NCBI RefSeq assembly: GCF_001644665.1
Contig: NZ_CP011393.1
Coordinates: forward strand, 1,510,001-1,574,000
Direction of reading: 5' to 3'
DNA length: 64,000 bases
Source of the DNA: Fervidobacterium pennivorans
GTDB lineage: Bacteria; Thermotogota; Thermotogae; Thermotogales; Fervidobacteriaceae
Each line of letters begins with the position of its first letter. The stretch's first letter is position 1. A program made the translations under genes and the position numbers. Positions 1 through 64,000 of the stretch are shown piece after piece. The notes under the pieces were generated by a model that had not been told where the DNA came from, made no database searches, and saw only the letters and a list, made by a program, of their open reading frames with translations.

Positions 1-1072
1 GAATTTTAAAACAAATTATGAGCCTGGAACAACCTTGGAACCTATTTACAATTTCAGCGGAGGCGTAGGTACTCCTCTTGTTGTAAAAGATGGAGGCTAC
101 GTGTCTTTGCGAATTCCAGCACGAACACTGACAGTTTTCGGTATATTAACCGAGAAATCGGAACTCTACAAAACTAACACAACTATCAGTTTGAACCTTT
201 CAGACGGTGAAAAGATAACCGCACTGAAAGAAATAACCGGGACGACGAATGCAAAAGCGGTTTATGTTTACATAGACAGAAAAGTTGAGAACGAAATTAA
301 GATAGAACCAACAGATGGGAAATTCGCATTTACAATAGATCCATTCAAACTCGACCCAGGTGAGCATGTACTACTTGTCAGGGCAGTTGGAAAAAACGTT
401 AAAGATACAGTTTACACTGATGAAATAAGATTCATAGTTGAACTAGAAAAGAAGTTGTTAGCTGAAACGAAAGATCCTCTCGATGATGACATTGGTTTTA
501 CAGGAACTTACGTTTACCCAACCGATGCAACATTTAAGCGGCAGATGGATATTGTTGAAGAGAAAGTTGAAAGCATCGGTAATACGTTGGTAATTTCTAT
601 CAAACCAAGAGACTTAACAAAAACCTGGGGACCACCAAACGGCTTTGACCACGTTACATACCAAATATTCATCGATGACCCAACAAAGAAAGGCACGGGA
701 GTTTTGCCTTTACAGAACTATGAGTTCGATAATTGGGACTGGGATTGGGAAGTTTTTGCAACTGGTTGGTCGAGTGCGATTTACACTTCACAAGGAGCAT
801 CAAAAGATAGATTTGGGACGCAGATAGGTTCTCCCGAAGTTTTTGTTGAAGATGGTTGGGTAAAGATAATCATAAAAGGTGACTGGCTTGGCAACCCTTC
901 ATCTTTCGAAGGATGGACAATATATGTGACCAGTTGGGACTACGATGGTATTGAAAACAAATTCAGACCACTCCAGCAAGAACCAAAAGCCTACATCATG
1001 GGTGGAGGGAATCCAACGGATCCACTAATAATGGATGACCTATGGTTGGAAATTAAATCAAATCAAGATTGA
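1..1072 (+). CDS. C-terminal part of secreted glycan-active protein (Glucodextran_C-like module), cut by window start
   Basis: The reading frame is open from base 2 with no stop before 1070-1072, so this is the 3' part of a longer gene; the TTG at base 35 is internal. About residues 40-130 look like an all-beta (Ig-like) domain. The last 200 residues, beginning at DPLDDDIGF and rich in W, G and D (DNWDWDWEVFATGW, GWTIYVTSWDYDG), match what I know of the glucodextranase C-terminal binding module, which in Thermotogota is found at the end of secreted pullulanase/amylase-type enzymes. The catalytic part would lie upstream of the window. A strong hairpin terminator follows directly. The glycan role is inferred from the tail alone. 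Confidence 0.6.
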   Translation, partial: NFKTNYEPGTTLEPIYNFSGGVGTPLVVKDGGYVSLRIPARTLTVFGILTEKSELYKTNTTISLNLSDGEKITALKEITGTTNAKAVYVYIDRKVENEIKIEPTDGKFAFTIDPFKLDPGEHVLLVRAVGKNVKDTVYTDEIRFIVELEKKLLAETKDPLDDDIGFTGTYVYPTDATFKRQMDIVEEKVESIGNTLVISIKPRDLTKTWGPPNGFDHVTYQIFIDDPTKKGTGVLPLQNYEFDNWDWDWEVFATGWSSAIYTSQGASKDRFGTQIGSPEVFVEDGWVKIIIKGDWLGNPSSFEGWTIYVTSWDYDGIENKFRPLQQEPKAYIMGGGNPTDPLIMDDLWLEIKSNQD

Positions 1073-1086
1073 TTTTGTAAGTAAGC

Positions 1087-1111
1087 AAAGCCCGCCATCG
1101 GCGGGCTTTTT
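1087..1111. terminator. Bidirectional intrinsic terminator
   Basis: A 10-bp perfect stem (AAAGCCCGCC/GGCGGGCTTT, 3-nt loop) is followed by T's on the plus strand and preceded by A's. It lies between the two convergent genes ending at 1072 (plus) and 1119 (minus), so it can serve both. Confidence 0.85.
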
Positions 1112-1118
1112 AGATTTT

Positions 1119-2474
1119 CTAGTTAGTGTTTTTCTTGAAAACCTTTGGAATCGTTGTCAAACTGAAAGAATAGCCCTCTTTTACAATCCTGACCTCAATA
1201 AAAATTGCTACGTTCTTTTTTAAGTTGCTTTCTTTAGGTATGAATTCAACCATTTTGTCCCCGTTTTCACTAAATTGTATTTGCAAATCTATACTTTCCC
1301 ATCGTGCTTTTCTGAAATCCAGCGTATCTGAAAGAGCAACCCATCCCTTTGCGTATTCTAACTCCTCAGATGTTCTAAGGATTATGCCGTTTTCGGTCTC
1401 TTTCCACGATATATCTGGAAGTTTGTTTAATATGGACAGTGCAAAAAATGCTCTGAGAGTGTTGAAAAATTCAGCCTGATTACTTACATTGTGTGCCTCG
1501 TTTGGCATAACGTATGCATACCTTGGGATAGGTACGTCATAGAAATATAGCTGAGAAGAATCAACAACCCAATACGGGTCGTTCGTGCCTATAACGACAA
1601 GTTTTGGTATGGTGAGTTTATCTTTGTAATAGAAGGGGTCAATTGCCCTAACAATTTCTGGAACTTCGGTTGGGGAAGATTCAGCTATCATTTTTGTGAG
1701 GCCATACCTTGTGTAGTCTTTTATCTGTTCACTGAATGTTCCATAATGTTCGAGCTGTTTTCGCATTTGTGCGGGCATGTTTAGATTATCGTATACGATT
1801 GGAACTATCGCAAGAACTCTTTTTTCGATAGCACCTGTCAAATATGTTGTCCAACCTCTTTTGGATGCGCCAGTTACTAAAAACTTTTGAAGTTCGATTT
1901 GTAATTCTTTTTTGAGAAAGTCCTGAACGCAGTTCATCGTTGCAACGACAGCCTTTACCATGGGAAAGAGCAAGGGCCAATCTTCCTCGCCTGTTTCGAG
2001 GTATTTTGCTAAAGTGTAAGCAATCAGGGCATCTTCTTTGAGACCAAATAATGGTTGGTTTGGTACATCCCATAGTATCACAAACGGAGCGCCGATACTT
2101 TCAATAACGAGAGCGTATTGGCTGAGGCTTGCCATGGGATCTTTTGGTGCCGAACCAGATACCATAAGGATTCCATGGTTTTTGTAAGCTAAATTTCGTG
2201 GGATGTATATACCCACTTTGTGGTTCCATTCGATGCCTCTCCAGGTTTGACTCTTCACGTTCAAAACATAGAGCTTCCCTCTGAGAAGTGAAGTTGAGGA
2301 AGAAATTAGAGTATAAGCAGATGTATCTGAACTTTCCAGATACTTTTCCAGAGAAACGGCAAAAGAATCATTGGGAGAAAGCAAGAAGAGAAAAGTGAGA
2401 ATAACTAGTATCATGAGCCTATTTGCTGGACTTTTATTTTCCTGAGTTTTTGTCACTTTGCTCATCGTGTTCAT
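1119..2474 (-). CDS. PhoPQ-activated pathogenicity-related (PqaA) family exported hydrolase
   Basis: 451 residues. A hydrophobic stretch at about 21-39 (RLMILVILTFLFLL...SFA) is a signal peptide or anchor. The body has an alpha/beta-hydrolase layout: ILMVSGSAP near 103, a nucleophile motif GASKRG near 200, and AIDPFYYKDKL / VIGTNDPYWVVDSSQ in the second half, typical of the PhoPQ_related family (named for Salmonella PqaA; substrate unknown, peptidase/esterase activity suspected). The start overlaps the end of the upstream histidine kinase by 41 bp, so the two are probably co-transcribed; the ATG at codon 4 is an alternative start. Function beyond hydrolase is not known. Confidence 0.75.
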   Translation of the reverse strand: MNTMSKVTKTQENKSPANRLMILVILTFLFLLSPNDSFAVSLEKYLESSDTSAYTLISSSTSLLRGKLYVLNVKSQTWRGIEWNHKVGIYIPRNLAYKNHGILMVSGSAPKDPMASLSQYALVIESIGAPFVILWDVPNQPLFGLKEDALIAYTLAKYLETGEEDWPLLFPMVKAVVATMNCVQDFLKKELQIELQKFLVTGASKRGWTTYLTGAIEKRVLAIVPIVYDNLNMPAQMRKQLEHYGTFSEQIKDYTRYGLTKMIAESSPTEVPEIVRAIDPFYYKDKLTIPKLVVIGTNDPYWVVDSSQLYFYDVPIPRYAYVMPNEAHNVSNQAEFFNTLRAFFALSILNKLPDISWKETENGIILRTSEELEYAKGWVALSDTLDFRKARWESIDLQIQFSENGDKMVEFIPKESNLKKNVAIFIEVRIVKEGYSFSLTTIPKVFKKNTN

Positions 2475-4278
2475 CCCCCTTCTTTTCAGGTATCGTGATG
2501 ATTATCTTGGTGCCTGTTGCCGGCGAGCTCTCTAAATCTATTTCACCTCCAAGCTTTTCAACAACCAATGTGTAAACTATGCTCAACCCAAGTCCTGAGC
2601 CAACACCTGGTTTCGTTGTAAAGAAAGGTTCGAATGCATGCTTTTTTGTTTTTTCGTCCATACCTTTTCCATTGTCTGTAAATGTTATCTTTATCACTTC
2701 TTTCCCCTCGTCAGTGACTATTTTTTCTGCTTTTATAAGCATCGTACCTTCTTCATTTTCATCGAATGCATGCACCAATGCGTTGTCTATGAGATTAATC
2801 AAAATCTGTGCAAGTGCACCCGGAATGCTGTAGACGACCAAGTCGTTTGGTATTTCCGTATATATTTTTACATTTGACTTTCTAAGTTTCGGATACATAG
2901 CCCTTAGGACATCTTCTACTAACACTTTCAGATTCACAGAAGAATAGTTTTCGACCATCTCGCTTATAGCAACGCGTTTGAGACTCTGGACGAGGTCGAT
3001 TATTCTTCTGATATTTCTGGTCATTATTTCCGTTAACTGGTATAAGACATCAACCTTGTCTAAGAATTCACTTTCGGTTAGTTCCTCTGAGAAGAATTTA
3101 TTCTTCATATCATTTAATGTGTGTTCAACTTCTGTTAGTGACGAGTAAATCACCCCGGCTGGTGTGTTAACATCGTGTGCTATATTTACCATCATCTTAC
3201 CCAATGCCGCCATCTTTTCTGAGTTTATTATTTTACTTTGTGCTTCCTTCAATTCGTTAAAAGCGGCTTCAAGTTCGTTGTTCATTTCATTGAGTTCGTC
3301 TACCATTTTCTTCAATCTTTCATTTTTTTCAACGTTTATGGCAAAAAGAATGATCACGACTGAAAACAAGATTGCCAAAAATGTACTGAGCGTTATTATC
3401 GCGTGGGAAAAACCTCTCAACCTGACGACATTGTTAGCTTCTTCAACTATCTCGGAATATGGAATGACTGCAACTACCGTAAGATTATATTTCGCAACTT
3501 TGCGAAATGTTGCGAATTTTTTAACTTGAAAAGTATAAATTCCTTCTCCTTTTTCATATTTCATTATCATTTCAGCAAAAGATTTTGTCCAGCGATTATT
3601 CGCTAAATCGAAGTTCCCAACATATTCTTCCATAGGATGTGCTACCGTTAATGTGCCGTAGAGTAACCCAACGTAACCGGATTTTCCAAATTTTGTCTGC
3701 ACTATCAATTTTTGGAGATCGTCTGCAGGATAAAGTCCTATCAAAATCGCTTTCGTTTCTCCATCTGGACCTTTGATTCCTACCAGAACGGCGATGCTTT
3801 TCTTTCCTTTGTATTCGTATAGCATGTATATATCATGTTCCTTTTCACCTGAAAAAATCATTTCAGTTATCTTAGTTGGTATAGACATCTTCACTAATCC
3901 GTCTTCGGAGACGACACGATTATCTTTCAACATAATAAATATTTCCAGATAACCTTCCAAACGCAAAGCGTTGTTAGCGTTTGCAACTTCCCATTGCAGC
4001 AGCCGAATTGATAATTCATCCATAGCGCCCTTGATGTAAATCGAAAGGTCATTATCTGCAGTGTATTTTACGAGGGGTCTCACTATTTGTTCTAAATATT
4101 TCTCAATATCTGATGTTATTTTTTCGACAACAGTCGTTTGGATTCGAGATATCAGATGGATTGCCACAGAATTAGCTAGCAGATGAGCTATAAGTATTAC
4201 AATTCCCAAGGAAAGAATACTTGAAATCACAATAGCTATTATTAGATCTGTTCTTTTAGATTTTAAAATCTTTAACAA
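2434..4278 (-). CDS. Membrane sensor histidine kinase with Cache-type sensor domain
   Basis: 614 residues from a TTG at 4278, chosen because GGAGG lies 7 nt before it; the longer frame from ATG 4311 has the SD inside it. Order: transmembrane segment about 10-33, a 250-residue extracytoplasmic region of dCache type (LQKLIVQTKFGKSGYVGLLYG), second transmembrane segment about 293-316, a coiled coil (ELNEMNNELEAAFNELKEAQ), H-box AHDVNTP near 360, and an ATPase domain with N box (NLIDNAL), G1 (DNGKGM), F and G2 (GSGLGLS). The H-box has V where E is usual (HDVNTP rather than HEINNP), as seen in some HisKA families. No response regulator is adjacent, so it is an orphan kinase; the ligand is unknown. 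It probably forms an operon with the PqaA-like gene. Confidence 0.88.
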   Translation of the reverse strand: MLKILKSKRTDLIIAIVISSILSLGIVILIAHLLANSVAIHLISRIQTTVVEKITSDIEKYLEQIVRPLVKYTADNDLSIYIKGAMDELSIRLLQWEVANANNALRLEGYLEIFIMLKDNRVVSEDGLVKMSIPTKITEMIFSGEKEHDIYMLYEYKGKKSIAVLVGIKGPDGETKAILIGLYPADDLQKLIVQTKFGKSGYVGLLYGTLTVAHPMEEYVGNFDLANNRWTKSFAEMIMKYEKGEGIYTFQVKKFATFRKVAKYNLTVVAVIPYSEIVEEANNVVRLRGFSHAIITLSTFLAILFSVVIILFAINVEKNERLKKMVDELNEMNNELEAAFNELKEAQSKIINSEKMAALGKMMVNIAHDVNTPAGVIYSSLTEVEHTLNDMKNKFFSEELTESEFLDKVDVLYQLTEIMTRNIRRIIDLVQSLKRVAISEMVENYSSVNLKVLVEDVLRAMYPKLRKSNVKIYTEIPNDLVVYSIPGALAQILINLIDNALVHAFDENEEGTMLIKAEKIVTDEGKEVIKITFTDNGKGMDEKTKKHAFEPFFTTKPGVGSGLGLSIVYTLVVEKLGGEIDLESSPATGTKIIITIPEKKGDEHDEQSDKNSGK

Positions 4279-4343
4279 TCTATCGCCTCCATGCATTTTT
4301 AGTTTTTGCAACTTTTCCGTAGGGTTTGACTATCTCTACCAAT

Positions 4344-4365
4344 ATTATATACCATGTGATATAAT
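4344..4365. promoter_or_regulatory. Divergent, overlapping -10 elements between kinase and alcohol dehydrogenase
   Basis: On the plus strand TG-A-TATAAT at 4357-4365 is a perfect extended -10 about 65 bp before the alcohol dehydrogenase start. On the minus strand TATAAT at 4349-4344 faces the histidine kinase. No strong -35 accompanies either; the extended -10 may compensate on the plus strand. Confidence 0.5.
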
Positions 4366-4429
4366 ATTAAAAGAAAACAAAGTAATCAAACTGTTTGTTA
4401 ACAAATTTGTGATTAGGAGGTGGACAAAT

Positions 4430-5587
4430 ATGGAAAACTTTGTTTTTCACAACCCAACGAAATTGGTCTTTGGAAAAGGAACTGTTGAAAAGATAGGTGA
4501 ATATCTGAAAAAAGATGGGATAAGAAAAGTTTTGATGCTTTACGGTGGAGGTTCGATTAAGAAAAATGGTGTATACGAAAAGGTTGTTAGGTCGCTCCAT
4601 GATAATGGTATAGAGAAAGTAGAGGTTTCTGGTGTTAGACCTAATCCTGTTCTTTCAAAGGTTCACGAAGCTATAGAAGTTGCGCGTGAGAATAACGTTG
4701 AGGCAATTCTTGCAGTAGGTGGAGGAAGCGTTGTCGACAGTGCAAAAGCAATAGCAGCTGGTTTCTATTACGATGGCGATATTTGGGACGCGTTTATAGG
4801 TAAGTACAATGTAAAGAAGGCACTTCCTTTGTATGTTATCCTTACGATGTCAGCTACAGGTACTGAAATGAACGGAAATGCGGTTGTGACAAACGAAAAA
4901 ACTCAAGAGAAGTTTTACTTTAGCTCAAAACACGTCTATCCGGTCCTTTCGATTGTTGATCCGACTACACAATACAGCTTGCCAGCGAATCAAGTTGTGT
5001 ATGGTGCGATAGATGCGATAAGTCATGTTATGGAGTATTACTTTGATGTTGCTGGTAGTGATTTAATTGATAGAATAGATGAAGGTATAATTAAAACACT
5101 GATGGAAACCACAGAGGTAATACTCAAAGAACCTGAAAACTACGAAGCTAGGGCAAACTTCTGCTTAGCTACAACGTTAGCACTCAATGGTTTGACAGGT
5201 TTGGGCACAACAGGTGGAGATTGGTCTTCTCACGAGCTTGAGCATGCTATAAGTGCGTTCAATCCTGATATCGCCCATGGCGCAGGTCTTGCAATTGTAT
5301 TTCCTGCTTGGATGAGTTACGTTAAAGAACAGATATCTGAAAAACTTATCAAGTTTGGTAAGAATGTATTTGGTATGAGTGGCGAATTCTCACCAGATGA
5401 TGTTATCAATCAACTTAAGAGTTGGTACAGGAAAGTTGGTGCTCCCGTAACATTGAAAGAGGTTGGTATTAGCAAGGAAGATATCGAAAAGCTCACTGAA
5501 ATTGCCAACAAACATGCACCATTTGGAACAGTAAAGGAACTAAAGGCAGAAGATATCAGAAAGATATACGAAATAGCCTACGAATAA
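4430..5587 (+). CDS. Iron-containing (group III) alcohol dehydrogenase, butanol dehydrogenase type
   Basis: 385 residues from ATG 4430 with AGGAGG 10 nt upstream; the track's earlier GTG start overlaps the SD. Reduces aldehydes to alcohols (or reverse) with NAD(P)H. N-terminal Rossmann-like half with GGGSVVDSAKAIA (nucleotide binding), SATGTEMN, and a C-terminal helical half carrying the metal ligands in DAISHVMEYY and in SSHELEHAISAFNPDIAHGAGLA (two His). Family length is about 385-395, so it is complete. Monocistronic or read into transketolase, which starts 42 bp downstream with its own SD. Substrate cannot be told from sequence; fermentation redox balancing is the usual role. Confidence 0.9.
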   Translation: MENFVFHNPTKLVFGKGTVEKIGEYLKKDGIRKVLMLYGGGSIKKNGVYEKVVRSLHDNGIEKVEVSGVRPNPVLSKVHEAIEVARENNVEAILAVGGGSVVDSAKAIAAGFYYDGDIWDAFIGKYNVKKALPLYVILTMSATGTEMNGNAVVTNEKTQEKFYFSSKHVYPVLSIVDPTTQYSLPANQVVYGAIDAISHVMEYYFDVAGSDLIDRIDEGIIKTLMETTEVILKEPENYEARANFCLATTLALNGLTGLGTTGGDWSSHELEHAISAFNPDIAHGAGLAIVFPAWMSYVKEQISEKLIKFGKNVFGMSGEFSPDDVINQLKSWYRKVGAPVTLKEVGISKEDIEKLTEIANKHAPFGTVKELKAEDIRKIYEIAYE

Positions 5588-5629
5588 TAAAAGACGAACT
5601 AAAAAATCCAAAGATGGGAGGTATTAAGA

Positions 5630-7495
5630 GTGCGAAAGACACTTGATGAACTAAAAAGGCTGAGCATTCAGTGCCGTGGTGATATCCTGAAGATGACTTA
5701 CGTAGCGAACTCAGGCCATCCCGGTGGGTCAATGTCTTCTATCGATATGCTATTAGCTCTTTATTCATTTGCCAATGTCTATCCCCAAGACCCTTGGAAT
5801 GAAGATAGGGATAGAATAGTCATAAGTCATGGTCACATTTCGCCAGCTGTTTACTCTACCTTAGCTGCCTATGGTTTTGTGGATAGAGATGAAGTGATAG
5901 CTGGCTTCAGACATCCAGCATCTATATTTGAAGGACACATTACTCGTGGGATTCCTGGTGTGGAGTGGACCACAGGAAATCTTGGACAAGGTTTGTCGGC
6001 TGGTGTTGGTTTTGCCCTTGCAGCGAAGTATAAAAATAAGGATTACCATGTTTACGTAGTTATGAGCGATGGGGAAAGTGCTAAAGGGCAAGTTCAAGAG
6101 GCAAGAAGAACCGCAAGGAAGTATAAACTCGATAATTTAACTGTGTTGGTTGATTACAACGATATTCAAATCAGTGGGCATGCACACGAGATTATGTATG
6201 TTGATATAAAGGCAGAGTTTGAAGCGGCAGGCTGGAAAACGATAGAGATAGACGGTCATGATTTTGAACAAATACTTGCAGCTTTGAAAATTGCAAGAGA
6301 TGATGGTTATCCAACAGCAATAATTGCTCATACCGTTATCGGTAAAGGTGTAGATTTCATGGAGGATAAACCTGATTACCATGGGAAGCCTTTAAATAAA
6401 GAAGAGTTGGAAAAAGCGTTAGCTCAACTTGGTGTTGAGAACGACGTTGAGAAATATTTAGAGATGCGCAAAAAATTACCTATTGAAGCTCACAAGAAGG
6501 TAAAACTTTACTACGATGTGCGTTTGGACACGGGCAAAGCCAGGGTATACGATAAAGCAACGGACAACAGAAGTGCACTTGGTAGAGCAATTGCAGACCT
6601 TGCTGTGATAAACGATAACGTCGTTACCGTTGATTGTGACCTCAAAGGTTCTGTGAAGCTGGACTTTTTAGATAAAGAAAGACCTGATAGAGTTGTCGAA
6701 ATAGGAGTACAAGAACATAACGCAGCCGCTTTGGCTGGCGCGATGTCTGTAGATGGTATTGTTACATTCTTTGCCGATTTTGGGGTTTTCGGTATCGATG
6801 AAACATTTAATCAACACAGATTGAACGCTATCAACAACACGAACCTCAAGGTTGTTGTCACACATTGTGGTATTGATGTAGGTGAAGATGGTAAAACACA
6901 CCATGCACTAAATTACATCGGTGCGCCACTCGCCTGGTATGGCTTTAAGGTCATAGTTCCAGCAGACCCGAATCAGACAGATAGGGTAGTTAGATACATA
7001 GCCGAAGAATACGGAAACTTTGTTGTCGCGGTTGGAAGAAGTAAGGTCGAGCCAATAAGGAAAGAAGACGGGAGTTTATTCTTCGATGAAAATTACGAGT
7101 TCAAATACGGAAAAATGGATATCCTGAGGGACGGAACAGATGGTGTGATATACGTGATAGGTTCTGCTGTCCCACATGCACTTAAAGCCTATGAAATTTT
7201 GAAAAGCAAAGGGGTCAATTTTGCAGTTATCAACGTGAGTTGTCCGTATGACTTGGATGAAGAAGTGCTCAGAAAATACTCGAATTTCGTAGTCACCGTT
7301 GAGGACCACAACGTGCTAAATGGGTTAGGTAGTCTCATAGCCCAAAAACTTTTTGAAATGCGCATACTACCAGGTCGGTTCATCAAGCTTGGGTTAAATG
7401 ATTTCCCTGTTTCCGGTGACGCAAAACTACTTTTTGAAATCTACGGACTGAGCAGGGAAAGAATTGCCGAAACCATTCTTTCAAAACTTGAATGA
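5630..7495 (+). CDS. tkt: Transketolase
   Basis: 621 residues, GTG start with GGGAGG upstream. Transfers two-carbon units between ketose and aldose phosphates in the pentose phosphate pathway, using thiamine diphosphate and a divalent metal. N-terminal TPP domain: SGHPGGSMSS near 28, SHGHISPAVY, TGNLGQGLSAGVG, then the TPP/metal motif, which reads SDGE...DYND instead of the common GDG...NN. Middle pyrimidine-binding domain has GVQEHNAAALAGAM with the catalytic Glu, and THCGIDVGEDGKTHH. A C-terminal transketolase domain follows. One polypeptide carries all three domains, so it is not the split archaeal type. Confidence 0.93.
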   Translation: MRKTLDELKRLSIQCRGDILKMTYVANSGHPGGSMSSIDMLLALYSFANVYPQDPWNEDRDRIVISHGHISPAVYSTLAAYGFVDRDEVIAGFRHPASIFEGHITRGIPGVEWTTGNLGQGLSAGVGFALAAKYKNKDYHVYVVMSDGESAKGQVQEARRTARKYKLDNLTVLVDYNDIQISGHAHEIMYVDIKAEFEAAGWKTIEIDGHDFEQILAALKIARDDGYPTAIIAHTVIGKGVDFMEDKPDYHGKPLNKEELEKALAQLGVENDVEKYLEMRKKLPIEAHKKVKLYYDVRLDTGKARVYDKATDNRSALGRAIADLAVINDNVVTVDCDLKGSVKLDFLDKERPDRVVEIGVQEHNAAALAGAMSVDGIVTFFADFGVFGIDETFNQHRLNAINNTNLKVVVTHCGIDVGEDGKTHHALNYIGAPLAWYGFKVIVPADPNQTDRVVRYIAEEYGNFVVAVGRSKVEPIRKEDGSLFFDENYEFKYGKMDILRDGTDGVIYVIGSAVPHALKAYEILKSKGVNFAVINVSCPYDLDEEVLRKYSNFVVTVEDHNVLNGLGSLIAQKLFEMRILPGRFIKLGLNDFPVSGDAKLLFEIYGLSRERIAETILSKLE

Positions 7496-7519
7496 GCTAT
7501 GTTGTAAGATGGTAAAAGA

Positions 7520-7552
7520 AAATGCGGGAGGGATACTCCCGCATTTATTTTT
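7520..7552 (+). terminator. Intrinsic terminator after transketolase
   Basis: Eleven-bp stem AAATGCGGGAG/CTCCCGCATTT with a GGATA loop, followed by a T-rich tract. Confidence 0.85.
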
Positions 7553-7569
7553 AATTTTTAGTGAAATAC

Positions 7570-7598
7570 TTGGAATTTTTGGGAATTTAATGTATAAT
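7570..7598 (+). promoter_or_regulatory. Promoter for yicC-remA-gmk-rpoZ
   Basis: TTGGAA, 17-bp spacer, TATAAT: a near-consensus housekeeping promoter 30 bp upstream of yicC, just after the transketolase terminator. Confidence 0.7.
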
Positions 7599-7627
7599 AG
7601 TATCAGCAAACCGTAGGAGTGGTCTAA

Positions 7628-8503
7628 ATGCCCAGAAGCATGACAGGATATGCAAAGGTTCAAAAGATATTCGAGGATTACAAAATTACGTGCGAAGTAA
7701 AAACGTTAAACTCAAAGGGACTTACAATCGACGTCTCCATGAATTACTTTCTTAATTCGAAAGAGCTTGATGCTATAACAAAGATAAAAGAATACATTTC
7801 CAGAGGAAAGGTAACTGCAAGAATTTGGGTTAGATTCATCAAGCCAATCCAAGTTTCTGTTGACTATTCTTTGCTCAAAACGTATTACGATGCACTTTCT
7901 GACATCAGAGAGAATCTGAACATCCCAATGCCTGTTAGCTTAGAGCATTTACTTACTTTCAGAGATGCATTTCAATTTGAGATAAGTAACGAAGAGATTG
8001 AAAATGCTTGGCAACATGCGAAAGCCGTTTTGGAGGAATCATTGATTGAGGTAGTCAAGGAGAGAAAAATCGAAGGTGAAAAGTTAACAAAAGATTTGGT
8101 AGAGATGGTAGAAAAGATGCAATCAATTGTAGACAGAATAAACGAGAGGGCGGCGGAGATTCCAAAAGTAGTTGCGCAAAGGATTAAAACAAACACACGC
8201 GAACTGCTACCTGATGATATTGAACTTAATAGAGAACTTTTTGAAAGTGCTGTTGCACTCATTGCCGACAGGGCAGACATACGCGAAGAGCTTGTCAGGT
8301 TGGATAGCCATCTCAAAAGAACGCGCGAGTTGCTTTCAAAGGACGAACCTGTAGGTGACATGCTGAATTTCATATCACAAGAAATTTTAAGGGAGTTCAA
8401 TACGATACTATCAAAGAGCAGATTCACCGATATTACCAACTTCGCACTTGAAGGAAAATATTTAGTTTCCCAATTCAAAGAGCAGATAATGAATATAGAG
8501 TAA
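7628..8503 (+). CDS. yicC: YicC/YloC-family endoribonuclease
   Basis: 291 residues. The start MPRSMTGYAK and the pattern CEVKTLNSKGL are hallmarks of YicC_N; the C-terminal DUF1732 region has IADRADIREELVRLDSH and the closing GDMLNFISQEILREFNTILSKS. E. coli YicC and B. subtilis YloC are reported endoribonucleases. Full family length (about 290). First gene of a four-gene operon with remA, gmk and rpoZ, an order common in Firmicutes and Thermotogota. Confidence 0.92.
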   Translation: MPRSMTGYAKVQKIFEDYKITCEVKTLNSKGLTIDVSMNYFLNSKELDAITKIKEYISRGKVTARIWVRFIKPIQVSVDYSLLKTYYDALSDIRENLNIPMPVSLEHLLTFRDAFQFEISNEEIENAWQHAKAVLEESLIEVVKERKIEGEKLTKDLVEMVEKMQSIVDRINERAAEIPKVVAQRIKTNTRELLPDDIELNRELFESAVALIADRADIREELVRLDSHLKRTRELLSKDEPVGDMLNFISQEILREFNTILSKSRFTDITNFALEGKYLVSQFKEQIMNIE

Positions 8504-8556
8504 CAATGCGACCGTGATATTGAAAATATGTTCTACCAATCTGGGAGGTGTAGATT

Positions 8557-8838
8557 ATGTTTGGATTAATCAACATCGGTTTTGGTAATGTTATCGCTGG
8601 TGACAGGGTTATTGCTATAGTCAACCCTGAAAGCGCCCCACTTAAAAGGTTGAAAGAGGATGCAAAGAACGAAGGAAAACTCATAGACGCAACTTACGGA
8701 AGAAAAACAAGGTCCATTCTTATTACGGACTCAAACCATATCATACTCAGTGCTATCCAACCTGAAACAATTGCACAAAGATTCATCGAATCGATGGTTG
8801 AAATTGAAAAACAACTCGAAAAGATAAGAAAGGGCTAA
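8557..8838 (+). CDS. remA: RemA/DUF370 family regulatory protein
   Basis: 93 residues, GGGAGG SD 10 nt upstream. The start [13 protein letters not shown] and the central [32 protein letters not shown] match the RemA (DUF370) family. B. subtilis RemA is a DNA-binding activator of matrix genes; in this lineage the target is unknown. Ends 7 bp before gmk, so it is translated in the same operon. Confidence 0.9.
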
Positions 8839-8845
8839 GATAGGA

Positions 8846-9505
8846 ATGGATGGTCAGGGAAAGGACTTTGATGTGCAAAACGAAGTCCATGCCGGAGGAA
8901 TACTGTTTGTTATAAGTGGTCCAAGTGGCGTTGGTAAAACAAGTATTATTAGATCCGTTCTTGAGAGAGTTGAGCGAGTTGTCTTCTCCGTCTCGTGCAC
9001 AACTCGAAAGCAAAGACCTGGAGAGATACACGGAGTGGACTATTTCTTTGTGACGCACGAAGAATTTGAAAGAATGATAAAAGAAAACAAATTTATCGAA
9101 TGGGCAAAGGTTCATGACAACTACTATGGAACACCTGCAGAAATGGTCTACGACAACATAAGAAAAGGTTTGGATGTCATACTTGATATAGATGTTCAAG
9201 GCGCTTTAACAGTCAAGAAGAATTTCTCTGGTGCCAAGTTTATTTTTATCGCACCACCGAGTTACGAAGTTCTTAGAGAGAGGCTTAAAAAGAGGGGAAC
9301 GGAAACAGAAGAGAAAATACAAAAAAGGTTAGAAACTGCCAAGAGAGAACTTAAGTTCATCCCAGAATTTGAATACTTAATAATCAATGAAGACTTAGAA
9401 GAATCGATAAGAAACTTGATGTCCATAATCTACGCAGAAAGATTAAAGTTTGAAAGGATTAAAAATACTTCCAAAGTGAAGCGGTTGATGGAGGAGGTGC
9501 AATAA
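8846..9505 (+). CDS. gmk: Guanylate kinase
   Basis: 219 residues. Phosphorylates GMP to GDP with ATP. P-loop GPSGVGKTS at about 30-38, GMP-binding SCTTRKQRPGEIHGVDYFF, LDIDVQGA and the lid region RLKKRGTETEEKIQKRL. The first 18 residues are an extension beyond the usual GLLFVISGPSG start. Its stop codon is followed at once by rpoZ, the classical gmk-rpoZ pair. Confidence 0.95.
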   Translation: MDGQGKDFDVQNEVHAGGILFVISGPSGVGKTSIIRSVLERVERVVFSVSCTTRKQRPGEIHGVDYFFVTHEEFERMIKENKFIEWAKVHDNYYGTPAEMVYDNIRKGLDVILDIDVQGALTVKKNFSGAKFIFIAPPSYEVLRERLKKRGTETEEKIQKRLETAKRELKFIPEFEYLIINEDLEESIRNLMSIIYAERLKFERIKNTSKVKRLMEEVQ

Positions 9506-9736
9506 GTGAGCAGACTTGTTATACAATATGACAAACTGTTGGAGAAGATACCATACAAGTATGCAATACCAATAGTCGTTGCAAAAAGGGCAGAAGCGAT
9601 AAACGATTTTGCCAAACCGTTTGTCACAACACCTGACAACTACTCTGTTAGCATCGCTTTCAAAGAACTCCAAGAAGGCTACATCAGAATCAAGAATGAA
9701 GACATTTTGAGAATACTCCTACCTGATGTGAAATAA
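9506..9736 (+). CDS. rpoZ: RNA polymerase omega subunit
   Basis: 76 residues, GTG start directly after the gmk stop with GGAGGTG inside the gmk end. Contains the omega pattern [16 protein letters not shown] and ends [13 protein letters not shown]. Binds beta-prime and helps RNA polymerase assembly. Confidence 0.9.
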
Positions 9737-9748
9737 GGGATAAGTGTG

Positions 9749-9784
9749 CGCAGAGGAACCGGTTGGTTCCTCTGCGTGTTTTTA
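9749..9784 (+). terminator. Intrinsic terminator after rpoZ
   Basis: Twelve-bp perfect stem CGCAGAGGAACC/GGTTCCTCTGCG with GGTT loop, then TGTTTTT. Confidence 0.9.
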
Positions 9785-9850
9785 ATAACATTGGCAAAGA
9801 TAATAATAAAAAGAAGAGAGTAAATCTCAGATTCACGTGGGGGGAAAAAG

Positions 9851-11158
9851 ATGTGTGGTATAGCTGGTGTATGGAACGTTGACGAGGCGTATAACGTTAT
9901 TCACGATGTTTTACTTACGCTCCAGCACAGAGGTCAGCAATCCGCAGGTGTAGTTGTGAACGGGTTCAGGTCGGTAAAGGGTGAAGGATTGGTTGAAAGT
10001 GTTCTGACTTCAGAACGTTACATTCCTGGCACCAAAGGAATCGGTCACGTACGTTATTCCACTTATGGCTCACTTGACGAAATCCAGCCGATAACAGCCC
10101 ACACCCTCAAAGGGAGAATTTCGGTTGCACATAACGGAAATATTGTTGATGCAGACGAAAAAAGAAGATTCATAATGGAAAGTGGAGGTATATTCGCAAC
10201 CACACTTGACACAGAGATTATTATCCACTATTTTTCCATAGCTCCCTATGAAAATCCGCGTGAATCGCTCCAATGGGCACTCTCCAGGATAAAAGCGGCG
10301 TATTCGATAGTGGTTTTGCACGATACATTCCTTGCAGCAGCAAGGGATTCCTTTGGCATCCGTCCACTCTTTTATGCCAAGTTTCAGGATGGCTATATTA
10401 TAGCATCCGAAGATGTAGCATTGAGGGTTTTAGGTTGCGAAGAAATAACGGAAATCGAACCTGGAACTGTTGTGTTTTTTACCGATAACAACCCACCTGA
10501 AATTGTCAGATTTGCTAAACGCGATGATAGATTTTGTTCGTTCGAGTTCGTCTACTTTGCTCGTCCTGATAGTAATTTCTACGGTGTGAACGTGCATGAA
10601 GTTAGAAAAGCGTTAGGAAGAAAACTATACGAAGAGCACAAGCTTCAAGCGGATATTGTTGTTCCTGTTTTGGACAGCGGGTTTTCCGGCGCGCTTGGTT
10701 ACAGCCAAGCATCTGGCATACCAATCGAATATGGATTGATAAGGAACCACTACATTGGACGGAGTTTTATCATGCCGAAAAATAGGCAAGACATTGTTCG
10801 AAGAAAACTGGCAGCTTTAAATGCCGTACTCGAGGGTAAGGAAGTTTTGTTAATTGACGACTCAATTGTTCGCGGAACAACGATGAATTTGATAGTCGAA
10901 ATGGTAAAAGAGGCTGGTGCTAAAAAGGTTTACGTTGGTATCCATTCACCACCTGTGATTGGACCTTGTAATTATGGGATAGATACATCGAGAAGAAGCG
11001 AACTGATTGCTTCTCAAAACGACATTCAAAAACTCCAAGAGTATGTTGGAGCAAATAAATTGGTTTACTTGTCTATTGAAGGATATCGAGAAGTCTTCGA
11101 AAACTGTGGGGTGCGTGGAATATGCATGGGGTGTTTCGATCTGAACTATCCAGTATGA
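9851..11158 (+). CDS. purF: Amidophosphoribosyltransferase
   Basis: 435 residues. First committed step of purine synthesis: PRPP plus glutamine to phosphoribosylamine. Starts MCGIAGVW, so Cys2 becomes the N-terminal nucleophile after Met removal; LQHRGQQSAG, GHVRYSTYG and AHNGNI define the glutaminase domain; the PRPP motif LIDDSIVRGTT lies near 335. The closing Cys-containing segment (VRGICMGCF) could bind a metal centre as in some PurF. GGGGGGA SD just upstream. First gene of the pur operon; its TGA overlaps the purN ATG. Confidence 0.95.
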   Translation: MCGIAGVWNVDEAYNVIHDVLLTLQHRGQQSAGVVVNGFRSVKGEGLVESVLTSERYIPGTKGIGHVRYSTYGSLDEIQPITAHTLKGRISVAHNGNIVDADEKRRFIMESGGIFATTLDTEIIIHYFSIAPYENPRESLQWALSRIKAAYSIVVLHDTFLAAARDSFGIRPLFYAKFQDGYIIASEDVALRVLGCEEITEIEPGTVVFFTDNNPPEIVRFAKRDDRFCSFEFVYFARPDSNFYGVNVHEVRKALGRKLYEEHKLQADIVVPVLDSGFSGALGYSQASGIPIEYGLIRNHYIGRSFIMPKNRQDIVRRKLAALNAVLEGKEVLLIDDSIVRGTTMNLIVEMVKEAGAKKVYVGIHSPPVIGPCNYGIDTSRRSELIASQNDIQKLQEYVGANKLVYLSIEGYREVFENCGVRGICMGCFDLNYPV

Positions 11159-11757
11159 ACTCTGAACAATTTAACAAACCAAGCATAGTCGTTCTTGCTT
11201 CCGGTAATGGAAGTAACTTCCAAGTGCTGGCAGAAAAATCACTTTCCGGCGAACTCATTGCTGATGTGAAAGCACTTATTGTCGACAGAGCATGTGGAGC
11301 AATTGAAAGGGCAAAGAAATTAGGTGTAGAGGTAATAATTCTTTCGAAACCTTGGTATGAGGACTTCGAAAAGGTTATGGCTAACTTAAAACCAGACTTG
11401 ATAGTGTTGGCGGGGTTTATGAGAATTATCCCTGAACATATCGTGGCTAAGTATTTCCCTAAGATAGTCAACATTCATCCATCTTTACTTCCAGCCTTTC
11501 CGGGAAAGGATGCGATAAAACAAGCGTATGATTATGGAGTCAAGGTAACGGGGATTACCATACATTTTGTAGACGCTGGTATAGATACCGGTCCGATAAT
11601 CTTTCAAAAAGCTATAGAGATTGAAGAGAACTGGGACTTGGAGACTTTGGAATCGAAAATTCACAAGCTTGAGCATGAGAACTATTGGAGGGTAATCAAC
11701 AATCTGCTTCACAAACCATACAAGATAGAAGGAAGAAAAGTTACGTGGGGGGTGTAA
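11155..11757 (+). CDS. purN: Phosphoribosylglycinamide formyltransferase
   Basis: 200 residues from ATG 11155, which overlaps the purF stop (ATGA), implying translational coupling; an in-frame ATG at 11122 is possible but lengthens the protein beyond family norm. Transfers formyl from 10-formyl-THF to GAR. Motifs: VLASGNGSNFQVL, IVDRACGAIERAK, VLAGFMRIIP, NIHPSLLPAFPG (catalytic N, H) and GITIHFVDAGIDTGPII (catalytic D). Confidence 0.94.
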   Translation: MNSEQFNKPSIVVLASGNGSNFQVLAEKSLSGELIADVKALIVDRACGAIERAKKLGVEVIILSKPWYEDFEKVMANLKPDLIVLAGFMRIIPEHIVAKYFPKIVNIHPSLLPAFPGKDAIKQAYDYGVKVTGITIHFVDAGIDTGPIIFQKAIEIEENWDLETLESKIHKLEHENYWRVINNLLHKPYKIEGRKVTWGV

Positions 11758-11761
11758 GTGT

Positions 11762-12685
11762 ATGGAATTTTTGCAGGTGGAAAACGTTAAGAAACTTGAG
11801 CTTGAAAGATACGATATCGAGTTGAGGTATGGTGAAAACGCACATGAGAGGGCTTTTATCTTTGGACAGCCTCAATTTGAATTGCTGCATGAAGGTAAAC
11901 AACTTTCGTACAACAACATACTGGATGCTGAAGCAGCTTGGGTTCTTGCCAAAAACTTACAAACAATCGGTGGTGGCGTTGCGGTTATAAAACACCAAAC
12001 ACCTTGTGGGGTATCGTATCTAAGAAATGATAGTGCTGAAGAAAAAATAAGTGCTGTCAAAAGGGCAATTCAGGCAGATAGTGAATCAAGCTACGGAGGA
12101 ATACTTGCAACAAGCTTCCCATTTACTTTGGATATGGCGAAAGCTATAAACATCTACCTTGAAGTTATCGTTGCACCGGATTTTGAACCACAAGCAGTGG
12201 AATACTTATCGAAAAAGAAAGTCAGACTGATAAAGCCAAAGGAATACACACCGTACGCTGGAAAAGTAGCATTTGGTAGCCTGGTTCTATCTGAAAGAAA
12301 ATTCGAAGGCGAACCGGAATTACTTTTCGGTGTACCATGTGATGTTAAAGAAATAAAATTTGCACTCATTGTTGTGGAATCAGTAAAATCTAACGCGATA
12401 GTGATCGTAAAAGATGGTGTCACTGCTGGCATTGGCGGAGGACAGCCGTCAAGAAAAAGGTCAGCGTGGATAGCCACAACCCTGGCAAAAGATAATACAA
12501 AAGGTGCGATAGCGGCGTCTGATGCATTTTTCCCATTCACAGATGGTTTGGAAATACTTATTGATGCAGGTATTAAATGCATCGTTGCTCCGCTCGGTTC
12601 TATACGAGACGATGAAGTGCTGAATTTTGCCCGGGAGAAGGGGATAACATTCTACAAGTCCCCAATAAGGCTCTTCAGACACTGA
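11762..12685 (+). CDS. purH: Stand-alone AICAR transformylase domain (PurH without IMP cyclohydrolase)
   Basis: 307 residues. Formylates AICAR to FAICAR with 10-formyl-THF. The protein begins at the transformylase domain: LRYGENAHERA, LSYNNILDAEAAW, IKHQTPCGV (catalytic Lys-His; N replaced by T in the usual KHxNPCG), GGGQPSRKRSA, and DAFFPFTDGLE. The N-terminal MGS-like IMP cyclohydrolase domain of normal PurH (about 200 residues, over 500 in total) is absent and there is only 4 bp to purN, so no remnant of it exists here. Cyclisation to IMP must be done by another protein outside the window or be divergent. Confidence 0.9.
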   Translation: MEFLQVENVKKLELERYDIELRYGENAHERAFIFGQPQFELLHEGKQLSYNNILDAEAAWVLAKNLQTIGGGVAVIKHQTPCGVSYLRNDSAEEKISAVKRAIQADSESSYGGILATSFPFTLDMAKAINIYLEVIVAPDFEPQAVEYLSKKKVRLIKPKEYTPYAGKVAFGSLVLSERKFEGEPELLFGVPCDVKEIKFALIVVESVKSNAIVIVKDGVTAGIGGGQPSRKRSAWIATTLAKDNTKGAIAASDAFFPFTDGLEILIDAGIKCIVAPLGSIRDDEVLNFAREKGITFYKSPIRLFRH

Positions 12686-12724
12686 AAACCGTGCTAAAGA
12701 ACGTATTTCTGGGAGTGAAGATGC

Positions 12725-13966
12725 ATGAGCGAAGTTGGAAGAATTAAAAAAATTTTGGTGCTTGGAAGTGGTGGAAGGGAACACGCTATAGGATGGGCGT
12801 TCAAAAACGCTGGTTGTGAAGTTTCTTTCTACCCAGGTAACGCCGGGACAAAGCTAGTGGGTAAAAATTTGAGTATTAACGAAGCTGAGCTCTTTGCTGG
12901 TAATATCTTAGCTGATTTTGATTTAGTAATTCCCGGCTCTGAGGATTTCTTGGTTAAGGGTATCGCAGATGGAAAAATAAACGTCTTTGGACCAGATTCT
13001 GCTGGTGCCAGACTCGAAGGTTCAAAATGTTTTGCAAAACTCTTTATGGAGAAATACAATATACCTACCGCAAAATTCCAGATTGCGCGAAACAAAGTTC
13101 AGCTTGTTGATGCACTCAAATCATTCACACCTCCTTATGTTATTAAAGCAGATGGGCTTGCGCAAGGTAAAGGTGTGATAATAGAGGATAACTTTTCAAA
13201 TGCTATTGAAAACGGTAGCAAACTCATGGATGGAACTCTAATTCCAGGGGTTAGTGGTCCCGTGGTTGTGGATGAATTCTTAAAGGGTTGGGAATTATCT
13301 GCCATTGCCATCGTAAATGGTCGCAAATTCACACTGCTACCGTTCACCCGTGATTACAAGCGTGCCTTTACGGGTAACAAAGGGCCAAACACCGGTGGGA
13401 TGGGAGCTTATGGACCTGTTGAAATAACCCAGAAACTGATAGAGAAAATAAAGACCATATTTGATAAAACATTGTTCGGGTTGGAAAAAGAAGGAATTTA
13501 CTACAAAGGTTTTCTTTATATAGGCCTTATGATTGTAGAGGATGAACCATACGTTTTGGAATACAACGTCCGACTTGGAGACCCAGAAACTGAAGTGATA
13601 GCTGCTATGGAGCCTGAAAAGTTTGTAGAAAACGTTCTAAAGGCTTTTAAAAACGAAGAATTTGATGAATACAGACCATCAAGATTCGCGGTTGATGTGG
13701 TTGTTGCCTCGGAAGGCTACCCAGAAAGTCCTAGAAAAGGGCAAAAGATTGTGATTGAGAATATCGAAAATAGTAAAAAAGAGGGAAACATACTCTTCTA
13801 TGCTGGTGTCAGAGAACAAAACGGGGAGTTGGTTGTTTCCGGAGGAAGGGTTCTACATTCTGTTGGAACTGATAACGAATTGGGAAAAGCGAGGGAAAAG
13901 GCATACAAGAACCTTCAAAATATACATTTCGAAGGTATGTTTTACAGAGATGACATCGCTTTGTAG
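12725..13966 (+). CDS. purD: Phosphoribosylamine-glycine ligase
   Basis: 413 residues, ATP-grasp enzyme making GAR from phosphoribosylamine, glycine and ATP. N-domain GSGGREHAIGW, central IKADGLAQGKGV (ATP-binding Lys), FLKGWELSA, the GARS signature region GPNTGGMGAYGP near 223, and LEYNVRLGDPETE (metal-binding). Complete length. Sits 39 bp after the transformylase gene in the pur operon. Confidence 0.95.
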   Translation: MSEVGRIKKILVLGSGGREHAIGWAFKNAGCEVSFYPGNAGTKLVGKNLSINEAELFAGNILADFDLVIPGSEDFLVKGIADGKINVFGPDSAGARLEGSKCFAKLFMEKYNIPTAKFQIARNKVQLVDALKSFTPPYVIKADGLAQGKGVIIEDNFSNAIENGSKLMDGTLIPGVSGPVVVDEFLKGWELSAIAIVNGRKFTLLPFTRDYKRAFTGNKGPNTGGMGAYGPVEITQKLIEKIKTIFDKTLFGLEKEGIYYKGFLYIGLMIVEDEPYVLEYNVRLGDPETEVIAAMEPEKFVENVLKAFKNEEFDEYRPSRFAVDVVVASEGYPESPRKGQKIVIENIENSKKEGNILFYAGVREQNGELVVSGGRVLHSVGTDNELGKAREKAYKNLQNIHFEGMFYRDDIAL

Positions 13967-14000
13967 TTTGTTATTTTGGGTAATTATGCGGGGTGAGAAT

Positions 14001-14942
14001 ATGAATGGAGAAGGGAGAAAATACACATACTCAGGTTCGGGTGTGGATGTCCTTAGAAATGATGAATTTACCGATTATATTAAAAGCATCGTCAAAATTC
14101 CGGAATGGGTGGTTAAAGAACCTACAGGATACGCTACGATTTTGAATTTCACGAATCCTCCGATAGTATTAACGGCAGACGGTGTTGGTTCGAAGTTGTT
14201 GTTACATATTGAACACAACAGATGGGAGGATGCAGCCCAGGATTTGATAGCGATGAACTACAACGATATTGTATGTGTTGGCGGATTTCCAAAAGCATTT
14301 GTCGATTATTTGGGTGTGAACCATATAGACAAAGAACACTACGAATTTATCAAAGCGCTTGCCAAGAAGCTTTCAGAATTGAATATGGCACTTGTTGCTG
14401 GTGAAACGGCGGAAATACCATCTATTTACGGTGATAAAGATTGGGATGTTGCAGGTTTTTGTATTGGAACGCTTCAAAGAAGGATACCTGTTGAAACAAT
14501 AAATTATGAAGACTTAATCATAGGATTACCCGCCAGCGGGTTTCATTCCAACGGATGGTCACTGATAAGAAAAATTTTAAAAGAAGAAAAGATAAGCATC
14601 AAAGAGTTAGGTTTCGACCTCCTGAGAGGTACAAGAATATACAGTGAGGTTACCAATGTCTTTGAACTTGTAAAAGGTATTGCCCACGTTACAGGTGGTG
14701 GTGTTCTGAGAGCGTTAAGAAGAGTATTAAGGGATAAGGGATGGGAAATTACTATTAGATTGCCAGATTACATGCGATGGATGTTGAAATTTGTTGAAAT
14801 TGAGGAAGCTATGCGAACATTTAATATGGGCTATGGCATGATTTTAATTGTCTCGAGGGAAAATTTAAACAAGGTGTTAGAACTCACAGGTGGTGAGGTT
14901 ATAGGCGTGGTTAGTAAAAATACAAAAATCGTGGTACAATAG
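14001..14942 (+). CDS. purM: Phosphoribosylformylglycinamidine cyclo-ligase
   Basis: 313 residues from ATG 14001 with GGGGTGAG upstream; the much longer open frame from 13755 is only a shadow across purD. AIR synthetase: closes the imidazole ring with ATP. Motifs YSGSGVDVL, TADGVGSKL (normally DGVGTK), DLIAMNYNDI, VAGETAEIPSIY, SGFHSNGWSLIR and VTGGGV. Slightly shorter than the usual 330-345, mainly at the N terminus. Last pur gene here; LemA gene follows 37 bp later. Confidence 0.92.
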   Translation: MNGEGRKYTYSGSGVDVLRNDEFTDYIKSIVKIPEWVVKEPTGYATILNFTNPPIVLTADGVGSKLLLHIEHNRWEDAAQDLIAMNYNDIVCVGGFPKAFVDYLGVNHIDKEHYEFIKALAKKLSELNMALVAGETAEIPSIYGDKDWDVAGFCIGTLQRRIPVETINYEDLIIGLPASGFHSNGWSLIRKILKEEKISIKELGFDLLRGTRIYSEVTNVFELVKGIAHVTGGGVLRALRRVLRDKGWEITIRLPDYMRWMLKFVEIEEAMRTFNMGYGMILIVSRENLNKVLELTGGEVIGVVSKNTKIVVQ

Positions 14943-14979
14943 TTTCGAATCCAGTGTCAAAAAGTTGGAGGTGAAGAAG

Positions 14980-15549
14980 TTGAAGTTAAAACCAAGGATG
15001 GTAGCACTTATTGTGATACTAATCATCGTCTTAATATCCATCTTTTGGGCGATAGGCACGTACAACAAGATGGTATCTCTGGAACAAAAAGTTCAAGAAA
15101 GTTACAGCCAGATTCAGAACCAATTGCAAAGAAGGGCGGATTTGATACCGAACCTTGTTGAGACTGTAAAAGGTTACGCTTCACACGAAAAGGAAATCTT
15201 TGAAGCGATTGCTGATGCAAGGTCTAAATTAATAGGTGCACGAACTCCGGAAGAACAAGCAACAGCCGATGCGCAATTAAACACCGCCCTATCAAGATTG
15301 CTTGCCATTGCTGAGAATTATCCAACGCTCAAGGCTGATGCTAACTTCAGACAACTAATGGACGAACTGGCAGGCACAGAGAACAGAATAGCTGTAGCAA
15401 GAAAAGACTACAACGAAGCTGTTAGGGAGTACAATGCGTTTATAAAAAGATTTCCGAACGTGTTGATTGCAAATGCTTTTGGTTTCAGGGAAAAGCAATA
15501 CTTTGAGGCAAAACCTGGAGCAGAAGAAACACCAAGTGTTAAGTTTTGA
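14980..15549 (+). CDS. LemA family membrane protein
   Basis: 189 residues from TTG 14980, 6 nt after GGAGGTG; the frame's earlier TTG precedes the SD. One transmembrane segment at about 7-27 (MVALIVILIIVLISIFWAIG), then a LemA helical domain: YNKMVSLEQKVQESYSQIQNQLQRRADLIPNLVETVKGYASHE in pieces, and LKADANFRQLMDELAGTENRIAVARKDYNEAVREYN. Function of LemA is unclear; it is usually beside a TPM-domain gene, which is absent here. A terminator follows. Confidence 0.9.
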   Translation: MKLKPRMVALIVILIIVLISIFWAIGTYNKMVSLEQKVQESYSQIQNQLQRRADLIPNLVETVKGYASHEKEIFEAIADARSKLIGARTPEEQATADAQLNTALSRLLAIAENYPTLKADANFRQLMDELAGTENRIAVARKDYNEAVREYNAFIKRFPNVLIANAFGFREKQYFEAKPGAEETPSVKF

Positions 15550-15566
15550 GAAAAATAAATAACAAG

Positions 15567-15598
15567 AAGATGGCCTGGTTTTCAGGCCATCTTTTTTT
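15567..15598 (+). terminator. Intrinsic terminator after LemA gene
   Basis: Eleven-bp stem AAGATGGCCTG/CAGGCCATCTT with a 5-nt loop, then seven T's. Confidence 0.9.
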
Positions 15599-15748
15599 AT
15601 CGCGTCCGACATGAACTAAAACTTGGTGGTGAGAGTCGGTTATGAATTTGGTAGGGGAACACCACCAATACATACCCGTAACACAGGATGAGAAAGCATA
15701 TTTTAACTAACGATCCATCGTATACAGGTCAGTACATACGGTTGTGTG

Positions 15749-15778
15749 AAAAAACGCTGGGTAAATTAAGTACCCAGC
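15749..15778 (-). terminator. Intrinsic terminator after ROK regulator gene
   Basis: GCTGGGTA/TACCCAGC stem at 15756-15778; on the minus strand it is followed by GTTTTTTC. It lies just beyond the minus-strand stop at 15789. The 150 bp between this and the LemA terminator hold no gene I can support. Confidence 0.75.
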
Positions 15779-15788
15779 TTTTATTTGA

Positions 15789-16925
15789 TTATTTTTTTGT
15801 AATTTTACGAACCATACGTGGTATTAAGTATTCTTCAATTACAGCATAAAGCGCGCCATACAAATATGTGTCAGTTATAAACGTTGAAGGCATGACTTTT
15901 AAAATCTTTGCAGCATGTTCAAGTGAATAACGCTTTGTAAATTCTTCCAATATTTCGTAAAATTCGCCATCCAGTCCGGAAAGATCTCCACCAATTATCA
16001 AGTACTCAGGATTTAACGCGTTAACTATATTTGACAAAGCTCGTGAAAGCAAATCAATATATTCCAAAATCTCGGGATTTTCTCTCCAATTCTTTTCGGA
16101 AAGATAAGACATAAAATAACTATAATTTTCTCCAAAGAACGAGGATAATGATACATAGGTCTCCACACAGCCTGTATTACCACAATGGCACAGATTCTTA
16201 CTATGTACGTCAAACGTTGTATGCCCAAATTCACCTGCTGTGAAAGACGGGCCGCGAAAGATAGAACCGTTTATCCACACCCCTGTTCCAAACCCTTCTC
16301 TGACAGTCACAAAGACGGAACATTTTGAGGTGCGAATCTCCTGTCTTTCAAAAGCCTCTGATATCATGGCAAGATTTGCTTCGTTATCGGCATATACTAC
16401 CTTTCCTTCAATCTCTATCTTTACATCACGCCACCCCTTACTTGGAACAAACAGAATGGTACTACTTTTTACGTCAACCATACCGGGAATTGAGAATGCT
16501 ACGACCTCTACTTTTTTGTACGAAGTTAAAAGTTTATTTACTTTATCCAATATCTCTTCGAAAGAGTCCGGTGTATTCAAAGATTCGAGTTTTTCTAACG
16601 TACCATCTGCAAAGCCGAGGGCGTAATTAGTTTTAAAAGCTCCAATGTCAACTATTAGCACATTAAAAGCTTCTGGATTGATTTTAAGTTTTACAGGCTT
16701 ACGACCAAGCTTTGTCCTTTCAGAGGTTCCTACTTCTGAGATAAAACCAGCATCTATCAGTTCTGCAATACAACGTGTAACTGTACTTGATGATAGACTA
16801 GTTTGCTGTACCAGGCGTACTCGTTCGATTGGCTGCAAGTGATATAAAGTTCTTAAGATCAAAGAATAATTGTTCTCTTTCATTGTTTCATGAAGAATTT
16901 TTGCCAGTTTGGACACCTCCAACAA
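15789..16925 (-). CDS. ROK-family transcriptional repressor (XylR-like)
   Basis: 378 residues from the longest frame. N-terminal winged helix-turn-helix about 20-75 (RVRLVQQTSLSSSTVTRCIAELI), then a ROK sugar-kinase-like domain: IVDIGAFKTNYAL, FGTGVWINGSIFRG, AGEFGHTTF and the zinc motif CHCGNTGCVE. The start is uncertain: the only good SD, GGAGGTG at 16920-16914, lies inside the frame and points to a CTG at 16907; ATG 16883 is another choice. It lies immediately downstream of, and on the same strand as, the sugar ABC genes, so control of xylFGH is the likely job. Confidence 0.87.
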   Translation of the reverse strand: MLEVSKLAKILHETMKENNYSLILRTLYHLQPIERVRLVQQTSLSSSTVTRCIAELIDAGFISEVGTSERTKLGRKPVKLKINPEAFNVLIVDIGAFKTNYALGFADGTLEKLESLNTPDSFEEILDKVNKLLTSYKKVEVVAFSIPGMVDVKSSTILFVPSKGWRDVKIEIEGKVVYADNEANLAMISEAFERQEIRTSKCSVFVTVREGFGTGVWINGSIFRGPSFTAGEFGHTTFDVHSKNLCHCGNTGCVETYVSLSSFFGENYSYFMSYLSEKNWRENPEILEYIDLLSRALSNIVNALNPEYLIIGGDLSGLDGEFYEILEEFTKRYSLEHAAKILKVMPSTFITDTYLYGALYAVIEEYLIPRMVRKITKK

Positions 16926-16949
16926 CTGATTTTTGTTTTGGAAGTATTA

Positions 16950-18122
16950 TCAACTTATTTTACTTCTTGTCTTGATATCAAACACAACTGCAGCTATAAG
17001 AACTCCACCTCTGATTATGTACTGCAGTGATATTCCCACACCAAGGAGGTTCATACCGTTAATCAGTGAAGCCATGACAAGAGCTCCTATGAGCGAATTA
17101 GTAACTTTACCAACCCCACCTGCGGCAGAGACACCACCAACGTATGCAGCTGCAATAGCATCGAGTTCAAACAATGTTCCAGCGTCAGGTGCTGCAGATT
17201 GGAGTCTTGAGGTATAAAGTATACCCGATATTGCTGTCAAAAATCCCATAGAACCAAAGACAAAAAGAGTGATTTTTTGAACGTCAATGCCACTTAAACG
17301 TGCCGCTTCGGGGTTTCCACCAACAGCGTATATATGTCGTCCAAGGACAGTTTTTGTTGTAAGAATGTGGTATATGAAGGTTATAGCGAGGGTTATGACA
17401 AATGTCCAAGAAAGACCATTATAATTTGCAAGAATCCAGAAAATATAAAATACGATAGCACTTATAAACAAAAGTTTGAGTATGAAAATAGGAGTTGATA
17501 ATACTTCAAAGTTGTATTTTATTTTGTTGTTTCGCGTTTTTATTTCACTGTAGATATAAAACCCGATAATTGCAAGTCCGATTGTTAGTGTTAAGAGATG
17601 GATATCGCCCTTCCCCAAAACGTCCGGTATAAATCCATTGCCTATTTGGTTGAAAGTGTCATTTGTGACGATTATTGTTCCAGTAGATTGTGTAAACAGT
17701 AATAAAGCACCTCTGAATATCAACATACCTGCAAGCGTGGCAACGAAGGAAGGCAATCCTATTTTTGCAACCCAGAATCCATTAACGAATCCGAAAACCG
17801 TACCAAGTGCAAGGACTATCAAAATGGTTGGTAACACATGCATGCCGTCTCTCAAAAGCCTGGCAGCGATGGCACCAAGAAAGCCTGCCATGAACCCAAC
17901 AGAAAGATCTATATGCCTAATAACAATGACCAGTGTCATACCAACTGCAAGGACTGCTATGTATCCCATTTGATTAAATAGGTTACTTATATTCCTTGAG
18001 GAAAGGAAAAGTCCATCCGTTAGAATATTAAATATCAGCATTATAACACCAAGGGCAATATACATCCCGTAGTCTCTGATGTTCTTTTTTATAACTTTAC
18101 CAAGTTCAGCAAAAAAAACCAT
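16950..18122 (-). CDS. xylH: Sugar ABC transporter permease, XylH type
   Basis: 390 residues with about ten hydrophobic helices; family BPD_transp_2. Marker segments: AVLAVGMTLVIVIRHIDLSVG, GFVNGFWVAKIGLPSFVATLAGM, AVGGNPEAARLSGIDV (the EAA-like coupling loop) and ELDAIAAAYVGGVSAAGGVG. The inserted region near residues 170-200 is typical of XylH. AGGAGGG SD. It follows xylG by 26 bp and forms the membrane channel of the xylFGH importer. Confidence 0.92.
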   Translation of the reverse strand: MVFFAELGKVIKKNIRDYGMYIALGVIMLIFNILTDGLFLSSRNISNLFNQMGYIAVLAVGMTLVIVIRHIDLSVGFMAGFLGAIAARLLRDGMHVLPTILIVLALGTVFGFVNGFWVAKIGLPSFVATLAGMLIFRGALLLFTQSTGTIIVTNDTFNQIGNGFIPDVLGKGDIHLLTLTIGLAIIGFYIYSEIKTRNNKIKYNFEVLSTPIFILKLLFISAIVFYIFWILANYNGLSWTFVITLAITFIYHILTTKTVLGRHIYAVGGNPEAARLSGIDVQKITLFVFGSMGFLTAISGILYTSRLQSAAPDAGTLFELDAIAAAYVGGVSAAGGVGKVTNSLIGALVMASLINGMNLLGVGISLQYIIRGGVLIAAVVFDIKTRSKIS

Positions 18123-18148
18123 GATCTGGTTCCCTCCTTTGTTAATTA

Positions 18149-19675
18149 TTAGTAATCAACTGCCATGTGCATTATTCTTTCTTGCGTTGCTTCTTCCCTA
18201 TTGAGTTCGCCTACGATTCTTCCACCAGCCATGACATAAATTCTGTCACTCATTCCTAAGATTTCAGGTAATTCGGAGGAAATCATTATTATGCTCATCC
18301 CTTCTTCTTCTACCAACCTGTTCATAAGTGTGTATATTTCATACTTAGCGCCAACGTCAATACCACGTGTCGGTTCATCCAGGATAAGAAGTTTTGGCTT
18401 TACAAATAACCATTTTGCAACTGCAACCTTCTGCTGATTACCACCGCTGAGATTCATAACTTTTTGTTCCACCGTGGGTGTTTTTATGCGCAATGATTCC
18501 TTAAACCTTTCGGCTACTACGATTTCTTCGTTTTCATTTACGAAAAGACCGTTTTTGAGTTGTTTTAAGCCAGCTAAGGTGATGTTTGTCTTTACATCGA
18601 AATTTAAAATCAATCCTAAAGCTTTTCTATCTTCTGATAGGTATGCAAAACCTGATTTAATAGCCTCAGATGGCGATTTAAATTTTACCAATTCCCCATT
18701 GAAGTAGATTTCTCCTTCTACTATATATCCCAGAGGGTTTCCAAATAAGCTTAGTGCCAGCTCTGTCCTTCCGGCTCCCATCAAGCCGGCAATTCCGACA
18801 ATTTCGCCTTTTCTTACGTAGAAATTAGCTTCCTTGACTATATATCTGTTCAGTCTTGGGTCGTAAGCTTTCCAATTTCTCACTTCAAATATCTTCTCGC
18901 CAAATTTTCTCTTTTTTCTTTTTGGATAAATATCTTCTATTTCCCTACCAACCATATACCTCACTATATTACTTTCGGTGAACTGTGACCTGTCTTCCAG
19001 TCTTGCAACCATTTTTCCATCACGCAAAACAGTAATCGTATCTGCCACTTCTATGACTTCTTTAAGTTTGTGTGAAATAAGAATCGAGGTAATACCTCTT
19101 TTCTTCAGTTCTTTTATAATCCTTAGCAAGTTTTCGCTATCATCCTCATTTAGGGCAGATGTTGGCTCGTCCAATATTAGAAGCTTCACATTCTTACTAA
19201 GAGCTTTGGCTACTTCAACAATTTGTTGTAATCCAACACCTAAGTCTTTAACTTTTCTCGACGGATCTAAATCGGGACGTAGAGTATGAAGGATTTCTTT
19301 AGATTTAGCGATGGTCTCGTTCCAGTCAATAAATCTACCTTTCTTTATCTCGTGTCCCAAGAATATGTTTTCATAAACGGTAAGTTCAGGTATTAAGGCT
19401 AACTCTTGGAATATTGTCACTATACCTGCATTTTCACTGTCATGTATATTTCGGAAATGTCTTTCTTGTCCATCGAAAATTATCGTACCTTCATACTCCC
19501 CGTGTGGATAAAATCCACTCAGAATCTTCATAAGAGTTGATTTTCCAGAGCCGTTCTCACCCACCAAGCAGTGAATTTCTCCCCGGCGAACCTTAAAGTC
19601 CACGTTGTCAAGAGCTCGAACACCGGGAAATTCTTTTGTTATACCTTTCATTTCCAGAATAAAATCTTCTGCCAT
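18149..19675 (-). CDS. xylG: Sugar ABC transporter ATPase, XylG type
   Basis: 508 residues, two fused ABC cassettes. First: Walker A GENGSGKST, signature-like LGVGLQQIVEVAKAL, Walker B LLILDEPTSAL. Second: degenerate Walker A GLMGAGRTE, signature NLSGGNQQKVAVAKWL, Walker B LLILDEPTRGID. This tandem layout is typical of the CUT2 monosaccharide importers. GGAGGTGA SD 5 nt before ATG. Confidence 0.93.
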   Translation of the reverse strand: MAEDFILEMKGITKEFPGVRALDNVDFKVRRGEIHCLVGENGSGKSTLMKILSGFYPHGEYEGTIIFDGQERHFRNIHDSENAGIVTIFQELALIPELTVYENIFLGHEIKKGRFIDWNETIAKSKEILHTLRPDLDPSRKVKDLGVGLQQIVEVAKALSKNVKLLILDEPTSALNEDDSENLLRIIKELKKRGITSILISHKLKEVIEVADTITVLRDGKMVARLEDRSQFTESNIVRYMVGREIEDIYPKRKKRKFGEKIFEVRNWKAYDPRLNRYIVKEANFYVRKGEIVGIAGLMGAGRTELALSLFGNPLGYIVEGEIYFNGELVKFKSPSEAIKSGFAYLSEDRKALGLILNFDVKTNITLAGLKQLKNGLFVNENEEIVVAERFKESLRIKTPTVEQKVMNLSGGNQQKVAVAKWLFVKPKLLILDEPTRGIDVGAKYEIYTLMNRLVEEEGMSIIMISSELPEILGMSDRIYVMAGGRIVGELNREEATQERIMHMAVDY

Positions 19676-19721
19676 TAAATCACCTCCAAAAGCCTTTACA
19701 ACAATACTAAAGAATTTTTCT

Positions 19722-19757
19722 AAAAACTGGGTGGTGCTATTTCACACCACCCAGTTT
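19722..19757 (-). terminator. Attenuating terminator between xylF and xylG
   Basis: Thirteen-bp perfect stem AAACTGGGTGGTG/CACCACCCAGTTT with 8-nt loop, followed on the minus strand by TTTTT. It sits inside the operon after the binding-protein gene, which would make xylF mRNA more abundant than xylGH, a common arrangement for sugar ABC systems. Confidence 0.8.
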
Positions 19758-19782
19758 GATTTAGTTAAAGTCGCAAATTATC

Positions 19783-20871
19783 TTATTTCTTTGGCCAGAT
19801 AAAGTCCTTTTCAGAGTAGTAACCAGAATCAATAAGAATCTGTTTTACGTTGTCTTTTGTAACGACCTGAATTTCAGATTGTATAGCAGGTACTTTCTTC
19901 TTGCCATTGTCATAGACAGCTGTCGTTGTTGGCTTTTTTCCTTCTAATAGTAACTGCGCAGCATTTATGGCGTCTTTAACAAGGATTCTGACGTCTTTAA
20001 AAACAGTCATTGATTGCTTACCATCGATTATGTATTGCACTGATGCCTTCTCGGCATCCTGACCAGTGATGTAGTATTCCTTGACATCTTTATCTGCTCT
20101 AAATGCATCGGCAATAGCTCTTGCAGTTCCGTCGTTTGGAGCAAGAATGTAAACTGTTCCTTTATCGGCGGCTCTGGCTCTTGTGAGATCGTCTTCTGCC
20201 TTTCTCTTAGCAACGTTAAAGTCCCAGTTTGTGGTAATCTGACCAATTATTTTTGCCATCTCGTCTCTTGTAAGATTTTTCTTGTTCTGAACTTTTTGAG
20301 CTTCCGAAGAGTTGATTATCCTAAATGTGCCATCAGCAATCTTTGGTTGTAGGATTTCCCATGCGCCTTGGAAGAACAAGAAAGAGTTGTTATCAGAAAG
20401 AGCACCTGCGTAAAGGTAAAGTGGGTTATTCTTTGTCCCAGGTTTCACTTTTTCCACAAGGAACCTACCCATGGCTCTACCAACTTCTACACTGTCAAAT
20501 GTTACGTAGTAATCTACTGCTTCGGTGTTCATGATGAGCCTATCGTAAGAGATTACATAAACACCCGCTTTTTTAGCAAGCTCTGCTGATGCTGCAGCGG
20601 CAACCGCATCATGTGGACATATGATTAAAACTTTGATACCCTTTGCAATAAGTGCTTCTACATTTTCCCTTTCTTTTGCTGGCGAGCCTTGGCTGAATAA
20701 AATCTCAACGGAGTACTTCGTGGTCTTTAAAGCTTCTCTAAACCTGGTTTCATCCTGAACCCATCTTGGTTCTACGTTTGTTGGAAGTACAACTCCAACA
20801 TCAACCGCAAAATGCAATACCGAGGCAATCATAAGTGCTAAGAACACAGCTAAGAGTAACCACTTTTTCAT
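19783..20871 (-). CDS. xylF: Sugar ABC transporter substrate-binding protein, XylF type
   Basis: 362 residues. Signal peptide about 1-22 (KWLLLAVFLALMIASVLHFA). Periplasmic-binding-protein type I fold: VGVVLPTNVEPRW, LIAKGIKVLIICPHDA, VISYDRLI, YITGQDAEKASVQYI. This resembles the xylose/glucose/multi-monosaccharide binders; the actual ligand cannot be read off. GGGAGGGAG SD. First gene of the minus-strand xylFGH operon. Confidence 0.9.
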   Translation of the reverse strand: MKKWLLLAVFLALMIASVLHFAVDVGVVLPTNVEPRWVQDETRFREALKTTKYSVEILFSQGSPAKERENVEALIAKGIKVLIICPHDAVAAAASAELAKKAGVYVISYDRLIMNTEAVDYYVTFDSVEVGRAMGRFLVEKVKPGTKNNPLYLYAGALSDNNSFLFFQGAWEILQPKIADGTFRIINSSEAQKVQNKKNLTRDEMAKIIGQITTNWDFNVAKRKAEDDLTRARAADKGTVYILAPNDGTARAIADAFRADKDVKEYYITGQDAEKASVQYIIDGKQSMTVFKDVRILVKDAINAAQLLLEGKKPTTTAVYDNGKKKVPAIQSEIQVVTKDNVKQILIDSGYYSEKDFIWPKK

Positions 20872-20903
20872 AGGTCTCCCTCCCTAAAGTAATGTGTTTT
20901 TGC

Positions 20904-20935
20904 GGGTGTGACCACCCTCGACGCAGAGTATAACA
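20904..20935 (-). promoter_or_regulatory. xylF promoter (extended -10) and candidate operator
   Basis: Reading the minus strand, TG-T-TATACT at 20935-20927 is an extended -10 about 55 bp before the xylF ATG. Just downstream, GGGTG-TGAC-CACCC at 20904-20917 is a perfect 5-bp-arm inverted repeat placed where a repressor would block transcription; the adjacent ROK regulator is the obvious candidate ligand. Confidence 0.5.
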
Positions 20936-21137
20936 TACATACCCTATGAAAACATAATTCACCTATCTTTTCAAAATATTTCTTTCAGAAAGAAAAAAAT
21001 AACCTGTGAGAAGAATCCTTTTGATTACTTATTTTTTCATTTATTTTCATTAAATTTCACATAGCGTTATCAATCATTCTGTTAGAACAACGATGAGTGC
21101 AATTCTTGGGACATATAAGTTTTAATTTGTCAAATGG

Positions 21138-21169
21138 ATAGTATAATACTATTAGTCTGACTGACTAAT
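21138..21169 (+). promoter_or_regulatory. Promoter embedded in two palindromes before the GlmL-like gene
   Basis: ATAGTAT-A-ATACTAT (21138-21152) is a perfect palindrome containing TATAAT at 21142-21147. It runs directly into ATTAGTC-N5-GACTAAT (21151-21169), a second perfect 7-bp-arm inverted repeat. Their position over the -10 and start of transcription suggests operator sites. The rest of 20936-21137 is AT-rich with nothing I can name. Confidence 0.5.
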
Positions 21170-21199
21170 TTGTGAGAACACTATCTGGAGGGATAGGTT

Positions 21200-22555
21200 A
21201 TGAAAATCGACTTATTGTTTGCGGAAATTGGTTCAACAACAACGGTTCTAACGGCTTTTCATTTTGGCTTTAAGCCGAAAGTAGTAGCCCAGGCGGAACA
21301 TTGGACCACGGTTAACGAAGGTGATGTGACGATAGGTATAGAACGAGCTCTTAAGAAGATTAAAGAACAACTCGGTGAAGATATCAGTTGGGAAAAGTTC
21401 GCAGCAACAAGCAGTGCTGCAGGTGGGTTGAAAATGACTGTTCACGGACTTGTTTACGATATGACAGTGCGAGCAGCAAAGGAGGCAGCACTTGGTGCAG
21501 GAGCGGTTATTAAGTATGTAACAGCTGGAAAAATGGATGAGTTTCATTTAAAAAAGGTAGAGTCCATACAACCTAAGTTGATTCTTTTGGCTGGTGGAGT
21601 TGATTATGGTGAAAGTGAAACAGTTATACATAATGCCAAGATGTTAGCTAAATTGCCACTTGATGTACCTATTGTTTACGCGGGAAATGTCGCAGCAGCT
21701 GAGCAAGTAGAATTCATACTAACAAATGCGGGTAAAAAAGTCTACGTTACTGAGAATGTCTACCCAAGGATTGATTATCTCAACGTAGAACCAACAAGAA
21801 ACGTAATAAAGGAAGTGTTCGCTGAACATATTGTAAAGGCTCCTGGAATGGATAAGATAAAAGATATGGTGAACTACGAAATCATTCCAACTCCCGCTGC
21901 GGTTATGATAACAACAGAGCTTGCCTATGAACATTTTGGTGATTGTTTAACGATAGATATCGGTGGTGCAACAACGGATGTAGATTCTGTCACTGATGGC
22001 TCTCCAGAAATCCAGGAGATGCTCATTTCTCCTGAACCTTTTGCAAAAAGGACCGTTGAAGGCGATTTGGGACTATACGTAAACGCACACAACGTTATCG
22101 AGATGATTGGTGAGGAGAATTTAAGAAAGCAATTTGAAGATTATGATGAGCTTGTCACAAGAATAAGTCCATATCCTGCAACTGAGCGCGATGAATATTT
22201 CATCAGCAAGCTGGCAACGTTCTGTGCTCAGCAAGGGTTGAGAAGGCATGCGGGAAGCAAAAAACATCTTTACACTCCAACAGGTAGAAAAACTGTAGCT
22301 GAAGGAAAAGATTTGACCGCTGTGCGTGTTATCTTTGGCACGGGTGGATTTCTATCAAGGTCTAAGTACGCAAAGGAAGTTTTGGAAAGTTTGAAACATC
22401 TTTCAAAACTGCACCCGATGGAGTTATTACCGTCGGAAGAGGTAAGGTTGTACAGAGATAAACACTACATATTTGCCGCAATAGGACTTATTGCGAGTAA
22501 AATAGATAAAGATATAGCAAAGCAACTTCTTGAGATGGATGTTGAAACATATTAA
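21200..22555 (+). CDS. GlmL/MutL-family ATPase (B12-mutase accessory/reactivase)
   Basis: 451 residues. Actin-like ATPase family with FAEIGSTTTVLTAF (first phosphate loop), SSAAGGLKMTVHGLV, LLAGGVDYGE, IDIGGATTDVDSV (second phosphate loop) and FGTGGFL. These match the family of GlmL (glutamate mutase accessory protein) and related factors beside B12-dependent aminomutases. No mutase is adjacent; the window's OraSE ornithine mutase is about 25 kb downstream and is the plausible client. SD GGAGGG 8 nt before ATG. It precedes a Nudix gene by 18 bp. Confidence 0.82.
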   Translation: MKIDLLFAEIGSTTTVLTAFHFGFKPKVVAQAEHWTTVNEGDVTIGIERALKKIKEQLGEDISWEKFAATSSAAGGLKMTVHGLVYDMTVRAAKEAALGAGAVIKYVTAGKMDEFHLKKVESIQPKLILLAGGVDYGESETVIHNAKMLAKLPLDVPIVYAGNVAAAEQVEFILTNAGKKVYVTENVYPRIDYLNVEPTRNVIKEVFAEHIVKAPGMDKIKDMVNYEIIPTPAAVMITTELAYEHFGDCLTIDIGGATTDVDSVTDGSPEIQEMLISPEPFAKRTVEGDLGLYVNAHNVIEMIGEENLRKQFEDYDELVTRISPYPATERDEYFISKLATFCAQQGLRRHAGSKKHLYTPTGRKTVAEGKDLTAVRVIFGTGGFLSRSKYAKEVLESLKHLSKLHPMELLPSEEVRLYRDKHYIFAAIGLIASKIDKDIAKQLLEMDVETY

Positions 22556-22573
22556 GAGGAGGAGAGAACAATC

Positions 22574-23176
22574 ATGAGCACTGCTGAAAACAACGCTATG
22601 AAAGAAAAAGTACTTGTTATAAAAACAGAAGAAGTCGAAGGTTTGTGCAAAGGTCGAACAGGTGTTGTGGAAGTTCCTCAGGAAGAGTTTTTTAGTGTGC
22701 TAAAAAATGGATTTTTTGTTGAACGAGAAATAGCAGAATACGACGAAACGACAAGGCAAGTGATTCCATACATTGTTCTGAAAGAAAGAGATGAATATAT
22801 ATTCTTTAGGCGAACTGCGAACCAAACAGAAAAAAGGCTCCATAACCTGATTACACTTGGAGTTGGGGGACACCTGAATATAGAAGATTCACAGGACCCA
22901 ATTGAGTGTTTGGAAAAAGGGTTAAGAAGAGAGTTGTCAGAAGAAGTCGATGTTGAAGTGAAATCACTGAACTATGTAGGTTTAATAAACGAGATAGAGA
23001 ATCCTGTGAGTCGCGTTCATGTTGGTGTGCTCTATATTGCAGACGTTAAATACAATGGGATAGTCGAGAAGGAGAATTTCGTAGAAATGAGGTCGAAAAG
23101 GTTAAAAGATTACATTGGGGAGATGGAAGGATGGGCAAAGGTGGTAGCATTATACTTAGAACGTTCGCAAAGTTGA
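22574..23176 (+). CDS. Nudix-like protein
   Basis: 200 residues, GAGGAGGAGAG SD. A Nudix-like stretch lies at about 97-125: GVGGHLN followed by GLRRELSEEVDV, which keeps the catalytic REUxEE but has Asp where the Nudix box has Gly (EExGU), and the spacing between the first Gly and REL is longer than usual. The N-terminal 60 residues are unassigned. Substrate unknown. It overlaps ispE by 46 bp and follows the GlmL-like gene, so the three are probably one transcript. Confidence 0.72.
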   Translation: MSTAENNAMKEKVLVIKTEEVEGLCKGRTGVVEVPQEEFFSVLKNGFFVEREIAEYDETTRQVIPYIVLKERDEYIFFRRTANQTEKRLHNLITLGVGGHLNIEDSQDPIECLEKGLRRELSEEVDVEVKSLNYVGLINEIENPVSRVHVGVLYIADVKYNGIVEKENFVEMRSKRLKDYIGEMEGWAKVVALYLERSQS

Positions 23177-23940
23177 ACCTTTGCCTGGATGTTTTGAGAA
23201 AAAGAGAAGATGGTTACCACGAAATAGATTCGTTGTTTCAAACGATTTCGCTTTTTGATAGGATGACCGTCAAAATAACACACGGAGATGGGCGCCTGAA
23301 GTTAGAATCAAACGTGGAAATTGAAAACAACATAATTGAAAGAATCTGGAGACTGGTTAAAATAAATAACTATGACGCATACGTCTTGCTTGAGAAGAAT
23401 ATACCTATCGGTGCAGGACTTGGAGGTGGTAGTAGCAACGCTGCGGGATTTTTGATGGCTTTAAAAGCTTTAGGGCTTATAAGTGAAATGGATGCCTTTG
23501 AATTGGCAAAATCGGTAGGTAGCGATGTGCCTTTCTTTTTATATGGTGGTACTGCAATCGTTTCAGGCAGGGGGGAAATAATCGAAAAGGTCGAACCACT
23601 TGAAGGTTTCAACGTAGATGTGTATTTTCCTGGTTTTTCAATATCAACAAAAGAGGCTTACGGAAAGTTGAGAGCAGAATGGTTTGGAAAAGCCCCGATG
23701 AAAGCAATTGAACTATACGAAGCTTATCGTTCCAAAGATTTGGAAAAGATAAAGTCAGGAACCTACAATATCTTCGAGAAAGTTATCCCTGAGGATTTGT
23801 TAGACAAGATAGAAGTGCTAAGAAGTGAAAACCCTGCAGCACTTACAGGTTCTGGAAGCGCTTACTTTGTTTTGACACCACATGGTAAGCACCACTTCAC
23901 TAAGAAAGGAGTGAAGATTGATGCCTTTGAGGAAAATTAG
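23131..23940 (+). CDS. ispE: 4-diphosphocytidyl-2-C-methyl-D-erythritol kinase
   Basis: 269 residues. GHMP kinase of the MEP isoprenoid pathway. Motifs: AKLNLCLDVLRKREDGYHEIDSLFQTI in the N-terminal part, the GHMP loop PIGAGLGGGSSNAAG near 92, SVGSDVPFFLYGG and LTGSGSAYFVL. Start ATG 23131 has GGAGATGGAAGG before it and overlaps the Nudix gene; its end overlaps the Lon-like gene by 20 bp. Confidence 0.93.
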   Translation: MGKGGSIILRTFAKLNLCLDVLRKREDGYHEIDSLFQTISLFDRMTVKITHGDGRLKLESNVEIENNIIERIWRLVKINNYDAYVLLEKNIPIGAGLGGGSSNAAGFLMALKALGLISEMDAFELAKSVGSDVPFFLYGGTAIVSGRGEIIEKVEPLEGFNVDVYFPGFSISTKEAYGKLRAEWFGKAPMKAIELYEAYRSKDLEKIKSGTYNIFEKVIPEDLLDKIEVLRSENPAALTGSGSAYFVLTPHGKHHFTKKGVKIDAFEEN

Positions 23941-26302
23941 ATGGGAAGAACTGGTTGTAGATAAACGTATAATTCCACAGATAGAATCTACCGAAGAAGT
24001 TAAGAAAACGCAGTCTTTCATAGGTCGTGAAAGGGCTGTGAAGGCTTTGCGTTTTGGATTGGACATGGACAAGGATGGATACAATGTCTTTGTCGTTGGG
24101 CTACCTGGTACTGGTAGAAAGACCTTTGTCAAACATTTTGTTACCGAATATGCCCAGAAAAAACCCGTGCCGTCAGATGTTGCTTACGTAATGAATTTTG
24201 ATGACCCACAGAAGGCAGATACACTCTTCCTGCCTGCAGGAAAGGGCGCTGAGTTCAAAAAAGATATGGAAAAACTTGTGGAAAACTTAACGGAAAAGAT
24301 TTCAAAGGTCTTTGAGGGAGAAGATTACAAAGCACGGAGAAGAGAGATAGATGAAGAATTCGAAAGCGAACAGGAACGTATAACGAAAGATTTGGTTGAA
24401 AAAGCACAGACATTGGGTTTTTTGATTAAGTTTACACAAACCGGTGTGAATTACTACCCTGTTATCAATGGCAAGGTCTTGAAGGAGGAAGAATTTACAG
24501 CTCTGAGCGAAGATGAAAAAAGAAAGATAGAAGAAAATGAAAAGAAAGTTCAATTATTAATTGAAGCAGCTGTGGAAAATGTGCGTAAACTTGAGAGCCT
24601 GTACAAAGAGCGTGTAAAAGATTTAAATCGATACGCGTTGTTGTTCGCTACGGAAGAGTTTTTCTCCGTAATTGAAGAAAAGTACCCGTTTAGTGATGTG
24701 AGGGAGTTTATACATAAAATCAAAGAGGACATAATAGAAAAAGTTAGTTCAACAAAAAAGCTTGCGGACCTCGAATATTATTTCAGAAGAGCTTACAGTG
24801 TGAATCTTGTGGTTGATAATTCTGATTTGAATTGTGCACCTGTGGTTTTCGAAGACACACCAACGTATCATAACCTGTTCGGAAAAATCGAGTATATTGA
24901 GCGCGAAGGAATGCTATATACAGACTTCAATATGATTCGTCCAGGGTCGTTACACAAGGCAAACGGGGGTTTTTTGATTGTTGATGCGAGGGAACTGCTC
25001 GTGCATCCGTTTGTATGGGACAGACTGAAGAAAATCCTTTTTTCAAAACAGCTTGAGGTCGAGAACATCGATACAGCATACGGTTATTCAACGATAGCAA
25101 CTTTGAAAACGGAACCTATACCGCTGAAAGTTAAAGTGATACTCATAGGAACACCCGAGATATATGAACTATTACATGAATACGACCCAGATTTTGAAAA
25201 GCTATTCAAAGTCAAAGTGGAAATGGATTGGGAGCTCGATGCTACTGTTGAAAACATCTCGGACCTGGTAGCTTTCATTACTGATTACACTCGCGAAAGA
25301 GAACTTTTACCTGTGAGAAGAGGTGCAATAGAAAAAGTAATCTGGTATTCGGCGAGACTATCTGGTGATAGAACAAAACTTTCAATGAGACTTGGCGCAT
25401 TAATCGACCTTTTGGAAGAGGCGAACTTTTTTGCCACAAAGAGGAATTCTAGGTATATTGAATACGAAGACGTGGCACGTGCTTTAAAAGAACGAGAGGA
25501 CCGGTTGAAGCTTGTTGTGGAAAAATACGATGAGATGTTTCGAAAAGAGGAACTCATGATAGACGTATCTGGCAAAGTTGTAGGGCAGGTGAATGGGTTA
25601 ACTGTAATGAACTTTGGTGATTTTGAATTCGGTTTGCCAGTAAGGATAACAGCAAAGACATATCTTGGTAGTTCTGGTATTTTGGATATTCAAAGAGAGG
25701 CTGATTTGAGTGGTCAGATACACAGCAAGGCTGTAATGATTTTAACAGGATATTTAGGTAGTAAATATGCCAAGAAAGTGCCTTTTTCGATAGGTGTTTC
25801 AATTTCTTTTGAACAGGTTTATGGGTATGTCGAAGGTGACAGTGCATCTCTTGCTGAAGTTTTAGCAATTATCTCAGCGATTTCCAAAATACCATTAAAG
25901 CAAAACATAGCGGTTACAGGATCGATAAACCAACATGGGCACGTTCAACCAGTTGGTGGCGTTACTGAGAAAGTGGAGGGTTTTTACCGTATTTGCAAAA
26001 TAAAAGGGCTCACAGGTAATCAAGGAGTTATTATACCAAAGGCGAATGTAAGAAACTTGGTCTTGTCTGATGAAGTGCTTGAGGCGGTAAAAAATGGACT
26101 TTTCCACATCTGGACCGTCGATGATGTGGACGAAGCAATCGAGTTGATGACCGACATGAAAGCAGGAATTATGAACAAAAACTACGAATATCCGCGCGGT
26201 ACGGTGAATTATTACGTTGTTCAAGCCCTTAAACGCTCTCACGATATAGCTGAAGGGAAAGGCAAAGAGAAAAAGACTAAGAAAAAACGAGAAAGAATGT
26301 AA
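23921..26302 (+). CDS. Lon-like ATP-dependent protease (AAA_32/LonB-type)
   Basis: 793 residues from ATG 23921 with AAAGGAG upstream. N-terminal AAA region with Walker A GLPGTGRKT near 49, a long coiled-coil insertion about 110-290 (many E/K), Walker B-like GGFLIVDARELL near 347, then a C-terminal Lon protease domain: GDSASLAEVLAIISAIS with the catalytic Ser, IAVTGSINQHGHVQPVGGVTEKVEGF with the catalytic Lys. Last residues are Lys-rich. This is the Lon-related family typified by YcbZ rather than canonical Lon; degradation of cytosolic proteins is expected. Confidence 0.88.
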   Translation: MPLRKIRWEELVVDKRIIPQIESTEEVKKTQSFIGRERAVKALRFGLDMDKDGYNVFVVGLPGTGRKTFVKHFVTEYAQKKPVPSDVAYVMNFDDPQKADTLFLPAGKGAEFKKDMEKLVENLTEKISKVFEGEDYKARRREIDEEFESEQERITKDLVEKAQTLGFLIKFTQTGVNYYPVINGKVLKEEEFTALSEDEKRKIEENEKKVQLLIEAAVENVRKLESLYKERVKDLNRYALLFATEEFFSVIEEKYPFSDVREFIHKIKEDIIEKVSSTKKLADLEYYFRRAYSVNLVVDNSDLNCAPVVFEDTPTYHNLFGKIEYIEREGMLYTDFNMIRPGSLHKANGGFLIVDARELLVHPFVWDRLKKILFSKQLEVENIDTAYGYSTIATLKTEPIPLKVKVILIGTPEIYELLHEYDPDFEKLFKVKVEMDWELDATVENISDLVAFITDYTRERELLPVRRGAIEKVIWYSARLSGDRTKLSMRLGALIDLLEEANFFATKRNSRYIEYEDVARALKEREDRLKLVVEKYDEMFRKEELMIDVSGKVVGQVNGLTVMNFGDFEFGLPVRITAKTYLGSSGILDIQREADLSGQIHSKAVMILTGYLGSKYAKKVPFSIGVSISFEQVYGYVEGDSASLAEVLAIISAISKIPLKQNIAVTGSINQHGHVQPVGGVTEKVEGFYRICKIKGLTGNQGVIIPKANVRNLVLSDEVLEAVKNGLFHIWTVDDVDEAIELMTDMKAGIMNKNYEYPRGTVNYYVVQALKRSHDIAEGKGKEKKTKKKRERM

Positions 26303-26355
26303 AATGTTTTAAAAAAGCTGATAATATGGGATTAGGTAGACTATTGTAAGATTTG

Positions 26356-26364
26356 TGGTATAAT
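26356..26364 (+). promoter_or_regulatory. Extended -10 promoter for pfkA
   Basis: TG-G-TATAAT at 26356-26364, 56 bp before the pfkA start; a loose -35 (TAGAC at 26337) is about 17 bp upstream. Confidence 0.55.
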
Positions 26365-26419
26365 TCTCCTTGTCTTGATACGAAGTGGAAAACCCTTTTT
26401 TAAGGAGGAGGCGGTCAAG

Positions 26420-27379
26420 TTGAAGAGGATAGCAGTGATGACAAGTGGAGGAGATTCTCCAGGAATGAATGCCGCTATCAGGGCTGTTGTAAGATATGGT
26501 ATCAAGTCCGGTTTGGAAGTTTATGGAATTAAACGCGGATATGCGGGACTTCTTGATGAAGATATCGAACCGATGACGTTTGCATCCGTTGGTGGCATTA
26601 TGGAAAAGGGTGGAACGATTTTGAGAACGAGTAGATGTCCAGAATTTGTTAGGAAAGAGACAAGGGCGGAAGCGGCAAAAATTCTAAAAAAACACGGTAT
26701 TGAAGGTTTGGTTGTTATTGGTGGTGAGGGTAGTCTACATGGTGCGATGTTCTTGGAAGAAGAGCAGAAGATACCTGTCGTTGGAATACCTGGAACAATA
26801 GACAACGATATCGCCATGACTGATATGAGTATAGGTGTAGATACCTGTCTCAACACGGTTGTTGATGCTATACAAAAATTAAAAGACACTGCCAGCTCAC
26901 ATGAAAGAGCTTTTATAGTTGAGGTCATGGGTAGGTCTTCGGGTTATATCGCAACGGTAAGTGGTTTAGTAACTGGTGCAGAGGCAGTAATCATTCCAGA
27001 GGTTCCAGTGAATTACGAAGAATTGGCGAATAAATTACTGGAGGAAAGGGCAAGAGGGAAGATTAACTGTATAGTTGTTGTTGCAGAAGGTGCGGCGAGT
27101 GCATACACCGTTGCAAGACACTTAGAACACAGAATAGGATACGAAACAAGAATAACTATACTAGGTCACATCCAGCGTGGAGGTTCTCCAACAGCGTTCG
27201 ATAGGCTCCTTGCTTCAAGGATGGGAGTGGCAGCTGTTGATGCTTTGATGCGTGGAGAGAGTGGAGTTATGACAGCACTCCAAGGAGGAAAGATAACAAC
27301 GGTCAAGCTTGACGAGGTGTTGAAAGAAAAGAAGAGACTCGATATGGAATTAGTAAAGCTTGCTGGGATACTTTCATAA
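26420..27379 (+). CDS. pfkA: 6-phosphofructokinase, ATP type
   Basis: 319 residues from TTG 26420, 8 nt after GGAGG; the frame's earlier ATG 26375 would add 15 residues ahead of the conserved [21 protein letters not shown] start. Phosphorylates fructose-6-P in glycolysis. Motifs: [30 protein letters not shown] (catalytic Asp), [24 protein letters not shown]. The GGEGS loop keeps Gly where PPi-dependent enzymes have Asp, so ATP use is likely; the metal-binding Asp of GGDGS is Glu here. Confidence 0.93.
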
Positions 27380-27403
27380 AAATGGCGGACAGAAGGTGTA
27401 ACT

Positions 27404-28717
27404 TTGATAGTCAAGAACGGTTACGTTTGGAACGGAACGATTTTTGAAAAGAAAAATCTTTACATCGAAAATGGTAGGTTTGTACCTTATTCAGATACCG
27501 GACCTGTGGTGGACGCCACAGGTCTATTTGTAATGCCTGGATGGGTAGATTCACATGCACACATCATTGGGACTGGAATGAAAGTATTGACACACGACCT
27601 GACGAAAGAAAATCTTTTCGACATTTTTAAAAAGGTAAGAGAATCATCAGAAAACTTTATTATTGCACGTGGTTGGGAGAGCCTTCCTGAACAACAAATA
27701 CTTGATAAGGCGAATGAGCTGAAGATACCCGTTTTGTTAGTGCGAAAGTGTGGCCATGTTGCTTGGATAAATAATTATTTGAAAGAGAAAATAGGAAAAC
27801 GCAAAGATGAAAATAATTTACTCTTTGAAAAAGAGATAGAAAAAGTTTGGAATTTCCTTGGAGATGAGTTTTTCTCAAAGGCTTTCGAAAAAGGCCAGGA
27901 GGAATTTCTAAGACACGGTGTTACCCAAGTGCACTCAGATGACTTCCACGGCGTTGGTTTTGAGATGCTAAAAAAACTATTGAAAAACAGCAAAATTAGA
28001 ATTTTTGAAAAGCTCTACACCTATGAACCTTGGAATTACGAGTTCGGAGAATTCGGCATTTCGAAAATTGGTGGTATAAAGCTGTTTGCCGATGGTTCGC
28101 TTGGTGGAAGGACTGCATGGATGGTTTATCCATATAAAGACACAGGTGGTTTTGGTATAAATACGTTGCCGGACAACTTCGATGAGGTAGTAAAGTTTTC
28201 AGAGCAAAGACATATCCAGTTGAATATACACGTAATTGGTGATAGGGCACTTGCGGAAGTTTTAGGCCGACTTGAGAAAAATAAAGTGAGGTTAAGACAC
28301 AGGTTGATTCACCTGCAATTTGTTTTGAAAAATGATTTTCCAAAGTTGAGAAATTTTTATCTATCAATCCAACCCCACTTTTATTTTGAAGATATCCCGC
28401 TATTAGATAACGTTTCTTTCGAACTTGCTTATCCATTTTTACAAATGCACAAATCCGGCTACATGATAGCATTTTCTACGGATTCCCCGGTTTCGCCAGC
28501 GGATCCAAAGTACGTGCTCGAACATGCATTTAAAATGGGCTTTACAAGAGAAGATGCGGTTTATTACTATACCGAGGCAGGTTCTAAGATTGCCGGATAT
28601 CAATGTGGAAAAATAGATATAGGGTATTGCGCGGACTTTGCTTTATATGATAATGACCCATTTGAAGAAAATCCCGTTGCTGTGTTTGTGAATGGTGAGG
28701 AGGTAATGAGAAGATGA
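27404..28717 (+). CDS. Amidohydrolase family 3 (YtcJ-like)
   Basis: 437 residues, TTG start behind AGAAGGTG. Metal-dependent hydrolase: N-terminal small beta domain ([14 protein letters not shown]), [10 protein letters not shown] with HxH metal ligands near 53, [13 protein letters not shown] near 230, [10 protein letters not shown], and [12 protein letters not shown] with the late Asp. This is the pattern of YtcJ-type amidohydrolases (N-substituted formamide deformylase and relatives). Substrate unknown. Follows pfkA by 24 bp and overlaps mnmG by ATGA. Confidence 0.85.
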
Positions 28718-30609
28718 AAATAGACTACGGCAAGTATTTTGAAAGACCAGAGGATGATTACTCTTTCGATGTCATCGTAATTGGTGGCGGGCATGCTGGA
28801 ATTGAGGCAGCGCTTGCGTGTGCAAGGCTTGGACTAAAAACCATGCTAATAACAGGAAACCCTGACAACGTCGGTTGGGCTTCATGTAATCCTGCCATTG
28901 GTGGCTCAGCCAAAGGTATCGTAGTCCGAGAGATAGATGCGCTTGGCGGAGAGATGGCAAAAACTACCGATGAAACCATGATAAATGTGAGAATGCTCAA
29001 CACAAGTAAAGGACCAGCGGTTCAAGCGTTGAGGGCACAAATAGATAAATACGCTTATTCTCGAACAATGAAAAGAAAACTGGAAAATCAAGAAAACCTG
29101 CTTTTACGTTATGGAATTGTAAAAGAACTTATCGTTGAGAATGGGAAGGTTACAGGTGTCGTTGATTCGTTTGGGATAGACTACCGTGCAAGAGCAGTCA
29201 TAGTAACCACAGGGACGTTCCTTAGAGGGCGGATATTCATCGGTAGAGAAACTATGGAAGCGGGTAGAATGGGTGATTTTTCTGCACATGGGTTAACAGA
29301 ATCACTGATAAATCTTGGCTTCAAGGTTGGGAGGTTTAAGACAGGAACCCCTGCGCGTGTACTGAAAAGAAGCATCGACTTTTCAAAAATGGTGAGGCAA
29401 GATACAGATGATGTACCCTGGGCGTTTTCTCATTTTAACGAACCTAAGGTTCTTCCGAAAGACTATCCATGTTGGTTAACTCATACGCTTCCGGAGACGC
29501 ACAAAATCATACGCGATTATCTGATATTCTCGCCACTGTACGGTGAAGTGAAACTTATCCAAGCAAAAGGACCCAGGTATTGTCCATCAATAGAAGACAA
29601 AGTTGTAAAATTCGAGCGTGAAAGCCATCAGGTCTTCGTTGAACCTGAAGGGAAGGACACGGAAGAGTACTACCTGAACGGTTTGTCCACAAGTTTACCT
29701 TACGCTGCTCAGATTAAGATGCTCCGAACAATCCCAGGACTTGAAAATGTCGTCATTGTTAGACCCGCTTACGCTGTTGAGTATGACTACATCGACCCAA
29801 CACAGCTTTATCCCACATTAGAATCAAAACTTGTTGAAAACCTTTATTTCGCGGGGCAAATTAACGGAACCAGTGGATACGAAGAGGCGGCTGGTCAGGG
29901 GATTATAGCCGGAATCAATGCGGCGTTGAAATTACGTGGGGAAGAACAACTGATTTTAAAAAGGTCTGAGAGTTACATTGGAGTCATGATTGACGACCTC
30001 GTAACAAAAGGCACGGACGAACCTTACAGATTACTCTCTTCGAGAGCAGAATACAGATTACTTCTTAGACACGATAACGCACACCTTAGGTTGGCAAAAT
30101 ACGGTTACAAAGTTGGTTTGATTCCGAAGTGGTTTTACGAAAGAGTCTTGGAGATAGAGCACGAAGTACAAAAACAGTTAGAAAGACTTGAGAACGTCAA
30201 AGTCCCACTTTCAGCACAGGTGAACGAACTTTTGGTAAGACTTGGTTCATCTCCTTTGAGTGAAGGAACAAGATTAGCAAAGCTGCTCAGAAGACCTGAG
30301 ATTAAATACGAAGATATAAAAATCTTAGACCCAGAGCCTATTACGGACAGAGAAGTCCTTACACAAGTTGAAATACAACTTAAATACGAAGGATATATAA
30401 AAGCTATGCTGGACCAAGTGAAAGTATTTGAAGAATACGAAAATTTACATATTGGAAACTTAAAATTTACAGAAGTGCCCAATTTATCGACCGAAGCACG
30501 GGAAAAGTTAGAAAAAATCAGGCCCTTCTCAATCGGACAAGCGATGCGGATTCCTGGTGTAACACCAGCTGATATCATGGCATTATTGACCTATATTAGG
30601 AAAAAATGA
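28714..30609 (+). CDS. mnmG: tRNA uridine 5-carboxymethylaminomethyl modification enzyme MnmG
   Basis: 631 residues. FAD enzyme that with MnmE modifies U34 of tRNAs. Motifs: [21 protein letters not shown] (dinucleotide binding), [60 protein letters not shown] and the GidA C-terminal helical domain with [19 protein letters not shown]. Full family length. Start overlaps the amidohydrolase stop (ATGA). Confidence 0.95.
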
Positions 30610-30657
30610 GAATTTTTAGAACTTGATGGGTGAAAAATAGTCAGTAGCACTCCGATT

Positions 30658-30685
30658 TTGACAGAATGAAATTTTATGGTAAAAT
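30658..30685 (+). promoter_or_regulatory. Promoter for LysM-M23/prmA operon
   Basis: Perfect TTGACA, 16-bp spacer, TAAAAT, with TG one base before the -10. It starts the operon 30730-34636. Confidence 0.75.
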
Positions 30686-30729
30686 ATAACAGGATTTTTT
30701 TGTAACAATTAGAATAAGGGGTGGTAGGA

Positions 30730-31527
30730 GTGCGAAAAATACTAGTATTCCTGATGTTAGCGATGGTTGGAATGGCATTGGCTTTTTACATAAACTATCA
30801 AGTGCAATCGGGAGACACTTTATATAGTATCTCAAAGGGTTTTGGGATACCTATTCCAGTTATTCTTGATTGGAACCCAGATATATCGCCATCAAGTTTA
30901 AAAGTGGGGCAGAAGCTGAAAATACCTTTTGTCCCAGGAATCATGTACAGACCGGTCAAAACTTTGACACTTTCAGCTTTGGCTAAAGCGTTTTTTATCG
31001 ACCCGGAGGATATTTTAGCAATAAACCCTGCAATTGGGAACAGTATACCGGCTGGTAAAGAAGTTTTTGTCCCTCTTGGAAAAGAAAATACTTCGTTTAC
31101 GCAACTTGTAGATTACATATGGCCTGTTTACGGTAGTATCAGCTCGGAGTTTGGTTGGAGAATCCATCCGATATACAACAAAACGATGTTTCACACAGGG
31201 GTGGATATAAGAGCAGATACAGGTAATCCTGTATTTGCCGCCAGGTCGGGTGTTGTTAAGTTTGCTGGATGGAAATCCGGATACGGAAATTTAATAATCA
31301 TCGACCATGGTGGTACTGAGACTTATTACGCGCACCTTTCGAAAATTAATGTCTATGTTGGTTTGAGAGTTGAAAAAGGTGATTTTATTGGAAGAGTTGG
31401 GAGCACGGGTACATCAACTGGTCCGCATCTACATTTTGAAGTTAGAGTTGCTTCAGAACTCAGAGATCCCGTGGCTTACTTGCCAAGAAACAATACTTAC
31501 GTTATGAGGAGGGTACTTTCTGAGTAA
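30730..31527 (+). CDS. LysM-containing M23-family peptidase
   Basis: 265 residues from GTG 30730, with AAGGGGTG 6 nt upstream (the frame's first GTG overlaps that SD). Signal peptide/anchor 1-20, LysM domain about 22-64 (YQVQSGDTLYSISKGFGI), a second LysM-like segment about 70-110, and an M23 peptidase domain about 130-240 with zinc ligands in FHTGVDI and HLHFEV. Expected to cut cell-wall peptide bridges in the periplasm under the toga. All catalytic residues are present, unlike EnvC-type regulators. Confidence 0.9.
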   Translation: MRKILVFLMLAMVGMALAFYINYQVQSGDTLYSISKGFGIPIPVILDWNPDISPSSLKVGQKLKIPFVPGIMYRPVKTLTLSALAKAFFIDPEDILAINPAIGNSIPAGKEVFVPLGKENTSFTQLVDYIWPVYGSISSEFGWRIHPIYNKTMFHTGVDIRADTGNPVFAARSGVVKFAGWKSGYGNLIIIDHGGTETYYAHLSKINVYVGLRVEKGDFIGRVGSTGTSTGPHLHFEVRVASELRDPVAYLPRNNTYVMRRVLSE

Positions 31528-32335
31528 TTTAAAGAACAACAAGGTTTTTAAAGAAATAGTCTTTACTTTTGATGAGTCAAAGCAAGACATTGTAGATGAT
31601 ATATTATATGGTGAATACGATTATTACGAAATAGAAAGCAGCGAGGGAAAATTCCTCGCTGTTGTTTCGCCATATGAAGAGAAGTTGGAAGAGGTCAAGA
31701 ATGCACTCACAGATGCCGGGTTGGTTTTTGTTGGGTATAGGGAAACAAAGCCCGAAGATTGGTTCAAAAACATAATAACGGAACCTTTTGAAATGATAGA
31801 AGGCGTCTGGGTAGACCCGGAAGAACATCATTTAGAAGAAAAGGACGGAATTATCGTTTTGAAAATACCACAAGGCTTGGCTTTTGGGACAGGGTTACAT
31901 CAGACAACAAAAATGTCTGCGATGTATCTTAAAAAGTATTTAAAACCCGGAATGGATGTTCTCGACCTTGGTTGTGGCAGTGGAATACTGGCAATACTTG
32001 CAAAGAAACTGGGAGCAAGAAGGGTTCTGGCAGTAGATAACGACCCCCTTGCAGTTGAGGTTGCACAAGAAAATGCGACAAGGAACAACGTGGATATTGA
32101 AGTAAGATGGTCTGACCTTTTCTCGAATGTTGATGGAAAGTACGATATAATCGTTTCAAACATCATTGCGGAAATACTTGTTGAGATGTTAAAGAGTGCT
32201 AAGAACTATCTAAAAGAAGATGGGTTGTTAATATTATCTGGAATCATCGTTCAAAAAGCGAACCTTTTTGAAGGGTACAACATTGTTGAAAAAATGGTGA
32301 TGGACGAGTGGAACGCGTTAGTGATAAAGATTTAA
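31520..32335 (+). CDS. prmA: Ribosomal protein L11 methyltransferase, probable CTG start
   Basis: SAM-dependent methylation of ribosomal protein L11. A start at TTG 31685 would cut off the N-terminal domain. The same frame is open back to 31508 and encodes KEIVFTFDESKQDIVDDILY, which resembles the L11-binding N-terminal domain of Thermotoga PrmA. The only start with an SD (AGGAGG at 31507-31512, 7-nt gap) is CTG 31520, giving 271 residues and an 8-bp overlap with the peptidase gene. Methylase motifs: AFGTGLHQTT, VLDLGCGSGILA, VSNIIAEI. Start codon identity is inference. Confidence 0.85.
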   Translation: MSNLKNNKVFKEIVFTFDESKQDIVDDILYGEYDYYEIESSEGKFLAVVSPYEEKLEEVKNALTDAGLVFVGYRETKPEDWFKNIITEPFEMIEGVWVDPEEHHLEEKDGIIVLKIPQGLAFGTGLHQTTKMSAMYLKKYLKPGMDVLDLGCGSGILAILAKKLGARRVLAVDNDPLAVEVAQENATRNNVDIEVRWSDLFSNVDGKYDIIVSNIIAEILVEMLKSAKNYLKEDGLLILSGIIVQKANLFEGYNIVEKMVMDEWNALVIKI

Positions 32336-32817
32336 AAGCTATCCACTCGCAACTTGGTAGAAATGTTGACAACGTTCTGGGTGTTGAAAAGCGTTGCTCT
32401 TGTGGCTTTCCACAGGTTGTCCTCAGCTATCCCATCAGAGACGGTAAGCCGTTCCCCACGATTCATTACCTCACATGTCCTCATTTGAGAAAAGAAGTTT
32501 CCAAGTTAGAAGAAAAAGGTTATATTACCAAATACGAAGAACTGATTAAAAATAACCCGGAACTCTTGGAGAAACTTCGAATTGCACATGAGAAAGTTAT
32601 ATCAAAAAGATTATCTTTATTGAAACCAGAGGATTCTACTTGGTCTTCTGTTTTGTCTTCCGTTGGAACAGGTGGGATAAAGGATTGGAAAAGGATAAAA
32701 TGCCTTCATCTTCACTTAGCAGATTATCTTGCGGGGATTGATAATCCAGTAGGTGAGATGGTGTATAATCTTATTGACCAAAAAGAATGTGATAATTGCT
32801 ACTGTAAAAGTTTTTAA
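32308..32817 (+). CDS. DUF501 domain protein
   Basis: 169 residues, GTG start overlapping the end of prmA by 28 bp. Conserved DUF501 pattern: RCSCGFPQVVLSYPI, PFPTIHYLTCPHL, and KRIKCLHLHLADYLAGIDNPVG. Seven Cys and several His suggest metal binding (CSCG, CPHL, CLHLH, CDNCYC). The biochemical role is unknown; in many bacteria DUF501 proteins sit with housekeeping genes. Confidence 0.8.
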   Translation: MERVSDKDLKAIHSQLGRNVDNVLGVEKRCSCGFPQVVLSYPIRDGKPFPTIHYLTCPHLRKEVSKLEEKGYITKYEELIKNNPELLEKLRIAHEKVISKRLSLLKPEDSTWSSVLSSVGTGGIKDWKRIKCLHLHLADYLAGIDNPVGEMVYNLIDQKECDNCYCKSF

Positions 32818-32882
32818 GCCTTATTTTGGTTTTTAAAATTACTAAGCGCGTTAAGAGCATTCTGGGGGAAGAGGTGAACAGA

Positions 32883-34178
32883 ATGGAAGGGGCGGTTTTT
32901 TCCACTTTTTCTAATATCTTCCTACTTTTTGATTTTCAAAATCAACCGGTAGATGTCCAACTTGTGTACAAAGAAGCGCAGAAGTATGGGAGAATCGTTG
33001 GCGGAAAGGCTTACGGTTCTTGGTCGAAAAATAAAATGGCAGCATTTGCGTTGTACAACTACGGTATAGAACTTGTCGAAGTGCCAGAAGCAGAATTTTT
33101 GCCAAATAAGAAAGGAAACGATATAAGATTAGCAGTGGATTGCATAGAACAAGCGCTCAGAAATAACATTGTAGATACATTTTTCCTTGTAACCGGTGAT
33201 GCTGATTTCACCGCACTAGTGTATAAACTCAAATCGTATGGTAAACGTGTAATTGCGCTCGCAAGGACAAAGTCAACAAGTTATGAGCTCGTTTCTGCCG
33301 TTGATAAGTTCATACCCTACGAGGACATAGTGAAAAACGAGAATCTCACAGACCCCGTAGACAGATTAGCTGAAGAGATGGAGATATTCTTAAAACGCTC
33401 TGGAAAAGAATTCACTCGTGACAACCTTTCTCGCTTTTTAATTTCCTTTAACATCAACCCTTCCAAATACGGTTTCCAGACTATGCACGAGCTCGTTGAC
33501 GAGGTTTACGAGAGGAAAGTCCAGAAACCTGAGAGGTTGAAGAATATAAAACTAATGATTCTGAGAGCTGTTTTGTATGAGTCATTAAGTGAAAAAACAC
33601 TTCCGCAATTTGCGGAAGATAACAAAATTCCCATAGGTGACCTTAAAGCTGCAATTGATATCTTAGTTAACGATAAGATTTTACTATTTTCAGAAGGCGG
33701 TTACGAGATAAATAGAAATAAAGCCTTCTTTGCAACACTACTTGAAAAATATCCAGTAGTTGCTGAACATCTTTTAGAATTTGTTGAGAAAACTTACAAA
33801 GCATTTGTCAACGGAAGAGTAAAAGCTTTGAACCAGCTTGCGCAAAATGAGTTCAAGATATCATCAAACGAATTCAAAACTTACGTCGAGGCTGTGAAAA
33901 GAAGCGGATGTTTGAAAGGTTTAGATGAAAGTGACTACATATCCTACTCAACACCTGCAAAGATGGTATGCGATTTGGAAATGCTTAGAGTCTCTACATT
34001 TGCCTATTTTGTAAAGCGCATATTGTCCCAAACATTCGTTTTCAAAGAGGAAATGACCTACATAAAAGAGTTAGTATTTTCAAACAATGAGGCATTATTT
34101 GAGAAAACACTGGACTTTTTGCAACAGACTGGAGAGCTAATAGAAATAGGAGGTGTTTATTTCTACTCACCAGTATGA
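32883..34178 (+). CDS. NYN-domain (PIN-like, LabA/DUF88 type) protein
   Basis: 431 residues from ATG 32883, 5 nt after GAGGTGA; the longer TTG start lacks an SD. Residues 8-140 form an NYN domain: FLLFDFQN (first Asp), [18 protein letters not shown] and [12 protein letters not shown] supply the acidic metal site of PIN-like nucleases. The remaining 280 residues look like several winged-helix modules ([23 protein letters not shown] and similar) and may bind RNA or DNA. Stop overlaps rlmH (ATGA), tying it to ribosome-modification genes. An RNase or RNA-binding role is inferred. Confidence 0.78.
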
Positions 34179-34636
34179 GGATAGAAATCATCATTCCAGG
34201 CAAAATCTCGAAACATCTTCTGCCAGCTCAGGAATTCTACGAAGAAAAAATCTCACGTTTTGCAAAAGTTGAGGTAAACTTCGTCCCGCTTGGCGGGGAT
34301 ATCAACACACTCGACCCAAAAGTAATAATCTCAAAAGAATCGGAGCACATATTGAAAAGATTGAAGGACCGTAAATACACACTTATTGACCTTTGGGGAA
34401 AACAGATGACCAGTGAAGAATTTGCTCAGTATATGGACAAAACTTTCATGAAAGACTCTGAACTGGTCTTCGTCATAGGTGGTCCTCTCGGTATCGATGA
34501 GACTCTGCGAAAAAACGCAACCGAGAGGATTTCTTTTTCTAGGATGACGTTTACTCATGAAATGTGCCTGATTCTTTTGCTTGAGCAGATTTTCAGAGGT
34601 TTTAAAATTCTAAAAAACGAAAAGTATCATTACTGA
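34175..34636 (+). CDS. rlmH: 23S rRNA (pseudouridine-1915-N3)-methyltransferase
   Basis: 153 residues, SPOUT family. Contains [37 protein letters not shown] and the typical C-terminal YHY. Methylates pseudouridine 1915 in helix 69. Overlaps the NYN gene by 4 bp. Confidence 0.93.
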
Positions 34637-34645
34637 CATTGGTAC

Positions 34646-34673
34646 TCAAGAGAATTCGAATTATTGCCGATAA
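34646..34673 (+). promoter_or_regulatory. Sigma-28 (FliA) promoter for flgM-flgN-flgK-flgL
   Basis: GCCGATAA at 34666-34673 is the full consensus -10 of flagellar sigma-28; TCAAGAGA at 34646 with a 12-bp gap resembles the -35 TAAAGTTT. It lies 46 bp before flgM, as expected for late flagellar genes. Confidence 0.7.
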
Positions 34674-34718
34674 TTAACTTAGGAATGGTTATAAATCTTT
34701 GAAAGGATGGTGAAGTGT

Positions 34719-35006
34719 ATGATTGACAAAATCAACAAAGCGGGAATACAGGGCGCTCAGAACGTACAGGAAGTTAAAGGAAAAACGGAGAAGAACGTAG
34801 AAAAATCTAAAGTGAAGGGCGAAGCAAAGAACGTAACTGATTCTATTACTCTCGAAGAAGGAAAGAAAGTCGCTGAATATATCGAGATGGCTAAGAACTA
34901 CCCTGAAATTAGAATCGACCTTGTTAACAAAATTAAACAGGCGATTGAGAATGGGACTTTCAAAGTTGATGTGGAGAAGATAGCAAAGAAGATATTGGAG
35001 GGATGA
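34719..35006 (+). CDS. flgM: Anti-sigma-28 factor FlgM
   Basis: 95 residues from ATG 34719 (GGTGA 6 nt upstream; the ATG at 34707 is alternative). N-terminal half is charged and probably disordered; the C-terminal half IRIDLVNKIKQAIENGTFKVDVEKIAKKIL is the FlgM sigma-binding pattern. Holds FliA inactive until the hook is complete. Confidence 0.85.
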   Translation: MIDKINKAGIQGAQNVQEVKGKTEKNVEKSKVKGEAKNVTDSITLEEGKKVAEYIEMAKNYPEIRIDLVNKIKQAIENGTFKVDVEKIAKKILEG

Positions 35007-35010
35007 GATA

Positions 35011-35481
35011 GTGTTAATTGAGAATCTGAAAAATGAAATTCGGGTATTTGATAGTATGATTCAAGCCTTTAGGGGACTTGAAAGTGCTGTTCTTAATAGG
35101 CAGTCAGATATGCTTTCAAGGTACGCAGTCACGATAGAGGAGCTCTCTTTGGAAATTTCAAGGCTGGAAGATGAAAGGGATGTTATTTTAAGGGAAATGG
35201 GTTACCAAAGCGTCAAGGATTATATTGATAACTCGACAGCACCCGATGTTTCGCAAGTAGCTTACTTTGCTGCTGAGATTGTTGAGAAACTCAACGAACT
35301 GACAATTGTTATGGACAGTATAAGGCAAATCTTCGAATTTGAGAAGCACTATTTCGAGTTTCTCAACAATCTTGTCAGAGGTGTTAATCCATCCCCAAAT
35401 TATTCGTTTAACCAAAATAAACAAGGTGTGGCTCCGTATACCGCAAACTACAACTCTTCCAGATATGATAGCTTAAAGTGA
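35011..35481 (+). CDS. flgN: FlgN-type flagellar chaperone
   Basis: 156 residues, GTG start with GGAGGGATGAG upstream, 4 bp after flgM. All-helical, coiled-coil protein (EELSLEISRLEDERDVILREMGY) of the FlgN family, which escorts the hook-junction proteins FlgK and FlgL to export. Weak sequence conservation; the call leans on position between flgM and flgK. The Asn/Ser/Tyr-rich tail is probably disordered. Confidence 0.8.
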   Translation: MLIENLKNEIRVFDSMIQAFRGLESAVLNRQSDMLSRYAVTIEELSLEISRLEDERDVILREMGYQSVKDYIDNSTAPDVSQVAYFAAEIVEKLNELTIVMDSIRQIFEFEKHYFEFLNNLVRGVNPSPNYSFNQNKQGVAPYTANYNSSRYDSLK

Positions 35482-35528
35482 ATTACCACTACGTTTGTTT
35501 CCCAAGTCAGCAAAGGGAGTGATGTGAT

Positions 35529-38072
35529 TTGCCAGACATCAGCTTATTTGGAACACTAAACACCGGACTCCTTGGAATTTACGCAAGTAAGTTGGCAATG
35601 AACGTTGTTGCCCATAATATAGCAAATGCAAATACACCCGGTTTTTCAAGGCAAAGACCGGAATTACTTACCATGCACCCCATTCCTACAAGCTCGCTCA
35701 CACAACCTTCTATTCCTTTGCAGATAGGAACGGGTGTATATGTTCGTGACATCAAAAGGGTAAGAGATGCGTTCCTCGATATACAATTCAGACAGACAAA
35801 CAACAAATACAATTACTGGGACACAATCACTGCGAACCTACATTTCGTTGAACAACTCGTTGCTGAACCTTCCGAAGCGGGAATTAGGTATTTGTTTGAT
35901 TCGCTCTGGTCAGGAATTGAGGAGGTTATAACAGACCCAACAAATACTGCAGCGAAACGTGGACTTGTAAGCAGAGCGGAGGAATTGGTCCAGCATGTCC
36001 AGGATTTGTATATGCGTTTGGAGCAGTTACGTGTGGATTTAGATAACGAAATTGCTCAACGAACGCAGCAAATAAACGCAATGGTCAAAAGACTTGCTGA
36101 TATAAATGCGAAAGTAAGAACAGCGGTGAGTTTGAGATACACACCAAACGATTTGCTTGATGAGCGAGACAGGATTTTAGATGAGTTGTCAAATCTTGCT
36201 GATATATACTACTACGAAGACAACGCTGGTCAGATAACACTTAGAATAGGCAACCAGATAGTCTTAACAGGTCAAGATGTTGTTGAGTTACGGGCTTTGG
36301 AAAGACCGTTTGGCAAAGGATTCAAAGAAGTCTTTGCAGGGAACTCGAAAGTGGTGTTCAACGATGGAAAGTTGAAAAGTTTATTTGACCTTCGCGATGA
36401 AATCCTTGTCAAATACATGAATAGGCTCGATGAATTTGTGCTCTCTCTGACAGACGAATTCAATTTAATCCACCAAGATGGTTTTAACGGGGATGGAAGT
36501 GTTACTGGTTTGAAGTTCTTCAACGATATATCTGCAGATAGGATTGAGGATTCTAAGCTTTATCGATTGGCTGGAGCAAAACGTGTTGAAAACGGTCCAA
36601 TCAAGTTCATTTCTGGTATGAGCGATAGGAAGGATTTCAGCGATATTGTAACGAAACCTTTTATCGAAAAGGGTGCGATAGTGTTTTTTGACGGAACGGA
36701 GAAAATCTTCGCTGCACGGGTTAACCCATACGATAAAGTTGAAGATTTCCAAAATACGCTTTCATCGATTTCCGATAGGTGGTTTGACTTGAAAGTTGGT
36801 GCACACGGTGATGGTGGATATAGGCTCTACTTTGAATCTACTCAGAATTTAAGAAATACACTCGCACTTGACTTCAACGGTAACATGTTCAACACTATGG
36901 GGTTTGCGACGAAAAATGTTGATGTTTTTGTGGTTGATAGGAAGGATTTCAAAGTCAATCCTGGGAGCTACAAGATAGCTATCAATGGAAAAGAGGAAAT
37001 CTTAAACATCACAGCGTCTACTACGCTTGAGGACTTGGCAAATCAACTTAACACACATTTTGGGAGTGATATAAGGGCATTCGTGCACGATGATAAGTTG
37101 CTTATAATCCCAACCAAAGCGAACGAATTTAATTTAAAGAACATAAAATTATCAGATTCCGGTGGACTGTTCACACAAGCTAATATTCGTGTGGAAACGT
37201 ATAAAGCCCTTGACACATCTCGCGAAACGCTTGAAAACATCGTAGGTAGAAGCCAAGCATTCTCTATCAGAATTGGGGCAACAGAGATAAGAATTGACCC
37301 TACAAAGACTACATTACGAGATTTGGCAAAAATGATAAACGATGCAAATACGGGTATCATAGCGGATGTTACACCCCATGGAAAATTTGTCTTGCGTGGC
37401 TCACGGTCTTTAGATTTTGAACTTAAGAAAGTTATCCAAGGTCCAGAAGCACTTTGGACAGCGCTCGGATTTATAGACCCCGATGGGAATCCTTTAAACG
37501 ACTGGGATGAAGGATTTGTATTTGTTAACCCATTTGAACATCCAAAAGACCAGAGAATGAGATACATAAAGGCAGATGCATTATTCATAGATAAACAGAT
37601 CCCGAAAGACCCATATAGGTTTGTCGAAAAATTCGCTGTTAACTCAACGATTAAGAGTAATCCCGAAACGTTGGCTGTGGATATCGGATATACTGAAGAA
37701 AACCCGAACTGGGATGCAAAGGTCTTTAAACCTTCCGGCCGTGCAAACACAGGTATTGTAGAACTACTTTCGGCTTTGAGAAACAAAAAGGTTCTCAACG
37801 ATGGATTGGAATCATTTAACGAATATCTTGGTAGTGTTGTAGCAGAACTCGGTGTTGAAAGTGAAACTGCGATGAAGATAAAGAGCAATACAGATTTGAT
37901 GAAAAAGGAAATTGATGGTGAAAGAGAAAGAGTTAAAGGAGTTTCTTTAGATGAGGAAATGGCGAATATGATAAAATACCAACAGGCGTTTAATGCGGCA
38001 GCAAGGGTGATGACCGCTGTGGATGATATGATTTCAAGAGTCATTGATAAATTAGGTTTGGTTGGTAGATAA
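35529..38072 (+). CDS. flgK: Flagellar hook-associated protein 1
   Basis: 847 residues, TTG start with AGGGAGTGATG upstream. N-terminal rod-type motif GLLGIYASKLAMNVVAHNIANANTPGFSRQRPEL in pieces, the FlgK helical core, and the C-terminal flagellar motif DEEMANMIKYQQAFNAAARVMTAVDDM. About 300 residues longer than the enterobacterial protein; the extra middle domains (about 430-660) are probably surface-exposed. Joins hook to filament. Confidence 0.93.
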   Translation: MPDISLFGTLNTGLLGIYASKLAMNVVAHNIANANTPGFSRQRPELLTMHPIPTSSLTQPSIPLQIGTGVYVRDIKRVRDAFLDIQFRQTNNKYNYWDTITANLHFVEQLVAEPSEAGIRYLFDSLWSGIEEVITDPTNTAAKRGLVSRAEELVQHVQDLYMRLEQLRVDLDNEIAQRTQQINAMVKRLADINAKVRTAVSLRYTPNDLLDERDRILDELSNLADIYYYEDNAGQITLRIGNQIVLTGQDVVELRALERPFGKGFKEVFAGNSKVVFNDGKLKSLFDLRDEILVKYMNRLDEFVLSLTDEFNLIHQDGFNGDGSVTGLKFFNDISADRIEDSKLYRLAGAKRVENGPIKFISGMSDRKDFSDIVTKPFIEKGAIVFFDGTEKIFAARVNPYDKVEDFQNTLSSISDRWFDLKVGAHGDGGYRLYFESTQNLRNTLALDFNGNMFNTMGFATKNVDVFVVDRKDFKVNPGSYKIAINGKEEILNITASTTLEDLANQLNTHFGSDIRAFVHDDKLLIIPTKANEFNLKNIKLSDSGGLFTQANIRVETYKALDTSRETLENIVGRSQAFSIRIGATEIRIDPTKTTLRDLAKMINDANTGIIADVTPHGKFVLRGSRSLDFELKKVIQGPEALWTALGFIDPDGNPLNDWDEGFVFVNPFEHPKDQRMRYIKADALFIDKQIPKDPYRFVEKFAVNSTIKSNPETLAVDIGYTEENPNWDAKVFKPSGRANTGIVELLSALRNKKVLNDGLESFNEYLGSVVAELGVESETAMKIKSNTDLMKKEIDGERERVKGVSLDEEMANMIKYQQAFNAAARVMTAVDDMISRVIDKLGLVGR

Positions 38073-38111
38073 TATATTTCCTTGTCTGGATAAGCTGAAG
38101 AGGTGATAGGT

Positions 38112-39005
38112 ATGAGAATTACAAATAACATGATAAACGAACGAACACTTTTCAACATTCAACAAAGCTTATACAGAATCGCACGAATGCACGATAAACT
38201 CTCTTCTGGAAAGGAAGTCCAGTATCCCAGTGATGATGCTGTTATCGCTACAAGGGCTTCTAATATCTCAAGCAGGTTGAGAGAACTTGAACAGTTTAAA
38301 AGGAACGTTGACCATGTCAACAATTTTGTCCAATCTTACGATACCACACTTCAAGAGCTATCAAATGTCTATCACAGAATCCGTGAATTGATGGTCCGGG
38401 GTGCGAATGGCACGAATACCGTTGATGAAAGAAATTCGATAGCAGCTGAGCTCAAAGCTTTGAAAGAGCATCTCATCGAGATTGCCAATACAAGAGTAGG
38501 TGATGAGTATATCTTCGGTGGTGCAAGGTCGGAGCTAAGACCGGTTGATGAAAATGGTAACATACAAACACCCATAGAAGCAAATATAAGAAGGAGAATC
38601 AATGCTTTAGGTTACGCTATTACCTATGGAGTAACTGTTTACGATGTCTTTACCCTCGAGAACGGTAAGACAGTTTTTTCCACCATTGATGATGCGATAA
38701 GTGCGTTATACGAAGGAAATGAAAGAAAGCTTTCTGAGATATCTTTGAAAGAAATCGGTGTTTTGGAACGCTCAGTTATGGAGCATTTTGCATCTGTTGG
38801 TGCAACGTCAAGGATGGCAGAGATGGTAACTTCCAGGATAGAGGATTTGAAACTCTTCAACACTGAATACCTTTCAAAAGAGCAAGATGCCGATTTGACA
38901 AAGGTCTTAACGCAACTGAATATGCAACAAGCTGTGCTTGAGGCATCTTTAAAATCGGCAGCCATGGCTATACAAAAATCACTTGTTGATTTCGTCGGTG
39001 GATAA
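38112..39005 (+). CDS. flgL: Flagellar hook-associated protein 3
   Basis: 297 residues from ATG 38112, 5 nt after AGGTGA. N-terminal flagellin-like helix RITNNMINERTLFNIQQSL...KLSSGKEVQYPSDDAV, variable middle, and C-terminal LTQLNMQQAVLEASLKSAAMAIQKSLVDFV. Second hook-filament junction protein, co-transcribed with flgK. Confidence 0.92.
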   Translation: MRITNNMINERTLFNIQQSLYRIARMHDKLSSGKEVQYPSDDAVIATRASNISSRLRELEQFKRNVDHVNNFVQSYDTTLQELSNVYHRIRELMVRGANGTNTVDERNSIAAELKALKEHLIEIANTRVGDEYIFGGARSELRPVDENGNIQTPIEANIRRRINALGYAITYGVTVYDVFTLENGKTVFSTIDDAISALYEGNERKLSEISLKEIGVLERSVMEHFASVGATSRMAEMVTSRIEDLKLFNTEYLSKEQDADLTKVLTQLNMQQAVLEASLKSAAMAIQKSLVDFVGG

Positions 39006-39027
39006 CTTTAAATGAGGGGAAAACCTT

Positions 39028-39702
39028 GTGATGAACATTGGGAAATTTTCTTCAGAGATTTTGCGGGGAATAAAAACTATAGATACACCACATCACAAGC
39101 CGACGCACGCGTCGGCTTTTTTAGTTTGGTATTCTAAACCGACAAGTGATGTGAAAACCGTTGTAGAACTTGGAAGTGGAACAGGGATAGTTGCTTTTGC
39201 ACTTGCCAAACTGTATAATCTTACTGTTGAGGGAATAGAGATTCAGAGCGAACTTGTTGAACTTGCAAACCTCGGCGCAAAGTTAAATGGTATTGATGAT
39301 AAGGTAAGGTTCAGAAATTTGGATGTTAGAGACGTGAAAGATATTTATAAACCAGAGACGTTTGATATGGTTGTGTCGAATTTTCCGTACCATTTATCAG
39401 GGAAAGGTAAGGAAAGCCCGAGTAAGATACGACGTTTGAGTCGCACTGCTGATTTAGAAACAATAAAGGGGTTTATACAGAGTGCTTCGTATTTGATAAG
39501 GAACCGTGGAACGTTTGTATTTGTCTTTTCCCCGAATATCTTAACGACGGTCTTGAGTTATCTAAGTGAAGTAAATCTCACAGTTCAAAGAATGTGCTTC
39601 TTACACGGGGCACCTGAAAAAGAGGCAAAATTGGTGGCTGTTAGAGGAAAGAAAAACGGTGGGCAAAATCTGATAGTTGACCCACCACAGTGGGGGGTGT
39701 AG
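39028..39702 (+). CDS. SAM-dependent methyltransferase (TrmN6-like) with terminator inside the coding sequence
   Basis: 224 residues from GTG 39028, 7 nt after GAGGGGA. SAM motif VVELGSGTGIVAFALA near 48, second acidic residue in EGIEIQ, and NPPY-type motif SNFPYHL near 119, which points to N6-adenine methylation as in tRNA1(Val) A37 enzymes (TrmN6/YfiC). Codons 24-31 (HKPTHASAF region) coincide with a perfect terminator hairpin. An alternative GTG at about 39151 would exclude the hairpin but lose the start of the family pattern. The substrate is inferred. Confidence 0.75.
   Translation: MMNIGKFSSEILRGIKTIDTPHHKPTHASAFLVWYSKPTSDVKTVVELGSGTGIVAFALAKLYNLTVEGIEIQSELVELANLGAKLNGIDDKVRFRNLDVRDVKDIYKPETFDMVVSNFPYHLSGKGKESPSKIRRLSRTADLETIKGFIQSASYLIRNRGTFVFVFSPNILTTVLSYLSEVNLTVQRMCFLHGAPEKEAKLVAVRGKKNGGQNLIVDPPQWGV
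39097..39122 (+). terminator. Intrinsic terminator overlapping methyltransferase codons
   Basis: AAGCCGACG/CGTCGGCTT, 9-bp perfect stem with 4-nt loop and six T's. It would end the flgM-flgL transcript, yet it lies about 70 bp inside the next gene. Confidence 0.75.
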
Positions 39703-39706
39703 TAAG

Positions 39707-41002
39707 ATGGTAGAGCGATACGCACTTGAACCATTGAAAAGTTTATGGACCTTGAAAGCTCAGTATGAAAGATGGCTCGAAGTTGAACTTGCCGTGGTTG
39801 AAGCATACGAGCAAGTTGGTGTTGCACCAAAAGGAACATCTGAAGAAATCAGAAAGAAAGCAGTTATTGATGTGGATGACATATTAGCTACAGAGCAAGT
39901 GGTTGACCATGATGTTATTGCGTTTATAAAGTCCGTAACAAAAAATATGGGAGATGAAGCCAGGTACTTCCATTATGGGCTAACTTCGTCTGACGTTGTT
40001 GACACGGCTAATTCACTTGCACTTGTCCGGGCAACAGATATCATTTTGGAATCGATGGAAAAGCTAAGTGCGGTTCTATATGAGAAAGCCCTCCAATACA
40101 AAACGCTTCCTACGATTGGTAGAACACACGGTGTACATGCAGAGCCCACATCTTTTGGGTTGAAGTTTCTCTCGTGGTATGCGGAGCTTCTCAGAGATAT
40201 TGAAAGACTGAAAAATGTTCGTGAAGAGATAGCTGTTGGAAAATTAAGTGGTGCTGTTGGCAATTACGCAAATATCTCTCCAGAAGTTGAAAGAATCGCA
40301 CTGGAAAAGCTTGGATTAAAACCGACACCCGTTGCCACACAAGTTATCTCGCGTGATTACATAGCTCATTTGCTTGCAACATTTGCTCTAATTGCAGGCT
40401 TAATTGAGCGCATAGCAATTGAAATAAGGCATTTACAACGTACGGAAGTGCTTGAAGCTATGGAACCATTCAAGGAAGGACAGCGAGGTTCTTCAGCCAT
40501 GCCTCATAAGAAAAATCCAATCCTTTGCGAACGATTGACGGGTATGGCGAGGTTGATGAGAAGCTACGCACAAGTCGCTTTTGAAAACATGGCACTCTGG
40601 CACGAAAGGGATATTTCCCACTCATCTGCAGAAAGATACATACTCCCGGATTCAACAATGACAATATACTATATGCTTGAAAAGGCAAGATACCTGATTG
40701 GAAACTTGAAGGTCTTTGAAGACAAAGTTAAAAAGAACATTGACATAACTCAGGGGTTGGTTTATTCTCAAAGAATACTACTTGCACTTGTAGAAGCTGG
40801 AATGAGTAGGGAAGAGGCTTACACACTTGTTCAAAAATACGCCTTGGAATGCTGGGAAACAGGAGAGTCATTTAAAGAGAGAGTTCGTTCCGATGAAAAA
40901 GTACGTCAGTTAATCACAGAAGAAAAGTTTGAAGAACTCTTTAGACCGGACTACTATCTTAGGAATATTGATAAAATCTATGAAAGGTTTGAAAAAAGTT
41001 AA
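39707..41002 (+). CDS. purB: Adenylosuccinate lyase
   Basis: 431 residues from ATG 39707 behind GGGGGGTG. Cleaves SAICAR to AICAR and adenylosuccinate to AMP. Motifs: HYGLTSSDVVDTA, TIGRTHGVHAEPTSFG (catalytic His), KLSGAVGNYAN and the signature GSSAMPHKKNP with the mobile loop Ser. Separated from the other pur genes of this window by 25 kb. Confidence 0.95.
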   Translation: MVERYALEPLKSLWTLKAQYERWLEVELAVVEAYEQVGVAPKGTSEEIRKKAVIDVDDILATEQVVDHDVIAFIKSVTKNMGDEARYFHYGLTSSDVVDTANSLALVRATDIILESMEKLSAVLYEKALQYKTLPTIGRTHGVHAEPTSFGLKFLSWYAELLRDIERLKNVREEIAVGKLSGAVGNYANISPEVERIALEKLGLKPTPVATQVISRDYIAHLLATFALIAGLIERIAIEIRHLQRTEVLEAMEPFKEGQRGSSAMPHKKNPILCERLTGMARLMRSYAQVAFENMALWHERDISHSSAERYILPDSTMTIYYMLEKARYLIGNLKVFEDKVKKNIDITQGLVYSQRILLALVEAGMSREEAYTLVQKYALECWETGESFKERVRSDEKVRQLITEEKFEELFRPDYYLRNIDKIYERFEKS

Positions 41003-41003
41003 A

Positions 41004-41030
41004 AAAGCGGGCTTTAAGCCCGCTTTCTCT
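41004..41030. terminator. Bidirectional intrinsic terminator
   Basis: AAAGCGGGC/GCCCGCTTT stem with T's to the right and A's to the left, between convergent purB and the small minus-strand gene. Confidence 0.85.
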
Positions 41031-41040
41031 TTTAAAAAAA

Positions 41041-41325
41041 TTACATTGTTGCTTCTGTTGTCTCTGTTGCTTCTGTTGTTTCTGTTGTTTCTGTTGCTTC
41101 TGTTGTTGTTTCTGTTGTTATTTCTGTTGCTTCTGTTGTTGTCTCTGTTGTTGCTTCCATTGTCCCTTCTGTTGTTTCTGTTGTTTCTGTTGACTCAACC
41201 GTTGTGTTTGTTGCTTCTTCTGTTGCAGCTGCTTTGCTCTTGTTTGCTGCTACTGCCCAAATGATAGCTACTACGATGATAGCGATAACAATAAGTGTTA
41301 CAGTCAAACCTTTTTTGGATGCCAT
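41041..41325 (-). CDS. Small membrane-anchored protein with Thr/Glu repeat tail
   Basis: 94 residues, strong AGGAGGT SD 8 nt before ATG and its own promoter, so I regard it as real. Residues 1-6 are basic (MASKKG), 7-27 are one transmembrane helix (LTVTLIVIAIIVVAIIWAVAA), and the last 60 residues are almost only T, E and A in TETTEA/TTEATE units, strongly acidic and without structure. The underlying DNA is a GTTTCTGTT/GCTTCTGTT short repeat, liable to length change. No family recognised; a surface or periplasmic spacer is possible but unproved. Confidence 0.7.
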   Translation of the reverse strand: MASKKGLTVTLIVIAIIVVAIIWAVAANKSKAAATEEATNTTVESTETTETTEGTMEATTETTTEATEITTETTTEATETTETTEATETTEATM

Positions 41326-41389
41326 AGCTCCAACCTCCTTTTAATAAGTTATGAAAAAATTACGCACTTCATTTTTTGTTTTCATGCTT

Positions 41390-41417
41390 ATTATATCATT
41401 CTCAATGTAACTTTCAA
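41390..41417 (-). promoter_or_regulatory. Promoter of the Thr/Glu-repeat protein gene
   Basis: On the minus strand TTGAAA (41417-41412), 16-bp spacer, TATAAT (41395-41390) with TG one base upstream of the -10; about 65 bp before the start codon. Confidence 0.65.
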
Positions 41418-41728
41418 TGAGTAATTAGTGAAAAAAGTATGTTAAATTCACATTAAGTAAATCACTTTATCGACCGATATTATAATTGTGTTGTTTTACA
41501 TCTTTTGAAAAAAGATCCTAAATCACCATTTTCGAAGTTTTTTTATTCGCTTTGCATACTAACGTATAAACGAGCATAACAAAGAGAAAACGAGCATGAA
41601 GGGGCTATAATTGCATGTCTTTGGTTATAGCAAATACCATACGCTTAGAAACGTTTGAACTCCGACAATAAAATTGTGTAAAATTAATAAAAGAGAGGTT
41701 TTGATTTAGCGAAAAGGCATCTTTAAAA
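41418..41728. other. Intergenic stretch without recognised gene
   Basis: About 310 bp of AT-rich DNA between the Thr/Glu protein promoter and a short IS derivative. I see no open frame with a ribosome site, no tRNA and no strong hairpin. Confidence 0.5.
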
Positions 41729-42117
41729 GATAGTGTTAACTTGTAGTGATGAAAGAGTGTAAGTGTGAAAGAATGTGATTGATATTACCATTGTGCGTTT
41801 TCTAAAGATTCTTCACTACACAAAAGCCTTAGATTTACCACAAGAAGGGCATTTGGGATAAGGGAAAGGGAAGTTTCTGCGTTTGTGAGAATGGGAGAGT
41901 TTGAAAGAATGATGGCAGAGTTTGCAAAGGAATTGTTGGTTACCGTATTTGTCATGACCGTTTTTGTACAAGCTGGTGGAACCGCATTTGGGACAAGAGA
42001 GCATTGAGTTGTTCATATCGGGATACCTCCTTTGTCAAGAGATGGTTGGGGGGTGTCCCCTCTTTATAAGGATAATGCGGTTTTTGGAAAGTTTCAATAC
42101 TTTTAGTTAACATTATC
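41729..42117 (-). mobile_element. 389-bp non-autonomous derivative of the IS at 51139 (copy A)
   Basis: Ends GATAGTGTTAACT and (reversed) GATAATGTTAACT, a 13-bp inverted repeat with one mismatch. Flanked by the perfect 8-bp target duplication CTTTAAAA (41721-41728 and 42118-42125). The inside is the parent IS with about 667 bp removed, fusing the left end to codon about 63 of the transposase gene. Confidence 0.9.
41816..42016 (-). CDS. 66-residue zinc-ribbon peptide encoded by IS derivative A
   Basis: Keeps the start codon, AAAGGAGG SD and the first 62 or so codons of the IS transposase, then stops after GKSKAFV. Contains CPKC...CKLC and CPSC, one full zinc ribbon plus half of a second, but no DDE residues. 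Could bind the IS ends as a regulator, as InsA does for IS1; that is inference. Confidence 0.5.
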   Translation of the reverse strand: MNNSMLSCPKCGSTSLYKNGHDKYGNQQFLCKLCHHSFKLSHSHKRRNFPFPYPKCPSCGKSKAFV

Positions 42118-42131
42118 CTTTAAAATGGGAG

Positions 42132-43349
42132 TCAACTATGTAAAATTAAATTTTGAGTAGAAGACGAAAATGTATGATCGATGTTGAATTTCTCGCGCTT
42201 TTTCATCATAGCAAATATCGTCCTTAGCAATTTGTGCGCTACACTCATCATCGCTTTTTTGTATACTAACCCTTGCGCTCGTTTTCTTTGAAAATATGCT
42301 TTAAAATATTCGTTGTGTCTCACTACATTCACACTCATCAGCCAAATTATTCGTCTCAGGTGGGCATTGCCCCTTTTGGATATACGGCTTTCTCCTTTGT
42401 GTTTGCCTGATTCATCTACGCTTGGGTCAAGCCCACAATAGGCAATTAGTTTTTTGTATGTGCTAAATCTTGAAATATCGCCAACTTCGGCAAGAAAATA
42501 CAGTGCGCTATTTTCACCAATTCCGTCAATTGACGTGAGTATTTCAACATCTTGATTAAGCGAAGCACATTTGCAATATTCTTTGAGCATCTCATCAAAC
42601 TCATTAAGTTGCTGTTGTAAAAATCGAAGTTCCTTGATAGTTTGAATAAGAATCTTCTCTTTCACTGGCCAATACTGAGCGATGGAGTTGTTAGCAAGCT
42701 CTTTAAGAGTTTCTGGGGTAAGTTTTAACTTTCTACCGATTGTTTTTGAAAAGAAAACACGTAGAGAATCAATGGAGGCTTTTTGGATAGCTTTAGCAGA
42801 AGGGAAAGAAGAAAGCAAATCCAAGATAGCATCATTGTAGATGTTGGTCACTTTTTCAAGTTCAGGGAAGAGGAGAGAAAGAAGCTTTTCGATGTCGTTT
42901 TTGACTCTTGAGATTTGATGAGTGATGCTTTCCTTTTTCCTTGCAATATCCCGAAAATCTGAGTTGAGGAAAGAAGAAGTAGGAAGAATGTGATGGGTAT
43001 AGAAGATGGTAAGAGCAATAGAGCGAGCATCGATTTTGTCAGTTTTAGTTTTCCTAAGCCCAACGGGAAGAGATTTGTTAACAAGCAAAGGATTAAGAAC
43101 GACACAAGAGAAATCATTGAGAGAGAGGAAAGAAAGAAGGTTAAGATGGTAACAGCCAGTAGACTCCATAGCGATAAGGACAGAAGACTTAGGGAAAACG
43201 GAGAGCTTTTGAACAAAGGAGGAAAACCCTTGTTTGGACATATCGAAAGCAGATTCGAAGATGATAGAATTAGGATTTTGGATAGCACAGGCGTTGAACT
43301 TATGCTTGGAGATGTCAATACCGACAAAGATGGAGAAGTTTTGAGACAT
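42132..43349 (-). CDS. IS110-family transposase/recombinase
   Basis: 405 residues. N-terminal DEDD RuvC-like domain: GIDISKHKF (D), AMESTGCYH (E), KTKTDKIDARSIA (two D). C-terminal Transposase_20 domain: SIDGIGENSALYFLAEVGD, YCGLDPSVDESGKHKGESRISKRGNAHLRRI in pieces, with the conserved Ser before KRGN that acts as nucleophile in IS621-type enzymes. AGGAGG SD. All key residues are present, so the protein is probably functional. Confidence 0.93.
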   Translation of the reverse strand: MSQNFSIFVGIDISKHKFNACAIQNPNSIIFESAFDMSKQGFSSFVQKLSVFPKSSVLIAMESTGCYHLNLLSFLSLNDFSCVVLNPLLVNKSLPVGLRKTKTDKIDARSIALTIFYTHHILPTSSFLNSDFRDIARKKESITHQISRVKNDIEKLLSLLFPELEKVTNIYNDAILDLLSSFPSAKAIQKASIDSLRVFFSKTIGRKLKLTPETLKELANNSIAQYWPVKEKILIQTIKELRFLQQQLNEFDEMLKEYCKCASLNQDVEILTSIDGIGENSALYFLAEVGDISRFSTYKKLIAYCGLDPSVDESGKHKGESRISKRGNAHLRRIIWLMSVNVVRHNEYFKAYFQRKRAQGLVYKKAMMSVAHKLLRTIFAMMKKREKFNIDHTFSSSTQNLILHS

Positions 43350-43381
43350 ACTAAAACCTCCTTTCGATTGAATAGGTTAAA

Positions 43382-43523
43382 AGGCGAGGGCAGGGGCCTG
43401 CTGAACCAAACCTCCAGTGTGACGAGGGTTAAAAACCCAACCAACTTATCATGGTTAAAGGCAGGCGACAGACTCCTGTAATGGCTTGAAAGCCAAGGGA
43501 CACTAAGTCGTCCTGCCCTGCCT
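43382..43523 (-). ncRNA. Candidate IS110 bridge RNA
   Basis: Upstream of the recombinase start, CCTGCCCTGCCT (43512-43523) pairs with AGGC-G-AGGGCAGG (43382-43394): 12 bp with one bulged G, closing a 117-nt interior. Inside, on the minus strand, are GGAC/GTCC, TGGCTT-TC-AAGCCA, ACAG/CTGT and GGGTT-TTT-AACCC hairpins. IS110-group elements are known to make a bridge RNA from this left-end region; exact ends and guide loops cannot be set by eye. Confidence 0.55.
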
Positions 43524-43571
43524 ATTTTTTGACTAAAATATTTATACCATACTTTTACGTAGGAGGGGATC

Positions 43572-44585
43572 ATGATGAGAATAGTAACTTGGGGCTTTGG
43601 TGCTATGGGACGTGGCATCGCAAAGAATGTTATTGAAAGCAAGTTCATGAAACTAGTGGGAGTTATCGATAAAAACCCGGAATTCATAGGTAAAGACGTT
43701 GGTGAACTGCTTGGGCTTGGAAACTACGGTGTTCGTGTGAGAGATTCTATCGATGTCATTGAAGAAACAAACCCAGACCTTGTTGTTATTGCAACAAGTT
43801 CGTTTGTTAAAGACGTTCTACCACAAATAGAATACGCTGTCAAAAATCATGCAAACGTTATTACTATAGCTGAAGAAATGGCATTTCCGTTTGATTCACA
43901 TCCGGAAGAATCCTTTTACATGGATAGCTTGGCAAAAAGATACGGAGTGACGATACTTGGAACCGGAGTCAATCCAGGATTTGTTCTCGACACGTTAATC
44001 ATTGCTCTCACGGGAGTGTGCACAAGAGTTGACAAAATTGTTGCGAAAAGAATAAACGACTTATCACCATTTGGGAAGACGGTCATGGAGACACAAGGAG
44101 TTGGCACAACACCACAACAATTTGAAGAAGGGTTAAAGAAAGGTACGATAGTTGGTCACATTGGATTCCCACAGAGCATTGCGATGATAGCAAGAGCTTT
44201 GGGCTGGAACATTACAAAGATAGAGGAAGAAAGAAAACCTATCATCTCGAATGTTTACAGAGAAACCCCTGTTGTTAAAGTTGAACCTGGCATGGTTGCA
44301 GGTTGCAATCACTCGGCGAAAGCATACGTTGGAGACAAATGTGTCATTGAACTTTACCATCCGCAACAAATACATCCACACCTTGAAGGAGTCGAAACAG
44401 GAGACTACATAGAAATATATGGGGACATAAATATAAACCTTTCTATAAAACCAGAAATACCCGGAGGAAAAGCAACGATAGCAATTGCAACTAACATGAT
44501 TCCAATAGTAATGAGCGCACAACCTGGTTTGAAATGTATGGCTGACTTGCCAGTACCTAGGTCTATTCTTTCGTTCACAAGATAA
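43572..44585 (+). CDS. ord: 2,4-diaminopentanoate dehydrogenase
   Basis: 337 residues, AGGAGGGG SD 5 nt before ATG. Oxidatively deaminates 2,4-diaminopentanoate to 2-amino-4-oxopentanoate with NAD(P). N-terminal Rossmann fold [15 protein letters not shown], DapB-like [13 protein letters not shown], and C-terminal [10 protein letters not shown]. First gene of the ornithine operon; the gene order with ortA, ortB, oraS and oraE makes the assignment strong. It begins about 40 bp from the IS110 edge. Confidence 0.9.
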
Positions 44586-44602
44586 CAACGGAGGTGAGCT
44601 CA

Positions 44603-44926
44603 GTGCTCGCTAACCTTGCCAAAAAAGGTGATTGGGTGCAAGTTCAGGTTACTATACTACATCCCTATGAACGTGCACCACAAGTGCCCGAGGACACTAA
44701 AAAAGTTCCACTCGAAATGAGGGTTAAGGGCTTTCTACAAGACGAGGTGGCAGAAATAGGAGCGACTGTTACCATAAAAACGATGACAGGGAGACTGGTT
44801 ACAGGGAAACTTGTGGCTGTCAATCCAAAATACGAGCACGATTTCGGTGAACCTGTCCCGGAACTCATAACGATAGGTTTGGAGTTAAGGGAAATATTAG
44901 AGTCATCGGACGGTGATGACAAATGA
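44603..44926 (+). CDS. ortA: 2-amino-4-oxopentanoate thiolase, alpha subunit
   Basis: 107 residues from GTG 44603, 6 nt after GGAGGTGA. With OrtB it cleaves 2-amino-4-oxopentanoate with CoA to alanine and acetyl-CoA. Small beta-rich protein: KGDWVQVQVTILHPYERAPQVPEDT in pieces, then GELVAVNPKYEHDFGEPVPEL-like end. Stop overlaps ortB (ATGA). Confidence 0.88.
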   Translation: MLANLAKKGDWVQVQVTILHPYERAPQVPEDTKKVPLEMRVKGFLQDEVAEIGATVTIKTMTGRLVTGKLVAVNPKYEHDFGEPVPELITIGLELREILESSDGDDK

Positions 44927-46344
44927 GCCAAGATAGGTCTTATGCTGCAGTAATGGCAAGACGTGCCGAGATAATGCGAAAGGCTGTGGGTATAGATTAC
45001 GAAAAATTTATCATCGAAGGTATCGCATTTGACTATGAAAAGATGATGGAAGAAGTTGGGTATTCCATTGAAGAAGTTAGAAAAATCCAAGCTGAGACAT
45101 GCGTTGGAAACACACCTTTGGTAGAGCTTAAAAACATAAATAGGCTTATCAAAAAAATAGCTCCGAAAGGCAAAGGTGCAAGGATATTCTTGAAAGATGA
45201 AGCAACAAATCCATCCGGAAGTTTTAAAGATAGAAGAGCAGCGGTAAGTGTATACCACGCTCAAAAACTCGGCTATAAAGGAGTTATAGCAGCCACAAGT
45301 GGTAACTACGGTGCGGCTGTCGCTTCTCAAGCTGCGAAAAGAGGCCTAAAGTGCATAATAGTCCAAGAATGTTACGATAGCCAATGGAGAGGTCAACCTG
45401 AGATTCTTGAAAAAGGACGTGCATGCGAGGCATACGGTGCAGAGGTTATTCAACTAACGGTAGGACCTGAATTGTTTTACTACACTTTGGTATTGCTTGA
45501 AGAAACAGGTTACTTCAACGCATCACTTTACTCTCCTTACGCGATAGCAGGTATTGAAACCCTTGGGTATGAAATTGCTGAGCAGATGAAGGAATTAACA
45601 GGAAGATTTCCTGATGCCGTTGTTGTAACACATGCCGGTGGAGGGCTGCTAACAGGTACCGCACGGGGGCTAAAGAAAGCTGGAGCGACGCAAACGAAGG
45701 TCATTGGTGCAAGTGTCGATTTGAGAGGTCTGCATATGGCAAGTGACACGGATTTCAACAGAAAGTACTTTACAACCGGTCATACAGGATTTGGTATACC
45801 GTTTGCAGTATTCCCAGACAGGTCCGATGTGCCAAAGAATGCAGCAAGACCGCTCAGGTATATGGATAGATACGTACTTGTGACCCAAGGAGAGGTTTTC
45901 TATGTTACGGAAATGCTTGCTCAGCTTGAAGGGTTGCAAAGAGGACCGGCGGGCAACACATCACTCACAGCAGCGATAGCGCTTGCTCTCGAGATGGATG
46001 AAGACGAAACAATAGTGGTCAACGAGACAGAATACACAGGTGCTGGTAAATTGCCGTCAGCACAACTCACATTTGCGAAAAAGATGGGAATGATTGTAAA
46101 ACGTGGAGACCCAATAAAAGAAGATGTTCCTGGGAAGGTCATAGCGATTCCGGAACATCCTTCTCAAATTGGTGTTATTGAATATCCTGTTGAAGAGATG
46201 AAAAAGAGCTATTTGAAAGAGCTTATCAAAAGAGAAAATAGAAGTGAATTTACTGAAACCGAAATGAAATTCCTTGAAGAAGATTTAAGAGCAACAAGAG
46301 AGGAAATAATCAAATGGATAGAAGAAGTCAAAAAGAGCTTATAA
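44923..46344 (+). CDS. ortB: 2-amino-4-oxopentanoate thiolase, beta subunit (PLP)
   Basis: 473 residues. Fold-type II PLP enzyme related to threonine synthase: CVGNTPLVELKN, NPSGSFKDRRAAV with the PLP Lys, AATSGNYGAAVA, and THAGGGLLTGTARGLK (phosphate-binding glycines). The C-terminal 60 residues are helical and charged. Acts with OrtA in the thiolytic step. Confidence 0.9.
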   Translation: MSQDRSYAAVMARRAEIMRKAVGIDYEKFIIEGIAFDYEKMMEEVGYSIEEVRKIQAETCVGNTPLVELKNINRLIKKIAPKGKGARIFLKDEATNPSGSFKDRRAAVSVYHAQKLGYKGVIAATSGNYGAAVASQAAKRGLKCIIVQECYDSQWRGQPEILEKGRACEAYGAEVIQLTVGPELFYYTLVLLEETGYFNASLYSPYAIAGIETLGYEIAEQMKELTGRFPDAVVVTHAGGGLLTGTARGLKKAGATQTKVIGASVDLRGLHMASDTDFNRKYFTTGHTGFGIPFAVFPDRSDVPKNAARPLRYMDRYVLVTQGEVFYVTEMLAQLEGLQRGPAGNTSLTAAIALALEMDEDETIVVNETEYTGAGKLPSAQLTFAKKMGMIVKRGDPIKEDVPGKVIAIPEHPSQIGVIEYPVEEMKKSYLKELIKRENRSEFTETEMKFLEEDLRATREEIIKWIEEVKKSL

Positions 46345-46378
46345 GGAAGAGCAAAGAGCTTGATGGGGAGGGAAACAG

Positions 46379-46753
46379 ATGAAACCAAGACCAGATGATT
46401 TTGCAGAAAGGTCTAAACATCTTCAAAATATGACCGATGAAGAACTCAACGCTTACTTTTGGCATCTTGTCGAGAAAGTTGTTGATCCGCTTGTTGAACT
46501 TGCCAGAACACACACAAGTCCATCTATTGAAAGGTCGGTCTTGTTGAGGATGGGATTCAACAGTTTGGAAGCGAAAAAGCTTGTAGACATGATTTTCGAA
46601 AGAGGACTCCTTGGAAAGGGCGCCGGTCACATCGTCTGGAGAATAGCAAAAGAACACAACATCGATTACATAGAAGCGGGAAGAAGAATGATAAATGGAG
46701 AATACTGGGACGATGTTGACAGGATATTCAAAGGGGTGAAGAAGAATGGATAG
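46379..46753 (+). CDS. oraS: D-ornithine 4,5-aminomutase, small subunit
   Basis: 124 residues, GGGAGGGA SD. The small partner of OraE: MTDEELNAYFWHLVEKVVDPL and SPSIERSVLLRMGFNSLEAK, ending GEYWDDVDRIFKGV. Overlaps oraE by 8 bp, as expected for a 1:1 complex. Confidence 0.9.
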   Translation: MKPRPDDFAERSKHLQNMTDEELNAYFWHLVEKVVDPLVELARTHTSPSIERSVLLRMGFNSLEAKKLVDMIFERGLLGKGAGHIVWRIAKEHNIDYIEAGRRMINGEYWDDVDRIFKGVKKNG

Positions 46754-48944
46754 ACTCGATCCAAAAGTTCCAATCGACGTTGAAGAAATATTAAAAGACC
46801 TTGATAAATACCGTCCAAGAAGAAGAGGTTGGACATGGAGGAAGAAACTTCCTGAAGGAACAAAAGTTGATAGATACGAATATTACCAAATAAGCGAACC
46901 TTTGAAGAATAGCATTCCATTGCCAGCTGCGCACTATTTCAACAACATCGACCCACAACCGGACGTCGTTATCACTAGTGAAATCGCCTCTGGAAGGTTT
47001 GAAGATGACATCAGAAGAATGCGTATGGCAGCTTGGCACGGTGCAGATCATATAATGGTTATTAGAACCCTCGGTCAATCACACTTTGACGGGCTTATCG
47101 AAGGAACACCAGAAGGGGTTGGTGGAATACCCATCACAAGAAAGCAGGTAAGAGCGACAAGAAAAGCTTTAGATTTGATAGAAGATGAAGTGGGAAGACC
47201 TATAAACTTCCATAGCTACGTCTCTGGTGTTGCAGGTCCTGAGATTGCGGTATTGTTTGCTGAAGAAGGGGTCAACGGTGCCCACCAAGACCCACAATAC
47301 AATATTCTCTACAGAGGTGTTAACCCTGTTAGGTCTTTTGTTGACGCAGCAGTTGCTAAGAAAATAATGGCATGGGCTAACATGTTGCAAATTGATGGTG
47401 CGCACAATGCAAACGCATCAGCAAAACTAGCATGGACCGTTATGCCTGAACTGCTTGTCCAACATGGTATCAACTGTATGTTCTCAGTAAAAGTTGGTAT
47501 GCCAAAGGAAAATATCGCACTATCAACTGTTCCTCCAGTGATTGCACCGCTACCAGAGATGAGAATAGATTTGCCATACGCCGTAGCGCTTAGAGAACTC
47601 TTTAAAGGTTTCAAATTCAGAGCACAGATGAACACAAGATACATCGAATCAGACTTGTTTGATGCAACGAGAGTACACGTTCTGAATGCCGTACTTTCAA
47701 GGTTAACAAGCGCAGACTTACAATCAACAATTACCCCGGACGAAGGAAGAAATGTGCCATGGCATATAAACTCTATCAGAGGAATCGAAACAGCAAAGCA
47801 TACTCTCCTTGCAATGGATGGTATAAAGAAATACGTAAAGATTGACCAAGAAGCAATTAGAGAAAAAGTCAGGGAACTGAAAATGAGAGCTATTCTAATG
47901 CTTGAAGAGATTCTTGAGATGGGTGGTTATTTTGAAGCACTCGAAGCTGGTATGTTCGTTGACAACGGGTACTATCCGGAAAGACTTGGTGATGGAATCG
48001 CACGAAAGAAAGACGGGGAAATTGCAGCTGGAACAGTTGTTCCAAGAGACCCAGATTATATGGCTCCGGTCTGTGAGCACTTTGGATACAATAACCTGCC
48101 TGAAGGTATAGAAAAACCATGCGACCTCATCGGCGGTTGCACATTCCATAAGCCAGAAAAGATACAATTCATTGATGAACTCGATGAAACAGACAACGTG
48201 AACCTCAGATTACAGCGTATAAAAGACATGAAAGCAAGAAACATTATCAAACCGGAAGTCGAATGGTACTCCGATGGATGGATTCAGATTGATATGACAT
48301 TCGCACTACCAGAAGAATATGCAGAGGCAGCAGCACTTGCAGTTTGTGAAAAGCTCGGACTTGAGGACCCAACAATTATTGCAAAAACCGTGCTCCATCC
48401 TGCTGAAGGCACGTATGTTGAAGTCAAAGCGAAAGTTCCTTTTGAAATCAAGATAGATGAACTCAAACTGCCGAAAAAACCAGAAACTCTCCCAGAAGAA
48501 GAGATATTCGAATATGTTGCCAAACGACCGATAAAAGTCGTTGCAGCGACTGTCGGAGAAGACGAACATTCAGTTGGATTGAGGGAAATCCTTGATATCA
48601 AACATGGCGGTATTGAAAAATACGGAATAAAATACGTATACCTTGGCACGAGTGTTCCACCTGAAAAACTTATCGATGCTGCAATTGAAACAGGTGCAGA
48701 TGCAATCCTTGCATCCATGATAATTACACACAACGATGTTCATATAAAGAACATGCGAAGACTCAACGAACTTGCGATAGAAAAAGGGATTAGAGAAAAA
48801 GTTCTAATCATTGTGGGCGGAACGCAGATAAACAACGACATGGCTGTAGAAAACGGTGTTGATGCTGGATTCGGGAGAGGTACAAAAGGTATCCATGTCG
48901 CTTCGTTTATCGTGAAAAAACTTAAAGAAAGGGAAGGAAACTAA
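46746..48944 (+). CDS. oraE: D-ornithine 4,5-aminomutase, large subunit (B12 and PLP)
   Basis: 732 residues. Adenosylcobalamin- and PLP-dependent migration of the omega amino group of D-ornithine to give 2,4-diaminopentanoate. TIM-barrel part about 1-560 (GADHIMVIRTLGQSHFDG, SGVAGPEIAVLFAEEGVNGAHQDPQYN in pieces, RYIESDLFD), a dimerisation-like segment about 500-590, and a C-terminal Rossmann B12 domain with DEHSVG (the DxHxxG cobalt-ligand motif) near 601, ASMIITHND and IIVGGTQINNDMAVENGVDAGFGRGTKG in pieces. Complete. Confidence 0.93.
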   Translation: MDRLDPKVPIDVEEILKDLDKYRPRRRGWTWRKKLPEGTKVDRYEYYQISEPLKNSIPLPAAHYFNNIDPQPDVVITSEIASGRFEDDIRRMRMAAWHGADHIMVIRTLGQSHFDGLIEGTPEGVGGIPITRKQVRATRKALDLIEDEVGRPINFHSYVSGVAGPEIAVLFAEEGVNGAHQDPQYNILYRGVNPVRSFVDAAVAKKIMAWANMLQIDGAHNANASAKLAWTVMPELLVQHGINCMFSVKVGMPKENIALSTVPPVIAPLPEMRIDLPYAVALRELFKGFKFRAQMNTRYIESDLFDATRVHVLNAVLSRLTSADLQSTITPDEGRNVPWHINSIRGIETAKHTLLAMDGIKKYVKIDQEAIREKVRELKMRAILMLEEILEMGGYFEALEAGMFVDNGYYPERLGDGIARKKDGEIAAGTVVPRDPDYMAPVCEHFGYNNLPEGIEKPCDLIGGCTFHKPEKIQFIDELDETDNVNLRLQRIKDMKARNIIKPEVEWYSDGWIQIDMTFALPEEYAEAAALAVCEKLGLEDPTIIAKTVLHPAEGTYVEVKAKVPFEIKIDELKLPKKPETLPEEEIFEYVAKRPIKVVAATVGEDEHSVGLREILDIKHGGIEKYGIKYVYLGTSVPPEKLIDAAIETGADAILASMIITHNDVHIKNMRRLNELAIEKGIREKVLIIVGGTQINNDMAVENGVDAGFGRGTKGIHVASFIVKKLKEREGN

Positions 48945-48984
48945 AAATTAATGGGAACTCAAATCTATTCCAGGGGGGATTGGG

Positions 48985-50559
48985 ATGTACGAGGTAACAG
49001 ATTGGACGATTATACCACCTTTCAAAAACGAACCATATGTTGATTTTTCCGTTCCTGAGAATGAGCAAAAGATGAAAGAGGCTCTTGAAAAAGTCTACAA
49101 AGAGTTTGGTAAAGAATACGACATAGTCATCGGAGGTAAGCCGTATAAAACAGAGAAAAAGATTAAGTCAATTAACCCAAGCAAACCAGATGAAATTGTT
49201 GGTATTGTAAGCAGTGCAAATGAAGAACTTGCAGAAAAAGCACTAGAAGCAGCATGGGAAGCCTACAAAACATGGAGCAGAACACCTGCGCATGTAAGGG
49301 CAGAGTATCTACTCAAAGCTGCAAAAAGAATTAGAGAACGAAAGTTAGAATTCGATGCAATAATGGTATACGAGGTTGGTAAAAACTGGATAGAAGCGGA
49401 TGCCGACACATCAGAAGCAATCGACTTTTTAGAATTCTACGCACGCGAGATGTTACGTTATGCATCGGAACAACCACTTGTCAGAATTCCGGGTGAATAC
49501 AACGAACTAAGATACATACCACTTGGTGTTGGTATCATCATTCCACCTTGGAATTTCCCACTTGCAATACTTGTTGGGATGACAAGCGCAGCGATAGTCA
49601 CAGGAAACACGGTTGTTTTAAAACCAGCAAGTGACAGCCCAGTTGTTGCGGCAAAATTCTTTGAAGTGCTCCAAGAGATAGGGCTACCAGACGGGGTTGT
49701 TAACTTCTTACCTGGCAGTGGTGCACTGGCTGGGGAGTTCTTGGTAAAACATCCGAAGACAAGATTCATTAGTTTCACTGGTTCAAAAGATGTTGGACTT
49801 CGCATCCATGAACTTGCAGCGAAACCACAACCTGGTCAGATTTGGATTAAACGAACGGTACTTGAAATGGGTGGAAAAGATGCCGTGATTGTTGACGAAA
49901 CAGCAGATTTAGATGCAGCGGCAGAAGGAATCGTTGTCAGTGCATTCGGATTCCAAGGTCAAAAATGCAGCGCAGGTAGCAGAGCGATAATTGTTAAGGA
50001 GGTATACGACAAGGTAATTGAAAAGGTCTTAGAAAGGACATCTAAAATAACGATAGGAGATGTTAGATACAAAGAAAATTGGCTTGGTCCTGTTATAAAC
50101 AAGAGTTCAATGGAGAAGATAATGGCTTACATCGAGGTTGGCAAGAAAGAAGGACAACTGATTTATGGTGGAAATGCAAGAGAAGACCTTGGTGGTTACT
50201 TCATCGAGCCAACAATATTCAAAGATGTTGCCTGGGATGCAAGGATTGCTCAAGAAGAAATCTTTGGGCCTGTGCTTGCGATAATCAAAGCGGAAGATTT
50301 CGACGACGCATTAAGGATCGCTAATTCGACAGAATACGGACTTACCGGTTCACTCTATTCAAGAGATAGAAAACGCATCGAAAGGGCAAAAGAGGAATTC
50401 CACGTTGGTAACTTGTACTTCAACCGAAAATGCACAGGAGCACTCGTTGGTGTCCATCCATTTGGCGGATTCAACATGTCCGGAACGGACAGTAAAGCGG
50501 GCGGAAGGGACTACCTTGGACTGTTCTTACAAGCAAAGGCGATAAGTGAAAAGATATAG
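48985..50559 (+). CDS. pruA: L-glutamate gamma-semialdehyde (1-pyrroline-5-carboxylate) dehydrogenase
   Basis: 524 residues, aldehyde dehydrogenase superfamily, RocA/PruA type. Motifs: PPWNFPLAILVGM, FTGSKDVGLRI, LEMGGKDAVIVD (catalytic Glu), GFQGQKCSAGSRA (catalytic Cys), EEIFGPVLA and GGFNMSGTDSKAGGRDYL, the last typical of P5C dehydrogenases. Oxidises the semialdehyde made from ornithine or proline to glutamate. It follows oraE by 40 bp with its own GGGGGG SD, so the operon offers an oxidative branch beside the Ora/Ort route. Confidence 0.9.
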   Translation: MYEVTDWTIIPPFKNEPYVDFSVPENEQKMKEALEKVYKEFGKEYDIVIGGKPYKTEKKIKSINPSKPDEIVGIVSSANEELAEKALEAAWEAYKTWSRTPAHVRAEYLLKAAKRIRERKLEFDAIMVYEVGKNWIEADADTSEAIDFLEFYAREMLRYASEQPLVRIPGEYNELRYIPLGVGIIIPPWNFPLAILVGMTSAAIVTGNTVVLKPASDSPVVAAKFFEVLQEIGLPDGVVNFLPGSGALAGEFLVKHPKTRFISFTGSKDVGLRIHELAAKPQPGQIWIKRTVLEMGGKDAVIVDETADLDAAAEGIVVSAFGFQGQKCSAGSRAIIVKEVYDKVIEKVLERTSKITIGDVRYKENWLGPVINKSSMEKIMAYIEVGKKEGQLIYGGNAREDLGGYFIEPTIFKDVAWDARIAQEEIFGPVLAIIKAEDFDDALRIANSTEYGLTGSLYSRDRKRIERAKEEFHVGNLYFNRKCTGALVGVHPFGGFNMSGTDSKAGGRDYLGLFLQAKAISEKI

Positions 50560-50587
50560 CGCATTAACAAGAAATTGAACGTTTAAA

Positions 50588-50624
50588 GCTCGGCTGTTTC
50601 TTAAACACCAGCCGAACTTTTTTA
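50588..50624 (+). terminator. Intrinsic terminator after the ornithine operon
   Basis: TCGGCTG/CAGCCGA stem with a 12-nt loop followed by seven T's. Confidence 0.75.
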
Positions 50625-50792
50625 TAACTTTCTTTTGGAACTTTCCAAGATTTCGCTTACAAAATAAGATTTTTGTTAAAATAACAAAAAAGTGCGTTTC
50701 AAATTGCTTAGCGCACAACGTGTTGTGAGAAGGTTAAACAGTGGAATTACGACCAACGCTATTGTGAACGGAAAGGAAGTGGGCTGGTTGTA

Positions 50793-50963
50793 CTGAATAA
50801 GAAAGAGCTTTACAAAGCCAGTATAACAGCTGATGCTAATTTATCAGAATGGACGATACACGATTTATTCAGTATCGATAAGAAATGTCGTTTCCTACTG
50901 AAATTAAACACATTATCATTATCATTATCATTTAAGAAATGGAAGAAATATACCAAAAATTAA
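50793..50963 (+). pseudogene. Gene remnant with its own terminator
   Basis: An open frame of 56 codons (also open some 30 codons upstream) with no ATG, GTG or TTG start, reading ELYKASITADANLSEWTIHDLF and ending KYTKN. ADANLSEW recalls the DGNLSEW start of carbohydrate-binding DOMON/CBM9-like modules. It contains four tandem ATTATC units (about 50913-50937) that read as SLSLS. Because a clean terminator follows the stop, I take it as the 3' remnant of a lost gene; weak support. Confidence 0.3.
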
Positions 50964-50964
50964 A

Positions 50965-51002
50965 AAAAAACTGGTAAGTAGCAACCCTTTACCGGTTTTT
51001 TT
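50965..51002 (+). terminator. Intrinsic terminator after the remnant frame
   Basis: AACTGGTAA/TTACCGGTT stem (one G-T pair) followed by seven T's. Confidence 0.7.
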
Positions 51003-51034
51003 AGATTTTCTGGACTAATATAGGAAAATTGAGC

Positions 51035-51063
51035 TTAAAAATATCTTAACATTACGATATAAT
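51035..51063 (+). promoter_or_regulatory. Probable native promoter of the OB/nuclease operon, cut off by the IS
   Basis: TTAAAA, 17-bp spacer, TATAAT. It points toward 52212, but the complete IS now lies between it and that gene. Confidence 0.45.
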
Positions 51064-51138
51064 AATAAGCTACGGTGAAATACCTCATTCCTCACGTTAA
51101 CCACAAATTAAAGAAATAATGTAGACTTTTTCTAATTC

Positions 51139-52187
51139 GATAGTGTTAACTTGTAGTGATGAAAGAATGCAGTTGTGAAAGAATGAGATTACCATTGTGC
51201 ATTTTCCAAAGATTCTTCACTACACAAAATCCTTGAATATATTTCGCTAAATTCTTCGTATTCTTCAGCCCTCGCTTGAGTCGGAAAAAGTCTTTCAGTA
51301 ATGAAAACTTAGATTCACACATGTTTTTACCGAGCGGTACTACTACGTGATTGATATTTCTAAACAACAGCTTTACTGCACTTTCATATGCACCAAGTCC
51401 ATCAGTAATAAGTTCAATGTTTTTAGGTTTTGAATTACCAAAGAACTTCTCGAGCAACACTTTGACTTGTCCCATATCACGATACTTTGAGACATGCCAA
51501 CAAAGAATTAAGTTAGTTTCGTGATCAACTAATAGCCAAACATAGTACTTTTGTTCTTTGAACACAAGAACAGTTTCATCAGCATGAACTGAGAAAACAT
51601 TTTCGATGGTAAATGTTGGAAAAAGTACAGAGAATAAAGTACACAATTTAATAACCCATTTGTATATGGTGACATGAGATACTTTGATATTAAGAGAATG
51701 AGCAAGAGAGCGATAAGACATATTGTGTTTCATATACAAAACGAAAGCTTTTAAGATGAAGTAGATAGGAAAACGGAAATATTTAAATTTCTCAGGAATA
51801 AAAGTGACTGGTTCGGGGAGGTTAAAAGGTACTCTATCTTTGGTATGACGGGTTCTACAACGGAAGACAACGAAAGAGCGACGGACTTTGTAAATTTGCA
51901 TAGATTTACCACAAGAAGTGCATTTGGGATAAGGGAAAGAGAAGTTTTTGCGTTTGTGAGAATGGGAAAGTTTGAAAGAATGATGGCAGAGTTTGCAAAG
52001 GAATTGTTGGTTACCGTATTTGTCATGACCGTTTTTGTACAAGCTGGTAGAACCGCATTTAGGACAAGAGAGCGTTGAGTTGTTCATACCGGGATACCTC
52101 CTTTTTCAAGAGATGGTTGGGGGGTGTCCCCTCTTTAAAGGATAATGCGGTTTTTGGAAAGTTTCAATACTTTTAGTTAACATTATC
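51139..52187 (-). mobile_element. Complete IS, IS6-like DDE transposase with zinc ribbons (copy B)
   Basis: 1049 bp. Left end GATAGTGTTAACT, right end AGTTAACATTATC: 13-bp inverted repeat with one mismatch. One transposase gene on the minus strand. The flanking octamers (TCTAATTC and TTTGAAAT) do not match, so unlike its three short relatives this copy has lost or never had a target duplication. Confidence 0.9.
51146..52087 (-). CDS. IS6-like DDE transposase
   Basis: 313 residues, AAAGGAGG SD. N-terminal zinc ribbon CPKC...CKLC (about 8-37), a second CTSC...C motif near 56-78, helix-turn-helix MSYRSLAHSLNIKVSHVTIYKWV, and a DDE catalytic core: SVHADET (D), LITDGLGAY (D) and CESKFSLLKDFFRLKRG (E). 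The core resembles IS6/IS240 transposases; the double zinc ribbon is more like InsA of IS1 or archaeal relatives. Intact, so it is the likely source of mobility for copies A, C and D. Confidence 0.85.
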   Translation of the reverse strand: MNNSTLSCPKCGSTSLYKNGHDKYGNQQFLCKLCHHSFKLSHSHKRKNFSFPYPKCTSCGKSMQIYKVRRSFVVFRCRTRHTKDRVPFNLPEPVTFIPEKFKYFRFPIYFILKAFVLYMKHNMSYRSLAHSLNIKVSHVTIYKWVIKLCTLFSVLFPTFTIENVFSVHADETVLVFKEQKYYVWLLVDHETNLILCWHVSKYRDMGQVKVLLEKFFGNSKPKNIELITDGLGAYESAVKLLFRNINHVVVPLGKNMCESKFSLLKDFFRLKRGLKNTKNLAKYIQGFCVVKNLWKMHNGNLILSQLHSFITTS

Positions 52188-52211
52188 TTTGAAATTTCGG
52201 AGGTGGTATAG

Positions 52212-54488
52212 GTGAAGAGGGTTTATATTGCATTTATTGTTATTTTGACATTGGTTTTGATTTTTGTCGTAACAAGCTGTGTTCCACAACATCCATCGCT
52301 TGTGTCAGTTAGAAGCATCTATGATGCAAAGCTGAAGATTTTAAACTCAGCAGGTCCGGTATCGCTTGATAAAGTTGAAGGAACGATTATTTACGTCTCA
52401 GGAAGTGATGCAATTATTCACGATGGACAAACCGGTATCTATGTTTACAAAGCGGGATTTTACTCTTCGGATGTTGGAAAGAAGATCACGTTGAATAACG
52501 TCATAGGCACGACATACAGAGATTCTGTGCAAATAGATTTCAGTAAAGGTGGTTCTAAAAGCTTTGCAACAGAAACGTTTACGGTTGAACCTACCGACTT
52601 GACAATCGATATTGCAAATAATGTAAGCGTTCCTACACGGGCTCTTTGGGATTTCCAATACGTTAAAGTATACGGTATTCTCAACGGCGGGAAGATGACA
52701 TTCACCTATGAATACGATAAGACAAACAAAAGAAAAGCAACTATCAATGTGGTATCCTTAAGCTCGAGCTTCTCTCTTCCTTACACCTACGACACGGAAG
52801 CTACTTTGACAGGTTACCTACAATTTTCAAATGGTGCGTGGAGTTTAAAAGTTCTAAGTGCTGAAATCGGAGATAGCTATCCTGGAGTTGGCGTTTTTGT
52901 TGATGAAGTTGTCGATGGAAAAACGTTCAAAGTGAATGGACAAACTTACGAACTTATAGGAATAGACGATAGTGTAGATTCTTCAACGGCAAAGGCGAGG
53001 CTTGAAGAATTTATAAACTCCCAACCGGAAGGAATTGCCCAGGTTCTTGTTAAAGGTGAAAAAGATGGAAAAAGATATGCTTTCTTGTTCAGCAAGGATG
53101 GTAAGACTTTGTATCAAGAACAGGCGCTGAAAGATGGTGTGATTGTTCCAAACCTTGCTGAAGAATGGGAGGATATAACGATATATGAAACGCTAAAGAA
53201 TGCCTACAAATCTGCATATTCTTCTAAAAAAGGTGTTTATTCAACATTCTCTGGAGCTTCTGTTATTACAGTTGAAAGTTCAAACACATATGTTGAAGGC
53301 AATTATGCTATCTTTTCTGGAACAGTGTCAGATGTAACTAAAGATGAAGCAGGAAACATTAACATTAACGTCAGCAACTGGCTCAAGATAACAATCTCAG
53401 CTGGCAATTTCAAATATCTGTTCAGTTCTACGTTTGAACAGTTCAAACAGTCACTTGAGGGTAAGGGTATTAACTTCTACGGTAAAGCCAAAAGAAACGA
53501 AGGAATACTTGAAATGCCTCTGTATGCAGAATGGGAAATGTTCTCGTTCGAATCAGGTTCAGGAACACCAGATGATCCATATATAATCACGAAACCTGAA
53601 CACTTAATTAGTGTAAGAGCGTTTGCAAGTGCTAATAAGTATTTCAAACTCGGAGCAGACATAGACCTTGCAGGGGTTGATTGGACTCCGATAGGAACAT
53701 ATAGCTCGAATCTTTCAGCAAGTGCGTTTGTCGGAACGTTCGATGGTAATGGGCATAAAATAATGAATATATCTTTCAATGACACAACAAAGAGCAATGC
53801 TGGTCTGTTTGGTTACTTGTACAACGCAACAGTAACAAACCTAATAATTGAAAATGCAAACATTACGGCAAGTAGCCGTGCAGGAGCGTTAGCAGGTGCT
53901 TCTCAGCTTTCCAAAGTTTACAGGGTCAAAGTTGTTAACAGTTCTGTCAGGGTAACATACAGCGGTTCTGGCTATGGTGGAGGTCTTATTGGAGAAGCCA
54001 CAGACGGAACAGAAATCGAAGAATGTACAGTTAGAAATACGATAGTTTCGGGAGTTAAATATGCGATTGGAGGATTACTTGGTAGGTTAAAGGTGAATTC
54101 AGGTAAGCCTGCGGTAGTTGTGAGAAATTGCTATGTTGAAGGAGGACAAGTGAGTAGCGATTACTCAAGTTCAACAAGTTCAGCAGGTTTCATATGTAAT
54201 TTCAGCGCAGCTTCTGGAAGCGCGGTGATAGAAAACAACTACGTGGCTGCTTCGATAATAAATGGTAAGGCTTTCATAGCATACAAAGAAAGTGGGAGTG
54301 CGGATCCAGTTGTGACAAGTTCATATTACGATACACAAGTAGTTGGTTTAGGAGTTAGTGATTCATATGCAACAGGTAAAACTACAGCTGAGATGAAACA
54401 ACAAGCTACATTTGCTGGTTGGGACTTTACGAACGTTTGGACAATCAATGAAGGTAATGACTATCCAAGGTTGAAATGGGAAAATTAG
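52212..54488 (+). CDS. Lipoprotein with OB fold, degenerate thermonuclease domain and GLUG repeats
   Basis: 758 residues, GTG start 5 nt after GGAGGTGG. Lipoprotein signal with lipobox VTSC (Cys 23). About 50-230: two OB-fold-like stretches (VEGTIIYVSGSDAIIHDGQTG; YVKVYGIL). About 228-355: a thermonuclease-like domain, VDGKTFKVNGQTYELIGIDDS, in which DGDT is DGKT and the catalytic Arg is Glu, so it should be inactive. About 450-750: repeats with GLFGYL, GALAGA, GGLIGEA, GGLLGRL, the GLUG pattern of surface proteins. First gene of a four-gene exported operon. Confidence 0.75.
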   Translation: MKRVYIAFIVILTLVLIFVVTSCVPQHPSLVSVRSIYDAKLKILNSAGPVSLDKVEGTIIYVSGSDAIIHDGQTGIYVYKAGFYSSDVGKKITLNNVIGTTYRDSVQIDFSKGGSKSFATETFTVEPTDLTIDIANNVSVPTRALWDFQYVKVYGILNGGKMTFTYEYDKTNKRKATINVVSLSSSFSLPYTYDTEATLTGYLQFSNGAWSLKVLSAEIGDSYPGVGVFVDEVVDGKTFKVNGQTYELIGIDDSVDSSTAKARLEEFINSQPEGIAQVLVKGEKDGKRYAFLFSKDGKTLYQEQALKDGVIVPNLAEEWEDITIYETLKNAYKSAYSSKKGVYSTFSGASVITVESSNTYVEGNYAIFSGTVSDVTKDEAGNININVSNWLKITISAGNFKYLFSSTFEQFKQSLEGKGINFYGKAKRNEGILEMPLYAEWEMFSFESGSGTPDDPYIITKPEHLISVRAFASANKYFKLGADIDLAGVDWTPIGTYSSNLSASAFVGTFDGNGHKIMNISFNDTTKSNAGLFGYLYNATVTNLIIENANITASSRAGALAGASQLSKVYRVKVVNSSVRVTYSGSGYGGGLIGEATDGTEIEECTVRNTIVSGVKYAIGGLLGRLKVNSGKPAVVVRNCYVEGGQVSSDYSSSTSSAGFICNFSAASGSAVIENNYVAASIINGKAFIAYKESGSADPVVTSSYYDTQVVGLGVSDSYATGKTTAEMKQQATFAGWDFTNVWTINEGNDYPRLKWEN

Positions 54489-54509
54489 TCTTTTGGGGAG
54501 GGAGCTAAG

Positions 54510-56162
54510 TTGAGAGGCAAATTAATTAGATATTTTGTCCTGTTTTTTTCGATTCTTTTGGTTTTGATTTCATTTGCCTTCAAAATTGATTTCAAGTTAA
54601 CAGGGTATTTAACCTACGACATGAACTTGGGAAATCTCGATAATTTTCCAATAGCATACTGGACAGTCACACCACCAGCACCTTTTGATTCCGTGGCAAT
54701 CAAATTCACCGATTATCTAACGTATTCGCATACCACATTTAAGCTCTTTGACTATGACTTCATCGTCCCAAGGTATTACTTCGTTGATACAAAGCTTTCT
54801 GTTAATATTCCATATGTTCAGACCATTTACCTTGCAGCAGGTAGGATGAGGCTTTCAAGAGGTTTAACTTCTCAATACGAGGGTGTTTCGCTCGGAGGGC
54901 TGAAGTTTGATACATACAACACTTCAAATACAACACCTGGACTTGGTGGGGTTGCTGGTTATGTCTATGGCAAATTTGACAGTTATTCATACGAAATAGG
55001 TGGAGCATACAGCACAGAGTTGAATAATTTTGCGCTTTACGGAACGTTAACAACAGATTTTGGCCGTTTTGGAGCTTATTATGAAACCCGCTACCATCAA
55101 GTTTCTTTGAATTACTCCAATTCCCAAAAGTTCCCATTTGGAACGGTTGATTACTGGGCTGGTATCGGTGCAGCAACCAACACAATCAATGAGCCAAGCG
55201 TTTTGGTTGGTGCCAAACTCACATCCGGTCCTTGGTTTGCAGCTGGTCAGTTTGTTTGGATTGGTGCGAATAAATACGATGTGAGCTTTGCAACAGGGGA
55301 ACCTTCAAACCCGAACATGCCACGCTCTTGGAACGTTATGGGAGAAGTTGGATACAACTTCCCAGGATTTTATGTTGGGATTTTTACAAAATACAACAGC
55401 AACTGGGCAAGTAGTGGTTGGTTGCCGCTGTATGGTGTGAAGTTAAACATTGCAGATTTTTCACTCTCATTTGCCAACGGTGATTTGTATGCTTCTTCCT
55501 CACTTCCAACAACTCAGTTTGCTTTACTTAAGCTAACGTATACATACCAAACAAGCATAGACCTACTCGGTACAGTGCAATCGCTGGTTGCAAGTCTTAC
55601 CCCAAGACCAGCAGTTCAGGAAAGCAAGCAGACAACAATCAAAATTGCAGACCTTTACAGTATGCCAGAAGGTTCAAAGGTTACCGTGACTGGAACCGTT
55701 CTAGCACCTGTTGGATTGCTGAGCAATTCGGTAACGTATATCCAGGATGAAACAGGAGCAATAATGCTTTATGGAAAGTCCATTCCTACGAGTTTGAATG
55801 TGGGAGACACTGTTATTGTGAGTGGCTCAACGAAAGTCTACAACAACGTTCTTGAGATAGTCGTAGATAACATAACTGTGGTTGGTAAAGGCACTGTAAA
55901 ACCTGTTGAATTAAAGTTACTTGACAAGTCTTACGTTTCAAATCTTGTATATGTAACCGGCACAGTTGAGAGTATTGGAAAAGATAATTTCATTGTGAAC
56001 ACCGGAGCCTTTAAAGTAAAGGTTTACATTAAGAGTGCAACAGGTATTAGTCTGGTTGGCATATCAGAAGGAAAGACTGTTAAAGTAACAGGTATATTGA
56101 CCTTGTTCAAAGATGAGCTTGAAATCCAGCCTTTGAAACAAGCAGATATCGTAGTAAAATAA
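54510..56162 (+). CDS. Exported beta-barrel-like protein fused to tandem OB folds
   Basis: 550 residues, TTG start behind GGGGAGGGAG. Signal peptide 1-24. About 25-350 alternates aromatic and polar residues in the manner of outer-membrane beta barrels (FKLTGYLTYDMNLG, FGAYYETRYHQVSLNY, ALLKLTYTYQTSI). About 375-550 holds two OB-fold units (IADLYSMPEGSKVTVTGTVLAP, TYIQDETGAIMLYGKS, NLVYVTGTVESIG) that closely match the whole of the 196-residue protein two genes downstream. No known family named with confidence; nucleic acid capture at the toga surface is speculative. Confidence 0.6.
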   Translation: MRGKLIRYFVLFFSILLVLISFAFKIDFKLTGYLTYDMNLGNLDNFPIAYWTVTPPAPFDSVAIKFTDYLTYSHTTFKLFDYDFIVPRYYFVDTKLSVNIPYVQTIYLAAGRMRLSRGLTSQYEGVSLGGLKFDTYNTSNTTPGLGGVAGYVYGKFDSYSYEIGGAYSTELNNFALYGTLTTDFGRFGAYYETRYHQVSLNYSNSQKFPFGTVDYWAGIGAATNTINEPSVLVGAKLTSGPWFAAGQFVWIGANKYDVSFATGEPSNPNMPRSWNVMGEVGYNFPGFYVGIFTKYNSNWASSGWLPLYGVKLNIADFSLSFANGDLYASSSLPTTQFALLKLTYTYQTSIDLLGTVQSLVASLTPRPAVQESKQTTIKIADLYSMPEGSKVTVTGTVLAPVGLLSNSVTYIQDETGAIMLYGKSIPTSLNVGDTVIVSGSTKVYNNVLEIVVDNITVVGKGTVKPVELKLLDKSYVSNLVYVTGTVESIGKDNFIVNTGAFKVKVYIKSATGISLVGISEGKTVKVTGILTLFKDELEIQPLKQADIVVK

Positions 56163-56200
56163 AATCAAGGTTAGAAATTATAGAGGAATGAAAAGGGAAA

Positions 56201-57001
56201 ATGGTTTTTAGAAAATCCAAAACAAACGCTGTATATTTTCTTGTAATCGCTGTTAGCTTGGTTCTTACCTTGACACTGAGTTCTTGTTCTCGTCAAGAAA
56301 CAGCGGTAAGTGGTGTTGAAGTGCTCGATGGGGATACACTAAGAGTTTCAGGACAATCATTTAGAATTGTTGGTATTGATGCACCGGAAATTCATGAAGG
56401 TGACAAACCTGTAGGTGAATATGGACAGGATGCAAAGAATTACCTTTACTGGTTCGCGAGTAATTTTGAACTTTCATATGAGCAAAAAGGAAAAGATAGC
56501 TATGGAAGGATTTTGGTTTACCTTTTTGGAAAAGATAGACAAACTGATGCGAAGTATCTTTATGAAGCATCACTTACTGAGAATGGATATGCTCGACCCT
56601 TGATTTACGACAGCACATCAGTTCCAAACTATACTAAGGCAATCGTCGATGCTTATAAAAGAGCATACGAAAACAGAAGAGGTATATTCTCGAAATACGA
56701 TAACGCACCGGTTATTGACAAAACTAAGGCAAGCCAGCTGAGTTCATACAAAGGTAAGATTGTATGGCTAGAGATGGATGTTAACAACGTAATATTTTCT
56801 AACGATACTTACTACGTATATTCTGACTTTGCGCTCGTTAAGATAAGAAGTGGTGAGTACAACAATTTATTCAATGGATACAACCTCTATGGTCTAAAAG
56901 GTAGAAAGGTAAGGTTCTACGGTGAACTCTGGTATGATAGCTACGAAGGAAAGTACATGATTATGCTCCGCGCACCGTTTGAAATTAAAATCGTCAACTA
57001 A
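56201..57001 (+). CDS. Thermonuclease (TNase/SNc) family lipoprotein
   Basis: 266 residues. Lipobox LSSC at about 26-29. SNc domain about 38-160: VLDGDTLRV, FRIVGIDAPEIHEGD and KDSYGRILVYLFG retain the two Asp, two Arg and Glu of staphylococcal nuclease, so it should be an active calcium-dependent DNase/RNase anchored outside the inner membrane. The C-terminal 90 residues resemble the part of the 758-residue lipoprotein after its dead nuclease domain, implying duplication. The start has only a weak SD (AAAGGGAAA). Confidence 0.88.
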   Translation: MVFRKSKTNAVYFLVIAVSLVLTLTLSSCSRQETAVSGVEVLDGDTLRVSGQSFRIVGIDAPEIHEGDKPVGEYGQDAKNYLYWFASNFELSYEQKGKDSYGRILVYLFGKDRQTDAKYLYEASLTENGYARPLIYDSTSVPNYTKAIVDAYKRAYENRRGIFSKYDNAPVIDKTKASQLSSYKGKIVWLEMDVNNVIFSNDTYYVYSDFALVKIRSGEYNNLFNGYNLYGLKGRKVRFYGELWYDSYEGKYMIMLRAPFEIKIVN

Positions 57002-57025
57002 AAACAAAGGGGATGGATTGGCAGT

Positions 57026-57616
57026 ATGAAAAGGATTTTGGTATCACTTTTATTGATTCTCAGTGTTGTATTCTTTGCACAGAACCTAGTCAAGATTGCT
57101 GATATTTACAAACTTAAAGAAGGAGAAACGGTCGAGGCTACGGGTATCATTCTTGCCCCAGTTGGAGTGCTTGGAAGTTTGACAACGTACATGCAGGACG
57201 AAACTGCAGGAATCATGCTATACGGAAAGGTCTTACCTGTCGACCTAAAAGTTGGTAATGTTGTCAAAGTTGCTGGCAAGACAAAAGTCTACTATGGGAT
57301 TCTTGAGATAATACCAGACAAGGTTCAGGTTATTAGCTCAGCAACACCAACGGCTGTTGAACTTAAAGATGCTGACTTCAAAAAGTATCTTTCAAATTTG
57401 GTTGTGGTTACAGGAACTGTGAGCTCTGTTGATAAGTATCAGTTCAAGGTAAAGACGGATAATTTTGAGATTTTGGTGTATATAAGAAAAGAAGTGCCAT
57501 TCAAAGTTGAAACACTAAAAGTTGGAGACAAGGTTTCGGTAACAGGTGTTATGTATCTGTACAAAGATATGTATGAAATGCTTCCAAGGATGCCGGAGGA
57601 TATAAAGAAATTCTAA
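57026..57616 (+). CDS. Exported tandem OB-fold protein
   Basis: 196 residues, AAAGGGGATGG SD. Signal peptide 1-19 (ILVSLLLILSVVFFAQ). Two OB folds: KIADIYKLKEGETVEATGIILAP with YMQDETAGIMLYGK, then NLVVVTGTVSSVDKYQFKV. Sequence parallels the C-terminal part of the 550-residue protein position by position. Such OB units occur in front of nuclease domains in secreted YhcR-type enzymes. A single-strand DNA or oligonucleotide binder is inferred. Confidence 0.75.
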   Translation: MKRILVSLLLILSVVFFAQNLVKIADIYKLKEGETVEATGIILAPVGVLGSLTTYMQDETAGIMLYGKVLPVDLKVGNVVKVAGKTKVYYGILEIIPDKVQVISSATPTAVELKDADFKKYLSNLVVVTGTVSSVDKYQFKVKTDNFEILVYIRKEVPFKVETLKVGDKVSVTGVMYLYKDMYEMLPRMPEDIKKF

Positions 57617-57633
57617 AAAAAATTTATTAACGA

Positions 57634-57666
57634 AAGCCAGCTGGGAAAATGCCAGCTGGCTTTTTA
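57634..57666 (+). terminator. Intrinsic terminator after the OB/nuclease operon
   Basis: Eleven-bp stem AAGCCAGCTGG/CCAGCTGGCTT, 7-nt loop, then TTT. Confidence 0.85.
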
Positions 57667-57752
57667 AATCTTAACACTTTTAAAGACTCTGCTAATGCAG
57701 ACGTGTTAGACTGCTGATGGATTCCTAAAGAAAAAACTGGGAAAATCAAAAC

Positions 57753-58017
57753 GATACTGTTAACTTGTAGTGATGAAAGAGTATAATCGTAAAAGAATGC
57801 GATTGATATTGCCATTATGCATTTTCCAAGGATTCTTCACTACACAAAAACCTTTGAATATATATCACTAAATTCTTCGTATTCTTCTTAGGCAAGAAAG
57901 CATTGGGTTATGCATTTTGGGAAACCTGCTTTTGTTAAGAGTTGGTTGGGGGGTGTCCCCTCTTTATAAGGATAATGCGGTTTTTGGAAAGTTTCAATAC
58001 TTTTAGTTAACATTATC
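57753..58017 (-). mobile_element. 265-bp MITE-like IS derivative (copy C)
   Basis: Left end GATACTGTTAACT, right end AGTTAACATTATC, same family as the IS at 51139. Flanked by the 9-bp direct repeat AATCAAAAC (57744-57752 and 58018-58026). Keeps about 130 bp of the left end and about 115 bp of the right end; the transposase start region is decayed, so it codes for nothing. It differs in its deletion point from copies A and D. Confidence 0.88.
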
Positions 58018-58042
58018 AATCAAAACTCTGGAGGTGTCGGGT

Positions 58043-59353
58043 ATGAAACTTAGAGGGTTGGTGTTGTTATTTTTAGTATTTGTAACCATCATCTCATTTG
58101 CGCTGAACATCATTTACCTTGTTGGCGATGGTATGAGTTTCAATCAACTGCTTTTAGCAAGTATTCTCGAGGGACGGGTTTTGACGACCATGACACTGCC
58201 ATACACAGGTATTACTACAACATACTCTGCTGATTCGTGGGTGACCGATTCTGCTCCAGCAGGGACGGCACTGTTTGGTGGTTACAAGACATTGAACAGG
58301 GCTATAGGTGTTCTTCCAGACGGTACACCAATGCCTTCAATATTTGAAATTGCTAAGAGAACTGGTTACAATATTGGATTAGCAGTTACGTGTAGAGTAA
58401 CTCACGCTACTCCAGCTTCTGTATACGGTCATGTTACCAACAGAGATGACGAAGTGACACTTGCTAAACAGCTGGCTGAATCTGGAACCGTTGACGTCAT
58501 TTTTGGCGGTGGATGGGATATGTTTGTCCCAACTGCGCAAGGTGGTAGAAGAACCGACGGGCTAAATCTCATTGAATTAATGAAGAGCAAGGGATATGAA
58601 TATATAACAACAGTTGAGCAACTTAGTACTGTACAGTCTTCAAAAGTTCTTGGTTTATTTGCCAAAGGACATCTTGACTCAGTTTCTAATAGATCATCTG
58701 CTCAACCAACACTTGATGTTATGACCAAAAAAGCAATCGAGCTTCTCTCAAAAGATGGCAAACCATTCATGCTCATGGTTGAGGGTTCTCAGATAGACTG
58801 GGAATCACATTCAAACGATTTTTACGGCGTATGGAAAGAAGTTGTTGAATTTGATAACGCGGTCAAAGTTGCTCTGGAATTTGCGGCTAAAGACGGTAAC
58901 ACACTTGTGATTGTTACCGGCGACCACGAAACAGGCGGCTTGTCACTTTCAAAAGGTGGTTACACAATCAATGTTGAACAGGCAAGAAAAGCGAAAGGAA
59001 CTACACAGATGTTTTTAAGTCAATTCAATATTGCAGATAAAGAGAAATTTATTGCAGGTCTTAAGGATTGGTATGGTATATCTATTACAGATTCCGAATA
59101 CGAAAACTTGAGAAAGATTCCATCAAACAATTTGAGAAGAGAACTTGCAAGATTTGTCAGTGAGAAGGTAGGATTTGGTTGGACAACATTCGACCATACA
59201 GCTGCCCCTGTTCCAGTATACGCATTTGGTCCTGGAGCATATTACTTCACAGGTTTTATGGACAACACGGACATTCCTAAGATTATTATGCAACTAACGA
59301 AACTTTCGACAATTTCTTTCCCTGAGATTAAATCAACGGGTAGTGGGTATTAA
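58043..59353 (+). CDS. phoA: Alkaline phosphatase, secreted
   Basis: 436 residues from ATG 58043, 6 nt after GGAGGTG (the frame's first GTG is part of that SD). Signal peptide 1-20. Zinc/magnesium site and nucleophile: YLVGDGMS (Asp), DSWVTDSAPAGTAL with catalytic Ser, VEGSQIDWESHSND, VTGDHETGG and FDHTAAPVPVYAFGP. Releases phosphate from organic esters in the periplasm. Copy C of the IS family lies immediately upstream, with its duplication ending 16 bp before the ATG. Confidence 0.94.
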   Translation: MKLRGLVLLFLVFVTIISFALNIIYLVGDGMSFNQLLLASILEGRVLTTMTLPYTGITTTYSADSWVTDSAPAGTALFGGYKTLNRAIGVLPDGTPMPSIFEIAKRTGYNIGLAVTCRVTHATPASVYGHVTNRDDEVTLAKQLAESGTVDVIFGGGWDMFVPTAQGGRRTDGLNLIELMKSKGYEYITTVEQLSTVQSSKVLGLFAKGHLDSVSNRSSAQPTLDVMTKKAIELLSKDGKPFMLMVEGSQIDWESHSNDFYGVWKEVVEFDNAVKVALEFAAKDGNTLVIVTGDHETGGLSLSKGGYTINVEQARKAKGTTQMFLSQFNIADKEKFIAGLKDWYGISITDSEYENLRKIPSNNLRRELARFVSEKVGFGWTTFDHTAAPVPVYAFGPGAYYFTGFMDNTDIPKIIMQLTKLSTISFPEIKSTGSGY

Positions 59354-59410
59354 ATTAGGTATGAAAATTCCCATTCAACGCCTTACTGTGTTCTTTTGAG
59401 TGCTTTTCTG

Positions 59411-59441
59411 CCCCTGCACGTCTTTGTGTGCAGGGGTTTTC
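59411..59441 (+). terminator. Intrinsic terminator after phoA
   Basis: CCCCTGCAC/GTGCAGGGG stem, 8-nt loop, then TTTTCTT. Confidence 0.8.
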
Positions 59442-59472
59442 TTAATTTTGAGGTTTTGCTATCTGCTGAAAA

Positions 59473-59481
59473 TGTTATACA
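59473..59481 (+). promoter_or_regulatory. Extended -10 for the transglutaminase-like gene
   Basis: TG-T-TATACA at 59473-59481, 56 bp upstream of the start; no clear -35. Confidence 0.4.
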
Positions 59482-59536
59482 ATAAAATCGTGAGATAAAG
59501 TTAGAAGGCATAGCTAAAAGTCAAGGGGGAACTGAT

Positions 59537-60898
59537 ATGGCAAAGATGGATTTTCTTAGTTACCCACTTCCAGATATTTTGAAAAAATACATCTACCAAG
59601 GTTTTTTCAAAAAAGCCCGTGAGCAAATTGATAAGATATTAGAACACAGACTACCACCACAGATGAGGGAAAGATTAAAATTTGAACTCTTCAGGATGGA
59701 ACTACTAAAAAGAACGTACAGATATGCTCAAGAAGAAGCCTTCAAAATCTTTAAAAAGACGTTTAAGAATGCAACAAAAGCTGAATTTGAACAACTTTGG
59801 AAAGAAGGTCGATTAGATTGGATTTACATCGAGACGCAAAGATTCTTTGAAAGCAGGTTTGATAAGAACCTGGCTTTCAACGAAAAGGAATACAAGGCAA
59901 GGCAAAGGGTAGATAAGCAAACGCTAAAAAGACGGGAGCTAATAAATAAAGCAGTTGAGCGGTTACTGAAAAGCGGGAAGCCAAAGAGCTATCGTGTGCG
60001 AGCAAGAATTACAGTTGAGAAAGAGAATCCAAGAGAGGAAAAAGTTCGTGTATGGTTGCCTTTTCCAAAAGAAGAATTTCAGCAGAGCGATGTCAAATTG
60101 ATAAGTGCAAGTCACGAGTGCGAAATTGCAGACAATTCAGTTGGTCAAAGAACAGTATATATGGAAGGAAAGGATAACGAAAAATTCTATGTGGAATTTG
60201 AGTACACAGTTCACGAGTGGATTGGTCAACAATCACTCTACACACAAAAGCCCTCAAAAGAAGACATCAGTGAATTACCACCCCATATCGTGTTCTCTCC
60301 TTTTCTAAAAGAGCTGCTTCACACGATATTCCACAACGAAGATTGGACCACGCTCGATGATTTAGCACGTGCGAGAAGGATATACGACTTTGTGACATTA
60401 AATGTGAACTATTCGTATGTCTTGCCTTATGCATTGTATGATAACATTCCAGAATATGTTGCAACAACATTCAAAGGAGATTGTGGGTTCCAGGCGTTGC
60501 TCTTCATCACGTTATGTCGCATGGCTGGTATACCTGCTAAATGGCAATCTGGCTGGAGTATAACTCCGCTAGTAGCTTCTCCACACGATTGGGCTCTTGT
60601 CTATCTTGAAAGATACGGATGGGTTCCAGTTGACCTTTCGTTCGGAGGAGCGAGAAGAGAACAAGAACCTATGCGTATATTTTACTTTACGAATATCGAT
60701 GGTTTCAGAATGTTCGCTAATACTGAATTTCAAGGGGATTTCCATCCAGAAAAGAAAGCGTGGAGATTGGATCCTTACGACAATCAAATAGGAGAAATGG
60801 AGATAATCAGCAAAGAAGAAGACGGCTATGTGATTGATTTAAAGAGTGAAATTGAGGTTGTTAAATTCGAAGAGTTAACTATGGGAAAAAGAAAATAG
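59537..60898 (+). CDS. Transglutaminase-like domain protein
   Basis: 453 residues, AAGGGGGAA SD. N-terminal 150 residues are helical and charged, then a beta domain (YRVRARITVEKENPREEKVRVWLPFP), then a transglutaminase-like core: FKGDCGFQALLFITLCRMAGIPAKWQSGW with the catalytic Cys, and PHDWALVYLERYGWVPVDLSFG with the His and Asp. No signal peptide, so cytoplasmic; most such proteins are thiol peptidases or amidases. It is followed by dipeptide epimerase with a 12-bp gap, which suggests a shared role in peptidoglycan-peptide or dipeptide recycling. Confidence 0.85.
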   Translation: MAKMDFLSYPLPDILKKYIYQGFFKKAREQIDKILEHRLPPQMRERLKFELFRMELLKRTYRYAQEEAFKIFKKTFKNATKAEFEQLWKEGRLDWIYIETQRFFESRFDKNLAFNEKEYKARQRVDKQTLKRRELINKAVERLLKSGKPKSYRVRARITVEKENPREEKVRVWLPFPKEEFQQSDVKLISASHECEIADNSVGQRTVYMEGKDNEKFYVEFEYTVHEWIGQQSLYTQKPSKEDISELPPHIVFSPFLKELLHTIFHNEDWTTLDDLARARRIYDFVTLNVNYSYVLPYALYDNIPEYVATTFKGDCGFQALLFITLCRMAGIPAKWQSGWSITPLVASPHDWALVYLERYGWVPVDLSFGGARREQEPMRIFYFTNIDGFRMFANTEFQGDFHPEKKAWRLDPYDNQIGEMEIISKEEDGYVIDLKSEIEVVKFEELTMGKRK

Positions 60899-60910
60899 GA
60901 GGTGTTTAAA

Positions 60911-61939
60911 GTGGGAAAAATCAAATCGGTAAAGTTTAAGTTGAACCGTTTTGAATACGTTAAGCCATTTCATATCACAAACAACATTTCATATGACACG
61001 CAGAACATTGAGGTTATCATCGAGCTTGAAAACGGTATCATAGGTCGTGGGGAAGCATCGCCATCATTTAGGGTAAACGGTGAAAAGATACAGGCACTCT
61101 TGGGGTTAGAACCTGTTGTAAATGAAATGATTATTGGAATGGATGTTAGAAATTACCGCCAGATATTCGATGTGACCGACAAACTTTTTGGTGCACCAAG
61201 TATCAAAGCTGCAGTGCAGTATGCAGTTCTTGATGCATTTAGTGAAGAAATTGGCGTTCCGGTTTATCAAATACTCGGTGGTATGAAGACGAAAATAGAG
61301 ACGGATTATACAGTAAGCATAGGGACTATTGAAGAGAGAGTGGAGGATGTAAAAAAGATTGTAGAGCGTGGGCACAGCGTGATAAAGATAAAGGTGGGAG
61401 AAAACCTTGAAGAAGATATCCAAGCGATGATGGCAATTTATGAAGTTTCAAAAGGGTGCAAGTATATAGTTGATGCCAACACAGGTTATACACCAAAACA
61501 AGCGGTGAAATTTGTTACCGAGTTATACCGTGCAGGGATAGACATACATGTTTTTGAACAACCAGTCGCAATGCACGATATTGAAGGGCTTAAATACGTA
61601 AGATGGAACTCACCTTTCCCTGTTGCAGCCGACGAAAGTGCTAGGACAAAATACGAAGTAATGAGATTGATTAAAGAAGAAGCGGTGGATTACATAAACA
61701 TCAAGCTTATGAAATCTGGTATTAGCGATGCACTTGCGATTGTTGAGATGGTGAGAGCTGCAAATCAGAGATTAATGCTTGGTTGCATGGCGGAATCAAG
61801 TCTTGGAGTGAATCAGAGTGTCCATTTTGCACTTGGGACCGGGGCGTTTGACTTCCATGATTTAGATAGTCCTTTGATGCTTAAAGAAACGGAATTCAGA
61901 GGTAAGTATAAAGTTGATGTACCATATTATTATGTGTAA
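60911..61939 (+). CDS. Dipeptide epimerase (enolase superfamily)
   Basis: 342 residues from GTG 60911, 6 nt after GGAGGTG. N-terminal capping domain FHITNNISYDTQN and IIGRGEASPSF; barrel with VIKIKVGENL (catalytic KxK), VDANTGYT (Asp), FEQPV (Glu), AADES (Asp) and INIKLMKSG (catalytic Lys). Ends with DLDSPLML. Matches the L-Ala-D/L-Glu epimerase group known from Thermotoga, though other dipeptides are possible. Co-transcribed with the transglutaminase-like gene. Confidence 0.88.
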   Translation: MGKIKSVKFKLNRFEYVKPFHITNNISYDTQNIEVIIELENGIIGRGEASPSFRVNGEKIQALLGLEPVVNEMIIGMDVRNYRQIFDVTDKLFGAPSIKAAVQYAVLDAFSEEIGVPVYQILGGMKTKIETDYTVSIGTIEERVEDVKKIVERGHSVIKIKVGENLEEDIQAMMAIYEVSKGCKYIVDANTGYTPKQAVKFVTELYRAGIDIHVFEQPVAMHDIEGLKYVRWNSPFPVAADESARTKYEVMRLIKEEAVDYINIKLMKSGISDALAIVEMVRAANQRLMLGCMAESSLGVNQSVHFALGTGAFDFHDLDSPLMLKETEFRGKYKVDVPYYYV

Positions 61940-62033
61940 GTTTATCTTTCTGGTTTCGCGTATTTCCTAATGATGTTATTCCTGAAATAGCAAAGATTGT
62001 ATCTGAACATTGAACTTTGTGAAGCAAATAATA

Positions 62034-62064
62034 AAAAATCAGGGCATTTAGCCCTGATTTTTTT
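62034..62064. terminator. Bidirectional intrinsic terminator
   Basis: AAAAATCAGGGC/GCCCTGATTTTT stem with a 5-nt loop. Serves the epimerase gene on the plus strand and tRNA-Pro on the minus strand, whose CCA end touches it. Confidence 0.85.
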
Positions 62065-62140
62065 GGTCGGGGTGACTGGACTTGAACCAGCGACCTCTTG
62101 CGCCCCATGCAAGCGCGCTAGCCACCTGCGCTACACCCCG
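62064..62140 (-). tRNA. tRNA-Pro (anticodon GGG)
   Basis: 77 nt with encoded CCA. Acceptor CGGGGTG pairs with CACCCCG, discriminator A. D stem GCGC, anticodon stem CTTGC/GCAAG with loop ATGGGGC (anticodon at 62106-62104 on the minus strand), T arm GGTTCAAGTCC. The starting C1 and the sequence are typical of bacterial proline tRNA. Confidence 0.93.
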
Positions 62141-62234
62141 AACATTTTTATCGGCAAAATAAATTTTACCATATAGGTTCTCAAAAATCAAGAAGATTAG
62201 GAAATTGTGAGTTCCATAAGAATGTTTAGAAATT

Positions 62235-62262
62235 TTGGAAATTTAGAACAAGGTGATATAAT
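62235..62262 (+). promoter_or_regulatory. Promoter of the peptide-binding protein gene, interrupted by IS copy D
   Basis: TTGGAA, 16-bp spacer, TATAAT with TG one base upstream of the -10. The expected start of transcription (about 62269) falls inside the target duplication of copy D. Confidence 0.6.
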
Positions 62263-62274
62263 AAAATGAAACCG

Positions 62275-62663
62275 GATAGTGTTAACTTGTAGTGATGAAA
62301 GAGTGTAAGTGTGAAAGAATGAGATTGATATTACCATTGTGCGTTTTCCAAAGATTCTTCACTACACAAAAACCTTAGATTTACCACAAGAAGTGCATTT
62401 GGGATAAGGGAAAGGGAAGTTTTTGTGTTTGTGAGAATGGGAAAGTTTGAAAGAATGATGGCAGGCTTTGCAAAGGAATTGTTGGTTACCGTATTTGTCA
62501 TGACCGTTTTTGTACAAGCTGGTGGAACCGCATTTGGGACAAGAGAGTGTTGAGTTGTTCATATCGGGATACCTCCTTTGTCGAGAGTTGGTTGGGGGGT
62601 GTCCCCTCTTTATAAGGATAATGCGGTTTTTGGAAAGTTTCAATACTTTTAGTTAACATTATC
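62275..62663 (-). mobile_element. 389-bp non-autonomous IS derivative (copy D)
   Basis: Same ends, length and internal deletion as copy A (41729-42117), with a different 8-bp target duplication, TGAAACCG (62267-62274 and 62664-62671). A few base changes separate A and D. Confidence 0.92.
62362..62562 (-). CDS. 66-residue zinc-ribbon peptide encoded by IS derivative D
   Basis: Starts at the same ATG and SD as the full transposase (the open frame upstream of it is the leader). CPKC...CKAC plus CTSC, ending GKSKVFV. The frame is kept open in both A and D despite base changes, so it may be under selection or simply young. Confidence 0.5.
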   Translation of the reverse strand: MNNSTLSCPKCGSTSLYKNGHDKYGNQQFLCKACHHSFKLSHSHKHKNFPFPYPKCTSCGKSKVFV

Positions 62664-62686
62664 TGAAACCGAAAGGGGGGATTGCT

Positions 62687-64000
62687 GTGAAGTATGTAAT
62701 GTCTATACTGGTGAGTCTGTTAGTTCTTGCGGTTGTTAGTTTTGCATTTGACCCAACTATCTATGTTTCAGCAGGTGTTGGTGAACCAGATACACTTGAT
62801 ATTCACCAAGCGTATGATACTGTCAGCGGAGAAGTTATTTACAACGTCTACGAAAGCCTTATCGCTTATAAAGGTAGTAGTTTGACAGAATTCGAACCAA
62901 GGTTAGCGACACAAGTTCCAAGCGTTAAGAACGGACTTATAAGAGACGGTGGAAAGACGTACGTGTTTCCTATAAGGAAAGGAGTTAAGTTTCATAACGG
63001 TGCAACGTTGACACCAGAAGATGTTGAATACTCTTTTGAAAGGGGATTGCTTTACGATCCTGCTGGTGGTCCAATGTGGATGCTTTGGAACGCTATTTTC
63101 GGTGTTAACTCACTCAACGAGATGATACAAAAGTATGTTGGAAAACCTGTTTCTGAGGTATTCAAAGATGGTGAGCCACTGCCCGAATACAAGGACAAGA
63201 TAGTTCAAATGTACAAAGAAGTTATAGACCCAGCTATCGAGGTTGAAGGGGACAATGTAGTGTTCAGACTTGCAAGACCATATGGTCCATTCCTCACAAT
63301 AATGGCACACACAGTTGGATGGTCGGCTGTGCTTGACAAAGAAACATCTATTAAGATGGGACTCTGGGATGGAAAACCGGATACTTGGTGGAAGTACAGA
63401 AACATAGCTAAAGAAAAGTCACCATTGTACGCGATAGCGATTGGAACAGGTCCATACAGACTTGTGGAATGGGACAGAACAAACAGAAAAGTTGTTCTTG
63501 AAGCATTCAAAGACTACTGGCGTGGCGAACCAAGACTTAAGAAGGTTATTCTTCTCACTGTTAGTGAGTGGGGTACAAGAAAACTTATGCTTGAAAAAGG
63601 CGATGCTGACGATATTGCCGTTGTTCTTGAATATCTTGACCAGATAAGAGGGAACAAGGACATACAAATTATAGACAATATTCCATCTATGTCAGTCACC
63701 GTTGTGGGATTCTCCTGGTCAGTTTCGCCAAACAGCAAATACATAGGTAGTGGAAAATGGGACGGGAACGGAATGCCTCCAGACTTTTTCAGCAACATCA
63801 ACGCGAGAAAAGCGATATCCTATGTCATCAACTATGATGCAGTGATTAGGGATGTTCTAAAAGGATACGGAACAAGAATTCCCGCGGCATTGCCCAATGG
63901 ACTCTTAGGATTTGACCCAACATTGCCACTTTACAAATTCAACTTAACTGAGGCAAGAAAAGCACTTGAAAAAGCATGGGACGGGAAAGCCTTAAAGATA
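62687..64000 (+). CDS. Peptide/nickel-type ABC transporter substrate-binding protein, 3' end beyond window
   Basis: GTG start 8 nt after GGGGGG; 438 codons seen, open to the window edge. Signal peptide 1-20 (YVMSILVSLLVLAVVSFAF). SBP_bac_5 family: EPDTLDIHQAYDTVSGEVIYNVYESL, the marker FPIRKGVKFHNGATLTPEDVEYSFER in pieces, GTGPYRLVEWDR and NINARKAISYVINYDAV. Such proteins bind oligopeptides or, in Thermotogota, oligosaccharides. The permease and ATPase genes would follow outside. Copy D of the IS family separates it from its promoter. Confidence 0.9.
   Translation, partial: MKYVMSILVSLLVLAVVSFAFDPTIYVSAGVGEPDTLDIHQAYDTVSGEVIYNVYESLIAYKGSSLTEFEPRLATQVPSVKNGLIRDGGKTYVFPIRKGVKFHNGATLTPEDVEYSFERGLLYDPAGGPMWMLWNAIFGVNSLNEMIQKYVGKPVSEVFKDGEPLPEYKDKIVQMYKEVIDPAIEVEGDNVVFRLARPYGPFLTIMAHTVGWSAVLDKETSIKMGLWDGKPDTWWKYRNIAKEKSPLYAIAIGTGPYRLVEWDRTNRKVVLEAFKDYWRGEPRLKKVILLTVSEWGTRKLMLEKGDADDIAVVLEYLDQIRGNKDIQIIDNIPSMSVTVVGFSWSVSPNSKYIGSGKWDGNGMPPDFFSNINARKAISYVINYDAVIRDVLKGYGTRIPAALPNGLLGFDPTLPLYKFNLTEARKALEKAWDGKALKI

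Follow-up and report, generated by a model that had tools for sequence, protein, structure and literature searches.

Purine synthesis in Fervidobacterium pennivorans: a lone AICAR transformylase in the operon and a predicted cyclohydrolase from a second PurH lineage

The purine operon and its shortened purH

The window, that is, the whole stretch of 64,000 nucleotides of F. pennivorans DNA that was analyzed (contig NZ_CP011393.1, positions 1,510,001 to 1,574,000), carries genes of de novo purine synthesis in the order purF-purN-[lone AICAR transformylase]-purD-purM, and purB lies on the same strand. The features, in window coordinates, are as follows.

9851 to 11158, plus strand: purF, amidophosphoribosyltransferase (TIGR01134, 414.9 bits, over the cut-off)
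11122 to 11757, plus strand: purN, GAR formyltransferase (TIGR00639, 180 bits, over the cut-off)
11747 to 11752, plus strand: GGGGGG run, a putative ribosome-binding site, 9 bases before the ATG of the next gene and within the end of purN
11762 to 12685, plus strand: lone AICAR transformylase, the C-terminal domain of PurH ("PurH1"), 307 aa, ATG start
12725 to 13966, plus strand: purD, GAR synthetase (TIGR00877, 375.9 bits, over the cut-off)
13995 to 14942, plus strand: purM, AIR synthetase, start codon approximate (TIGR00878, 228.1 bits, slightly below the cut-off of 236.35; PF00586 and PF02769)
39707 to 40990 (G000:C1:1549707-1550990), plus strand: purB, adenylosuccinate lyase (TIGR00928, 503.2 bits)

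As a sequence-only reading of this DNA had noticed, purN stops 4 bp before the ATG at 11762, and the gene that follows encodes the AICAR transformylase (AICARFT) domain of PurH alone. Its product matches only positions 76-309 of the PF01808 profile (E = 3.1e-51), the Pfam search finds no MGS/cyclohydrolase domain in it, and its matches to the NCBIfam PurH models begin at profile position 197 or 213 and run to the end. It does not belong with the bifunctional PurH proteins, as it lacks the N-terminal MGS-type cyclohydrolase and, with the TIGR00355 and NF002049 models, scores far under the curated cut-offs (177.8 against 528 and 253.9 against 402 bits). Monofunctional AICARFTs of the NF005492 (PRK07106) type likewise have a transformylase and no cyclohydrolase; the window protein reaches 109.2 bits with that model against a cut-off of 415, and this stand-alone form probably has a separate origin. 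The short Thermotoga-type PurH, TM1249 of Thermotoga maritima (1ZCZ), is bifunctional and differs from the window protein in this respect, but its transformylase domain aligns with it end to end, window protein residues 11-307 pairing with chain residues 171-464 (E = 2.7e-114), and the two fall into the same tree clade.

All 21 transformylase positions checked by alignment-column counts are intact, and the PF01808 region contains the RYGEN, KHxxPCG, KSNA, GQxxR, SDAFFPF and RD motifs and the terminal R/H that place the protein among AICAR transformylases. Its predicted activity is the 10-formyl-THF-dependent formylation of AICAR. Nine more genomes, from this genus and its sister genus, encode orthologues with nearly the same start (303-319 aa, 66-93% identity); measured against the nearest relative, the gene has a dN/dS of 0.08.

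The second PurH-type protein of the genome

The sole further place in the genome (2.06 Mb in a single contig) that matches both PF01808 and PF02142 is a gene for a 432-aa protein at G000:C1:88159-89454, which is unlinked to the window gene, lying about 0.63 Mb from it if the contig is circular and 1.43 Mb otherwise. The protein comprises the MGS domain (PF02142, E = 3.1e-25) and the start of PF01808, and the PurH models match it over residues 2-204 only (267 bits). Within this part, each of the 17 cyclohydrolase positions examined is intact; among them are Lys66, Tyr104, Asp125 and Lys137, four residues that have been named as important (PMC3261824). With an MGS fold, the key residues and the nucleotide-binding motifs, the protein belongs to the MGS-type IMP cyclohydrolases (PurH2/PurJ) and is predicted to convert FAICAR to IMP. 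The model of this domain resembles ForH (PDB 6NKO), a stand-alone PurH N-domain fold, with a TM score of 0.83-0.86 by target length. ForH, which acts in formycin biosynthesis, is a lone domain, whereas the 432-aa protein carries a C-terminal remnant.

No further MGS-type cyclohydrolase was found in the genome, the only other MGS match being a 148-aa frame. PurO (PF07826) and PurP (PF06849) are also absent from it, although the former profile detects its controls in Methanocaldococcus jannaschii and Haloferax volcanii and the latter its controls in three archaea; all three were dropped as candidates for the missing enzyme. The sequence-only reading had feared that the last step was lacking, reasoned that a separate cyclohydrolase must exist, whether PurO-like, a lone PurH N-domain or something unknown, and proposed a genome search for the MGS-type enzyme, PurO and PurP. 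That search yields the first and neither of the others: the expected separate enzyme has its counterpart in the 432-aa gene, the lone N-domain was right in substance and the PurO-like candidate was not, and the supposed gap is filled by a predicted cyclohydrolase. As purL and purC are present as well, all the pathway genes searched for (purF, purN, purD, purM, purL, purC and purB) are found, and de novo purine synthesis looks complete on paper, with its final two steps on two proteins.

For the lineage of second-locus PurH paralogues we use the name PurH-B, because "PurH2" already denotes the cyclohydrolase domain (PMC3261824). No Pfam family matches the final ~230 residues of the 432-aa protein, and the transformylase residues are all lost or unalignable there, so that this part does not count as an AICAR transformylase. 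In profile comparison by hhalign, the remnant matches the better preserved, though also decayed, transformylase domains that PurH-B has elsewhere (probability 88%, E = 2.9e-6); the score is 47.8, and 30 column-shuffled controls reach at most 19.9. Those domains in turn match intact AICARFT domains (100%, E = 6e-47). Set directly against intact AICARFT domains, the remnant gives no significant match, and its homology thus rests on the intermediates. In a relative from the same family (G011, f1 g4), the transformylase start of PurH-B is still recognized by Pfam. Judged from these sequence comparisons, the remnant is a decayed transformylase domain of PurH-B.

Purifying selection acts on the remnant, with a dN/dS of 0.07-0.19 in the pairs that allow an estimate, and is laxer there than on the cyclohydrolase part (about 0.02-0.03), the exact ratios being unreliable because dS is saturated in several pairs. 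In G000/G004, the least diverged and only well-measured pair, the cyclohydrolase part stands at 0.026 and the remnant at 0.188. AlphaFold returns a pLDDT of 35.8 for the remnant alone without an alignment; with an alignment of 10 sequences, the cyclohydrolase part is modeled confidently and the remnant with low confidence. Since this alignment includes rows of intact PurH, it is partly circular that Foldseek matches the full-length model to PurH, and we do not take this match as evidence on the remnant.

Two PurH lineages and their distribution

A tree of cyclohydrolase domains places that of Fervidobacterium among the second-locus copies of families f1, f2, f4, f8 and f9 (UFBoot 100), a PurH-B clade distinct from the N-domains of the operon-encoded PurH proteins. 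A tree of AICARFT domains unites the window gene with the other lone AICARFTs and with short PurH of the Thermotoga type (UFBoot 100); the inner order of this clade, and hence the order of domain losses, is weakly supported (backbone 34-48). From this separate placement it follows that the two halves stem from two PurH lineages, and the cyclohydrolase is, by its phylogenetic position, part of an old Thermotogota-wide PurH paralogue and not a piece severed from the window gene.

The arrangement varies among the 61 genomes of the class that were surveyed. Fervidobacterium (g1) and g2 combine a lone AICARFT with the cyclohydrolase-remnant protein; g5, probably Thermosipho, pairs a lone AICARFT of 297-299 aa with a lone cyclohydrolase of 199-204 aa, and G023 has a lone AICARFT, a lone cyclohydrolase and a decayed PurH-B. 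A fused short PurH (452-464 aa) accompanies a strongly decayed PurH-B (346-379 aa) in g7 and g9, which appear from their PurH to be Thermotogaceae. Fused PurH occurs with a lone cyclohydrolase-like gene in f2 and f8, and mostly with a decayed PurH-B in f4, f5, f6 and f9.

The fate of Tyr104 follows this distribution. It is kept in every PurH-B of f1 g1, g2 and g5, where the operon gene lacks the cyclohydrolase, and it is replaced where a complete operon PurH stands beside it (by Arg in 10 sequences of f2 and 3 of f8, by Cys in G051 and by Pro in G060); in the four g3 sequences, from genomes that have lost purine synthesis, it is Ser. The single exception is G011, whose PurH-B keeps Tyr104 beside a complete operon PurH (L060, G011:C1:363000-371500). 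In the tree, this full-length PurH falls with f9 (UFBoot 100), which suggests that it, or the pur operon, may have been replaced recently through transfer. As the lineages are few and related, the match is a strong pattern and not a statistical test.

Against this background, other explanations of the short purH can be weighed. Truncation by a sequencing or assembly error has a negligible chance of being right, given that nine orthologues in the genus and its sister genus share the domain start and that the ribosome-binding-site-like run and the ATG stand right behind purN; a frameshift or assembly artefact is refuted by these like starts together with the dN/dS of 0.08. It would be simpler if one ancestral Fervidobacterium purH had broken in two and halves of shared parentage had drifted apart, as the sequence-only reading had envisaged in case a lone N-terminal gene turned up. 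One genome does contain both halves, each intact only in the residues of its own activity. The cyclohydrolase, however, groups with PurH-B (UFBoot 100) and not with the cyclohydrolase domains of Thermotoga-type PurH, the protein bears a decayed transformylase domain of its own, and relatives contain full PurH and PurH-B together. That a split took place is therefore upheld in substance, that it was simple is not, and descent from one broken gene is improbable.

Less likely still, in our estimate, is the case that the genome belongs to a purine auxotroph, or to a user of some other cyclohydrolase, and that the 432-aa protein has a different job. PurH-B evidently does have another role in relatives without purine synthesis, which lends this idea some weight; against it, all cyclohydrolase residues are intact in Fervidobacterium at a dN/dS of about 0.02-0.03, and the remaining pathway genes that were searched for are all present.

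It is thus very probable that two unlinked genes have taken the place of the bifunctional PurH, a Thermotoga-type transformylase and a PurH-B cyclohydrolase with a decayed transformylase remnant. This reading draws on the two genes, their intact residues, the absence of PurO and PurP, the paralogue tree, the Tyr104 match and purifying selection; from these we infer what the two enzymes do, in what order the losses came and what the remnant is for. PurH-B would have pre-existed in the genome, probably in another role, and its presence would have let the operon gene shed the cyclohydrolase domain while PurH-B retained its active site; the window gene would have arisen from a short, Thermotoga-type PurH by loss of the N-terminal domain. 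The window protein would convert AICAR and 10-formyl-THF to FAICAR, which would have to transfer from one protein to another before the MGS-type domain of the 432-aa protein closes the ring to give IMP. The ~230-aa remnant, being under selection, may serve as a dimerization scaffold for the cyclohydrolase or as a binding surface for the active transformylase. Given that the two avian PurH domains function when separated (PMC3261824), the split requires no new chemistry.

A putative second role of PurH-B and known split systems

PurH-B has been retained even where de novo purine synthesis is lost (g3, g12, g14, G056 and G045). In g3, genome profile searches find no AICARFT, purL or purC and no purD above the cut-off, and the lone cyclohydrolase-like gene with Tyr104Ser (L018-L021; G010, G014, G016 and G018) has a dN/dS of 0.03-0.06, which means strong purifying selection. 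For doubly decayed Thermotoga-type PurH-B copies the value is 0.16-0.19. All 53 PurH-B sequences, 20 of them decayed at both sites, share Gly161, Asp162, Arg168 and Arg169 without exception, whereas only Arg168 among them is well conserved in ordinary PurH (84%). Purifying selection on decayed PurH-B, even where de novo purine synthesis is missing, points to a probable second role.

Several neighborhoods of PurH-B (L026, L031, L027, L029 and L024) touch on salvage, including a xanthine/uracil permease and a comF-type phosphoribosyltransferase in f2, uracil phosphoribosyltransferase and another phosphoribosyltransferase in G055, SurE in G049 and S-adenosylhomocysteine hydrolase in G051; in g7, the neighbor is a comF-type gene. 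The salvage link is not general, since upstream of the 432-aa gene this Fervidobacterium has genes for a chemotaxis receptor and a short-chain dehydrogenase. The f3 genomes have a PurH-derived protein of 346-379 aa with both active sites decayed and the G-D-x(5)-R-R block in place; its gene (L051:4213-5292, L050:4154-5191, L048:2535-3608 and relatives) stands directly 5' of a comF-type phosphoribosyltransferase gene. On balance, we incline slightly toward the view that Thermotogota PurH-B has a conserved second role outside IMP synthesis, probably in nucleobase salvage or its regulation, in which the invariant G-D-x(5)-R-R helical block is central. Its active sites would have decayed in most lineages, and in Fervidobacterium and Thermosipho-like relatives it would be the sole IMP cyclohydrolase, freeing the operon PurH to lose a domain.

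Outside archaea, PurH has been described as almost uniformly fused (PMC3261824, PMC6797443). In archaea, stand-alone PurH1 (AICARFT) and PurH2 (Archaeoglobus AF1811) carry a single PurH domain per protein, as is seen here (PMC3261824, PMC6797443), and a lone PurH2 has been demonstrated to turn FAICAR into IMP and to complement E. coli (PMC6797443), while the partner step is usually assigned to PurP or PurO (PMC3261824). Unlike the archaeal case, both steps in Fervidobacterium are PurH-derived, from two PurH lineages, and the cyclohydrolase retains a decayed transformylase domain. In Caldimicrobium (G061; L117, L118 and L119), a lone cyclohydrolase of about 196 aa occurs with two AICARFT-type genes in 437- and 444-aa frames, so a split PurH in bacteria is not unique to Thermotogota. 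Our literature search, which was limited, found no papers on PurH pseudoenzymes and none on purH or purine biosynthesis in Fervidobacterium, of which one may exist elsewhere. Split PurH was thus already known, mainly in archaea, and the Fervidobacterium case adds to it a probable exchange between paralogues.

For this bacterial family, the two last steps of purine synthesis appear to have been separated through paralogue exchange, the loss of one active site correlating with the retention of the other. A truncated purH in these genomes should accordingly be annotated neither as an error nor as a sign of auxotrophy, and the case draws attention to a conserved PurH-derived protein of Thermotogota with a putative further role.
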